DNA of 43,062 bases from assembly GCA_016191165.1 (NCBI GenBank), contig JACPPF010000090.1, forward strand, positions 1-43,062, written 5' to 3'. Under the pieces are notes generated by a model. That model did no database searches. It had not been told where the DNA came from and was given only the letters and a program-made list of their open reading frames with translations. The DNA comes from Planctomycetota bacterium. GTDB lineage: Bacteria > Planctomycetota > Planctomycetia > Gemmatales > Gemmataceae. Of this stretch, positions 1 to 43,062 are shown piece after piece (position 1 is the stretch's first letter; the number at the start of each line of letters is the position of its first letter). The translations under genes and the position numbers were made by a program.

Positions 1-1
1 G

Positions 2-73
2 TTGTTTGGAAACCCCAGTGTCGGGCAGGATGCCTTTTGTTTGCAATACCAGAATGTCAACGAGCGGGACTAA
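2..73 (+). CDS. possible C-terminal end of a gene cut by the window edge
   Basis: The frame beginning at base 2 is open for 23 codons and ends with TAA at 71-73. The peptide ends in QYQNVNERD and its composition looks protein-like rather than random. No family can be named from so short a piece, and it could also be a chance open frame. Nothing else is recognisable in bases 1-143. Confidence 0.25.
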   Translation: MFGNPSVGQDAFCLQYQNVNERD

Positions 74-143
74 TCACCCAAATCTCCTTGTTGGTGCTTC
101 CTTTTCCCTGAAAATTGCCGGTGTGGACTGATCGCACCCGCTG

Positions 144-812
144 TTGACCGCGTGTGCTCTGGTTTTGGTGGGCGCCGTTGTCGGCGTCGCCGTGGAGGCC
201 AAGAACCAGGGCGGTGACAAACCTCGGTGTCCGTGTGTCGATCCCGACCCAGACAAGGCGAACATCAACCCGGCCAAATTCGTGGGGCAATTCGGACTTC
301 ACGTGTGCGCGTTTCATGTTGGCAAGGACGACCCGAAATTGCAAGTCGAGTCGCATCACTATTGCACGGTCCTTCGCGACGGCGTGCTGCAATGCGTCGT
401 CTACGATGCGGATCGGGGCAATGCCAAGCTCATTGGAGTCGAGTACATCGTCAGCGAAGAGATCTTCAAAACGCTTCCGGCCGAAGAAAAGAAATTCTGG
501 CATCCCCACGGCTTTGAGATTCGCGCCGGCCTCTTGACGATGACGGGAATTCAGCCTGATTGCGAGAAAAAACTGGTGAAGGGGCTACTCAAGACATGGG
601 GCAAGGTCTGGCATACCTGGCCCGATCCAAAAACGGACTTGCCGATCGGTCCCCCCGTGCTGATGTGGTCCGCGAACAAAGAGGGGGAAGTGAGAGACGA
701 ACTGATCCGAGCACGGGATAAGCGCTACAATATCGATATCAACGAGATTCGCAAACAGCGAGAGAAGCTGTTGAACCCGGGAAGCCGGAAGGACCAAACC
801 CAACCAGACTGA
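144..812 (+). CDS. DUF1264 (oil-body-associated-protein-like) exported protein
   Basis: The 222-residue product has a short hydrophobic N-terminus (ALVLVGAVVGVAVEA) followed by a soluble domain. Residues around ESHHYCTVL, LQCVVYD, AKLIGVEYIVSEEIF and FWHPHGFEI match the conserved blocks of the DUF1264/OBAP family, known from plant oil-body proteins and scattered bacteria. Its biochemical role is not established. The His-His and Trp-His-Pro-His blocks could bind a metal, but that is inference. The start is uncertain: the frame opens after a TGA at 129-131 and only TTG (144) or CTG codons are available, without a clear ribosome site or the usual basic signal-peptide N-terminus, so the true 5' end may be damaged. 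A hairpin at 923-951 may end the transcript. Confidence 0.7.
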   Translation: MTACALVLVGAVVGVAVEAKNQGGDKPRCPCVDPDPDKANINPAKFVGQFGLHVCAFHVGKDDPKLQVESHHYCTVLRDGVLQCVVYDADRGNAKLIGVEYIVSEEIFKTLPAEEKKFWHPHGFEIRAGLLTMTGIQPDCEKKLVKGLLKTWGKVWHTWPDPKTDLPIGPPVLMWSANKEGEVRDELIRARDKRYNIDINEIRKQREKLLNPGSRKDQTQPD

Positions 813-922
813 TAAAAGGAGGTATGCCGTAATTCAGCGTTTCATAAGCCGAAGCGCCCAAGGCCAGGGCGTGTAGCGGCGATGGCTGCTGCAAGTAAGT
901 AGGCCATCCTGAAGTTACCCGA

Positions 923-957
923 GGCTCCCAGGCCATCACGGTCTGGGAGCCATTATT
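923..957 (+). terminator. probable intrinsic terminator or leader hairpin
   Basis: A perfect 9-bp stem, GGCTCCCAG (923-931) with CTGGGAGCC (943-951), encloses an 11-nt loop and is followed by ATTATTTTC. It sits 110 nt after the DUF1264 stop and 27 nt before the methyltransferase start, so it could end the first gene or act in the leader of the second. A smaller hairpin, GCGCCC...GGGCG (854-871), lies upstream. Confidence 0.5.
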
Positions 958-977
958 TTCCTTCTGGGCACACGATC

Positions 978-1718
978 ATGAAAGAAGCGCCCGCCAATCT
1001 CGAAACTGCTGTGAAGGATCGTTTTGCTGCCCTTGCGCGCGATCCGTCTCAGGAGCACCGCTTCCCCATCGGGCCAGATAGTGCGAAACGACTGGGCTAT
1101 TCAGCAAAAGAGATCAACTCTTTGCCAGGCGGCGCCACGGAATCGTTCGCTGGCGTCGGCAACCCGTTCTCGCTTGGTGACCTGCGGTCTGGCCAGTCCG
1201 TGCTCGACCTTGGCTGCGGAGCTGGCATGGACAGCATCTTGGCGGCACAGCGCGTAGGACCAACTGGCACGGTTATCGGCATCGACATGGTGGATGAGAT
1301 GCTGGCCAAGGCCCGGCGCAACACTGTAGCGGTTGCCGTGGCCAATGTCCATTTTCGAGTTGGGCATGCCGATGCGCTCCCGGTTCCCGCCGAGTCGATC
1401 GATGTGGTCATTACCAACGGCGTTTTCAATCTTTGCGCGGACAAGCCGAAGGTAGTCGCGGAGTTGTTTCGCGTCTTGAGACCGGGTGGCCGACTGCAAA
1501 TGGCCGACATCCTCCTTGAACCGCACGTCACGCCGGAAGAGTTGGCGGGGAAAGGGTCGTGGTCGGACTGGGTGTCGGGCGCCATCTGGGAGCGGTCGCT
1601 CCGTGAAATGCTGCTGGCCGCTGGTTTCGGTGAAATTGGCTTCCATGGCTGGACCGGCTATCGAACTTCCGATTGCACGCAAGGCGCGTTGGTTTCCGCG
1701 GTCAAACTTGCGAAGTAG
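978..1718 (+). CDS. class I SAM methyltransferase, ArsM-like but without the arsenite-binding cysteines
   Basis: This 246-residue soluble enzyme has a class I SAM-binding fold: motif I VLDLGCGAGMDS, an acidic end of beta-2 in VIGIDMVDEM, then DALPVPAESIDVVITNG and the post-motif VLRPGGRLQMADIL. Order and spacing follow the arsenite methyltransferase ArsM, including the block before the SAM site (GVGNPFSLG where ArsM has GCGNP) and the segment after beta-4 (NGVFNL where ArsM has NCVINL). All the cysteines ArsM uses to hold As(III) are replaced; the later conserved Cys position reads VSGAI. The fold is clear, but arsenite methylation is unlikely and the substrate is unknown. The start has only a weak ribosome site. 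The gene is convergent with the TIGR03000 gene. Confidence 0.75.
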   Translation: MKEAPANLETAVKDRFAALARDPSQEHRFPIGPDSAKRLGYSAKEINSLPGGATESFAGVGNPFSLGDLRSGQSVLDLGCGAGMDSILAAQRVGPTGTVIGIDMVDEMLAKARRNTVAVAVANVHFRVGHADALPVPAESIDVVITNGVFNLCADKPKVVAELFRVLRPGGRLQMADILLEPHVTPEELAGKGSWSDWVSGAIWERSLREMLLAAGFGEIGFHGWTGYRTSDCTQGALVSAVKLAK

Positions 1719-1731
1719 CATGGGAGCGCGA

Positions 1732-1769
1732 GAAAAAACCGGCCGACGAGATTTGCCCGAGGGCCGGTC
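1732..1769 (-). terminator. intrinsic terminator of the TIGR03000 gene
   Basis: Read on the minus strand, ACCGGCC (complement of 1762-1768) pairs with GGCCGGT (complement of 1738-1744) and is followed directly by a run of six T (complement of 1733-1738). It lies about 45 nt past the minus-strand stop at 1814, as expected for a rho-independent terminator. Confidence 0.7.
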
Positions 1770-1813
1770 TTGCATTTTGCCACGGCAGTGAATGCGTTAT
1801 TTGACGGTGACGA

Positions 1814-2452
1814 CTACTTCTGTTTGGCGGGCAACGGCACCGCTTCGGTCGCGGGTTGCGTGAAATCGACTACCGTCACGCGGCCGCCAACGACATTGAC
1901 GACACGAACATCCGAGACGGGTGTGCCGCTCTGGTTCCATGTCGCGGAGATCTTGTACGTCAAACTCTGACCTGGCTGGACAGAGGGCGGATCGTACAAA
2001 CGGACGCGGCCAAGCGATTTTGTTCCGGCTCCGTCAAAGAAAACCTGGGCTTCGGGGTCAGGGAGGACAACCTGGATCTTCGCTTGATTCGGCGCCAACC
2101 CTTCAGGGGCCGATGGCGGCAAGATCGGAGCATAGGCCGAAGTGGTGCGCGGATAGCCGTACGTCGTGGGCGGATAAGAGTAATAGCTGGGGGCGTAGTA
2201 GTAATCACTGGGATAATAGTAGCCGGGAGAGTAGTACCCCCCGTGGCCGTAACCGAGGCCGTGATAGATCGAATGGCCGATGCTGTGGCCGAGCGAGTGG
2301 CCAAAGGAATGGCCGCCGTAGCCGTGGCCACCGAAGCTATGCCCGCCGCCGTGGCCGCCGCCGTGACCGCCGCCATGTTGTGCTTGGGCCGGAATGGCAA
2401 AACTCGCGGTCCACAACAAAGCGGCAGCGAGAAGGACAAGTGAACGTTTCAT
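1814..2452 (-). CDS. secreted His/Gly/Tyr-rich protein with C-terminal TIGR03000 domain
   Basis: The 212-residue product has a signal peptide (MKRSLVLLAAALLW...AQAQ), a low-complexity region of HGGGHGGGH and GHS repeats, a Tyr/Pro-rich stretch (YYSPGYYYPSDYYY), and a folded C-terminal domain at about residues 120-200. That domain (KIQVVLPDPEAQVFFDG, PPSVQPGQSLTYKISATW, GRVTVVDF) matches TIGR03000, a small beta domain described in planctomycetes. The His repeats could bind Zn, Cu or Ni; this is inference. A strong ribosome site, GGAGG, lies 6-7 nt before the ATG. A promoter with a perfect TATAAT lies upstream and a clear terminator follows the stop. Confidence 0.8.
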   Translation of the reverse strand: MKRSLVLLAAALLWTASFAIPAQAQHGGGHGGGHGGGHSFGGHGYGGHSFGHSLGHSIGHSIYHGLGYGHGGYYSPGYYYPSDYYYAPSYYSYPPTTYGYPRTTSAYAPILPPSAPEGLAPNQAKIQVVLPDPEAQVFFDGAGTKSLGRVRLYDPPSVQPGQSLTYKISATWNQSGTPVSDVRVVNVVGGRVTVVDFTQPATEAVPLPAKQK

Positions 2453-2534
2453 GGCAACCTCCGCTTGGAAGAAAACCCGTGCCGCGGATCACGATGATGC
2501 CGCGTGAGGCGCCGCCATGCTCCTCTCTATAGAT

Positions 2535-2562
2535 ATTATAGCCAGTCGCGTTTCGGTGTCCT
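2535..2562 (-). promoter_or_regulatory. candidate sigma70-type promoter for the TIGR03000 gene
   Basis: On the minus strand a perfect -10 TATAAT (complement of 2535-2540) lies 16 nt downstream of AGGACA (complement of 2557-2562, 4 of 6 matches to TTGACA). The implied leader is about 75 nt. In it, GAGAGGAGC precedes an ATG that opens a 9-codon ORF (MAAPHAASS), a possible leader peptide. Confidence 0.45.
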
Positions 2563-2640
2563 CGGTTGCAGCGTCCGAATTCTGAAGAAGCCGAGTTTGC
2601 CGCTCCGCAAAACCGAAACCATATCCCCTCCTTACGGTCG

Positions 2641-2679
2641 AAAACGCACTCAGCCCGCCGACAAGCGGACGGGCTGAGG
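2641..2679 (-). terminator. probable terminator of the small secreted protein gene
   Basis: A 9-bp stem, CTCAGCCCG (2650-2658) with CGGGCTGAG (2671-2679), is followed on the minus strand by TGCGTTTTC. It lies about 30 nt past the stop of the minus-strand gene at 2709. Confidence 0.5.
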
Positions 2680-2708
2680 CTCCCCTGTTTGTCCGCCGAT
2701 CGCGATCA

Positions 2709-2969
2709 TTAGTCGCGGACGACTCGAACTTCATGCCCCTGGTGCCGCAGGTGATCCGCGGCACGGTCGGCTTCGTGGTGCGAACCATACTGGCCGTACG
2801 ACCGCCACGGCTGGTGATTATCGTGGCGATAGAGCACCGTGTAATACGTCGGGTCAGCGTGGGCGCTTGGCGTTGCGGTTGGTTCATGGGCATCGACGCC
2901 GGTCGGGAAGTTTCCCGCGAAAGAAAGTCCGAGAAACAGGATCGCGGCCAGAAAGGAATTGAGTTTCAT
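2709..2969 (-). CDS. small secreted protein with a SPOR-like C-terminus
   Basis: The product is 86 residues if started at the second ATG. GGAG abuts the first ATG (2973-2975) but lies 6 nt from the second (2967-2969), so the second is preferred. It has a signal peptide (MKLNSFLAAILFLGLSFAG) and a mature part of about 50 residues, with TYYTVLYRHDNHQPWRSYG followed by HHEADRAADHLRHQGHEV. The beta-alpha-beta pattern and the wording about strands and an amphipathic helix resemble short SPOR-like domains, but the match is weak and no function is assigned. It is His-rich like its neighbours. A 9-bp hairpin follows the stop. Confidence 0.6.
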   Translation of the reverse strand: MKLNSFLAAILFLGLSFAGNFPTGVDAHEPTATPSAHADPTYYTVLYRHDNHQPWRSYGQYGSHHEADRAADHLRHQGHEVRVVRD

Positions 2970-3009
2970 GATCATCTCCGTTGGTTGATGTTGAGTTTAG
3001 GGTCTCACT

Positions 3010-3052
3010 GCAAGAACGAGATGCCCGCTCGTTCTTGCGCCGCGTTTTTTTT
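3010..3052 (+). promoter_or_regulatory. strong hairpin plus T8 in a divergent intergenic region (attenuator-like)
   Basis: GCAAGAACGAG (3010-3020) pairs perfectly over 11 bp with CTCGTTCTTGC (3028-3038), with a 7-nt loop. GCCGCG and eight T (3045-3052) follow. This is a terminator signature on the plus strand, yet no plus-strand gene lies upstream; it stands about 190 nt before the gene at 3238 and 40 nt from the start of a divergent gene. A second hairpin, CCGTCACGATGACGG (3053-3067), follows. It may be an attenuator in a long leader, or it may stop transcription entering from upstream. Confidence 0.5.
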
Positions 3053-3237
3053 CCGTCACGATGACGGAAGTCCGGAAGGATAGGATGGGCCGGCAATTCT
3101 GGGCCGTTGCCCTGCACCGTACGATGTTTTGGAGGCGCAAGGATTCAAAAACTCCGCGTCAACAAGGCGTCAAGGAAACGCAGCCCCTTTTTTCTTGACC
3201 ACACTACCAAGGGGCAAGTCGAACAGAGGAGACGATC

Positions 3238-3876
3238 ATGAGGCATTTCGTGTTGGCCATTGTTGCATTGGCAGTCGGCATCGCAGCGAGTCCCTCGTTG
3301 GCCTTCGCTCAGCATGGGCACGGTCATGGCAGTTACGGGCACGGCGGTTACGGGCACGAAGGGTACAGCCACGGATACGGAGGCTACGGGCACGGCGGGT
3401 ATTCGCACGGGGGTGGACGATTCGGCCTCGATGTGCATGTGGGACCGATCTATCCTCACTCGGGCGGGCATGGCCATCAGCACGCCGGCCGCCATTACTT
3501 TCCTGTCACGCCTGCATATTACTACAGCGCGGCGCCGGTGTATTTCTATCCGACAAATCCGGCGCCGTTGATGGCACCGGTGTATCCGCAAGTCGCGCCG
3601 CCGCCTGCTTCACAGGGTGGCTCGGTGCCGATCGCGCCGCCGCAAAGCATCAATGGCAATGGCGCGCATGTGCCGGGCAAAGTCTTGCCCTATGGCGGCC
3701 AGAAGACGTGTCCAGTCACGGGCGAGGACCTTGGCTCGCACGGCGCGGCAATTCCCGTCGCGGTCCAGGGCCAGACGATCTACGTGTGTTGCGAAAGCTG
3801 CGTGAACGCGGTTCGGCGCAACCCAGGGCAATACCTTCCCAAGGTGGAAGCCGAACGAAAAGCCTCGGCACGGTGA
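3238..3876 (+). CDS. exported His-rich protein with C-terminal CPVTG...CCxxC metal-binding module
   Basis: The 212-residue product has a signal peptide ending at AFA-Q, then about 40 residues of repeats built from HGHGHGSYGHGGYGHEGYSH, a Tyr/Pro-rich linker, and a C-terminal module: TCPVTGEDLGSHGAAIPV followed by GQTIYVCCESCVNAV. The module recalls YHS/TRASH metal-binding folds (paired cysteines before a short helix) but lacks the YHS hallmark DPVCGM. The same module ends the lipoprotein at 9195, with near-identical spacing, and related forms occur in the proteins at 4650, 7404 and 17877. A periplasmic or surface metal-binding role is inferred from the His repeats and Cys cluster. The ribosome site GAGGAG precedes the ATG. 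Confidence 0.7.
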   Translation: MRHFVLAIVALAVGIAASPSLAFAQHGHGHGSYGHGGYGHEGYSHGYGGYGHGGYSHGGGRFGLDVHVGPIYPHSGGHGHQHAGRHYFPVTPAYYYSAAPVYFYPTNPAPLMAPVYPQVAPPPASQGGSVPIAPPQSINGNGAHVPGKVLPYGGQKTCPVTGEDLGSHGAAIPVAVQGQTIYVCCESCVNAVRRNPGQYLPKVEAERKASAR

Positions 3877-3930
3877 CCTCGCATGCGAAGATAGGCGATG
3901 CACGCAACGCAACGAATGTGCCGACTTGGC

Positions 3931-3959
3931 TTGATTTTCTCTTGACCGGGACCGATAAT
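3931..3959 (+). promoter_or_regulatory. candidate promoter for the metal-handling block
   Basis: TTGATT (3931-3936), a 17-nt spacer and GATAAT (3954-3959) form a good sigma70-type promoter about 60 nt before the ATG at 4019. An overlapping alternative is TTGACC (3942-3947), 16 nt, TATGTT (3964-3969). Confidence 0.45.
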
Positions 3960-4018
3960 AGATTATGTTACCCTCCGCCTGAGAGCATCTCGGGCGGGGA
4001 TCCTTTTGGTGGCGAATC

Positions 4019-4480
4019 ATGCTTCGAATCAGCTTAATCGCGTATCTGATGGTGGGGAGCCTGGCCGGGCCGGCCTGGTGCTGCTGCGCATTCGATCGGC
4101 TGACGGCATGGTTCACGCCCGCCACGACCGCAAACGCCAAGGCGAAATCCCACGGCTGCTGCCATCGCCAGGCTCCAGCCCAAGACGACAGCGAGTCAAA
4201 GACTTCGCCAGGGCGATCGACTCCGATTCCGAACGAATCTCCGTGTCCCTGTAAGGAGCATCGTTCCAACGAAGTAGCGGCCGTTCCTTCGACTATCGAT
4301 GAAACAAAAGATTCTCGCTGGCTGTCCGATGAATTCAATCACGCGAATCCCCTTTTCATGCCTGTCGGCTGGGTATTCCAGGCAGTGGCTCAATCCGATT
4401 CTTCTCTTTCGTGCGCGTCCGACGGGGTTTGCTTGACAGGCCGGCAGATTCTCTGCGCATTTCAAGTTTTTCGCTGCTAG
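4019..4480 (+). CDS. small exported Cys-rich protein, first gene of a duplicated two-gene unit
   Basis: This 153-residue protein belongs to no family I recognise. It has a hydrophobic N-terminus (MLRISLIAYLMVGSLAGPAW), a CCC triplet straight after it, a CC pair (HGCCH), a CPC motif (ESPCPCKEH), further cysteines near the end and a C-terminal Cys as the very last residue (FQVFRC). The product of 17335-17733 has the same plan: hydrophobic start, CCC, CC, CPC, closing ...RC. Both precede a gene for a CCPPC protein (4650 and 17877). Exported thiol clusters next to a metal pump suggest soft-metal binding or sensing, but this is inference. A good candidate promoter lies just upstream; the ribosome site is weak. 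Confidence 0.65.
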   Translation: MLRISLIAYLMVGSLAGPAWCCCAFDRLTAWFTPATTANAKAKSHGCCHRQAPAQDDSESKTSPGRSTPIPNESPCPCKEHRSNEVAAVPSTIDETKDSRWLSDEFNHANPLFMPVGWVFQAVAQSDSSLSCASDGVCLTGRQILCAFQVFRC

Positions 4481-4649
4481 TCTCAACTCCCATCCTCCTT
4501 GTTGAACCGGTGCAGCCTACGCAGCGCCGGGACGTCCAACATCCATTTACCGTTTTCCATTGAACCGAAGGGCTGTGTTCGGCGCGACGCGAGCATGGCT
4601 TCCCAAGCGACGAAAGACCACTGCGGTCCTTTCGTGAAAGGAGTTTCCC

Positions 4650-5540
4650 ATGTTTTCCAAGCCTATGATGGTTGGTCTGGCGCTGACGCTCGCCGTTGTG
4701 CCCTTGCTTGTTTTGTCGGGATGCAACCAATCCGCGGACCAATCTGCCAGTGACGCAAAGGTTGCGCTGGAGAAGCGAGCCAAAGGAGAGGCCCATAAAG
4801 ACGGCGCAGCAAAAAAGAAGGACGATGAGCACGGCCACAAACCCGGCGCCCACGGCGGCATCATCGTGGAAATCGGCCGCGATAACTACCACGCCGAAGC
4901 GGTTTTTGAAAAAGGCGGCTTGCTCAAGCTGTATACGCTTGGCAAAGACGAGGCCCAGATCATCGACGTGGAGAAGCAGGTCATCGAGGCCTATGTGAAG
5001 GAGGAAAGCGCCATCGACTCCGTGAAGATTGAACTCAATCCAGTGCCGCGCACCGGCGACAAGGAAGGCCGCACGTCGCAGTTCGTCGGCAAGCTTCCGC
5101 AGGAATTGGCCGGCAAGGCGGTCGTGGTCACCGTGCAAATGATCGTGATCGACGGGGTACGCTACCGAATCGGCTTCGCATCGACGCCGCCGAAACACGA
5201 CGAAGGAATGCCGATCGGGGCGAATCCCCAGGACGAAAAGAACCTCTATCTGAAACCAGGCGGGATTTACACCGAGGCCGATATCAAGGCGAACGGCAAC
5301 ATGACGGCTTCGCAGAAGTTCAAGGACTTCAAGCCGCGGCACGACCTGAAGCCGAAGCCCGGCGAAAAGATCTGCCCCATCACGCTGACGAAGGCCAACG
5401 CACAATGCACCTGGATCGTTGCCGGCAAGACGTACGAGTTCTGCTGCCCGCCCTGCGTCTATGAATTCGTTTCGCAGGCGAAAGATCCGCAGCAGGCCAA
5501 GGATATCAAGGAACCGGCCTATTACGTGAAGAAGAAATAG
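4650..5540 (+). CDS. metal-binding lipoprotein with His-rich HGG segment and CCPPC module
   Basis: The 296-residue product has a lipoprotein signal peptide with lipobox LSGC (lipidated Cys about residue 25), a charged His-containing linker, and the motif HGHKPGAHGG that opens a beta-rich domain (residues about 67-180; YHAEAVFEKGGLLKLYTLGKDE). A C-terminal thiol module has C242, C253 and C265-C266-x-x-C269 (KTYEFCCPPCVYEF). It is paralogous to the products at 7404 (same HGG domain, nearly the same YHAEVVFEKDGHLKFYTLGK block) and 17877 (HGG domain and CCPPC). The likely role is periplasmic metal capture for the RND exporter; that is inferred from context, not family knowledge. AAGGAG precedes the ATG. 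Confidence 0.7.
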   Translation: MFSKPMMVGLALTLAVVPLLVLSGCNQSADQSASDAKVALEKRAKGEAHKDGAAKKKDDEHGHKPGAHGGIIVEIGRDNYHAEAVFEKGGLLKLYTLGKDEAQIIDVEKQVIEAYVKEESAIDSVKIELNPVPRTGDKEGRTSQFVGKLPQELAGKAVVVTVQMIVIDGVRYRIGFASTPPKHDEGMPIGANPQDEKNLYLKPGGIYTEADIKANGNMTASQKFKDFKPRHDLKPKPGEKICPITLTKANAQCTWIVAGKTYEFCCPPCVYEFVSQAKDPQQAKDIKEPAYYVKKK

Positions 5541-5593
5541 CGACGGGCCGGATGCCCGTCGATGTCCGTGTTTTTTCAAAAGGAGAGTCTGTC

Positions 5594-5926
5594 ATGCATT
5601 TCGCCAAAGTGTCCCTGATGGGCTTGATGGCCCTGGCGTTGGCTAGTTTCGCCGTCGCTCAAGGCCCTGCGCCTGCGTCCACCAGCATTCTCGTGCCGAA
5701 GATGCACTGCAAGGGCTGCGCGCAGAAGATGGCCACGGAACTGTACAAGGTTCCGGGCGTCGGCCAGGTGTTCGTCAGCGTCGAAACCAAGACGATGACG
5801 GTTCGCGCCAAGGATGGCCAGGCGCCGTCGCCGCGCGGGATGTGGGAAGCGGTGGAGCGGGCCGGCTACCAGCCGAACCGGCTGCAAGGCCCGGGCGGTG
5901 TCTTCACCAGCAAACCGAAATCGTGA
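5594..5926 (+). CDS. periplasmic HMA-domain metal-binding protein
   Basis: The 110-residue product has a cleavable signal peptide (MHFAKVSLMGLMALALASFAVAQ) and one heavy-metal-associated domain with the metal site MHCKGC (Cys39 and Cys42) followed by the usual AQKMATELYKVPGV helix. HMA domains bind Cu(I), Zn(II), Hg(II) or similar ions through the two cysteines. The ATG at 5594 is preferred because AGGAG stands 9 nt upstream; longer versions lack a signal peptide. The export signal makes this a periplasmic binding protein of MerP/CopZ type. Its sequence provides the in-window reference for the UGA-containing HMA protein at 26174. Confidence 0.8.
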   Translation: MHFAKVSLMGLMALALASFAVAQGPAPASTSILVPKMHCKGCAQKMATELYKVPGVGQVFVSVETKTMTVRAKDGQAPSPRGMWEAVERAGYQPNRLQGPGGVFTSKPKS

Positions 5927-6020
5927 TTTGCGTAATAGGGAATGAATGGATTGCGTTCACAGCTATCCGCGCCGCCGGGTGTCGATCACCCGGCTGGCGC
6001 GGGTGTTCACGGAGTGCCAC

Positions 6021-7313
6021 ATGAGCCAAGTCATGGACGAAGCGCAGCCTGGTCCAGTTTCCACGCTCTACCAAGATTCTGTTGCGACTTGTTCCGAGGC
6101 CCAAGTGCCGCCTGCGGTCGCCAACATGGACAATCGCCAAGAGCAGGTCGTCGACAACAGTTGCCATGCCGCGGTCAAGCCAGCGCGGCTGATGTCGCTT
6201 GACGCCTTTCGCGGCTTGGTCATCATGGCCATGGTCGCGGGAGACGTGGGGTTGACTCAGACAGCGAGAGCTTTCCAAGGCAACTGGGTCGGACCGCTCC
6301 TCGCCTACCACACCGAGCATGTGGAATGGGTCGGCTGTTCATTCTGGGACTTGATCGCGCCGTCGTTTCTTTTTATGGTCGGTGTGGCCATGCCTTACTC
6401 CCATGCCAGCCGCCTTGGCCGGGGTGATAGTATGGGCCGCATCTCTGCCCACGTGCTCCTGCGGGCCGGAATTCTCGTCGTCCCCATTGTTGTTTTTTCC
6501 TACATCCAGGCGGTCGGCGTGCCTGGCGGGATCCTTCCGAGCCGCCCGCAAAGCAACTTCGGATTCACCCATGTGCTGGTTCAAATCGGTCTGGCGTACC
6601 CCTTTGTCTACGTCTTGGTAGACCGGGGTCTGCGTCTGCAACTGGTGGCAATGGCTGGCATTTTTGTCGGCTATTTGGTTCTGTTCGCGGCCTACCCGGT
6701 GCCTGGACCTGGTTGGTTCGCGCACTGGGAGATTCATACCAATGCCGCGGCTGCTTTCGATCGCTGGTTTCTCAACGTCTTCCCGCGTCCCGAGCCGTTT
6801 CTTCACGAGCCGGGCGGTTACCAGACGCTGAATTTCGTTCCATCGATGATCACCATGACTCTCGGTCTGATGGCGGGGGAGTTGCTTCGCGGTCCAAGGG
6901 GTACGCGCGAGAAGTTTTGGATCGTTGCCGTAGCGGGAGTAGCTTGTCTGACGCTCGGCTTGCTGGCGGGGGAGTTCGTCTGCCCGCTTGTCAAACGCAT
7001 TTGGACGCCTTCATGGGCTGTATACAGCGGCGGCTGGGCTCTCGTCATGCTGGCTGGATGCTTTTGGATCATCGATATCAAAGGCTACCGTAGTTGGGCG
7101 TTTCCGCTCGTAGTAGCCGGGATGAACTGCATCACCCTATACATTCTATCCGGACTGACGAAAGGCTGGAGCCACAGCGCCGGGCCGTGGTCGTTGAGGT
7201 ATTACCAGATCGCGGGTGACTACACTCCTCTAGTACAGTCGGGCCTGGCATTCTTGGCGCTCTGGCTCGTTTGTCTGTGGCTTTACCGACGCAAACTATT
7301 TCTGCGCCTTTGA
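6021..7313 (+). CDS. multi-pass membrane acyltransferase, DUF5009/HGSNAT-like
   Basis: The product is 430 residues from the ATG at 6021; the frame is open further upstream without a better ribosome site. After a hydrophilic N-terminus the conserved block RLMSLDAFRGLVIMAMV opens the membrane part, which holds about ten hydrophobic segments. SFWDLIAPSFLFMVGVAMP and a C-terminal GMNCITLYILSGL block are typical of the DUF5009/heparan-alpha-glucosaminide N-acetyltransferase-related family found in Bacteroidetes and planctomycetes. Family members are thought to move acyl groups across the membrane to sugars. The substrate is unknown here. It separates the HMA gene from the second HGG lipoprotein and has no obvious link to metals. 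Confidence 0.75.
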   Translation: MSQVMDEAQPGPVSTLYQDSVATCSEAQVPPAVANMDNRQEQVVDNSCHAAVKPARLMSLDAFRGLVIMAMVAGDVGLTQTARAFQGNWVGPLLAYHTEHVEWVGCSFWDLIAPSFLFMVGVAMPYSHASRLGRGDSMGRISAHVLLRAGILVVPIVVFSYIQAVGVPGGILPSRPQSNFGFTHVLVQIGLAYPFVYVLVDRGLRLQLVAMAGIFVGYLVLFAAYPVPGPGWFAHWEIHTNAAAAFDRWFLNVFPRPEPFLHEPGGYQTLNFVPSMITMTLGLMAGELLRGPRGTREKFWIVAVAGVACLTLGLLAGEFVCPLVKRIWTPSWAVYSGGWALVMLAGCFWIIDIKGYRSWAFPLVVAGMNCITLYILSGLTKGWSHSAGPWSLRYYQIAGDYTPLVQSGLAFLALWLVCLWLYRRKLFLRL

Positions 7314-7403
7314 TCTGCGTAAAGAAGAAGTACCGTCCGCTCCTGTCGGGGCAGACGGCTTGGTCGCTAACATCAATTGTCGTTTCACAACAGGAGTCGA
7401 TTC

Positions 7404-8774
7404 ATGAAAGCCGTTCATCTGCTGGCCGCGTGTTTCGTGTTGTTAGCCGTCTTCCTGGTAGGCTGCAATCGAGATGCAGGCAAGCCCAGCAAGGACAAGG
7501 AGCACAAGGATCACAAGGACGAAAAGGCCAAGGACCACGCCAAGGACGGCGACCATAAAGACCATAAGGGCGAAAAGAAAGGCGATGGGCACGCGCACAA
7601 GCCCGCGGCGCACGGCGGAAAAGTCGTCAGCGTGGGCACGGACAGCTATCACGCGGAAGTCGTGTTCGAGAAGGATGGCCATCTCAAGTTTTACACGCTC
7701 GGCAAAGATGAGTCCAAGAGCATCAGCGTGGAAACACAGACAGTCAAGGCGCATGCCAAGGCGGAGGGGGGCGACAAGTCGCACGAGATGGAGCTGAAAC
7801 CGGAGCCGCAGAAGGACGATGCGAAAGGCAAAACTTCGCTGTTCGTTGGCAAGCTGCCTGCCGAGGTGATTGGCAAGAAGGTAACGGTCACCATCGTGGG
7901 CTTGAAGATGGAAGGGGAGACCTTCCGGGTGGAATTCTCCTCGGAAGGGGGCGATCACAAGGATCACAAGGACAAAAAGGAACATAAGGACCACAAAAAG
8001 GAGCAAACCAAGGGCGGTCATTCCAGCGAGGATGAGATCAAGGAAGCGCGGGCCAAGTTGACCGACGCGGATCGCAAGCTGGTGGACGCGCAGGAATGGT
8101 GCGTCGTTATGACGGATAATCGCCTCGGCGAGATGGGCGTGCCTTTCAAGGTGATGGTGAAGGATCAGCCCGTGTTCGTGTGCTGCAAGGGATGCCAACG
8201 CAAAGCGCTGGCCGACGCGGAGGCGACCTTGAAGAAGGTCGATGAGTTCAAAGCGAAAGTGAAAACGCAGCCGCCGCGCAAAAGCGCCGTCAAGGTTGGC
8301 GACAAGGTGCCGGACTTCTCGATCACGACGCTGGACGGGAAAAGCGTCAAGCTCAGCGAGTTGCAGAAGGACGAAACGAGGACGAAGAAAGGCATCGTGG
8401 TCCTGTCGTACTGGTGCGCGACTTGCCATAGCTGCCGGCATGTGGAGGGCGCCCTCGGCAAGCTGGCCAAGGATTACGCCGGCGAAGCCGCCGTGATCGC
8501 TCTCGATGCCAACGCCGACGATACCACCCAGGCGGTTGCTGCGTTCGTCAAGAAGAATGGCTTGACCATGCCCGTCGCCTTCGACCCGAACGGTCAAACG
8601 GCGGACGTTTTCGGGATCAAAAAAACGACGACGACCGTGGTCATCGATGGCAACGGTGTCCTCCGTTATTGCGGCCAACTCAAGCAGAAGGGCGGCGCCT
8701 CCGCGGAGGGCGCATTGAAGGCGGTCCTGGCCGGGAACGAGGTCGCCGTGAAGACAACGCCGCACAACGGCTGA
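7404..8774 (+). CDS. lipoprotein fusing His-rich HGG domain, CCxxC module and a thioredoxin-like domain
   Basis: The 456-residue lipoprotein has lipobox LVGC (Cys21). In order it has a His/Lys/Asp-rich stretch (HKDHKDEKAKDHAKDGDHKD), the HGG domain (HAHKPAAHGGKVVSVG, residues about 65-175), a second His/Lys stretch near residue 185, a thiol module (EWCVVMTDNRLGEMGVPF, then C260-C261-x-x-C264), and a C-terminal AhpC/TSA-type thioredoxin domain (residues about 295-445) starting VGDKVPDFSITTLDGKSV. Its active site is W-C338-A-T-C341-H-S-C344. The CxxC could reduce or load the neighbouring metal sites; the extra Cys344 is unusual. The start is set by CAGGAG 8 nt upstream. It is paralogous to the 4650 product, with the thioredoxin domain added. 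Confidence 0.75.
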   Translation: MKAVHLLAACFVLLAVFLVGCNRDAGKPSKDKEHKDHKDEKAKDHAKDGDHKDHKGEKKGDGHAHKPAAHGGKVVSVGTDSYHAEVVFEKDGHLKFYTLGKDESKSISVETQTVKAHAKAEGGDKSHEMELKPEPQKDDAKGKTSLFVGKLPAEVIGKKVTVTIVGLKMEGETFRVEFSSEGGDHKDHKDKKEHKDHKKEQTKGGHSSEDEIKEARAKLTDADRKLVDAQEWCVVMTDNRLGEMGVPFKVMVKDQPVFVCCKGCQRKALADAEATLKKVDEFKAKVKTQPPRKSAVKVGDKVPDFSITTLDGKSVKLSELQKDETRTKKGIVVLSYWCATCHSCRHVEGALGKLAKDYAGEAAVIALDANADDTTQAVAAFVKKNGLTMPVAFDPNGQTADVFGIKKTTTTVVIDGNGVLRYCGQLKQKGGASAEGALKAVLAGNEVAVKTTPHNG

Positions 8775-8910
8775 CAGATTGTGCGGAAGTAGCCCCCGTG
8801 TGGGGCAGACAATCAATGAGGGACGAGAAAGTGTATTGACCTTGTGGATCTGGCGACGGTGCTTGTTGTGCCGTCAGCCTGTTTCACTGCACAGAAGGAG
8901 AGGTTCCATC

Positions 8911-9054
8911 ATGGCGACACGGATGTTGCCCACGGTCGGAAAATGGTTGCTCGTTTTGCTCTTGGCTCTTGCGCCAGTCCTGGCGAGCGGTTGCCGAAGC
9001 ACTGGGAGCAGCGGCGGCGTTGGCAGCGATGGCCACGCCGGACATAACCATTGA
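8911..9054 (+). CDS. 47-residue lipoprotein with His tail
   Basis: A very short product starts at ATG 8911 after AAGGAGAGG. It has a lipoprotein signal (KWLLVLLLALAPVLASGC, lipid Cys28) and a mature tail of only about 20 residues ending GHAGHNH. The first 28 residues match the layout of the lipoprotein at 9195 (MATR start, LALAP, Gly-Cys at 27-28, then Arg), so the two genes probably arose by duplication; here the thiol module is missing and a His tail replaces it. It could be a minimal metal-binding anchor or a decayed copy. Confidence 0.6.
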   Translation: MATRMLPTVGKWLLVLLLALAPVLASGCRSTGSSGGVGSDGHAGHNH

Positions 9055-9194
9055 TTGAATGGCGGTTCACGGGGAATGGGCTGAGGGTTGCCGGCACCCG
9101 GTCCCGAGGCCCATTTCCTGTGCCAAAATGAAATGACCACGGACGGCTCGGGGCCGTTCGTGAATCGTGGCCCTATTTTCAAGGAGGAAGTCCC

Positions 9195-9578
9195 ATGGCG
9201 ACACGGAAGTTGCTTTTGGTCAAGAGTTGGTTCTTCGTAATGATGCTTGCTTTGGCGCCGGCGGCGTTGACGGGCTGCCGAACTTCCCAGGCAGCAGACA
9301 AGGGCTTCGGCGGCGCGCCGCCGGGACAAGGCTCCACTCCCACGCTGCTGCCTGCGGCGAGCGTCGTGCCCGCCAGTTCCGCGACCAAATTGGCCTACGG
9401 CGGACAAAAGACATGCCCCGTCACGGGAGACGCCTTGGGTTCGATGGGCGCGCCGATTCCCGTCAGTCTTGCGGGCGGTCAGACCATTTACGTCTGCTGT
9501 CGCGGCTGTGCCAATCGCGTACAGCGTGATCCGGCAACCTACCTTCGCAAGGTGGAAGCCGAGCGGAACGGTTCGTGA
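9195..9578 (+). CDS. lipoprotein with CPVTG...CCxxC metal-binding module
   Basis: The 127-residue lipoprotein (AALTGC, lipid Cys28) has a short flexible linker and then the module TCPVTGDALGSMGAPIPVSL with GQTIYVCCRGCANRVQ. The module is almost the same as that of the secreted protein at 3238 (shared AYGGQKTCPVTG or PYGGQKTCPVTG openings and KVEAER endings), so the two form one family with different N-terminal halves. The gene is 30 nt upstream of the RND adaptor and in the same direction, which suggests co-transcription with the pump. AAGGAGG precedes the ATG. A 9-bp hairpin (9138-9162) lies in the leader. Confidence 0.7.
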   Translation: MATRKLLLVKSWFFVMMLALAPAALTGCRTSQAADKGFGGAPPGQGSTPTLLPAASVVPASSATKLAYGGQKTCPVTGDALGSMGAPIPVSLAGGQTIYVCCRGCANRVQRDPATYLRKVEAERNGS

Positions 9579-9608
9579 CAATGGTTCCCAATGTCAGAGG
9601 AGCGTGCC

Positions 9609-12113
9609 ATGAGATTTCGTTTTCGATTTCCTGGTAGCCGACAAGGACGCGCCATCGTGGCTGCGGCCAGTTTGTTGGTGACCGTCGCGGTCACCTGGCT
9701 TTTCGCTCACGAGGGTCACGCGCCGTTGCCAACCAGAGGCGTTCAGGTGGACACGGCGAAGGGAACCGTCGTTCTTATGCCGGACGCCCGCAAAGTCCTG
9801 GACCTGGACGCCGACATCGTGAAGCCGCGCGTGGTGAACGAAAAACTGCTGGCTTATGCGACGTTGGTGGCGCCCTGGCAAAAGCACGCCTTTGCCTCGA
9901 CACGGCTTCCCGGGCGCATTGTCAAGATCAACGTGAAGCCTGGTGAGTTCGTTCCTGCCAAGCACGTGTTGGCGGAAGTGCAAAGCTTGGAGCTGGAAGA
10001 CTTGCAGCTGGAGATTCTCAACAATCAAACGGCCATTGAACTCTCCGATCAGGTCGTGGAAGAAATGAAGCCGCTGGCAAAGCAAGGCGCGATCGCGGAC
10101 AGAGATTATCGCGAAGCTCTCTCCAAGCAAGAGCAGAACAAGAACGCTCAAAAAATTGCCCATGCCAAGTGGCTGAGCTTGGGCTTGGGGGCTGATAAGT
10201 ATAAGCAACTTCTCGCAACCAAGACGCGCGTTGTCGCCACGATGCCGATCGTGAGTGTTACGGGAGGGACGGTGATCCATGCCGACGTTGCCGAGGGCCG
10301 AGTCGTGGAGCCGACCGAGCACCTGTTCGAGATCATCGACCTGTCGAGCGTCTGGGTGAAGATCGGCGTCCTGGAGCGGGATCTGCACCGCGTGCAGGTC
10401 GGGCAAGTCGTCGAATTGCGCTTTGCCGCTTACCCGGACGAAGTCACGTCCGCGGCCGTCCAGATCAAAAGCCTTTACCTGGACCCAGCGACCCATCTTG
10501 CCACGGTGTGGGCGGAGCTAAAGAACGACGCCAAAATGCCGCGTTTCTTGCCGGGGATGCACGGGCAGGCCCATATTGTCCTCGCGCCGCCCGGCGACGT
10601 TTTGACGGTGCCGAGCGATGCCGTGGCGAGCGACGGCGTTGAACGCTACGTGCTGGTCGAAACTGTGGCCCCGGACAAGCAGGGGAAAAAGCCGACCGAG
10701 TACAAGAAAGTCCATATCACGACCGGCTTGCACAATGGCGAGTGGACGCAAGTCACTGGAGGCGATCTATTCGGCCAGGATCGTGTCGTGACCAAGGGTC
10801 TGCACCAGTTATCCAGCTTCTTCATGGCTGGGATTCTGCGGCTCAGTCCTGAAGCTGCAAAAAACTTCGGGGTCGCCGTAGAAACCGTTGAGCGCCGGGC
10901 TGTTGAGGAGGTCTTGGAACTGCAGGGAACGGTGGACGTGCCGCCGGACCGGCGCTCGTTTGCCTCGGGACAGTTGCCTGGCAAGATTCAACGGATAGCC
11001 ATCGAGCGCAACCAAGAGATCAAGAAGGGTGAAATCGTCGCGGAAGTGGCAAGTCTGGAATTGCAAAAGCTGCAACTCGACCTTCTGCAAGCCCACTTGC
11101 AACTCGGCCTTTTGAAGGAAACCCTTGATCGCCTGGCCAAGGTTGAAACCATCGTGTCGCGCAAGCAACTATGGGAAGCGAAGAGTTCGTACAACGAAGT
11201 CGTCAATCGCCGGGAAAGCTTGAAACGGAAACTGGAGGCGGTCGGGCTGGAAGAAAGACAGATCAAGGGAATCCTCGAAAAGACAGAACTGGTCGATGCG
11301 TTGCCGATTCGCGCCCCTCGGGATGGCGTCGTCGTCCGATTCGACAAAGCGTTGGGTCAGGTCATCAAGGCCGATGAGCCGCTGTTTGAAATTCATGATT
11401 TGTCGCAAGTCTACGTGCAGGGGTTCTTGTCCGAGAAGGACGTGCCTGCCGTTCGCGTCGGTCAAAAGGTTCGTGTACGCCTGGTTGCCGATCCGGGATT
11501 TCTTGGCGAAGGAAAAGTAGCGCGGAGCGGACAAGTCGTCGGCCAGGACAGCCGAGTCTTGTCTTTCTGGGTCGAGTTAGACAAGCAGCCAGCCCAGCGA
11601 TTGGAGCATAATTTGCTTGCGCGAGTAAGCGTTTCGGTCGGCAAGTCCGAGGCGACGCTCGCCGTGCCTCTGGGCGCTTTGGTCAATGAGGGGACGCGCT
11701 CATACGTCTTCGTTCGCCGCTTCCAGCTGATCGGCACGTCGGTTGACGCCCTGGAAAAAAACGGCTTCCCCGGCAAGGCAGTCGAAAAACTGTCAGAGTT
11801 GGCGTCGAAGAGTTTCGCCACGGAAGAAAAACTGCGATCGGCATTCGACCAAACGCTGGCGGCTTCGGAACTTCGCCAGGGCCTCTCGGCCGAAGAGGTG
11901 GAATCGCTGGACAAAGCGATGGAGGATGCAACGCATCGCGAGCGGCTTGTGCGGGAGGCAGTCCGAAGTCCCGTTTTCGAGCGGCGTCTGGTCGAGGTGG
12001 GCCGGCGGGCGGATGATCGCTTTGCCGAGATCGTTGCCGGCCTGGTATCCGGTGAAAGCGTGGCTGTGAAGGGAACGCGCGCCTTGCAAACCGCCTACGC
12101 GGGCATTCGTTAG
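9609..12113 (+). CDS. RND efflux periplasmic adaptor, tandem fusion of two adaptor modules
   Basis: The product is 834 residues (ATG 9609 has AGAGGAG 6 nt upstream; an upstream ATG at 9591 lacks one). Usual adaptors of this HlyD/CusB class are about 350-500 residues. Here two complete modules follow each other. Module 1 (about 45-400) has lipoyl-like half FASTRLPGRIVKINVKPGEF, a helical hairpin, second lipoyl half and beta-barrel (VWVKIGVLERDLHRVQVGQ). Module 2 (about 405-834) repeats the plan: FASGQLPGKIQRIAIERNQE, hairpin, VYVQGFLSEKDVPAVRVGQ. The last domain carries an alpha-helical insertion of about 90 residues (about 710-800). One N-terminal membrane segment is followed by HEGHAP. It ends 8 nt before the pump gene. 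Confidence 0.85.
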   Translation: MRFRFRFPGSRQGRAIVAAASLLVTVAVTWLFAHEGHAPLPTRGVQVDTAKGTVVLMPDARKVLDLDADIVKPRVVNEKLLAYATLVAPWQKHAFASTRLPGRIVKINVKPGEFVPAKHVLAEVQSLELEDLQLEILNNQTAIELSDQVVEEMKPLAKQGAIADRDYREALSKQEQNKNAQKIAHAKWLSLGLGADKYKQLLATKTRVVATMPIVSVTGGTVIHADVAEGRVVEPTEHLFEIIDLSSVWVKIGVLERDLHRVQVGQVVELRFAAYPDEVTSAAVQIKSLYLDPATHLATVWAELKNDAKMPRFLPGMHGQAHIVLAPPGDVLTVPSDAVASDGVERYVLVETVAPDKQGKKPTEYKKVHITTGLHNGEWTQVTGGDLFGQDRVVTKGLHQLSSFFMAGILRLSPEAAKNFGVAVETVERRAVEEVLELQGTVDVPPDRRSFASGQLPGKIQRIAIERNQEIKKGEIVAEVASLELQKLQLDLLQAHLQLGLLKETLDRLAKVETIVSRKQLWEAKSSYNEVVNRRESLKRKLEAVGLEERQIKGILEKTELVDALPIRAPRDGVVVRFDKALGQVIKADEPLFEIHDLSQVYVQGFLSEKDVPAVRVGQKVRVRLVADPGFLGEGKVARSGQVVGQDSRVLSFWVELDKQPAQRLEHNLLARVSVSVGKSEATLAVPLGALVNEGTRSYVFVRRFQLIGTSVDALEKNGFPGKAVEKLSELASKSFATEEKLRSAFDQTLAASELRQGLSAEEVESLDKAMEDATHRERLVREAVRSPVFERRLVEVGRRADDRFAEIVAGLVSGESVAVKGTRALQTAYAGIR

Positions 12114-12121
12114 GAACGATC

Positions 12122-15100
12122 ATGCTGAACCATGTCATTGCCTGGTCCCTGAAGAATCGCGTGGTGGTGATGCTCACCGCCCTCGTGATGATTTCCTACG
12201 GCGTCTACAAACTCCAGCAGATGCCGGTGGACGTGTTCCCTGAACTGAACCGCCCGACCGTCACGATCATGACGGAAGCGCCGGGCCTTACGCCGGAACT
12301 TGTGGAAATCCAGGTAACCCGGCCCATCGAATACCTCCTTAACGGCGCTACGGGAGTGCAGCGCGTGCGTTCCGCGTCGGCAGTCGGCTTGTCGATTGTC
12401 TGGGTCGAATTCGAATGGGGCACCGACATCTACCGGGATCGGCAAATCGTTTCCGAAAAGCTGCAACTGGCACGGGCGCAACTGCAGGGCGACATCAACC
12501 CCGTGATGGCGCCTATCTCGTCCATCATGGGCGAGATCTTGCTCGTGGGCGTGCGCTCCACGGCGGACCTGAAAACGCCCAAAGCGCGGCTCGACAAGGG
12601 CATGGAGTTGCGGACCCTGGGGGAGTTCACCATTCGCAATCGTCTCTTGGCCGTGGAAGGTGTATCCCAGGTCACGGTCATGGGCGGCGTCCTCAAGCAA
12701 TACCAGATCATCACCTCGCCGGCGCGCCTGGCGGCCCAGAATGTCTCCTTGCAGCAACTTACCGAAGCGGCGGAAAAAGCCAACGTCCTCGCCGGCGGCG
12801 GCGTCATGGTGCGCAAAGCCAGGGAATCGCTCATCAACATCAGCGGCCAAAGCCTCGCGCTGAAAGACATCGAGAACACCGTCGTGCTCTGGCGCGATCC
12901 CCGGCCCGTGTTGATCAAGGACGTGGCCGAGGTCCGCTTCGGCGGCCCGCTGCAGCGCGGCGACGGCAGCATGAGCGTGCGCCACGAAAAAACGGAGCAG
13001 TTTTCCGGCGGCCCAGCGGTGATCATGACCATTCTCAAGCAACCGAGCGTGAACACGTTGGTCCTTACACCCAAGATTGAAGAAGCCCTGAAACAACTGC
13101 AAAAAGAACTGCCCTCAGACGTGCACATCGAAACCCGCATCTTCAAACAGGCCGACTTCATCCAGGTGGCGGTGGACAACGTGATTGAGGCCGTGCGCGA
13201 CGGCACGATGTGGGTGATCGTCGTGCTGTTCATCTTCCTGTGGAACTTCCGCACCAGCGCCATTACGCTCACCGCGATTCCGTTGTCGCTCTTGATGACC
13301 GTCCTCATCTTTGCCTATTTCGATATCTCCATCAACACCATGACGCTCGGCGGTTTGGCGGTGGCCATCGGCGAGCTGGTCGATGACTCCATTGTCGATA
13401 TCGAGAACATCTTTCGGCGACTCAAGGAAAACAAGCACAAGCCCAGGCCCGAGAACGCGCTCAAGGTCATCTTCCTCGCTTCCGCCGAAGTGCGCAATTC
13501 CATCGTGTTCGCCACGCTGATCGTGGTGGTTGTCGTCGTGCCTCTCTTCTCCTTATCCGGCATCGAAGGGCGAATGTTTGCCCCGCTGGGCCTGGCTTAC
13601 CTCATCACGCTGCTTTGTTCGCTGGTCGTCTCCTTGACGGTGACGCCGGTGTTGGCTTCATTCCTCTTACCAAACGCGAAGTTCATGGAGAAAGAGGGCG
13701 ATCCGTTCGTGTTGCGCTGGCTGAAGAAATTCGATGAAAAAGTGCTGCGCTGGACACTGCGGCGTCCCTGGCCGATCCTGATCGCGACGATTGTCCTGGC
13801 GATCGCCTCGAAGGTCGTGATGCTGTGGATGGGATCCGAGTTTCTGCCCCCCTTTAACGAGGGGACCTTTACCGTGAACCTGGAATCCGAGCCGGGAATC
13901 AGTCTGCAAGAAAGCGGCCGGATCGCTGGCCGTGCCGAGGACCTTTTGCTCCAACTGCCCGAAGTATTGTCGGTATCGCGCCGCACCGGCCGGGCCGAAC
14001 TGGACGAACACGCGGAAGGGGTGAACGTCTCGGAAATCGACGTGCGCGTGCAAGAGCACGAAGTTCCCAAAACGGGCACCGGCTGGGCATTCGTGCGCGC
14101 GGTCCCCGGCTTGCATCGCTGGGGCGTTGACACGTACGGCCGGCCGCGCGATGAGGTGCTCGCCGACATTCGCGATCAAATCAGCACCATCCCCGGCGTG
14201 AAGCCGAATATCGGTCAGCCGATCTCCCACCGCATTGACCACATCATGTCCGGTGTACGGGCTCAAATCGCCGTGAAAGTATTCGGGCCGGACTTGCGCG
14301 AGTTGCGCACGAAAGCGGCCGACATCCAGACGCGCATGAGCAAGATTCCCGGCGTGGTGGATCTGAAAATCGAGGCGCAAATTGAGATTTCCCAGATTCG
14401 CCTGGAAGTAGACCGGAAAGCCCTGGCGGAGTATGGCTTGGCCCCTGGCGACATGACCAAGCTCTTGGAAACCGCCTACAAGGGCCGCGTGGTTTCGCAA
14501 GTCCTGGACGAGGACCGCTGGTTCGGGTTGGTCGTTTGGTACGACGAATCCGCCCGCAACAATCCCGCCGTCATTCAGCAAACGATCCTCGATACGCCGT
14601 CGGGCCGCAAAGTGGCGCTGGGGCAGGTTGCGCGAGTTCTCGACACGACGGGCCCCAACACGATCATGCACGAAAACGTGCTGCGGCGCATCGTGATCTC
14701 TTGCAACGTGGCGGATCGGGATCTGGGCAGCGTGGTAGCTGATATTCAAACGGCCTTGAAGCCCGTTGAGGAACAACTGCGGACGCTGCCGGGAAGTTAC
14801 CGCATCGAATACGGCGGCCAGTTCGAGGCGCAACAGTCGGCCACATTCCGTCTTGGCATTCTGGCGATCTTCGCGGTGATCGTCGTCTTCATCCTGTTGT
14901 GGAAATGCCTGGATTCCTGGGTGGCTGCTTTCCAGGTCCTGTTGGTCAACATTCCCCTGGCGGCGATCGGTTCGGTGATTGCCCTGATGCTTGTCAATTG
15001 GCCCAGCTGGGACAAGTTGCATGATGCTCCATGGTATGCCTGGCCAAAAGTATGGGCGGAAGCAACCACACTTTCTGTCGCGCATTGGGTCGGCTTCATC

Positions 15101-15598
15101 ACGCTTATCGGCATCGTCTGTCGCAACGGCATCATGATGATTTCTCACTACATCCATCTGATGAAGCACGAAGGCGAGCAGTTCGACGAGAAGATGATCA
15201 TTCGCGGCAGCCTGGAACGCCTGGCGCCAGTGCTGATGACGGCGATATGCGCCATGGTCGGCTTGATTCCGCTGGCACTTGGCGCTGGCCAAACGGGTAA
15301 GGAGATTCTCTACCCGGTTGCGCTGGTTGTCCTGGGCGGTTTGCTCGATTCGACCATCATGGATCAGGTCGTGACGCCGGCCGTCTTTTTCTTGTTCGGC
15401 AAGACGTTTGGACCGGGCATTTACTTCCACAAAGAGAAGGCCGAAACGGAGGCCCAAGAGCTGGAGCGCACCGCGAACGAACAGTTCCCGGATCCTCCGG
15501 AGCGAACGAAGCAGACAGCCGATTCTAAAGATGGCCATGTTTCGCCGGCTCGGGACATTGCCGTGGTGGGCAAGGACGGGGCCATCGGAAGCGGATGA
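12122..15598 (+). CDS. heavy-metal-type RND efflux pump, CusA/CzcA-like
   Basis: The 1158-residue inner-membrane proton antiporter has the HME-RND architecture: an N-terminal helix (NRVVVMLTALVMISYGV), the typical opening MPVDVFPELNRPTVTIMTEA, porter domain, a first helix bundle with GELVDDSIVDIEN (residues 417-429, the proton-relay region), a second porter half (GPDLRELRTKAADIQTRM) and a second bundle with GIVCRNGIMMISHY. It expels metal ions from periplasm or cytosol through the outer-membrane factor. The ion is not decided by the sequence; Cu/Ag or Zn/Co/Cd are possible. A charged C-terminal tail of about 55 residues (FHKEKAETEAQELERT...) is longer than I would expect. An extra segment near residues 960-985 (NWPSWDKLHDAPWYAW) interrupts the second bundle. 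Confidence 0.9.
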   Translation: MLNHVIAWSLKNRVVVMLTALVMISYGVYKLQQMPVDVFPELNRPTVTIMTEAPGLTPELVEIQVTRPIEYLLNGATGVQRVRSASAVGLSIVWVEFEWGTDIYRDRQIVSEKLQLARAQLQGDINPVMAPISSIMGEILLVGVRSTADLKTPKARLDKGMELRTLGEFTIRNRLLAVEGVSQVTVMGGVLKQYQIITSPARLAAQNVSLQQLTEAAEKANVLAGGGVMVRKARESLINISGQSLALKDIENTVVLWRDPRPVLIKDVAEVRFGGPLQRGDGSMSVRHEKTEQFSGGPAVIMTILKQPSVNTLVLTPKIEEALKQLQKELPSDVHIETRIFKQADFIQVAVDNVIEAVRDGTMWVIVVLFIFLWNFRTSAITLTAIPLSLLMTVLIFAYFDISINTMTLGGLAVAIGELVDDSIVDIENIFRRLKENKHKPRPENALKVIFLASAEVRNSIVFATLIVVVVVVPLFSLSGIEGRMFAPLGLAYLITLLCSLVVSLTVTPVLASFLLPNAKFMEKEGDPFVLRWLKKFDEKVLRWTLRRPWPILIATIVLAIASKVVMLWMGSEFLPPFNEGTFTVNLESEPGISLQESGRIAGRAEDLLLQLPEVLSVSRRTGRAELDEHAEGVNVSEIDVRVQEHEVPKTGTGWAFVRAVPGLHRWGVDTYGRPRDEVLADIRDQISTIPGVKPNIGQPISHRIDHIMSGVRAQIAVKVFGPDLRELRTKAADIQTRMSKIPGVVDLKIEAQIEISQIRLEVDRKALAEYGLAPGDMTKLLETAYKGRVVSQVLDEDRWFGLVVWYDESARNNPAVIQQTILDTPSGRKVALGQVARVLDTTGPNTIMHENVLRRIVISCNVADRDLGSVVADIQTALKPVEEQLRTLPGSYRIEYGGQFEAQQSATFRLGILAIFAVIVVFILLWKCLDSWVAAFQVLLVNIPLAAIGSVIALMLVNWPSWDKLHDAPWYAWPKVWAEATTLSVAHWVGFITLIGIVCRNGIMMISHYIHLMKHEGEQFDEKMIIRGSLERLAPVLMTAICAMVGLIPLALGAGQTGKEILYPVALVVLGGLLDSTIMDQVVTPAVFFLFGKTFGPGIYFHKEKAETEAQELERTANEQFPDPPERTKQTADSKDGHVSPARDIAVVGKDGAIGSG

Positions 15599-15782
15599 CT
15601 TTGATGCCCTGAAGGGTTTTGCCGCGAATAACGCTGGAAACGATGGCGAAACCCGCTCAGGCCGAAAGTTCGCTCGGCAAGCACCGACGGAAGAACCGAT
15701 ACGAATGGTGCAATCGGCAATTCTCTACGGGAGAGTCTGCGCCTGTTGGCAGCTGAAAACGCAGGTTTGAAAGGAAGTAAGC

Positions 15783-17096
15783 ATGCGAAGCCTTCGAAGC
15801 AATCGCCGATTGACGATCCGGTGGCTGGCCGGTCTGCTCGTTCTTCTGGTCAGCGCGGGCACTGGTTATTGCCAACGCATCGCAGCGCTGGGGACACCCC
15901 AGGTGGCGCCCGCGCCCAAGACTTCGATTCGCTTGGCGAATCTCATCGATATCGCCCTCGAACGAAACCCGGAGTTGAAGGCCGCCGGATTTGAGATCGA
16001 GGCGGCGCGCGGCCGAGCGGTGCAGGCCGGACTGTACCCCAATCCCGTCATCACAATCGTGGGCGATGAACTGGGAGACCGGACCGGACCCAAAGGGGTC
16101 AACACTTTGCCGCTGGTAACCCAGGAGATCGTGACGGCCGGCAAGCTGCGCTTGGCGAGATCCGTTGCGGAGAGGGAAACTGATCTCGCGGGTCTTGTCC
16201 TTGCCCGTCAACGGCTCATTCTTCTGACCACGGTTCGTCTAGGTTATTTCGAGGTAATCGCCGGTCAACGGCGAGTCGAGGTGCTCACGAAACTGGTTGG
16301 GCAGGCAACCGAATCGTCCAACAACGCCAAGAAGCTCGTTGGCGCGGGCCAAGCTGCCAAACAGGATGGCTACCAGTTCGAAATAGAGCTTGAGCGGTTG
16401 ACGGCGGAAAAGGAAGCGGCCGAGCGTGAGTTGGCCGCTGCCTGGCGCCGGCTGGCAGCGAGCATGGGCGTGCCAACGCTTCCTTATCCGCAATTGGAAG
16501 GGAAGCTGGATGCGGCCATTCCCGAATATGATTTCGAGCGGGCCCGCGTGTACGTGATCGCAGTCCATCCAGAGGCTCGTTTCGCCGAGGTGGCCATTAC
16601 ACGCGCCGATCTGTTTGTGAAATACCAACAAGCGCTGCGTGTGCCCAACATCGCGATCGGCGCCGGCTACGTTCGGCAAAACCAGAATCAGTCCAGCGAC
16701 TACACGCTGCAACTGAGTGTTCCCGTGCCGCTTTTCAATCGCAACCAGGGAAACATCCGCTCGGCCCAAGCCAGTTATTCAAGAGCGACCGTGGACCGGG
16801 AAAGCGTGCAGAACGATCTGACGAAACGGCTGGCAACGGCTTACGGACAATACGCGGCCTCGAAGGCCCGCGTCGAACGCTTTCGAAAAACCATTCTCCC
16901 GAAGGCCGAGGAGTCCTACAAGTTGACCTTGGCGGCGTTTAAGGGCGTGAAATTCGAGTATCTGAGCGTCCTTCAGGCCCAGGGTGTCAATAAAGAGGCC
17001 AACCTTACCTACATCCAGGCCCAATTGGATCTTTGGCGGGCTGGGTCCGAGATCGCCGGCCTGCTTGGCGAAGAAGAGTGGCCGTTCCAGAAATGA
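15783..17096 (+). CDS. TolC-family outer-membrane factor of the metal exporter
   Basis: The 437-residue product has a signal peptide (LTIRWLAGLLVLLVSAGTGYCQ) and the duplicated helical-hairpin plan of outer-membrane efflux proteins. The block IRLANLIDIALERNPELKAAGFEIEAARGR starts the first repeat (quoted here only for its Leu-x-x-Leu pattern and NPEL core), NPVITIVGDE gives the first beta strand and SDYTLQLSVPVPLFNRNQGN the second. The spacing and the VPLFNRNQG motif are those of CzcC/CusC-like partners. It follows the pump by 184 nt with no terminator, so the three genes form one tripartite exporter operon. AAGGAAG precedes the ATG. Confidence 0.85.
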   Translation: MRSLRSNRRLTIRWLAGLLVLLVSAGTGYCQRIAALGTPQVAPAPKTSIRLANLIDIALERNPELKAAGFEIEAARGRAVQAGLYPNPVITIVGDELGDRTGPKGVNTLPLVTQEIVTAGKLRLARSVAERETDLAGLVLARQRLILLTTVRLGYFEVIAGQRRVEVLTKLVGQATESSNNAKKLVGAGQAAKQDGYQFEIELERLTAEKEAAERELAAAWRRLAASMGVPTLPYPQLEGKLDAAIPEYDFERARVYVIAVHPEARFAEVAITRADLFVKYQQALRVPNIAIGAGYVRQNQNQSSDYTLQLSVPVPLFNRNQGNIRSAQASYSRATVDRESVQNDLTKRLATAYGQYAASKARVERFRKTILPKAEESYKLTLAAFKGVKFEYLSVLQAQGVNKEANLTYIQAQLDLWRAGSEIAGLLGEEEWPFQK

Positions 17097-17334
17097 CGTG
17101 CTTTTCCCGTGTGCCGGATTCGCACAGTAACCGGCGTACTCCGCACATCCACGGGGTTGTTGAACTTGCTTTGCTCCGATCTTGACCAGTGCAAACATCA
17201 GCGTTGCACGAAATGCAATGTTGGCACGACAAATGCTCTGGTTCTCCCGAGCTTGGACCTCGTGTTGGCGTATTGACCCTCGGAAGAGATTGCCAACAAT
17301 AGGAACAAGGTTCACCAGTAGGCTGGGTGTCTCC

Positions 17335-17733
17335 ATGATCCGCGTTGGATTGTTTCTGTATCTGATCGTCGCCACGGCAGCCGGGCCGGGCATGTGTTGC
17401 TGTTTTGCGGATGGGTTCGGCAGCTTGCTCACGAAGGGAAAATCGACGAAATCCTGCTGTCCGAAACATGACCATAGCCAGAAACAGGCGCCTGCCAAAA
17501 GCCCTTCCGCCCCATGTCCATGTCAAGAGGATCGTGTCAGTCCGAATCCAGCCTGGACTGTTGAGCGAAGCGATGTTTTCGGGGCCGTGAGCTTTTTGCT
17601 TGTTTCCATGCAGGCGCTTCCTCCGTCGCAGTTGCTGATGGCTGATTACAGCACCACGAGTCCGCGCAATTTTGCTTTCACCTGTCTGAGTTCCAAGGAT
17701 ATCCTGCGCGCCGTTCATGTCCTGCGCTGCTAG
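17335..17733 (+). CDS. small exported Cys-rich protein, second copy
   Basis: The product is 132 residues from the ATG at 17335; upstream in-frame starts give a non-signal-like N-terminus. MIRVGLFLYLIVATAAGPGM is followed at once by CCC, then KSCCPKHDH, APCPCQED, a Cys in AFTCLSS and a final RC. It is clearly related to the 4019 product (MLRISLIAYLMVGSLAGPAW-CCC, GCCH, PCPCKE, final RC). The function is unknown. As in the first copy, the next gene codes a CCPPC protein. No strong ribosome site is visible. Confidence 0.6.
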   Translation: MIRVGLFLYLIVATAAGPGMCCCFADGFGSLLTKGKSTKSCCPKHDHSQKQAPAKSPSAPCPCQEDRVSPNPAWTVERSDVFGAVSFLLVSMQALPPSQLLMADYSTTSPRNFAFTCLSSKDILRAVHVLRC

Positions 17734-17876
17734 TCCCATTCTTCCGCTGACACCGCTTTGCGCTCCACGGCGCAAGCCAGGCTCGACGCAGCCAGTATCT
17801 GGCAACGTCGCCGCGGTTGCTTGGCGCAATCGTTCTTTCATCTTTCACGTGAAGTCATTCGGTGAGGATTTGCCAA

Positions 17877-18725
17877 ATGGGGCGCAAATTCAGTTTCTTT
17901 GATTGGGCCAGGGGTGATCGGTCAGGAAAAGACTTCCGCCGGCTGCTGATTCTCCTTGGTTGTGTCATGGGGGTTGTTGGATTGCTCGTGGTCGTACGCA
18001 TGATTTTCTGGAACGAGAACGGCGAGCACCCGCACGAGAAGGGCCCGCACGGCGGTTTCGTCGTCGCAATCGACAAGGAGAATCCGCATTATCACGTGGA
18101 GGTCCTCGTCGAGGCGGATGGCCGTATTCACCTTTTCCTCTCCGGTGAACATACGGAAGAGGCGGTGGAAGTCTTGCGTCAGCTCCTGATCGCTCAGGTG
18201 AAGCGTCAAGGCGAGAGCGGTTCAACTTCGGTAGTTCTTCGTCCCGCGGAAAAGCCAGGTGCGAGCGACGAGAAAACGTCGCACTTCATCGGGCGATTCA
18301 GTCCGGAATTGATGGAAAGCCGTCTGTCGGTGTCGATTGTCAAATTGGCAATCGACGGCCGTGACTTTGCGTTTCAGTTCGAATTACCTGATCGCCGTGA
18401 TGGCAAAAAGCGGGCTGCTGAAATCGAGAGGGCCTTGGTTCTTGCTTCAAAGGGGAAATACACGCAGGCGGACGTTGAAGCTGCGGAAAAACAATTGCCG
18501 TCGGAAAAGTACCTGGGAATCATTGTGGTCCACGATTTGCGAGCGAAAACGGGCGACTCGTTGTGCCCGGTAACCCGAGCGAAAACGGATCCGAGGATTC
18601 GCTGGCAGGTGAACGGAAGGACCTATCAGTTCTGTTGCCCGCCTTGCATCGTGGAGTTCGTTGGCGCGGCGCAGGCCAGCTCAAAAACCATGGTTGCTCC
18701 CGAAGACTTGGTGAAAAAAGACTAA
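17877..18725 (+). CDS. membrane-anchored HGG/CCPPC metal-binding protein
   Basis: The product is 282 residues from the ATG at 17877 (GTGAGGA upstream; a GTG at 17862 is an alternative start). Unlike its lipoprotein paralogue at 4650 it has an uncleaved N-terminal transmembrane helix (LLILLGCVMGVVGLLVVV), then HPHEKGPHGGFVVAID opening the same beta-rich domain, with HYHVEVLVEADGRIHLFLSG matching YHAEAVFEKGG... in the paralogue. The C-terminal thiol module is SLCPVTRAK followed by GRTYQFCCPPCIVEF. A periplasmic metal-relay role is inferred from the pump context. Downstream BON and CBS genes follow closely on the same strand. Confidence 0.7.
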   Translation: MGRKFSFFDWARGDRSGKDFRRLLILLGCVMGVVGLLVVVRMIFWNENGEHPHEKGPHGGFVVAIDKENPHYHVEVLVEADGRIHLFLSGEHTEEAVEVLRQLLIAQVKRQGESGSTSVVLRPAEKPGASDEKTSHFIGRFSPELMESRLSVSIVKLAIDGRDFAFQFELPDRRDGKKRAAEIERALVLASKGKYTQADVEAAEKQLPSEKYLGIIVVHDLRAKTGDSLCPVTRAKTDPRIRWQVNGRTYQFCCPPCIVEFVGAAQASSKTMVAPEDLVKKD

Positions 18726-18748
18726 CGTCCTTGCCAGGAGATCGTGCG

Positions 18749-19003
18749 ATGACCTTGTGGAATCAAAGCGGAGCGGCGGTTATGAGTGACGAAAAGGCTC
18801 CGGCCGACCTCGTTGAATACATCACGACCCTGCTCGAAAACCGGCTAGGGTCCAGAGTGCGAAATCTGCGCGTTCGCGTGGAAGATGGCGGGCTGATCTT
18901 GGAAGGCCAAGCATCCACGTATCACACGAAGCAACTGGCGCAACATTGGGCGATGGAAGAATCCTCTCTTCCGATCTTCGCCAACAAGATCGAAGTCCGC
19001 TGA
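18749..19003 (+). CDS. small BON-domain protein
   Basis: The 84-residue product starts at ATG 18749, with CAGGAG 8 nt upstream. Residues about 20-84 match a BON domain: a helix (LVEYITTLLENRLG), then VRNLRVRVEDGGLILEGQAS with the hallmark Gly, then HTKQLAQHWAMEE and a final strand. BON domains bind phospholipids or other surfaces. No signal peptide is present, so it is probably cytoplasmic. It lies 23 nt after the 17877 gene and 37 nt before a CBS-pair gene, likely one transcript; BON and CBS modules are often found together in stress loci. Confidence 0.65.
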   Translation: MTLWNQSGAAVMSDEKAPADLVEYITTLLENRLGSRVRNLRVRVEDGGLILEGQASTYHTKQLAQHWAMEESSLPIFANKIEVR

Positions 19004-19040
19004 AAAGATACCGCGAACGACAACCGTCCGGAGTCGAATC

Positions 19041-19691
19041 ATGCAGACCAACAACAAGCAACTGACTGAACTGAAAGCCGGCGACTTGATGAGCCGCGAG
19101 GTCGTGACGATCCGCCAGGGAATGTCGATGTGGGAGGCGGCCGATTTGCTCATCAAAAACCAAGTCAGCGGAGCGCCGATCGTCGATGGAAACGGAAAAT
19201 GCGTCGGCGTCTTGTCGGCGGCGGATTTCATGCGAGCGGCCCGAGAGGACGCCGATGCCTGTCGTGGCTCTGGCTCGACGCCGGCGGCCTGCTCGTTTCA
19301 GAAGTCAGGTAAGACCCAGTCCGGCGAACAGGTGGTGGTTTGCACCTTGCCGGCTGGAGTGTGCCCGATCCAGAAAAAAGGGAAGGACGCAGCGGGGAAA
19401 GAAATGACGGTATGCACCGAACCGCACGGAGTTCTGACGGATTGGCAGACCGTGGAAGCAGAAGACGAAGGCGCAAAAGAAGTCTGGCGCTATATGACAG
19501 CAGATCCTGTGACGGTTTCGCCGGATACGCCAGTGCAAAAGCTGGCACGGCTGATGATCGATGCACGTATCCATCGCATCATCGTGGTGGATGATCAGCG
19601 AAAGCCAGTCGGCGTCGTCTCCAGCACCGACATCCTGGCACTCGTGGCATTCGGGGACGCAGGTCCCTGTCAACCGATTGCGGAGAAATAA
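19041..19691 (+). CDS. CBS-pair protein with Cys-containing insert between the two CBS motifs
   Basis: In this 216-residue soluble protein CBS1 (about 10-65) reads AGDLMSREVVTIRQGMSMW to APIVDGNGKCVGVLSAADF; CBS2 (about 150-208) reads YMTADPVTVSPDTPVQKLA to RIIVVDDQRKPVGVVSSTDI. CBS pairs sense adenine nucleotides. Between them lies an insert of about 75 residues with five cysteines (DACRG, AACSF, VVCTL, GVCPI, TVCTE) and a repeated SGEQVVVCT / AGKEMTVCT pattern. The insert may bind metal or respond to redox state, coupling this to energy state; this is inference. The start ATG has a modest ribosome site. The protease gene starts 2 nt after its stop. Confidence 0.75.
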   Translation: MQTNNKQLTELKAGDLMSREVVTIRQGMSMWEAADLLIKNQVSGAPIVDGNGKCVGVLSAADFMRAAREDADACRGSGSTPAACSFQKSGKTQSGEQVVVCTLPAGVCPIQKKGKDAAGKEMTVCTEPHGVLTDWQTVEAEDEGAKEVWRYMTADPVTVSPDTPVQKLARLMIDARIHRIIVVDDQRKPVGVVSSTDILALVAFGDAGPCQPIAEK

Positions 19692-19693
19692 AT

Positions 19694-21733
19694 ATGCGTT
19701 TACCGCGTTTACCTCATCGAGAACTCGGAAGAGCCTGGCGCATCGCCGGCATCGCCCTTCTGGGACTGCTGCTTGGGTTTTTCTCGCTTCAAGGGCAAGA
19801 GCAACCGGCGGCGCCGCAAGGCGTGGCGAAGGAGCACGGCCCATTCAAGGCGGACGATCACGCGATCCCCTATTTGGACATGGCCAAGGTCGCGCAAGCC
19901 TACAAGTCCTACGGCGACCCAAAGCCAAGGGTGGTCAAAGCCGGACCGGTCAATGCGGCGACGGTGAGCAAGGCCGCCGAGGAATTCATCATGGCGGAGC
20001 TGGCGGACAGGAAGTGCAAACCTCATGGCGGCGCTTGCCTGCGGGCGGGTGACAAGTGGCTCTGCACGTACCAGTTGCAATACGAGGGCATCCCTCTCGC
20101 CAAGACCACGGACGCGATGTGCATCATCCACCATGACGGTCACGCGCTCGTTTTTCGCGAACGAAACGTCCCCCGTAAGGTCAACGCGACCAAAGCGAGT
20201 GTGGACAGGAAGGCCGCTGTCGAAGCGGCCCAGAAGGACTTCAAGGAGCGGAGCAAGGAACAAAAGGCGGAGACGACTGATCCGTGCTTGGAGATTTGGG
20301 TGGAGAGTGAGCTGCAGGGGCGCCTGTGTTGGACCTTCACCGTAACGAACGGGTCAGTGGTAAAACCGCACGCAGCACGCTACTGGGTGGCGGCCGTGGG
20401 CGAAGTGCGCGTGGTGGCTGTGGAAAACCTGATCCACCACGTGCATGGGGGCTCGGTTACGGGCACGGTCTGGGCCACGACTCCACTAAGGGCCACGCAG
20501 AGTCTGCCGCTGGGTTACCTGGACGTGACGTGCGGCAATTTTAGGGGCCGCCCCCGGCCAAGCGGCTTGGCGGGCGACTACTTCTTCCTTCCCACTGGGG
20601 GGAACACGCGGATTCGAGCGACGCTTTCGGGACCGGCCTGTGTGATCGAGGACCACAGTGGGCGCGCGGTGCTGAGGCGGGACAAGCGTGGCGATGGCAG
20701 CGGACCGATCAACCTGGATTTCAACGCCAAGGGCGAGTTTGACATCGCCCAGGTCAGCGCGTTCTACTGGACCGGCGTGGCCCGTGACTTCGCCAAGGAC
20801 TTCTTGCTCCCGTCGCACCTGTGGCAGCTCACGACCCGCGTTAACCTGAACGACACCTGCAACGCGGGTTTCAGTGGCGCGGACGTATCGATCAACTTCT
20901 TCCGGGCCGGTAAGGGTTGCCCGAACACGGCCTTTTCCGACATCGTGCTCCACGAGTACGGCCATGCCATCGACTTCGCCCACGGCGGGATCCTCGATCC
21001 CGGTTACAGTGAGGGTTTTGGCGACGCGTTGGCGATGCTGGTGACGCGACAGCCGCTGGTAGGCCGGGACCTCAATGGCCCGGGTTCCGCGATCCGGGAT
21101 GCCCGAAAGGTTGTCGCCTACCCTCCTTTCAGGCCGGAGCCGCACTTCGTCGGGCAAATCTACGCGGGCTTCACCTGGGAGTTGATCCAGCAACTCGACA
21201 AACGCTCGAAGCACCACACGGACGAGGATGCCTTTGAGGTGGCCAAACGGTTGATCCTGACCGCCGACGCGATGAACCCGAAGGATATCCCGGATGCGAT
21301 AAGGCTCGCCTTCCTGGCGGATGATGACGACGGCGACTTATCCAACGGCTCGCCGCATTTCGCGCAGCTCGCGGCCGCGGCCGACTCGCGCAAGATCCCC
21401 CGGCCTCCTGAACCGGTAATGACTCCGGGGCCAAGGCACGCTTATATCGGCCGCCTTGGCACACACCATCTTGTCGCCGGCGCGGGTACGGGCATGTATT
21501 TTTGGAAATCGGCCGAGCGGCTGGCGACCCTCAAGCTGGAGAAAGCGGATGCGGACTGCTGGTACTACTGCGAGAAGGAGAGCCCCATGCACCGATGGGC
21601 ATTTGCGCGAATGGCGAATAGCCGGGGGCGATTCGCCGTTTGGTTCATTCCTGCAGGCAGCAGTGAGGGAAGAAAAGTTTTCTTCCATTTCGCCCAGCGG
21701 GTGACACCGGACTCGCCTATGGAAAGGAAGTGA
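19694..21733 (+). CDS. secreted gluzincin metallopeptidase (M4/M36-like)
   Basis: The 679-residue exported protein has a signal/anchor segment (IAGIALLGLLLGFFSLQG), then an N-terminal region of about 230 residues resembling the FTP/PepSY propeptide of thermolysin-like and fungalysin proteases (YQLQYEGIPLAKT...). The catalytic part has the zinc motif H420-E-Y-G-H424 and the third ligand in GYSEGFGD (E440), matching HExxH...E of gluzincins. The spacing between the second His and the Glu is short (15 residues). A C-terminal domain of about 120 residues is not recognised. Its position between a CBS protein and a LOG-YHS protein gives no direct functional clue. Confidence 0.7.
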   Translation: MRLPRLPHRELGRAWRIAGIALLGLLLGFFSLQGQEQPAAPQGVAKEHGPFKADDHAIPYLDMAKVAQAYKSYGDPKPRVVKAGPVNAATVSKAAEEFIMAELADRKCKPHGGACLRAGDKWLCTYQLQYEGIPLAKTTDAMCIIHHDGHALVFRERNVPRKVNATKASVDRKAAVEAAQKDFKERSKEQKAETTDPCLEIWVESELQGRLCWTFTVTNGSVVKPHAARYWVAAVGEVRVVAVENLIHHVHGGSVTGTVWATTPLRATQSLPLGYLDVTCGNFRGRPRPSGLAGDYFFLPTGGNTRIRATLSGPACVIEDHSGRAVLRRDKRGDGSGPINLDFNAKGEFDIAQVSAFYWTGVARDFAKDFLLPSHLWQLTTRVNLNDTCNAGFSGADVSINFFRAGKGCPNTAFSDIVLHEYGHAIDFAHGGILDPGYSEGFGDALAMLVTRQPLVGRDLNGPGSAIRDARKVVAYPPFRPEPHFVGQIYAGFTWELIQQLDKRSKHHTDEDAFEVAKRLILTADAMNPKDIPDAIRLAFLADDDDGDLSNGSPHFAQLAAAADSRKIPRPPEPVMTPGPRHAYIGRLGTHHLVAGAGTGMYFWKSAERLATLKLEKADADCWYYCEKESPMHRWAFARMANSRGRFAVWFIPAGSSEGRKVFFHFAQRVTPDSPMERK

Positions 21734-21737
21734 GCAA

Positions 21738-22595
21738 ATGAGCGTCCGAAAGCATATTTCGAGACACGGAAAGGCCTCCCGCCAAGATGGGACACCCTTG
21801 ACGGGGATGACGCTGAAAATCGGCGTCATGGGCGGAGCTACCGGAAGGATGACCAAGCGTCATCTCGACGTGGCGCATCGGGTTGGCCAGGCGATCGCTC
21901 GTAATGAGTGCATCTTGATTACGGGTGCATGCCCCGGCCTGCCGTTGGCGGCTGCTTGCGGCGCCAAGCAGGAAGGCGGGTTTGTGGTCGGTATCTCGCC
22001 GGGCCTCAGCCTGGATGAGCACATTTTCAAGTATCAGTCGCCCACGGAATTCCACGACGTGCTGATTTATACAGGCAGCGGCCTGATGGGACGGGAAGTC
22101 GTGAACATCCGCAGCTCCGACATGGTGGTCATCATCGGCGGCCGCAGCGGCACGCTGGGCGAGTTGGCCATCGCCTACGACGAGGGAAAACTGATCGGCG
22201 TGTTGACCGGCACCGGTGGCATCAGCGACCTGGTGGCCGACATTCTCAGGGCTTGCAAGAAAGAAACCGGATCCAAAGTTGTCTACGACGCTGACCCAGA
22301 GAAGCTAATCAAAACGTTGCTGCGAGTTTACCGGGCCGAGCATTATCAGCGACCATCGTGTTTCTGCGCGGAGCGTCCTCCCGGCTTCTGTGCGCAACAT
22401 CCTTCCGGCGAAACCGGCGACGGGGAACCGGAACTGGCCGTCGATCCGGTGTGCGGAATGAAGATCGCTCCGCAAGCAGCGGCGGCCAAGCGCAAAAGGA
22501 GCGGACAAACATTCGTTTTCTGTTCGCCAGCCTGCGTCAAACAGTTTGACGCTGATCCCAGCAAGTATGCCGGAAAGGAGAAGAGCCATGTTTGA
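21738..22595 (+). CDS. LOG/SLOG Rossmann-fold protein fused to a C-terminal YHS domain
   Basis: In this 285-residue protein, residues about 28-205 are a LOG-family (TIGR00725-like) Rossmann fold: KIGVMGGATG, a long helix, ILITGACPGLPLAAACGA, and the nucleotide/phosphate loop GGRSGT (134-139) followed by LGELAIAYDEGK. LOG proteins hydrolyse nucleoside 5'-monophosphates at the ribose bond or bind such ligands. After a Cys-rich linker (CFCAERPPGFCAQH), residues 236-280 form a YHS domain: DPVCGM (236-241), then FCSPAC with C262 and C266. YHS domains bind metals. The fusion suggests metal control of a nucleotide enzyme; this is inference. The stop overlaps the next start (ATGTTTGA). Confidence 0.8.
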   Translation: MSVRKHISRHGKASRQDGTPLTGMTLKIGVMGGATGRMTKRHLDVAHRVGQAIARNECILITGACPGLPLAAACGAKQEGGFVVGISPGLSLDEHIFKYQSPTEFHDVLIYTGSGLMGREVVNIRSSDMVVIIGGRSGTLGELAIAYDEGKLIGVLTGTGGISDLVADILRACKKETGSKVVYDADPEKLIKTLLRVYRAEHYQRPSCFCAERPPGFCAQHPSGETGDGEPELAVDPVCGMKIAPQAAAAKRKRSGQTFVFCSPACVKQFDADPSKYAGKEKSHV

Positions 22596-23988
22596 TTCTC
22601 CCACTTTGCAGTTGTTGGGCGGAGCCGGCACCGTCACGGGCTCCAAGTACCTGTTGAAGGCGAATGGCAAGCAGGTGCTGCTCGATTGCGGCTTGTTCCA
22701 GGGACTCAAGGAACTGCGTGAACGGAATTGGCACACGCCTCCGTTCGACGCTCAGGATATTGACGCCGTACTCCTCAGCCACGCCCATATCGACCATTGC
22801 GGGTATTTGCCTTTGCTGGTTCGACGCGGTTTTCATGGGCCCATCTATTGCACGGCCGGAACCGCAGACCTGCTGCGGATTGTTCTGCCGGACTCGGCGC
22901 ACTTGCAAGAAGAGGAAGCGGCCTACGCCAATCGGCACGGGTTTTCCAAGCATCGGCCGGCGCTCCCGCTTTATACCGGCGTCGATGCCGAAGCGACCTT
23001 GAAGCTGGTCAATGCTCACTCGTATGGCGAAGGATTCACGCCGATTGACGGATTGCGGACGGTTTTCCGCCGTGCCGCCCACATTCTCGGTTCAGCCTCG
23101 ATTGATGTGCAGATTGAAGGCGAAAGGAGTTTCCGTCTCGTGTTCTCAGGGGACCTGGGGCGCTGGGATCGACCCATTCTGCGGAACCCAGAGCCCGCTC
23201 CAGCGGCTGACTTGCTCCTCGTGGAATCGACCTACGGGGACCGCAATCATACGAAGGATCCGAGCCAGGACCTGGCTCGGATCGTCAACCGAGTGGCCGA
23301 AGAGAGAGGCGCATTGCTGATTCCGGCTTTTGCCGTGGGTCGAACTCAGGACATGATCTGGCTGCTTCGACAATTGGAGGACGCGGGAAAAATCCCGTCG
23401 TTGCCTGTCTACATCGACAGTCCGATGGCGATCAACGTCGGGCATCTCTACTGCAAACATCCGGAAGATCATGCGCTGGACATGAAGCTGCTCATGGATG
23501 AAAAACGCTGTCCTTTGTGCTGCAAGGAATATCACCTGGCGCGAACGCCGGACGAATCGAAGGCACTCAATCAACATCCTGGCCCGCTCATCATCGTGTC
23601 CGCCAGCGGCATGGCAACCGGCGGGCGCATCGTGCATCATTTGAAGCAGCGTTTGCCCGATCCTCGAACCACAGTTTTATTCGTCGGCTTCCAATCGATC
23701 GGCACGCGAGGCCGGACACTCCAGGATCGCGCAAAAAAGGTTCGAATTCACGGGCAGGACGTGCCCGTTCGCGCCAAGGTGGAGACGGTGTCTGGATTGT
23801 CCTCCCACGCCGACCGAAGCGAAATCCTTCGCTGGCTGCAAGGTTTCCGCACACCGCCTGCCGAGACTTTGATCGTCCACGGGGAACCGCTTGCGTCCAT
23901 GAGCCTAGAAGGGCTCATCAAGAAGGAGCTGGGGTGGCAGGTACGGACGCCGCGTGACGGTGAGATTGTGCATTTGCCCGGAAGCTGA
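22588..23988 (+). CDS. MBL-fold beta-CASP RNA nuclease
   Basis: The product is 466 residues from the ATG at 22588, which overlaps the end of the upstream gene and has AAGGAG ahead of it. The opening LGGAGTVTGSKYLL, zinc motif H65-A-H-I-D-H70, later VESTYGDRNH, GRTQDMIW and the C-terminal VSASGMATGGRIVHHL, then SSHADRSEI, are the ordered motifs of bacterial beta-CASP metallo-beta-lactamase RNases (TTHA0252-like). They cleave or trim RNA in the cytoplasm. One segment near residue 310, CPLCCKEYH, is an unusual Cys cluster. Translational coupling with the LOG-YHS gene implies a shared function. Confidence 0.85.
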   Translation: MFDSPTLQLLGGAGTVTGSKYLLKANGKQVLLDCGLFQGLKELRERNWHTPPFDAQDIDAVLLSHAHIDHCGYLPLLVRRGFHGPIYCTAGTADLLRIVLPDSAHLQEEEAAYANRHGFSKHRPALPLYTGVDAEATLKLVNAHSYGEGFTPIDGLRTVFRRAAHILGSASIDVQIEGERSFRLVFSGDLGRWDRPILRNPEPAPAADLLLVESTYGDRNHTKDPSQDLARIVNRVAEERGALLIPAFAVGRTQDMIWLLRQLEDAGKIPSLPVYIDSPMAINVGHLYCKHPEDHALDMKLLMDEKRCPLCCKEYHLARTPDESKALNQHPGPLIIVSASGMATGGRIVHHLKQRLPDPRTTVLFVGFQSIGTRGRTLQDRAKKVRIHGQDVPVRAKVETVSGLSSHADRSEILRWLQGFRTPPAETLIVHGEPLASMSLEGLIKKELGWQVRTPRDGEIVHLPGS

Positions 23989-24046
23989 ACGTAACCTGTG
24001 TTCAACATGGGCTGCATCAGCGTAAGGGCATGGAGGTGTACATCAC

Positions 24047-26065
24047 ATGAATACCCAAATTGATCGGCGAGTGAACCGAATCGTCGTGCATTGCGAGGGC
24101 AACCTGGACGGCTGCGGCTCGCCGGAATTGGTTGAGACGATTGAGTCCCTGGTGGACGGCGCCACACCGGTCGTTCTCGATCTTGCCGGAGTTCCGGCTC
24201 TTACCGAGGCCGGCGTGCGGACGCTGCGTCAAGCATTCGAGGCTGCGAGCGACCGACAGGCGACAGTCGCACCCGATGGGCCATCGGTGCTCCGTCTGGC
24301 GAATGCGACGTCGGCCGTCCAGAACATCCTTGACATCTCTGGGTTCACCGAGCGGCTCGCGGGCTGGCGTGTCGAGAAGCCCGAAGCCAGCCGCACGTAT
24401 CGACGGCTGCTCCCGCGCGTGCGGGAAATCTTTCCGACGCCGGTTTCGGACCCGCTGCACGATGCTTACTTCGTGCAGTCGGTGGCTCGTGCTCTGGATC
24501 ACGTCGATCAGTTGAAGAACGGCCATCCCTATTTGGGTAAGCAGGTGCCGTTGGATTATGACGCGGCCCGCGCTGTAACCTTGCCCGTTGCCATGTCCTC
24601 GTTGGAAACGGTCATCGGCGAGGTGGCGGACTACTTACAGGGGCAGGTGAACTGGGGCCATAGCCATACCCAGGCCCAGGTGATTCCGCCGGTCACCATC
24701 GGGTCGATTCTTGGTCAGATGTTCGGCGCCATTTACAATCCCAACCTGCTCTGGGACGCCTACAGCCATCGCGTGGCCCAGGCAGAGATCGAGCTGGCGG
24801 CCATGTGCGCGGGACTGGTCGGCTATGATCCACAGCAGGCGGCCGGCATCTCCACGTTTGGCGGGACGGGCACGGAACTCTACGGCGTCAAGATCGGCGT
24901 GGAGAAGGCGCAGCCCGGCGCCTTCCGTACCGGTGTCCGTGGCGTCTTCAAGGTCGTCAGCTCCGATGCAAGCCACTATTGCAAGCTCAACGTCGCCGCC
25001 TGGTTGGGGCTGGGTCTTGAGAGTGTGGTGTCCATCCCTACGGACAACGACAACTCGATGAAGCTCGCCGCGCTTGAGGCGACTCTGCGCGACATCTTTG
25101 AGCGTGGTGAACAGGTGGCGTGCATCATTGCCACGATGGGCACGACCGACGCGTTCGGCCTCGATAACGTTGAGGCCATCGTTCGGATGCGTGATGAACT
25201 GGCGAACGAGTATCGGCTGCCCTATCGTCCCCATGTCCATGCCGACGCCGTCATTGGCTGGCCCTGGGCGGTGTTCAACGATTACGACTTCGCCGACAAT
25301 CCCATGGACTTCCCGCCGCGAACGCTTCGGTCATTGTGGGACGCGCGAACGATGCTGCGGGGCCTGCACCTCGCGGACTCGATTGGCATCGACTTTCACA
25401 AAACGGGCTATGGTCCGATCGTTTCCAGCTTGTTCCTTTGCAAGGATCACGCGGACCTCAGCCTTATCAGCCGCGATCCGGCTCAAATGCCTTATCTGTT
25501 CCAGTTCGGAAACTATCACCCAGGTATTTACACCCTGGAAACGTCTCGGTCTGGAGGTGCCGTTCTCGCCGCCCTGGCCAACTTCAAGCTATTGGGCAAA
25601 GAGGGCTACCGTGTCATCCTGGGGCACATCGTCACGATGGCGGAGGTCTTGCGGGCCAAGCTCGAAAAGGCGCCCCATGCCTGTCTGGTCAACGATTCCA
25701 ATCATGGCATGGTGACGTTGTTCCGTGTGTATCCGGACGGCGTTGACGCCAACTTGGCCTACCATGAAGAGACCACGCGGCCGAAAAAGGTGGACAAGCT
25801 TCAGGCACATAACGCCTACAACCGGCGGGTCTTCGAGGCGCTCCGCCGGCAGGTGGAACGGGGCGACGGCATGAACCTGGGCCTGACGGCTCAATACCGC
25901 CTCTCGCCGACTGGCTGCCCGATCGTGGCGTTGAAGTCGTTTGTGATGTCCCCGTTCGTGGACGAGGCGGCGATGGATTACTTGCTTGCCTGCGTAGAAA
26001 AGGCGCGCCGGGAGGTGAACGAGCCGGCGATGCCACGTTCAATTCCGGAACTGAAGGAGCAATGA
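24047..26065 (+). CDS. STAS domain fused to a PLP-dependent group II decarboxylase
   Basis: The product is 672 residues. Residues about 1-105 form a STAS domain (RIVVHCEGNLDGCGSPEL, PVVLDLAGVPALTEAGVRTL), as in anti-sigma-factor antagonists; the usual phospho-acceptor serine in DSSG is replaced (LTEAG). The rest is a PLP decarboxylase/tyrosine-decarboxylase-like enzyme: GHSHTQAQ, SDASHYCKLNVAAW, HVHADAVIGWPW, the Schiff-base Lys452 in DFHKTGYGP and LETSRSGG. The amino-acid substrate is not decided. GGAGGTG lies 9 nt before the ATG. The combination suggests a decarboxylase controlled by, or docked to, a STAS partner. Confidence 0.8.
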   Translation: MNTQIDRRVNRIVVHCEGNLDGCGSPELVETIESLVDGATPVVLDLAGVPALTEAGVRTLRQAFEAASDRQATVAPDGPSVLRLANATSAVQNILDISGFTERLAGWRVEKPEASRTYRRLLPRVREIFPTPVSDPLHDAYFVQSVARALDHVDQLKNGHPYLGKQVPLDYDAARAVTLPVAMSSLETVIGEVADYLQGQVNWGHSHTQAQVIPPVTIGSILGQMFGAIYNPNLLWDAYSHRVAQAEIELAAMCAGLVGYDPQQAAGISTFGGTGTELYGVKIGVEKAQPGAFRTGVRGVFKVVSSDASHYCKLNVAAWLGLGLESVVSIPTDNDNSMKLAALEATLRDIFERGEQVACIIATMGTTDAFGLDNVEAIVRMRDELANEYRLPYRPHVHADAVIGWPWAVFNDYDFADNPMDFPPRTLRSLWDARTMLRGLHLADSIGIDFHKTGYGPIVSSLFLCKDHADLSLISRDPAQMPYLFQFGNYHPGIYTLETSRSGGAVLAALANFKLLGKEGYRVILGHIVTMAEVLRAKLEKAPHACLVNDSNHGMVTLFRVYPDGVDANLAYHEETTRPKKVDKLQAHNAYNRRVFEALRRQVERGDGMNLGLTAQYRLSPTGCPIVALKSFVMSPFVDEAAMDYLLACVEKARREVNEPAMPRSIPELKEQ

Positions 26066-26173
26066 GCGCTGTCCCGCAACGAGAATGTTGGCTGACTCTC
26101 AGCCGAGAAGACCGGCGAACAGGCTGTCGATCCTCTAAGTTGTCAATGCCTGGAGAGATTCTGGAGGTGTAAC

Positions 26174-26722
26174 ATGAGAAAGTTCGTTTGTCTCGCGACC
26201 ATCGGCATGGTGGCGTTGGCCGTCAGCGGCAACGCGCAGGACTCCAACAAGCAACCGGCCAAGGGAGAGATCACCAGGGCGATGTACTGGGTCCCGAACC
26301 AGCACTGACTGGAATGCGCGACGGCCCTGGAGGGGTCGATGAAGAAGGTCGGTGGAGTCAAGTCCATCACGGTGAGTTTCCTTACCAGGTGGGCCACCGT
26401 CGAATTCGATGAAAGCGTCATTTCGGCGCAAGAGCTTTCCCGTGCGATGTTCCAAGCCCCGCACGCGATGGGCAAGGATATGAAATATGGCGGGTTCCTG
26501 CTCCTGAGCCTGCCGGACGCCAAAGACAAAGCGACGCAAAAAAAAGCGACGACCACCCTGGAGAAAGTGGGAGGCGTGGCAAAAGCGGCTTACTATCCGC
26601 AAACAAAGTTCGTCGCCATTCAGTTCGCCGACAAGGGCAAGGTTACGAGCATCCAGCTAATCAAGGCGCTCGAAGCCGCAGGCGTGAAGGCAAGCCAAGC
26701 CGGCGCCAAGACTAAAAAATGA
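26174..26722 (+). CDS. exported double HMA-like protein with in-frame UGA at the first metal-binding Cys (candidate selenoprotein)
   Basis: Starting at ATG 26174 (GGAGG 6 nt upstream), codons 1-22 give a good signal peptide (MRKFVCLATIGMVALAVSGN). Codon 45 is TGA (26306-26308). The same frame continues to TGA at 26720 for 182 residues in all, with no frameshift. Around the UGA the protein reads VPNQH-UGA-LEC-ATALEGSMKKVGGV, which aligns with VPKMH-C-KGC-AQKMATELYKVPGV of the HMA protein at 5594. The UGA therefore replaces the first Cys of CxxC, giving UxxC if read as selenocysteine. A second HMA-like half without cysteines follows (about 95-170). A hairpin sits 11 nt after the UGA. The alternatives are a nonsense mutation, a sequencing error, or restart at ATG 26339. 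Confidence 0.6.
26319..26338 (+). promoter_or_regulatory. candidate bacterial SECIS-like hairpin after the in-frame UGA
   Basis: CGAC (26319-26322) pairs with GTCG (26335-26338), and CCC (26325-26327) with GGG (26332-26334). GG (26323-26324) is bulged and the loop is TGGA. The stem starts 11 nt and the loop about 20 nt after the UGA, the range where bacterial SECIS elements lie, and the loop has G residues. G+C-rich DNA makes chance hairpins common, so the support is modest. Confidence 0.3.
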
Positions 26723-26861
26723 GTAACTCTTTAGCCGTTTGAAGTTGGCAACAAGACGGGACCTCTAAGGAAGGCAGGAACGCAGGAACCTGAATACTTG
26801 ACCTTTCCTGTCTTCCTGCCTTCTTTAGAGTGTTATCTATTTCAGACGGCTAAAGAGCAAC
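26723..26861 (+). mobile_element. MITE-like element, 139 bp, with terminal inverted repeats and 8-bp direct repeats
   Basis: CTCTTTAGCCGTTTGAA (26727-26743) is inverted at 26841-26857 with one mismatch, and the outer four bases are partly paired (GTAA against GTTG). A nested second inverted repeat, CTCTAAGGAAGGCAGGAA (26763-26780) against 26813-26830, has one mismatch. The element is flanked by AAAAATGA on both sides (26715-26722 and 26862-26869), as expected of an 8-bp target duplication. The left copy contains the stop codon of the HMA gene. No transposase is encoded, so it would depend on one elsewhere. It could also be read as a long two-tier hairpin that ends transcription. Confidence 0.6.
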
Positions 26862-26883
26862 AAAAATGAATGCTCCACGGGCC

Positions 26884-26914
26884 GCCTGGTTACGAGGCGG
26901 CCTCGTGACCAGGC
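26884..26914. repeat. near-perfect 14-bp palindrome with 3-nt loop
   Basis: GCCTGGTTACGAGG (26884-26897) pairs with CCTCGTGACCAGGC (26901-26914) with one G-T pair and a CGG loop. No T-run follows. It lies 42 nt before the ATG at 26957, in the leader of that gene, right after the MITE-like element. Confidence 0.5.
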
Positions 26915-26956
26915 ATCGGTGTTACCACGGCTTCTCTCAACAGGAGGAAATGTCCA

Positions 26957-27427
26957 ATGTTCACGGCAAAGTCTGTGCGCGTTCGTATCGCCTACGCTTG
27001 CCTCTTGCTCCTCGCCGCTGGTGCTTGGATCGGCTCGGGGTCGAGCGATTCATCACTCGCAAGGGCGCAAGAGCCGAAAGACGGCAAAATCAAGGAACTC
27101 CTCAAAGAGCGGCTGGAGGTCCTGAAGGACGTCGTGAAGGCGACCAAGGCGGCATACTTGGGAGGAAAGGTGTCATTCGTGGAATTAGCACAGGCAAATG
27201 CGCGGCTGAACGCGGCTGAACTTGAGCTGTGCACAACTGACAAGGAGCGTCTTGCCGTCCTTGAAGCGGCGGTAGCAATTGCCAAAGAGTACGAGACCGC
27301 GGCCGTGCGGCAATTCAAAGCTGGACAGGCCACACACGCTTCGGCGCTCTATGCCACGGCGAATCGGTTGGAAGCCGAGATTGCCCTGGAACGGGCCAAA
27401 GTCAAAATGAACGCCAAACCGAAGTAA
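26957..27427 (+). CDS. secreted helical protein, TolC-hairpin-like fragment family
   Basis: The 156-residue product has a signal peptide (AYACLLLLAAGAWIGSGSS) and a mature part that is almost entirely alpha-helical and charged. Two related helical units are visible: RLEVLKDVVKATKAAYLGG with LAQANARLNAAELEL, then RLAVLEAAVAIAKEYETAA with ATANRLEAEIALERAK. The pattern of ANxRL and AELEL recalls one hairpin of TolC-type outer-membrane factors, cut down to a soluble periplasmic piece. No barrel strands are present. Its role is unknown. CAGGAGG lies 9 nt upstream of the ATG. Confidence 0.6.
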   Translation: MFTAKSVRVRIAYACLLLLAAGAWIGSGSSDSSLARAQEPKDGKIKELLKERLEVLKDVVKATKAAYLGGKVSFVELAQANARLNAAELELCTTDKERLAVLEAAVAIAKEYETAAVRQFKAGQATHASALYATANRLEAEIALERAKVKMNAKPK

Positions 27428-27490
27428 CCCATTCTACTTGGCGCCAGGCGGATACTACGAGCCAGGCAGGTTGAAGCAAGGCAGATAATC

Positions 27491-28390
27491 ATGTTCCGCA
27501 TTCGTTTTCATGGTCGTGGGGGACACGGCGTCAAAACCGCGAGCCGCATTGTCGGCACAGCCGCATTCCTGGGCGGTTGGCAGGCGCAGGATTCGCCGGT
27601 CTACGGGGCGGAACGGCGGGGAGCAGCCATCGCCGCCTTCACGCGCATCGACCGAGAACCCATCCGCGAACGTGGCGTCGTTGTTGATCCGGACCTGGTC
27701 GTCGTTGCGGATGAGACGCTTCTGGACGACCCAATGGCAGGAATATTCGCGGGGTGTGAAAGCGCCTCGGTGGTTTTCGTGAATTCATCTCGTGATGGTG
27801 TCGCCATCGCACGAAAGCACCAGATCGGTTGTCGCGTTCTGACCGTTGATTTGACGGGGCGGGCGATCGAATGGCTTGGCCGAGGCTCGGCCCTCAGTTC
27901 GGCGTTGGGCGCCGCCGCGTATGCACTTACCGGGATTGGAACCGTGGAATTGCTCGCCGAGGCGGTTAGGCGGGAGCTGGCCGAGCTGCACATCGCCTCG
28001 GAAGCGATCGAGAAGAATGTCGCGTTGGCGAGGCAGGTTCATGGCGGCCTGCCCGCGGGCGATTTTTTGGCGCGACAGGCGATTGCTGCGTCGTGCCTGA
28101 TGCACGTGCCCACCTACGCGGCTGGTCCGCAAGGATTGCCGATCATTTACGCGCCCGGCAATTCCGCAGCCCGACATACCGGCTCCTGGCGAATCTTTCG
28201 GCCGCTCATCGACCTTGATGCGTGCACGCGCTGTGGGATTTGTTTCTCGTACTGCCCGGATGCGGCGATCATGCTCGATCCGAAGGGTTACCCGGCCATC
28301 GACTACGACAATTGCAAGGGGTGCATGATTTGCTATCGGGAATGCCCGCTGAAGTGCATCCGCGAAGAGAAGGAGGTGAGAGCATGGTAG
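27491..28390 (+). CDS. 2-oxoacid:ferredoxin oxidoreductase, fused gamma and delta (ferredoxin) subunits
   Basis: In this 299-residue protein, residues 1-185 match the gamma subunit of pyruvate/2-oxoacid:ferredoxin oxidoreductases (FRIRFHGRGGHGVKTASRIV, SPVYGAERRGAAIAAF). The C-terminal 65 residues are a delta-type 2[4Fe-4S] ferredoxin: CTRCGICFSYC and CKGCMICYREC, each with the CxxCxxC...CP arrangement. In many organisms these are separate PorG and PorD; here they are one chain. The complex oxidatively decarboxylates a 2-oxoacid to acyl-CoA and reduces ferredoxin. The stop overlaps the start of the alpha gene by 7 nt, so the three subunit genes are translationally coupled. Confidence 0.85.
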   Translation: MFRIRFHGRGGHGVKTASRIVGTAAFLGGWQAQDSPVYGAERRGAAIAAFTRIDREPIRERGVVVDPDLVVVADETLLDDPMAGIFAGCESASVVFVNSSRDGVAIARKHQIGCRVLTVDLTGRAIEWLGRGSALSSALGAAAYALTGIGTVELLAEAVRRELAELHIASEAIEKNVALARQVHGGLPAGDFLARQAIAASCLMHVPTYAAGPQGLPIIYAPGNSAARHTGSWRIFRPLIDLDACTRCGICFSYCPDAAIMLDPKGYPAIDYDNCKGCMICYRECPLKCIREEKEVRAW

Positions 28391-29721
28391 CTCCAGCAAC
28401 TATCCAGCGCGAGCGGGTTCCGGCGAACGCGAGTATTGCGGCTTCGCTGGCCGGGAGAGAACGGCAGATGCTCACCGGAAATGCCGCGGCAGCCTGGGGC
28501 GCGCGGTTGGCGGACGTGGACTACGTGCCTGCGTTTCCAATCACGCCGCAGACCGAAATCATCGAACAGCTTTCCACCTGGTTCAGCGACGGCGTAGTGT
28601 GCGGAAAGTTTGTCATGCTTGACAGCGAGCACTCGATGATCACGGCCGCTGGCGCGGCCGCCGCCACTGGTTGCCGGGTGTTCACGGCCACTTCCAGTCA
28701 GGGGCTCCTGTACGGTCTCGAAGCGCTCCACACGGTCGCGGGCTGGCGTGTGCCCTGGGTGCTGGTGAACGTGTCGCGTGGTCTGGCAGCGCCCATTACG
28801 CTCGAACCGGATCACAACGACGTATTGGCCACGCGCGACACCGGCTGCATCCAGATCCACGCCGAGACCTGTCAAGAGGTAATCGACTCGATCCTGATTG
28901 GGTTCCGCATTGCCGAAGATCCGCGGGTACTTCTGCCGGTGATCGTCAACATGGACGGATTTTACCTGTCGTTCACCCGGGAGCCGGTGGAAATTCCATC
29001 GCAGGAGCAAGCTCGGCAATTCCTGCCGCCGTTTGCAGCGCACCATGCCGAAGTTCGCGCCTCTCGTCCGATGGCCCAAGGGGTGTCGGTGCTGGGCGGG
29101 CACCTTTACAGCCATTTCCGTCACCAAATGCATCTGGCCGCTCGCAACGCCCTGGAGGTGTACGCCGAAGCCGCCCGCGACTTCGCGACCATTTTCCATC
29201 GGACCCATGACGTGGTCGAGTGTTACCGGCTGGAGGAAGCCGAGTTGGTGGTTGTCATGACGGGGTCGTTTGCGACCAAGGGAAAAGCAGCGATTGACCT
29301 GCTGCGCCGGGAAGGTAAGCGCGTGGGACTGCTGCGGCTGCGCATGATCAGGCCATGGCCGGCGGCGGCAATCGGCGCTGCCCTGGCGGGGCGGCGCGGC
29401 GTTGCTGTGATCGATCAGAATCTCTCCCCCGGTTTGGGAGGCATTCTTTACCAGGAGATCGCGGCTACCGTCTTGCCAAGACCCGACCGACCGTCCCTGA
29501 TCCGCTCCTTCGTCGGCGGCCTGGGCGGCAAAGACATCAGCCTCGGGGAATTTCGACACGTGGTCGAGACGGTGGAACGGGCTCGGCCCGGCGAAGTCGT
29601 GGAAGGCGCCGAATTGCTTTACACCGAGGCCGATTGGGCCCGAGCGCGGGCACTGATCGAGACGGCGGCGCCGGAGACCTCACTGCTTGACGGGACCGGC
29701 AGCCAGGAGACGAGCCAATGA
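28384..29721 (+). CDS. 2-oxoacid:ferredoxin oxidoreductase alpha subunit
   Basis: The product is 445 residues from the ATG at 28384, which has AAGGAGGTGAG upstream and overlaps the preceding stop. The N-terminal pyrimidine-binding domain carries MLTGNAAAAWGARLADVDYV and PAFPITPQTEIIEQL, the hallmark of PorA-type alpha subunits, then FTATSSQGLLYGLEALH. The C-terminal part has VVMTGSFATKGKAAIDLLR, LRLRMIRPWP and IDQNLSPGLGG. It works with the fused gamma-delta chain and the beta subunit. Pyruvate is the likeliest substrate by subunit similarity, but other 2-oxoacids cannot be excluded. Confidence 0.85.
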   Translation: MVAPATIQRERVPANASIAASLAGRERQMLTGNAAAAWGARLADVDYVPAFPITPQTEIIEQLSTWFSDGVVCGKFVMLDSEHSMITAAGAAAATGCRVFTATSSQGLLYGLEALHTVAGWRVPWVLVNVSRGLAAPITLEPDHNDVLATRDTGCIQIHAETCQEVIDSILIGFRIAEDPRVLLPVIVNMDGFYLSFTREPVEIPSQEQARQFLPPFAAHHAEVRASRPMAQGVSVLGGHLYSHFRHQMHLAARNALEVYAEAARDFATIFHRTHDVVECYRLEEAELVVVMTGSFATKGKAAIDLLRREGKRVGLLRLRMIRPWPAAAIGAALAGRRGVAVIDQNLSPGLGGILYQEIAATVLPRPDRPSLIRSFVGGLGGKDISLGEFRHVVETVERARPGEVVEGAELLYTEADWARARALIETAAPETSLLDGTGSQETSQ

Positions 29722-30677
29722 AGACGAAACGAGAGTTTGTTCACAACCTCAAGGAAATACCCCGAGACGAGTTGCTGGTTCCCGGGTCGCCCCTTTGTGC
29801 CGGTTGCGGCGGGCTACTCGCCCTGCGGTTGATGCTCAAGGGGATCGACGGCAACGTGGTCGTGGTCAATGCCGCCGGCTGTATGACATTGCTAGCCGTT
29901 TACCCGTTCACGCCTTTGCGCTCGTCCTGGCTGTACACGACCATGGGTTCGGCGGCGGCCGGGGCCCAGGGAGTCCGCGACGCGCTGGACGTTTTGATCG
30001 CCAAGGGACGTATTCCCGCGGCGGAAGACCTTCACGTCGTCGTGGTCGCCGGAGATGGCTCGACCCTGGATATCGGCATGTCATCGCTCTCCGGCGCCAT
30101 TCATCGCGGTCTCGACTTTTACTACCTTTGCTATGACAACGAAGCCTACGGCAACACCGGCTTTCAGATGTCGAGTGCATCTCCCTTCGGTTCCAGGACT
30201 GTAACATCGCAGCCAACCGAACATCAGAGCGCCGGAACACTCCAGCGGAAGAAAGACCTGTTTGAAATCTGGCGTGCCCACCGGCCCCCGTATATCGCCA
30301 CGCTTTCGACCGCCGATCCGGTCGATTTGACCGACAAGGTGCGCCGGGCCGGCCAGTTCCGTGGCCCCAAGCTGTTCACCGCGTTCGCCACGTGCCCTCC
30401 AGGCTGGGGCTACGATCCCAGCCTGGGGCATGAGGTCGCCAAGCTGGCGCTCGACACGGGAGTTTGGCCGCTCAAGGAAGCCGTACAAGGCGAAGAGCGG
30501 CACACCTATATTCCGGATCATCTCCAGCCCGTTGAGAAGTATTTGCAGACCCAGCGACGGTTTGCGCACCTGTTCTTCCCCCAGCGCAACGTGGACGCTC
30601 TGCGCAAGATTCAGGAAGACGTCAATGCGTATTGGGACCGAGTCGAGCAGCGTGAATCTCCCCGAGGTACGCCATGA
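29718..30677 (+). CDS. 2-oxoacid:ferredoxin oxidoreductase beta subunit (TPP-binding)
   Basis: The 319-residue product starts 4 nt inside the alpha gene (ATGA overlap). It has the iron-sulphur/cofactor cysteines of beta subunits (LCAGCGG near residue 30) and the thiamine diphosphate motif GDGSTLDIGMSSL followed by NEAYGNTGFQMS, closely matching the PorB pattern. FATCPPGWGYDP supplies a further conserved Cys. With the two preceding genes it makes a complete enzyme that produces acyl-CoA and reduced ferredoxin under low-oxygen conditions. The GNAT gene starts within its stop (ATGA overlap). Confidence 0.85.
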   Translation: MKTKREFVHNLKEIPRDELLVPGSPLCAGCGGLLALRLMLKGIDGNVVVVNAAGCMTLLAVYPFTPLRSSWLYTTMGSAAAGAQGVRDALDVLIAKGRIPAAEDLHVVVVAGDGSTLDIGMSSLSGAIHRGLDFYYLCYDNEAYGNTGFQMSSASPFGSRTVTSQPTEHQSAGTLQRKKDLFEIWRAHRPPYIATLSTADPVDLTDKVRRAGQFRGPKLFTAFATCPPGWGYDPSLGHEVAKLALDTGVWPLKEAVQGEERHTYIPDHLQPVEKYLQTQRRFAHLFFPQRNVDALRKIQEDVNAYWDRVEQRESPRGTP

Positions 30678-31336
30678 ATGTCACCCGCGAAATCCTGGGC
30701 ATACGCTACGAGTTGTATCAGGCAACTGACCTTGTCGAGATGGCTGCCGTTCAAGCCGCGGCCTTCACTTCCGGCGCCGAGCCTGTCATCGGCGCCGTCG
30801 GCGCTTCGTTCCAGCAGTTCGAAGACTTCATCAAGCTGCTTGGTCCTTTGATCGAGCGGGACGGCCTGACAATCGTGGCCCGAGAAATCGCTAGCGGGGC
30901 GATGGTCGGATCCTCGATCCATCTTGACATGGCGACCGAAAATCCAGCCGAGGTGCGGGAACTTGAGTGGTTCGCCCCGGCGTTGTCCCTGCTGGATGAA
31001 ATGGACGCGCTCTACTTGCAGCAATACTGGCAGGGCCGCCATCCCGGGCCGGGCGAGATGTTTCATTTCTGTTGGGGAGCTGTGTTACCCGCGTTTCAGG
31101 GGCGGCACATTGACCAGAGAATGGTTGATGTGTCCATCGAGCTGGGGATCGCGAGAAACTACCGAACTGCGGTGGTCGAAGCATCCGGACTGGCGTCGCA
31201 GCACGTGTTCCGTAAGCGAGGGTTCGCCGAGCGCGTGGAGATTCCTTACAAGAGCTACCTCTACCGGGGCCAGCGCCCCTTTGCGTCTGTTGCTGAGGTC
31301 CCCAGCATCATCCTCCTGGACAGGGCGTATCCATAA
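30674..31336 (+). CDS. GNAT-family acetyltransferase
   Basis: The 220-residue soluble protein has the GNAT layout: beta strands around LTIVAREIASGAMVGSSIHL, a central EMFHFCWGAVLPAFQGRHID where Q-G-x-x-I stands for the acetyl-CoA pyrophosphate loop, then YRTAVVEASGLASQHVFRKR with the typical NxAx-like segment, and GFAERVEIPYKSYLY as the last strand. The substrate is unknown. Its start overlaps the beta-subunit stop, so it is made with the oxidoreductase. A role in acetylating that enzyme, using the acetyl-CoA it produces, is conceivable but unproven. Confidence 0.7.
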   Translation: MNVTREILGIRYELYQATDLVEMAAVQAAAFTSGAEPVIGAVGASFQQFEDFIKLLGPLIERDGLTIVAREIASGAMVGSSIHLDMATENPAEVRELEWFAPALSLLDEMDALYLQQYWQGRHPGPGEMFHFCWGAVLPAFQGRHIDQRMVDVSIELGIARNYRTAVVEASGLASQHVFRKRGFAERVEIPYKSYLYRGQRPFASVAEVPSIILLDRAYP

Positions 31337-31366
31337 TGTCGTGCCGTGCCAAGCGAGGAGGTTCGA

Positions 31367-31453
31367 ATGCCATATTCTTTCAAAGACCCGGTGTGCGGCA
31401 TGTCCGTGCGCGATGATGGTGCTTTCACCGGGTCGTTCAAAAGCCGAGGATAA
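31367..31453 (+). pseudogene. truncated YHS-domain fragment duplicating the start of the glucan phosphorylase gene
   Basis: After GAGGAGG an ATG opens 28 codons: MPYSFKDPVCGMSVRDDGAF and a short unrelated tail. The DNA from about 31373 to 31437 is nearly identical to the first part of the gene at 33959 (FSLKDPVCGMSVRDDAAF). The second half of the YHS domain, with FCSEFC, is missing. It is therefore a cut-down copy rather than a working domain, though it keeps a strong ribosome site. Confidence 0.6.
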
Positions 31454-31462
31454 GGAGGAACT

Positions 31463-31498
31463 ATGAACCAATCGTTGACTATCAGGCAACGTCGATAA
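31463..31498 (+). other. 11-codon ORF behind a strong Shine-Dalgarno
   Basis: TAAGGAGGAACT precedes ATG 31463, which opens MNQSLTIRQRR and stops at 31496-31498. It could be a leader peptide or the remnant start of a lost gene. No gene follows in phase before the DsbB-like gene, and no attenuator hairpin was seen. Confidence 0.2.
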
Positions 31499-31602
31499 TG
31501 TGTTCCTTCGTCGTCCGCTATCGTGAAGGTAATCACGATTCCCGCCGAGATGCATGCGACCTCATCGCATCTTGGACTGACCCAGCGGAACGAAGCTTAA
31601 TC

Positions 31603-32166
31603 ATGGCGAACGATTCTGGCCCATCGTTAGAGGTGAATGCGTCGCAGCGTGTTTGGATTTGGCTGGCATTTCTCTGCGCCGCCGCCACGCTCGCCGGCAG
31701 CCTTGGCCTGAGCTATGGCCTGGGATTGAAGGCGTGCCCGCTTTGCTTCTATCAGCGGACCTTCATTATGAGCTTGGTCGCGGTTCTCGGCATCGGCTTG
31801 CTCACTCCGGCGGGCCGCGGCGCGAGGCTGGCGTGGTTGGCGCTCCCCCTTGCGGTCGCGGGCTTGGGGGTGGCGAGCTTCCATGTGTTCCTGGAATTGA
31901 GCGGAAAGCTGGAATGTCCCGCCGGAGTCATCGGCGCGGGAACGGCGCCACAGCAAAGCATGGCCATGTTCCTGCTGTTGACCAGCCTGTTGGTCGCCGG
32001 ACTCGTGCGCGAACCGTCGTGTTTCCTGTCAATCGGCAGTTCGCTCCTGATTGGCCTGTTGCTCGCGTTGGCGTCATCAACCAGTAACCCGCCGATGCCC
32101 AGTCCGCCCGACCGGCCCTATCCGGGCCCGCCGGAAATTTGCCGGCCGCCTTATCGAACCCCATGA
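31603..32166 (+). CDS. DsbB-like disulphide bond formation membrane protein
   Basis: The product is 187 residues from the ATG at 31603; there is no strong ribosome site, and longer in-frame starts are possible. It has four hydrophobic segments. The DsbB motif KACPLCFYQR (Cys45 and Cys48) follows the first helix, as in DsbB where this pair passes electrons to quinone. A second periplasmic loop holds only one cysteine (LECPAG) where DsbB has two, and a further Cys appears in EPSCFL. A Pro-rich tail ends the chain (PPMPSPPDRPYPGPP). It would oxidise periplasmic thiols, which fits the many Cys-rich exported proteins in the window. Confidence 0.75.
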   Translation: MANDSGPSLEVNASQRVWIWLAFLCAAATLAGSLGLSYGLGLKACPLCFYQRTFIMSLVAVLGIGLLTPAGRGARLAWLALPLAVAGLGVASFHVFLELSGKLECPAGVIGAGTAPQQSMAMFLLLTSLLVAGLVREPSCFLSIGSSLLIGLLLALASSTSNPPMPSPPDRPYPGPPEICRPPYRTP

Positions 32167-32196
32167 AGATGGATTTTCCTCCAGCGAGAAACGAAG

Positions 32197-33120
32197 ATGG
32201 ATTATCTCAAACATGAGCCGCTACTTCGGCTTGGTTTCTTTGGCGGCGTTCTTGTTATAATGGCGCTGGGCGAACTTTTCGCGCCGCGGCGACGGCTCAC
32301 CGTGAAGAAGCCGCTGCGCTGGGCAAGCAATTTGGGACTGGTCGCCTTGAATTCGGTCGTCGCAAGAGTTCTTCTGCCGATCGGCGCCGTCGGTATGGCC
32401 TTGTTTAGCGAAGAACATGGCTGGGGCCTGTTCAACAACATCGAGACGCCGTTCTGGCTGGTGGTAGTATTGTGCGTGGTTGGGCTTGATCTCGCGATCT
32501 ATCTGCAACACATCATGTTTCACGCGGTGCCGATTCTTTGGCGCTTGCACATGGTTCACCATGCTGACCTGGATTTCGATGTCACGACCGGCCTGCGTTT
32601 CCATACCATTGAAATCCTGCTGTCGATGGGCATCAAGTTCGCGGTGGTCGTTCTGCTTGGCGCGCCCGCGCTGGCCGTGTTGATCTTCGAGATCGCGCTC
32701 AACGCCACGGCCATGTTCAACCATGCCAACGTGCGGCTACCCGGCTGGCTCGACCGCGTGCTGCGCTTGGTCCTCGTGACGCCGGATATGCACCGCGTTC
32801 ATCACTCGGCAATACCTGTGGAGACCAACAGCAACTTTGGCTTCAACTTCCCCTGGTGGGACTTGCTGTTCGGAACATATCGTCCGCAGCCCGAAGCGGG
32901 CCACGAAGGCATGACCATTGGGCTGGCCCAGTTTCGCGATCAGTCCGTCGCATGGCTGCATTGGATGCTGGCGTTGCCTTTTCTTGGCGCGACCGGAAAC
33001 TATCCCGTCAACCGAAGCCGCGAGAACGACGCGCTTCGCGATGGCGAAGCGAGAGACCAATCCGACGCGGCCGTCGTCGATCCGGCGAACGAAGATGACC
33101 ACCAGCATGTCTGTTCGTGA
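32197..33120 (+). CDS. sterol desaturase/fatty-acid hydroxylase family membrane enzyme
   Basis: The 307-residue protein has about five hydrophobic segments and the His clusters of the family, which hold a di-iron centre: HIMFHAVPILWRLHMVHHAD, NHANV and DMHRVHHS. It adds oxygen to, or desaturates, a lipid at the membrane; the lipid is unknown. The C-terminal tail beyond residue 275 is hydrophilic and ends DDHQHVCS. It starts 30 nt after the DsbB-like gene. This enzyme type needs oxygen, in contrast to the oxygen-sensitive ferredoxin oxidoreductase upstream. Confidence 0.75.
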   Translation: MDYLKHEPLLRLGFFGGVLVIMALGELFAPRRRLTVKKPLRWASNLGLVALNSVVARVLLPIGAVGMALFSEEHGWGLFNNIETPFWLVVVLCVVGLDLAIYLQHIMFHAVPILWRLHMVHHADLDFDVTTGLRFHTIEILLSMGIKFAVVVLLGAPALAVLIFEIALNATAMFNHANVRLPGWLDRVLRLVLVTPDMHRVHHSAIPVETNSNFGFNFPWWDLLFGTYRPQPEAGHEGMTIGLAQFRDQSVAWLHWMLALPFLGATGNYPVNRSRENDALRDGEARDQSDAAVVDPANEDDHQHVCS

Positions 33121-33320
33121 GGATCCCTTCGTTTGTGTAGCCGACGGCGGTGCCGAGGCACGATGCCTGGCAGCGCTCTACAGCGCTCCCCCTTTGCTTC
33201 GGCGGGTTCATCGGTATGGCCGTTCGACTGCAATCGCCATGAACTCGTACGCCTTTTGACTCGGCACGTAGTTTGCTTTCAAATCACTCTGACCTTTTAT
33301 CCCGGTGCGAGGAAGCATTC

Positions 33321-33940
33321 ATGCACGCTGTGACCGATGCTGTACATCGAGAATATGATCGACTCTCGCGCAACTATGATGTCCGCTGGCGAAAGTACGT
33401 AGATCGCACACTGTGTGCGGTCCTGGAGCATCTGCCATGCACGGGGCATGATCGAGTGCTGGATATTGCCTGCGGCACCGGTGAACTGGAACACTTGCTT
33501 CACCCGACCTATCGCTGGTCGGCGTTGACGTAAGTCTCGGTATGTTGAAACAGGCGTCGAAAAAACCCAGCAATGAGGGCGTCGTCTGGATTCAAGCTGA
33601 TGCGGCCTCGTTGCCGTTTCCAAGCGAGTCGTTCGATCACGTGATCTGCGCCAACAGCTTTCATTACTTTCCCGCGCCCTTGAAAGCGCTGCGGGAGGCG
33701 TATCGTGTCGTTCGCCCGGGAGCCTCCCTCGTTTTGGTCGATTGGTGCGACGATTATCTGAGCTGCAAGCTTTGCAAAATCTGGCTGCGGCTGACGGATC
33801 CGGCTTTTTGCCGCACCTATTCGTTTGCTCAATGTAAGTCGCTGCTTGAAGATTCTGGATTCGCGCTTGTGCGCGGCGACCGATTTCGCGCCGGATGGAT
33901 CTGGGGCATGATGCGTTTTGTGTGCCGAAGGCCCGCGTAG
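33321..33940 (+). pseudogene. class I SAM methyltransferase broken by a -1 frameshift
   Basis: ATG 33321 (GAGGAA upstream) opens a methyltransferase N-terminus, with motif I RVLDIACGTGELE, that runs to a TAA at 33531-33533. The continuation is in another frame: GVDVSLGMLKQASKK begins near 33517 and goes on with ASLPFPSESFDHVICANSFH and VVRPGASLVLVDW to the TAG at 33940. One missing base between about 33505 and 33517 would restore a normal protein of about 205 residues. No slippery sequence is visible, so mutation or a sequencing error is likelier than programmed slippage. Confidence 0.7.
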
Positions 33941-33958
33941 AAACTGGGGCAAGGATAA

Positions 33959-35821
33959 ATGGCTATGCAGTTTTCTTTGAAAGACCCGGTGTGCGGCATG
34001 TCCGTGCGCGATGATGCCGCTTTCACGGTGTCGTTCCATGGGCAGAGATTCTGTTTCTGTTCCGAGTTCTGCAAGAAGGCATTCGTGCAGGATCCGGAGA
34101 AATATGCGGCCCCGAACATTCCGTTGGGCGCCACCGATAATGACATGGCGCGGCGGATTGCCTACTTCTCGATGGAGGTGGCGGTTGAGCCGGACATGCC
34201 GACCTACAGCGGCGGGCTGGGCGTCCTGGCGGGGGACACGCTGCGCTCCGCGGCCGATCTGCGGATTCCCGTGGTCGCCGTCACGTTGCTCTCGGCGAAA
34301 GGATACTTCGATCAACAGCTTGATGAGTGGGGCAATCAGCGAGAAGCCCCGGTCGCGTGGAACCCGGCTTCCAATGCACGCAAGTTGCCGGAGCGTGTTG
34401 AGGTCACAATCGAGGGGCGGAGCGTGCACGTCGGTGCTTGGCAACATGACATCATCGGGAATACGGGCTATCGCGTTCCGTTGTTGCTTTTGGACACAAA
34501 TGACGAAGGCAATTCGCCCGCCGACCGAGAGCTGACGGCGTATTTGTATGGGGGCGATCAGCGCTACCGGCTGGCTCAAGAGGTCATCCTGGGGATTGGC
34601 GGCGTGCGCATGCTTCGTGCTCTGGGCTATCGTCAGGTGGAACGATTCCACATGAACGAGGGACACGCCGCGTTGCTCGTATTGGAACTCCTTGGTGAGG
34701 GGCAACCGTCGGCAAAGCCAGGTTGGGATTTCAACGGCATTCGGGAAAGCTGCGTTTTCACCACGCACACCCCCGTGCCGGCCGGCCATGACCAGTTCGG
34801 CTACGATCTCGTTTCCCAGATCCTGGGCGAACAATGGCCCCTGGACGTGCTGCGGATGCTCGGAGGCGCGGATCGGCTCAACATGACTTGCTTGGCCCTG
34901 AACCTCAGCCATCGCATCAACGGCGTCGCCAAGAAGCACGGCGAAGTCTCGCAAGCGATGTTTCCGGGCTACGCCATTGATTCCATTACCAACGGCGTCC
35001 ATTCCGTCACCTGGACAAGCGACTCATTTCGATCGCTTTACGACCGTCACATTCCGGGCTGGCGCAACGATCCCGCGTCACTGCGACATGCCATGAGCAT
35101 CTCCGTGAACGAGATTTGGCAGGCCCACGTCGCCGCGAAGGAGAAGTTGATCGAGGCAGTGGCCCGCCAAAGCCAAGTAACCCTCGATCGCGACGTGTTG
35201 ACGATCGGGTTTGCCCGCCGCGCGACCGCCTACAAACGGGCGGACTTGATCTTTGCCAATCTTGAGCGTCTGCGCGAAATCAGTCGCACGGCCGGCCCGT
35301 TGCAGTTGGTGTTCGGCGGGAAAGCGCATCCGCACGACAACGGCGGCAAGGACCTGATCCGGCGCATCTTCGATGCGGCCAGGCAACTGAAGGATTGCAT
35401 CAAGGTTGTTTATCTCGCCAACTACGATCTAGCCTTGGCCAAAGTGCTGACCGCAGGTGTCGATCTCTGGCTGAACACTCCGCTTCGGCCCCTTGAAGCC
35501 TCGGGAACATCGGGCATGAAAGCAGCGCACAACGGCGTGCCGAGCCTGAGCATTTTGGACGGCTGGTGGATCGAGGGCCATATCGAAGGCGTCACTGGCT
35601 GGTCCATCGGCAACCGAGATTCGGCCTCGTCTTCCTCTGAACAGATGACCGCTGAAGATGCTGCCGACCTCTACGCGAAACTCGGCACGGTGGTCCTGCC
35701 GACCTTTTACCGAAATCGTGAGCGGTGGATTGAAATCATGCGGCAAGCGATTGCGTTCAACGCATCGTTTTTCAACACGCATCGCATGGTGCAACAATAC
35801 GCGGCAAATGCGTATGTGTGA
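33959..35821 (+). CDS. YHS domain fused to a GT35 alpha-glucan (glycogen) phosphorylase
   Basis: In this 620-residue product, residues 5-48 are a YHS metal-binding domain (DPVCGM at 9-14; FCSEFC with Cys34 and Cys38). From residue about 60 it is a short-type alpha-glucan phosphorylase: RIAYFSMEVAVEPDMPTYSG, GGLGVLAGDTLRS, HMNEGHAALL, TTHTPVPAGHDQF, and the PLP-binding Lys521 in GTSGMKAAHNG. The enzyme releases glucose-1-phosphate from glycogen. The YHS extension is not part of the usual enzyme and may sense metal. Its DNA start is duplicated as a fragment at 31367. The ribosome site is moderate. Confidence 0.85.
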   Translation: MAMQFSLKDPVCGMSVRDDAAFTVSFHGQRFCFCSEFCKKAFVQDPEKYAAPNIPLGATDNDMARRIAYFSMEVAVEPDMPTYSGGLGVLAGDTLRSAADLRIPVVAVTLLSAKGYFDQQLDEWGNQREAPVAWNPASNARKLPERVEVTIEGRSVHVGAWQHDIIGNTGYRVPLLLLDTNDEGNSPADRELTAYLYGGDQRYRLAQEVILGIGGVRMLRALGYRQVERFHMNEGHAALLVLELLGEGQPSAKPGWDFNGIRESCVFTTHTPVPAGHDQFGYDLVSQILGEQWPLDVLRMLGGADRLNMTCLALNLSHRINGVAKKHGEVSQAMFPGYAIDSITNGVHSVTWTSDSFRSLYDRHIPGWRNDPASLRHAMSISVNEIWQAHVAAKEKLIEAVARQSQVTLDRDVLTIGFARRATAYKRADLIFANLERLREISRTAGPLQLVFGGKAHPHDNGGKDLIRRIFDAARQLKDCIKVVYLANYDLALAKVLTAGVDLWLNTPLRPLEASGTSGMKAAHNGVPSLSILDGWWIEGHIEGVTGWSIGNRDSASSSSEQMTAEDAADLYAKLGTVVLPTFYRNRERWIEIMRQAIAFNASFFNTHRMVQQYAANAYV

Positions 35822-35985
35822 TTTCGGAACTCACTCGCCCATCCTGTGGGCTTGATGTCTCGGTCAGCACGCCGTCCCAGAGCCACGCGATCGATCGCCG
35901 CTGTTTCCGCACGCAAGCGTTGGTTTCCCCGAGGGGAAGTTTGATCTTGGTCGGCATGGGTGGGTGCCTCGACGGGCGTGTGCAA

Positions 35986-36112
35986 AACTCGCAGGCGCAA
36001 TGCAACTTATTTCCTCGATCGTAATCAATCTCGAGCACGCGAATACAATGTCGGTTGTGGCGGGAGGTGTGTCGGTGTGAGGTTGTGCATGAAACTCGCA
36101 GGCGCAACGCAA
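35986..36112 (+). repeat. imperfect direct repeat within a 493-bp gene-free region
   Basis: AACTCGCAGGCGCAATGCAA (35986-36005) recurs with one change at 36093-36112, 107 nt apart, and the flanks (GTGTGCA / TTGTGCAT before, TTATTT / TCATTTT after) are partly alike. No convincing gene lies between 35822 and 36314; open frames there on either strand reflect the repeat. A candidate -10-like TATGAT is present near 36213, without a good -35. Confidence 0.45.
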
Positions 36113-36314
36113 GTCATTTTCGTGACGGTCTTGCTGCCGGGCCGGGTGGGCGTGAGGGTGCCACGGGCATGATCGTGCTAATTTCCCTTTGCTCTGGTTT
36201 TGCACGAGCCGGCCGTGTATGATACTTTTCCGTCTCTGTTCACTGGTTCGGTAGACCTTGAACAGGGATCCCGCCAGAAACTCTGCTACGCTTTCACTTT
36301 AAGGGGGATGTCGC

Positions 36315-37718
36315 ATGTTCCGCCTCGATTTGGGTTCCACGAAAAAATACTGTGACGGCATGAGCCGGCGTCATTTCCTCACGCTGGGCGTTTCCGGCAT
36401 GGCCAGCGTTGGTTTGCCGAGTCTCCTGCGTGCCCGCGAACAATCGGCCAGGCCTGGGACGGCGACGCGGCAGACGTCCGTCATTCTGATCTGGTTGGAT
36501 GGCGGACCCAGCCACATGGATCTGTACGACATGAAACCCGATGCGCCCGCGGAATATCGCGGCTTCTGGCGGCCGATCCGCACGCGCGTTCCAGGTTTCG
36601 ACATCACCGAGCTCTTTCCCAAGCAAGCCCTCATCACGGACAAGTTCTCGATGGTGCGCTCCCTGCACCATGACACCGGCGATCACTTCGCCGGCGGCCA
36701 TCGCATGCTCACCACCAAGGACATGGGCGTCAACGGCGACAACCGCGAGCAGAGGTTTCCGGGAATCGGCGCCATTGTCTCGCGCGAAATCGGCCCGCGC
36801 CGCCCCGGCATGCCGGCCTTTGTCGGCATCCCCAATGGCATGGCGATCGGCCTCAACCCCGGCTATAACGGCGGGCACATGATCGGCGCCCAGTACAATC
36901 CGTTCCAGACCGGCGGCGCCAGGGGCCAAGGCGACAACAACCCGAATCTCCCGAACTTTGCCGTGCAGAACCTCAACCTCGCCGCCGGACTGACGCTGGA
37001 TCGCCTGGAAGATCGGCGGTCGATGGCGCGCCATTTTGACGACGCCCTGCGCCGCATGGAACAGAACGACATGACCCGCACGATGGACCGCTTCACCGAG
37101 GAAGCCTTCGAGTTCGTGACCCGCCCGACGGCGCGGCAAGCCTTTAATATCCATCAGGAAGCTCCTCGCCTGCGCGACACGTATGGCCGCAATCCCTGGG
37201 GCCAAGGCACGCTTTTGGCGCGGCGTCTGGTCGAAGCGGGTTCGACGTTCGTCTCCCTTCACTTCGGCGGCTGGGATCATCACTTTGATTTGCAGGCGGG
37301 CTACGAACACTTCCTGCCGATGGTCGATAGCGCGGTGTCGGGGCTGTTTGAAGATCTGGAGCAGCGCGGCCTGCTCGATACGACGCTGGTGGTTTTGTGC
37401 GGTGAATTCGGCCGCACCCCACGCATAAACGACGGCGGCGGCGGCGGCCCTCCCGGCAGCAGGGGCGCCGTAGGCCGCGATCACTGGGGCAACGCGATGT
37501 TCTGCCTGCTCGGCGGCGGCGGGATTCGCGGCGGCCAGGTCATCGGCTCCACCGATCGCCTCGGCATGCGCCCGCAGACACGCCCGCTCACGCCGTCAAA
37601 CATCCACGCGACCATCTACCGGATTCTGGGCATCGACCCGCGCCTGCAATTGCTCGAACCCAGCGGCCGGCCTGTCAGCGTGCTCGATGATCCAACTCCC
37701 ATCAGCGAGTTGCTGTGA
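36315..37718 (+). CDS. Tat-exported DUF1501 protein
   Basis: The 467-residue product has a twin-arginine signal (MSRRHFLTLGVSGMASVGLP, residues about 16-35) and a DUF1501 domain, an alkaline-phosphatase-superfamily relative abundant in planctomycetes. Motifs include VILIWLDGGPSHMDLYDMKP, TDKFSMVRSLHHDTGDH, HFGGWDHHFDLQ and VVLCGEFGRTPR, the last giving the typical GEFGRTP signature. The catalytic function is not established for the family. AGGGGGA precedes the ATG. In planctomycetes such genes often stand beside cytochrome-domain (DUF1549/DUF1553) genes; here a small cytochrome c follows. Confidence 0.85.
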   Translation: MFRLDLGSTKKYCDGMSRRHFLTLGVSGMASVGLPSLLRAREQSARPGTATRQTSVILIWLDGGPSHMDLYDMKPDAPAEYRGFWRPIRTRVPGFDITELFPKQALITDKFSMVRSLHHDTGDHFAGGHRMLTTKDMGVNGDNREQRFPGIGAIVSREIGPRRPGMPAFVGIPNGMAIGLNPGYNGGHMIGAQYNPFQTGGARGQGDNNPNLPNFAVQNLNLAAGLTLDRLEDRRSMARHFDDALRRMEQNDMTRTMDRFTEEAFEFVTRPTARQAFNIHQEAPRLRDTYGRNPWGQGTLLARRLVEAGSTFVSLHFGGWDHHFDLQAGYEHFLPMVDSAVSGLFEDLEQRGLLDTTLVVLCGEFGRTPRINDGGGGGPPGSRGAVGRDHWGNAMFCLLGGGGIRGGQVIGSTDRLGMRPQTRPLTPSNIHATIYRILGIDPRLQLLEPSGRPVSVLDDPTPISELL

Positions 37719-37917
37719 TCGAATCACCGCGCCAAGACGTTGGACGCGCTGCTCTTCCGGCAGGAATCGCTCGAACAGGTCGGAAAATGCCGAATCTCGC
37801 GATCCTGACTATTTTGTTTGACCTGCGGAAGCCGATGATAGGAACAACTGTTTGGGTCTGTCAGGCAGACAAGTGGGCAAGCTGGGCAATCAGGCCTTTG
37901 AATCAAGCGAGAAAGAC

Positions 37918-38469
37918 ATGACGACAAGCCTTCGTTCGTGGACTCGGATGTGGTTGGCCGGCGGACTGTTCGCCGTGCTCGGTGGAATCTTGGCGTTCGC
38001 CATGTTCGGAACCAATAACCTGGAAGCTTCGGGCTTCAAGTTCTGGCGGTTCCGGCAGGGGCCCACACCGCCCGCAGGTGTGAACGATATCGCGTTTAGC
38101 AGTGAACCCGGTGGCGCCTGGCACTGGATGCGCAGTCCGGAAGAAGAGAAGCGGCAGGTCGTCGGGCTTTACAACCGCTATTGCATCCGTTGCCACGGCG
38201 TGGATGGCCGCGGGGTCTGGGACATTCCCGACGTGCCTGATTTCACCAACGTTCGCTGGCAGTCCTCTCGTTCGGACGGTCAGATCGTGCGGGCAACTCT
38301 GGAGGGGCGCGGCGCCTGCATGCCGCCGTTCCGCGGAACCGTGACGCTCGAAGAGGCCTGGGGCATGGCCCGTTACCTGCGAACCTTCGTTCCTGGAACG
38401 GAGATGCCTCGGCCGGACCGCGTGCCCGTCGTGCCGGATGTGAAGAAGGATCCTGGCATCAAGAAATAA
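37918..38469 (+). CDS. membrane-anchored mono-haem cytochrome c
   Basis: The 183-residue product starts at ATG 37918. It has an N-terminal transmembrane anchor (WLAGGLFAVLGGILAFAMF), then a class I cytochrome c domain with haem site C89-I-R-C-H93 and a likely axial Met in GACMPPFRG. Two Trp-rich segments precede the haem (FKFWRF, AWHWM). It would carry electrons in the periplasm. It shares orientation with the porins that follow. A TTGACC at 37818 and the motif ATAGGAACAA at 37838-37847 lie upstream, the latter also present before the gene at 17335. Confidence 0.75.
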   Translation: MTTSLRSWTRMWLAGGLFAVLGGILAFAMFGTNNLEASGFKFWRFRQGPTPPAGVNDIAFSSEPGGAWHWMRSPEEEKRQVVGLYNRYCIRCHGVDGRGVWDIPDVPDFTNVRWQSSRSDGQIVRATLEGRGACMPPFRGTVTLEEAWGMARYLRTFVPGTEMPRPDRVPVVPDVKKDPGIKK

Positions 38470-38491
38470 CGGATCCGCTCACCGAGGGTCA

Positions 38492-38567
38492 CGCAGTTCA
38501 CGCAGCTTGCCATTACGAACCTTCGCCAGTTCCATAACAGGCGTCGCTTTCTGAATGAAGGCGACGC
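38492..38567 (+). repeat. 76-bp direct repeat, upstream copy (decayed terminator)
   Basis: These 76 bases are repeated at 40325-40400 with one mismatch. Here the stem GCGTCGC...GCGACGC remains but the longer stem and T-run of the other copy are absent. The rest of the gene-free stretch 38470-38789 holds two small hairpins (CAGCATC-CATT-GATGCTG at 38674-38691; GGCGTC-TCCC-GACGCC near 38739-38754) and no gene. Confidence 0.7.
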
Positions 38568-38789
38568 GCTAATTGACAGATGACCACGCTGCTAACGCAC
38601 CGGCTTCGACGGCACGTTAGGCAAATGTGGTGTAAAACGGCCATCGAGAGAATGCCGATTTATTGAGATGGTTCAGCATCCATTGATGCTGGCGAGTGCG
38701 GTAGGTATTCACCTATAAAACTGTCTCGGCCGCGATCCGGCGTCTCCCGACGCCATTTCCAACAACGCGCCGCAATGGCCGAGGCAATC

Positions 38790-40310
38790 ATGTGGCAGTC
38801 CCTTCTCGTTTGCATGAGCATTTCGATTGGCCAGCCCAACGGGGCTTCCCTGGGGCCGCCGGTCCTCCCCAATTCTACTCCTGTTCATTCCGGCTGCTTT
38901 TGCGATATCCTATGGCTGCGCCCGTGGCAGGCCGACGATTTGCAAATGAAGCCGTTCGAGCAGACGCCGACCTTCGGCGGGTGCAAGGGCTTTTTCTGGT
39001 GCCCAAAGGAGGACAAGAACAATAACGGCAACGGCGAAAAGAAGAACGGCAACCAGGAAGATAGCAAGAAGGAAAACGAAAAAAAGAACGGTGAAGAGGA
39101 AAAAAAAGACGACGAGCCGAAGACGCCGGCGCCGCTGATGCAAATGCTTGGATGCTACTTTCCCCGCTGCTACGAGCAGAAGACCAAACGAGGCGACAAC
39201 ATTTACGGCTGGATCCAGCAAGGCTTCACCGGCAACTTTGCCAGCCCGCGCGATCGCGTGAACTTCGGCGCCAACTTCAACTGGCGCTCGAACGACTACC
39301 GTTTGAACCAGACCTACCTCGTGTATGAAAACACGCTCGAACATGAGGGCAAGGCCAACCTCGGCTATCGCGTCGATTTTCTCGCCGGGCACGATGCTCC
39401 TTACCTCGTGTCCAACGGGCTCTTCGACGCGTTCACGGGCTTCGATCCGGCTTCCGGCATCGGTGTCGCGGGGCCGGCGAGCTTTCGCCAGATGAATCGC
39501 ATCGGCATCGACCTGCCGCAGTTTTATCTGGACGCTCATCTTCCTCACTTCATCACGGAAAAGGGCATCGACCTTCGCGTGGGCCGCTTCTACACGTTGA
39601 TGGGCCGCGAGGTCTACCCAGGCAAGGACACCGATTTCTACTCGCGCACGTTCGAGAACATTATTGGCACGCCCTATACGCACACGGGCGCGCTGGCGAC
39701 GCTCCACGCCACCGACACGCTCGATGTCATTGCCGGCGTCGTGCGCGGCTGGGATGTCTTCGAGGACAACAACAACCACCCGAGTTATCATGGCGCCTTC
39801 ATCTGGAACTCCTGCGACAAGCGTTACAACTGGACTACCGCCTGGATCACCGGACCCGAGCAATTCGGCAACAATGGCAACTACCGGACGGTGATCAGCA
39901 GCTACCTCACCGTCCTGTTTGGCAGCCACAATCAGTGGCGCATTGCCACGGGCGGGCTCTACGGCGTCGAAGCCAACGCCGCCGTGGACGCCAACACGCG
40001 ACGACCGGCCTCCGCGGAGTGGTATGACTACTCGGTCCATGCGTTCTACACCATCGATCCTCGCCTGGTCCTGGGAGTCCGAGCCGAGTGGTTCCGCGAC
40101 GACGACGGCACGCGCACGGCCTACTACAATCGGCCCGGCTTTGCCGCCAGCTTCTACAACGTGACGGCGGGCTTCACGTACAAGCCCTATCAGAATCTGC
40201 GCATCCGTCCCGAACTTCGTTTTGATTGGACACCGGATGCGCGTCCGTTCAACGATCAGCGCGACAAGTTCCAGGTGACCGCCGCTTTCGACGTCATCTG
40301 GGAATTCTGA
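38790..40310 (+). CDS. outer-membrane beta-barrel porin with charged N-terminal linker
   Basis: The product is about 506 residues from ATG 38790 (GAGG 5 nt upstream; ATG 38775 is an alternative). A poor signal-like N-terminus is followed by a Cys-containing segment, then a 40-residue Lys/Glu/Asn-rich linker (EDKNNNGNGEKKNGNQEDSK). From residue about 135 there is a pattern of alternating strands rich in aromatic residues: GWIQQGFTGNF, YRLNQTYLVYE, LRVGRFYTLMGRE, ending in VTAAFDVIWEF with the C-terminal Phe typical of outer-membrane barrels. Loops contain Asp-rich stretches. It resembles the planctomycete porin family; the substrate is unknown. It is framed by 76-bp repeats. Confidence 0.7.
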   Translation: MWQSLLVCMSISIGQPNGASLGPPVLPNSTPVHSGCFCDILWLRPWQADDLQMKPFEQTPTFGGCKGFFWCPKEDKNNNGNGEKKNGNQEDSKKENEKKNGEEEKKDDEPKTPAPLMQMLGCYFPRCYEQKTKRGDNIYGWIQQGFTGNFASPRDRVNFGANFNWRSNDYRLNQTYLVYENTLEHEGKANLGYRVDFLAGHDAPYLVSNGLFDAFTGFDPASGIGVAGPASFRQMNRIGIDLPQFYLDAHLPHFITEKGIDLRVGRFYTLMGREVYPGKDTDFYSRTFENIIGTPYTHTGALATLHATDTLDVIAGVVRGWDVFEDNNNHPSYHGAFIWNSCDKRYNWTTAWITGPEQFGNNGNYRTVISSYLTVLFGSHNQWRIATGGLYGVEANAAVDANTRRPASAEWYDYSVHAFYTIDPRLVLGVRAEWFRDDDGTRTAYYNRPGFAASFYNVTAGFTYKPYQNLRIRPELRFDWTPDARPFNDQRDKFQVTAAFDVIWEF

Positions 40311-40324
40311 TCGATCAGCATCTC

Positions 40325-40400
40325 GCAGTTCACGCAGCTTGCCATTACGAACCTTCGCCAGTTCCATAAGAGGCGTCGCTTTCTGAATGAAGGCGACGCC
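40325..40400 (+). repeat. 76-bp direct repeat, downstream copy
   Basis: This is the intact copy of the repeat at 38492-38567 (one mismatch, AAGAG against AACAG). It starts 15 nt after the porin stop and contains most of the terminator described next. Confidence 0.7.
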
Positions 40401-40409
40401 TCTTTTTTC
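40369..40409 (+). terminator. strong intrinsic terminator after the first porin
   Basis: AAGAGGCGTCGC (40369-40380) pairs perfectly over 12 bp with GCGACGCCTCTT (40394-40405) across a 13-nt loop and is followed by TTTT. It is the clearest rho-independent terminator of the window. Confidence 0.85.
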
Positions 40410-40541
40410 AGCTTGAAATTAAATCCTGGAATTACTCAATCACTAAACCTTGCGCAACCGATACTATCCGCATCGTCGGCACAAGCCATACCACCGGAAG
40501 ATTCTTCGTCTTCGGAGCCGATGGATCGCGGAGGAGCGGTG

Positions 40542-42092
40542 ATGCGGGTTCTGATCCACGGATTGCTGATTAGCGCGGGCGTGTTGCTAGGCGCCCCGTG
40601 GGGTTGGGCACAAGCTCCTCACGGCGTTCTAGGACTACCAGTAGCGGACGAGAGATCGGTTCCGAAGAATCAACGCGAAATCCAGCGTGTGGGCTTGATC
40701 GAAACGGCAGTTCTGGCGCAGCCAGATGAGAAGGTGAAAAAACAGGTCGATCTGCTGCAAAAGCAAATCGAGACGCAGCAGAAAATGATCGACTTGTTGG
40801 CGGACCATATCAAGAAGCAACCCCTGATCGGCAGTCCTGTCGAGAAGCTGCAACAGCAAGTCACGACGATCGACGCTCGCTCAAAGCAAGCGGCACAGCG
40901 TGATCAGGATCTGAGTCAGGCCGTCGACAACCTGGCGGAGCATCTTGACGCCGAAAGTCGGAACGGGCCGCGTTTGCCGTCCACGCTGAAAGAGTTTTTT
41001 CTTCCCAGCCGACCGAACCAAACTCCCTTGAGCATTTATGGCACGCTGGTGGCTGGTCATGAGCTTTTCCCGAGCCAGAAGGGCGCTGGCCGCTTTGTGT
41101 TTGACGGGTTCGAGACCGTCTTTCTCTTGCAGCTCAATGACCGAATCTTGTTGGAAGCCCAGCTGGAATATGGGCTGGAAGAAATCGAACTCGGCTACGC
41201 GCAAATGGATTACATCGTCAACGATTGGCTGACGGTGGTGGCCGGGCGCTATCTGACCCCGGTTGGCTTCTTCAACGAACGTCTCCACGCCGCCTGGATC
41301 AACAAGTTGCCCGACTTTCCCCTCATGCAGCGACAAGTTTCACCCGGCGACTCCTCGTTGAATGGCTTACAGCTCCGTGGCGCCAAGTACTTGTTTGGAT
41401 CGCCGGTGAAAATGGAATATGCGCTTTTCGTGGCAAACGGTCTTGGGCTTCCGGGTGAAAATGAGCTGACCGCGTTGGCTAACCTGAACGAGTTGAAGGA
41501 AACGACGAGGCTCGGAAACGACGCTATCGCTTCGGGCGGTCGCGTCGGATTTTGGATTCCGGAATTGGGTTTCAACGTCGGCGCGTCGGCTCTATTCAAC
41601 CGAGCTTATCGCAGTGATGCCGGCCCGTTCATCACTCTCTGGGGCATCGATGCGGGTTTCCACAAGGGGAACTGGGACATTCGATTTGAATACGCGAACA
41701 TGTTCCAGAAGAGCCCCGGCCTTCCGGTTGAAGCGGCCGAAGGCGGCGAGGAAGGCGCGGCGCCTGCTGATCCGCTGCGCATTCGCCGACGCGGCTTCTA
41801 CGCTCAGGTGGCCTACCGGCCCTATGACGCTCCCAGCCGAATTCTCAGCAACACCGAAGTTGTTTTCCGCTACAGCCGCGCACGTTTCGGCGGTTTCGAT
41901 CAAAGCGCGCTAGAAATTCACGAATTCGCCTCACCCGTAGACGCGCCGGTGGATCGTGACCAGTATACGTTTGGGCTGAACTACTATTTCGCTCCATCAC
42001 TGGTCGTGAAGTTCGCCTACGAGATCAACCAGGAGCGCGGCATCAATCTGCGAGATAACGTGTTCTTGACTCAGCTAGCGTGGGGCTTCTGA
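40542..42092 (+). CDS. outer-membrane porin with N-terminal coiled coil (OprO/P-like)
   Basis: The product is 516 residues from ATG 40542 (GAGGAG upstream). A signal peptide (LLISAGVLLGAPWGWAQ) is followed by a coiled coil of about 100 residues (VDLLQKQIETQQKMIDLLAD and onward) and then a barrel from residue about 165: LSIYGTLVAGHELF, LNDRILLEAQLEYGLEEIEL, LTVVAGRYLTPVGFFNERLH, and the closing FLTQLAWGF with terminal Phe. The coiled coil probably anchors to peptidoglycan or forms a trimer stalk. The family resembles phosphate-selective porins O/P, but the substrate is unknown. It lies just after the terminator, so it has its own promoter. Confidence 0.75.
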   Translation: MRVLIHGLLISAGVLLGAPWGWAQAPHGVLGLPVADERSVPKNQREIQRVGLIETAVLAQPDEKVKKQVDLLQKQIETQQKMIDLLADHIKKQPLIGSPVEKLQQQVTTIDARSKQAAQRDQDLSQAVDNLAEHLDAESRNGPRLPSTLKEFFLPSRPNQTPLSIYGTLVAGHELFPSQKGAGRFVFDGFETVFLLQLNDRILLEAQLEYGLEEIELGYAQMDYIVNDWLTVVAGRYLTPVGFFNERLHAAWINKLPDFPLMQRQVSPGDSSLNGLQLRGAKYLFGSPVKMEYALFVANGLGLPGENELTALANLNELKETTRLGNDAIASGGRVGFWIPELGFNVGASALFNRAYRSDAGPFITLWGIDAGFHKGNWDIRFEYANMFQKSPGLPVEAAEGGEEGAAPADPLRIRRRGFYAQVAYRPYDAPSRILSNTEVVFRYSRARFGGFDQSALEIHEFASPVDAPVDRDQYTFGLNYYFAPSLVVKFAYEINQERGINLRDNVFLTQLAWGF

Positions 42093-42146
42093 TGATTGGC
42101 CCAGTGAGACGATCAAGTCAGCCTCGCGAATTGGCCGGAGGAAAAA

Positions 42147-42683
42147 ATGATGGGCATCACTCGATGGCGTTGGGTGTTAGGCCTGATGCTTCCGTTGGTC
42201 AGCATGGTGTGGGTGGCTGGCTGCTACAACACCCCCGTGAACGTCTCCGGCTACTCGCAGGGTCCGGCACCATTGCGAGAGCCGGGACCGGGATCGGAGG
42301 ATTGTTCCTACGAAGACTCGTTGCAAGGTCAAAAGGTCTTTCAGATGTACTGCGCTTCCTGCCACAATGCCCGAACGCTGTCGGAGCGCCCTTTCTCGAA
42401 CTATCAGAACGTGGCTCAACATATGAGGGTTCGGGCCAATCTCACGGGCAAGGAATACGCGGTGTTGATCGCATGGATGCGCCGCTGGCACGACGTGCCG
42501 CCGCCGGGACAAGGCGAAGCTCCCTCGCCGAAGCGTTTCTTCTTTTCGCAGCCGGTTGGGGAATTGAAAGACCAGAAGGCGAAGTCGGCTCCCGATCCCG
42601 TGGCTGGTCCACGCGCTGGCGCCAACTCGGAACTCAGTCCTGGCCAACCCTTCCCCGGATTCTCACCGAGGGAAGCCCGGTGA
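42147..42683 (+). CDS. lipoprotein cytochrome c
   Basis: The 178-residue product starts at ATG 42147 or 42150, with GGAGG upstream. Lipobox VAGC (lipid Cys26) is followed by a cytochrome c domain with haem site C69-A-S-C-H73 (QKVFQMYCASCHNARTLSER) and then a helix ending LIAWMRRWHDVPPPG. The usual axial Met may be one of those in QHMRVRAN. The C-terminal 60 residues are Pro-rich and disordered. An outer-membrane-anchored or periplasmic electron carrier is inferred. It follows the second porin by 54 nt, probably in one operon. Confidence 0.75.
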   Translation: MMGITRWRWVLGLMLPLVSMVWVAGCYNTPVNVSGYSQGPAPLREPGPGSEDCSYEDSLQGQKVFQMYCASCHNARTLSERPFSNYQNVAQHMRVRANLTGKEYAVLIAWMRRWHDVPPPGQGEAPSPKRFFFSQPVGELKDQKAKSAPDPVAGPRAGANSELSPGQPFPGFSPREAR

Positions 42684-42826
42684 AACCGGTAGGACAGCTG
42701 AAGGAGCAGCTCATCCCGAATTATCCGACGCGCCGCTTGTTCCTGGCGTCGGCGGACCAAACGCCGATGGACCCGGAGCAAACTTTGTTGACCGCGCTCA
42801 GAAACAGGACCAGTTTTGCGCTTTGA
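42680..42826 (+). CDS. possible small translationally coupled protein
   Basis: A GTG at 42680 overlaps the cytochrome stop (GTGA) and opens 48 codons: VKPVGQLKEQLIPNYPTRRL and onward, ending RTSFAL. The overlap is typical of coupled genes, but no ribosome site is clear (GGAAG nearby) and no family is recognised. It may be spurious. Confidence 0.3.
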   Translation: MKPVGQLKEQLIPNYPTRRLFLASADQTPMDPEQTLLTALRNRTSFAL

Positions 42827-43062
42827 AGTGAGGTCAAAAACCGTTGCGGTGCGGAATCGCTCCGCCTTTCAGGGCGTGGCAGCGGTCCGATCGGGCGGCC
42901 GGACACCGGATGCCGTCCGAGGCGCATCGGAATCTCATCCAGACTTGATCCACGGAATGGCGCATCCAACGCGGCTGCACAGGTCAATCGCTGCGACAAA
43001 CAGGGTCTGGTGAGTAGCCGCGGCGTAGAGGTCCAGGTGGTTACCCGCCGAGCCACACCGAA
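42827..43062. other. no gene recognised at the window end
   Basis: Open frames exist on both strands but none has a ribosome site, signal peptide or familiar motif. A gene starting beyond the window cannot be excluded. Confidence 0.4.

Follow-up and report, generated by a model that had tools for sequence, protein, structure and literature searches.

The gene at positions 26174-26722 of the analyzed window, a stretch of 43,062 nt, is predicted from its sequence to encode a real selenoprotein with selenocysteine (Sec) inserted at an in-frame UGA. We put the probability of this reading at roughly 0.93. The gene had been proposed before as a candidate UxxC selenoprotein, and this was supported by SelA, SelB, and tRNA-Sec in the host genome, by orthologs with Cys or UGA at the same position, and by a hairpin shared with one distant ortholog, L167.

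An In-Frame UGA Is Located at a Metal-Binding Cysteine Position of an HMA Protein

The features of the gene and an ordinary HMA gene of the same window used for comparison are as follows:

5552..5926, + strand: gene used for comparison, encoding a secreted HMA protein of the ordinary Cys type (VPKMHCKGC)
26163..26167, + strand: ribosome-binding site GGAGG, 6 nt 5' of the ATG (direct reading)
26174..26722, + strand: gene for a secreted tandem-HMA protein of 182 aa, predicted Sec at residue 45 (Pfam HMA above cut-off; 11 orthologs)
26174..26236, + strand: signal-peptide-like N-terminus MRKFVCLATIGMVALAVSGNA (direct reading, judged by eye)
26285..26446, + strand: first HMA domain, residues 38-91 (PF00403 39.3 bits; predicted strand-helix-strand-strand-helix; match to MerP 1osd)
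26306..26308, + strand: in-frame UGA, proposed Sec, first Cys of CxxC (Cys in ten orthologs, UGA in L167)
26315..26317, + strand: TGC codon of C48, the other Cys in the metal motif, making U-L-E-C (invariant across orthologs)
26322..26338, + strand: SECIS-like hairpin CGGCCCU-GGA-GGGGUCG, 7 bp (loop GGA 26329-26331, 20 nt 3' of the UGA)
26495..26689, + strand: second HMA-like domain, which lacks Cys and spans residues 108-172 or so (predicted helix-strand-strand-helix; Foldseek match to tandem HMA of CopA and ATP7B; approximate boundaries)
26720..26722, + strand: stop codon TGA of the tandem-HMA gene

The original prediction had described a start with a ribosome site, a signal peptide, and an HMA frame that stays intact past one TGA, and our reading of the sequence bore this out, with an ATG preceded by GGAGG and a signal-peptide-like N-terminus. 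A single in-frame TGA (26306-26308) lies upstream of the final TGA in the frame 26174-26722, and the gene is otherwise intact. With Cys placed at the TGA, residues 38-91 matched the Pfam HMA model (PF00403) with 39.3 bits, compared to a cut-off of 24.8. The motif VPNQH-U-LEC aligned with VPKMHCKGC of the protein encoded at 5552-5926, which places the UGA on the first metal-binding Cys of CxxC, as had been claimed.

An open frame also exists from the ATG at 26339. If it started a separate 127-aa protein, the UGA would be a real stop between two products. A start at this position, inside the first HMA helix, would remove the metal site and the first strand, and the orthologs are single continuous proteins. 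We consider such a separate protein hardly conceivable.

Right 3' of the stop codon, the window contains a nested inverted repeat (26727-26857) with arms of 27 nt and 26 nt that are 81% and 88% complementary. The repeat may represent either a non-autonomous mobile element of small size or a long hairpin resembling a terminator.

Orthologs Carry Cys or UGA at the Same Position

The search for orthologs covered the family (95 genomes) and the class (397 genomes). The 11 orthologs found, of which the closest named records were MAGs of Gemmataceae, the family of the window genome, had a common build: a signal peptide, a first HMA domain with the motif, PHMMG and YGG kept, and a second HMA-like domain without Cys. 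The residue at the UGA position was Cys in 10 of them (GLHC-xx-C). L167, which belongs to another family of the class and whose protein is 41% identical, had TGA at the aligned position (GLH-UGA-PPC), with the frame intact on both sides. TAA or TAG was present at this position in none of the 11 orthologs. The alignment thereby agreed with the original prediction, as every homolog showed Cys or UGA there. A conserved in-frame TGA in at least two different sequences has been used as the criterion for a new selenoprotein cluster (PMC1088965), and the window gene and L167 are two such sequences.

In the tree, the window gene and L167 were placed in different clades (support 96/99), and the window gene joined two Cys genes. 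It follows that either Sec and the hairpin originated twice or the Sec form was ancestral and disappeared repeatedly.

A scan of the genome contigs with the single protein revealed no relative, the alignment-based scan revealed two, and a plasmid search gave no match. Apparent neighbors of the orthologs of about 172 aa turned out to be out-of-frame noise and were discarded.

The gene was not found in other species of the genus, in which G002 keeps just a remnant. This counts against the Sec reading and is in agreement with a recent nonsense mutation, which we judge to be unlikely. A Cys-type gene would then have acquired a new TGA at Cys45 and would be an early pseudogene, giving a secreted stub of at most 44 residues. 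That only one UGA in one genome is at issue also fits this explanation. On the other hand, 62 single-base changes in the gene could create a stop, and TGA at this Cys is just one of them.

We applied a four-taxon codon model to the region after the UGA. Omega on the window branch was 0.08, and omega = 1 was rejected (2dlnL 20.1); the region after the UGA is under purifying selection. Since synonymous change is saturated, this value speaks for long-term constraint and not against a very recent stop, after which omega and the frame would still be unchanged.

The remnant in G002 comprises 39 residues of the window protein (L005:1518-1640) and is located immediately 3' of a double-UGA HMA gene (GMT-U-PVG-U). 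This arrangement suggests that the two were neighbors before one of them decayed.

A Hairpin Downstream of the UGA Is Shared by Both UGA Orthologs

The best hairpin at SECIS spacing in the window gene was CGGCCCU-GGA-GGGGUCG, with a small apical loop that contains G, 20 nt after the UGA. A hairpin with a G-containing loop had been predicted to start 11 nt downstream of the UGA; the hairpin and its loop (GGA) are present, but the start is at 13 nt. The hairpin was defined on the window gene first, and L167 was found afterwards. The L167 hairpin, CGACGCU-GGA-AGCGUCG, has identical position, spacing, and loop, and all seven pairs are formed. Compared to the window gene, its stem has a C-G/G-C exchange at one pair and a change on one side at two others (G-U/A-U and U-G/U-A), all of which preserve pairing.

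None of the ten Cys orthologs had an unbroken stem; next to the loop, only the first 1 to 3 pairs are formed before the stem is interrupted. The codon preceding the loop encodes Leu (CTG) in both UGA genes and Val (GTN) in the ten Cys genes, and the GGA loop is due to this Val-to-Leu change. That a distant ortholog from another clade shares both the UGA and the hairpin, which is lacking in the Cys orthologs, makes a nonsense mutation unlikely. It also bears on an assembly or sequencing error with TGC or TGT as the true codon. The source is a draft genome from a single MAG, where an error may occur, but it would not add the Val-to-Leu change, which creates the GGA-loop hairpin and is present in both UGA orthologs and in 0 of 10 Cys ones. 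We therefore regard an error as very unlikely.

Two Cys orthologs retain 5-6 bp of a related hairpin with a wider loop, which counts against the Sec reading; we attribute this to the location of the hairpin in conserved coding sequence. When the gene was recoded with the protein kept and the codon usage taken from window genes, about 1% of recodings matched the energy of the hairpin (0.008, 0.015, and 0.010; P about 0.01). At a level of 0.05, this test was passed by 11 of 25 UGA sites and also by 4 of 16 Cys HMA control sites, and the energy test taken alone is weak.

Generic minimum-energy folding was set aside as evidence, since the folding energy around the UGA was unremarkable (z -0.7 to +0.1) and no better than that of shuffles. 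Another hairpin, which is weak (P 0.03) and has its loop, GUCAAG, 48 nt after the UGA, was dropped because it is absent in L167. The Rfam scan of the window gave no match.

The Host Genome Encodes Sec Machinery

The window is contig C55 of the draft genome G000, a single MAG of 7.2 Mb in 183 contigs that is 95% complete. The original prediction depended on Sec machinery in this genome, and the search was positive for SelA (559.9 bits, cut-off 268) and SelB (361.6 bits, cut-off 242), both with curated profiles. tRNA-Sec was detected with the Rfam model (73 bits, cut-off 47) and also by ARAGORN (anticodon tca). The presence of this machinery in the host argues against a nonsense mutation.

SelD was not found in the 95%-complete draft, which counts against the Sec reading. 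Three weak matches, which we take by sequence to be ThiL, HypE, and PurM, were dismissed as SelD candidates. Since each of the other six genomes in the genus has SelD above the cut-off, we take the missing SelD as a gap in the draft and not as proof of loss.

SelD occurs in two forms within this one genus. It has normal length with an in-frame TGA in G001, G004, and G006, while it is part of open frames of about 760-809 aa, probably fusions, in G002, G003, and G005. Complete Sec gene sets have been reported for Gemmata obscuriglobus (PMC4807772).

UGA Codons Recur at Cys Positions of HMA Proteins in the Genome and the Phylum

We built an HMA profile from Cys proteins only and ran it on all fetched loci with stops masked. 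The loci had been fetched with HMA queries and are hence a non-random sample, in which TAA and TAG were equally able to appear. The 120 distinct HMA hits contained 21 in-frame stops, and all 21 were TGA. Twenty of them were located in the two Cys columns. The remaining one, in L048, corresponds to the first U of GMS-U-AQG-C and falls outside these columns because the longer motif shifts the alignment. The recurrence of UGA, but not of TAA or TAG, at HMA Cys positions of this genome and the phylum is a further reason why a nonsense mutation is unlikely.

Two of the UGA-HMA genes are from the same genome as the window gene, one on contig C23 (GMT-U-ADG-C; G000:C23:89512-89838, L046 and L077) and one on contig C115 (GMT-U-RVG-U; G000:C115:38413-38712, L088). 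Both are selenoprotein candidates and fall into a Gemmataceae group whose members are small secreted HMA proteins, mostly with a lipobox-like motif, that carry UxxxU or UxxxC. The C23 lipoprotein gene sits in an OEP - HMA - CusB - CusA cluster.

The lipoprotein group has its own conserved hairpin, CUYUACC-GUG-GGUARAG, behind the UGAs. In the alignment, 97.7% of cells were paired and 4 of 7 pairs showed changes on both sides. The loop follows the first UGA by 47 nt and the second by 35 nt (alignment A2, columns 44-60, 19 loci). An additional, more variable hairpin lies in between, and these genes possibly have one SECIS per UGA. A covariance model of the lipoprotein hairpin (R1) matched these genes in 5 of 7 genomes of the genus. 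It did not match the window gene, which counts against the Sec reading.

UxxC was also found in other secreted HMA proteins of the phylum (L114, L126, L138, and L139). L114, L126, and L138 are planctomycete secreted proteins with two HMA units, and L138 has UGA at the first Cys of both.

Predicted Fold and Gene Neighborhood

The fold was predicted with moderate confidence (mean pLDDT 63.7) and consists of two HMA modules. In the predicted structure, the first module shows the beta-alpha-beta-beta-alpha-beta fold, and its first loop holds the metal motif. Foldseek retrieved tandem HMA domains of CopA and ATP7B, as well as MerP with 33% identity over the first module.

The window also harbors genes for an efflux system, given here as context only:

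9591..12113, + strand: RND periplasmic adaptor, CusB/HlyD type
12122..15598, + strand: CusA/CzcA-family heavy-metal RND pump (TIGR00914 715 bits, cut-off 701)
15783..17096, + strand: outer-membrane efflux protein, OEP (PF02321)

The window gene is not adjacent to these RND genes, as the CusA-family pump is located about 10 kb upstream, and this counts against the Sec reading. The orthologs L152 and L176 adjoin genes for CusB-type adaptors, the loci of L175 and L177 contain CusB and CusA (L175 also OEP), and a CusB gene is present about 4 kb downstream of L167. Two close orthologs have C-terminal tails rich in Met, Gly, and Cys, of the kind seen in proteins that handle Cu(I)/Ag(I). Based on the tandem-HMA fold, the orthologs near CusB and CusA, and these tails, the protein is most likely a periplasmic soft-metal chaperone or scavenger that would feed Cus/Czc-type RND efflux. 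Alternatively, the U-x-x-C pair may have a redox role.

Elsewhere in the window (21738-22592 and 33959-35818), YHS domains are joined to SLOG-type and carbohydrate-phosphorylase-type proteins. These are unusual metal-linked fusions.

Discussion

If the gene encodes a selenoprotein, the ribosome would read the UGA at 26306-26308 as Sec by means of the SelA, SelB, and tRNA-Sec of the host, with the GGA-loop hairpin of 7 bp (26322-26338) serving as the putative insertion signal (SECIS). The product would be exported to the periplasm and fold as two HMA modules. The first may offer a U-x-x-C site for a soft metal, possibly Cu(I), Ag(I), Hg(II), or similar, with the second as its Cys-less partner. 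The metal may then be handed to a CusBA/CzcBA-type efflux system, presumably in this direction. Compared to Cys, Sec would provide the softer ligand with the lower pKa, and soft metals would be bound more tightly by a selenolate site.

It is an evenly balanced question whether Sec has repeatedly replaced the metal-binding Cys in secreted HMA chaperones of Planctomycetota, in two or more protein families that each have a SECIS of their own. The two families would be the tandem-HMA proteins (UxxC, GGA-loop hairpin) and the Gemmataceae lipoproteins (UxxxU, two stacked hairpins, perhaps one per UGA). If true, this would represent a selenium-based route of periplasmic soft-metal trafficking coupled to RND efflux. 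Most known selenoproteins are redox enzymes, and Sec at a metal-binding position would allow a direct test of selenolate use as a metal ligand. Such a family stays hidden in databases because gene finders cut the proteins at the UGA. The pairs of Cys and Sec orthologs, with the hairpin in the Sec forms only, would also be a clean case of a SECIS arising within coding sequence.

The window protein stayed below the cut-off of every NCBIfam model. We found no literature on HMA selenoproteins of Gemmataceae in an incomplete search, and an earlier description of these families is possible. Like the window protein, the predicted selenoprotein family NF041115 (PMC13188914) has an HMA-type metal motif in which Sec replaces Cys. 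NF041115 has two Sec (UxxU) in a single domain of 74 positions, whereas the window protein is secreted, has two domains and the motif ULEC of the UxxC type, and reached 37.4 bits with this model (cut-off 95). Sec was also predicted in another HMA-type protein, a UxxC cation-transporting ATPase (PMC13188914). MerP is, likewise, a periplasmic HMA protein reported with Sec, in only two sequences of the GOS survey (PMC2398784). It has a single domain, in contrast to the two HMA modules of the window protein, which scored 46 bits with the MerP model TIGR02052 (cut-off 92.55); no mer genes were seen among the window proteins scanned. The MerT/CopZ fusion-like selenoprotein NF045683 shares the HMA module in a heavy-metal selenoprotein but has it fused to a MerT-type membrane part, and the score of the window protein was 30.3 bits (cut-off 375). 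CopZ and the N-terminal tandem HMA domains of CopA have the same fold and the CxxC metal site, but they contain only Cys and are cytosolic. The Gemmataceae UxxxU/UxxxC lipoproteins on C23 and C115 are from the same genome and also have UGA at an HMA Cys, for C23 in an RND neighborhood; they differ by a motif that is one residue longer, a single domain, and another conserved hairpin. Sec in HMA proteins is already known, and the window protein would be a new subfamily among them.
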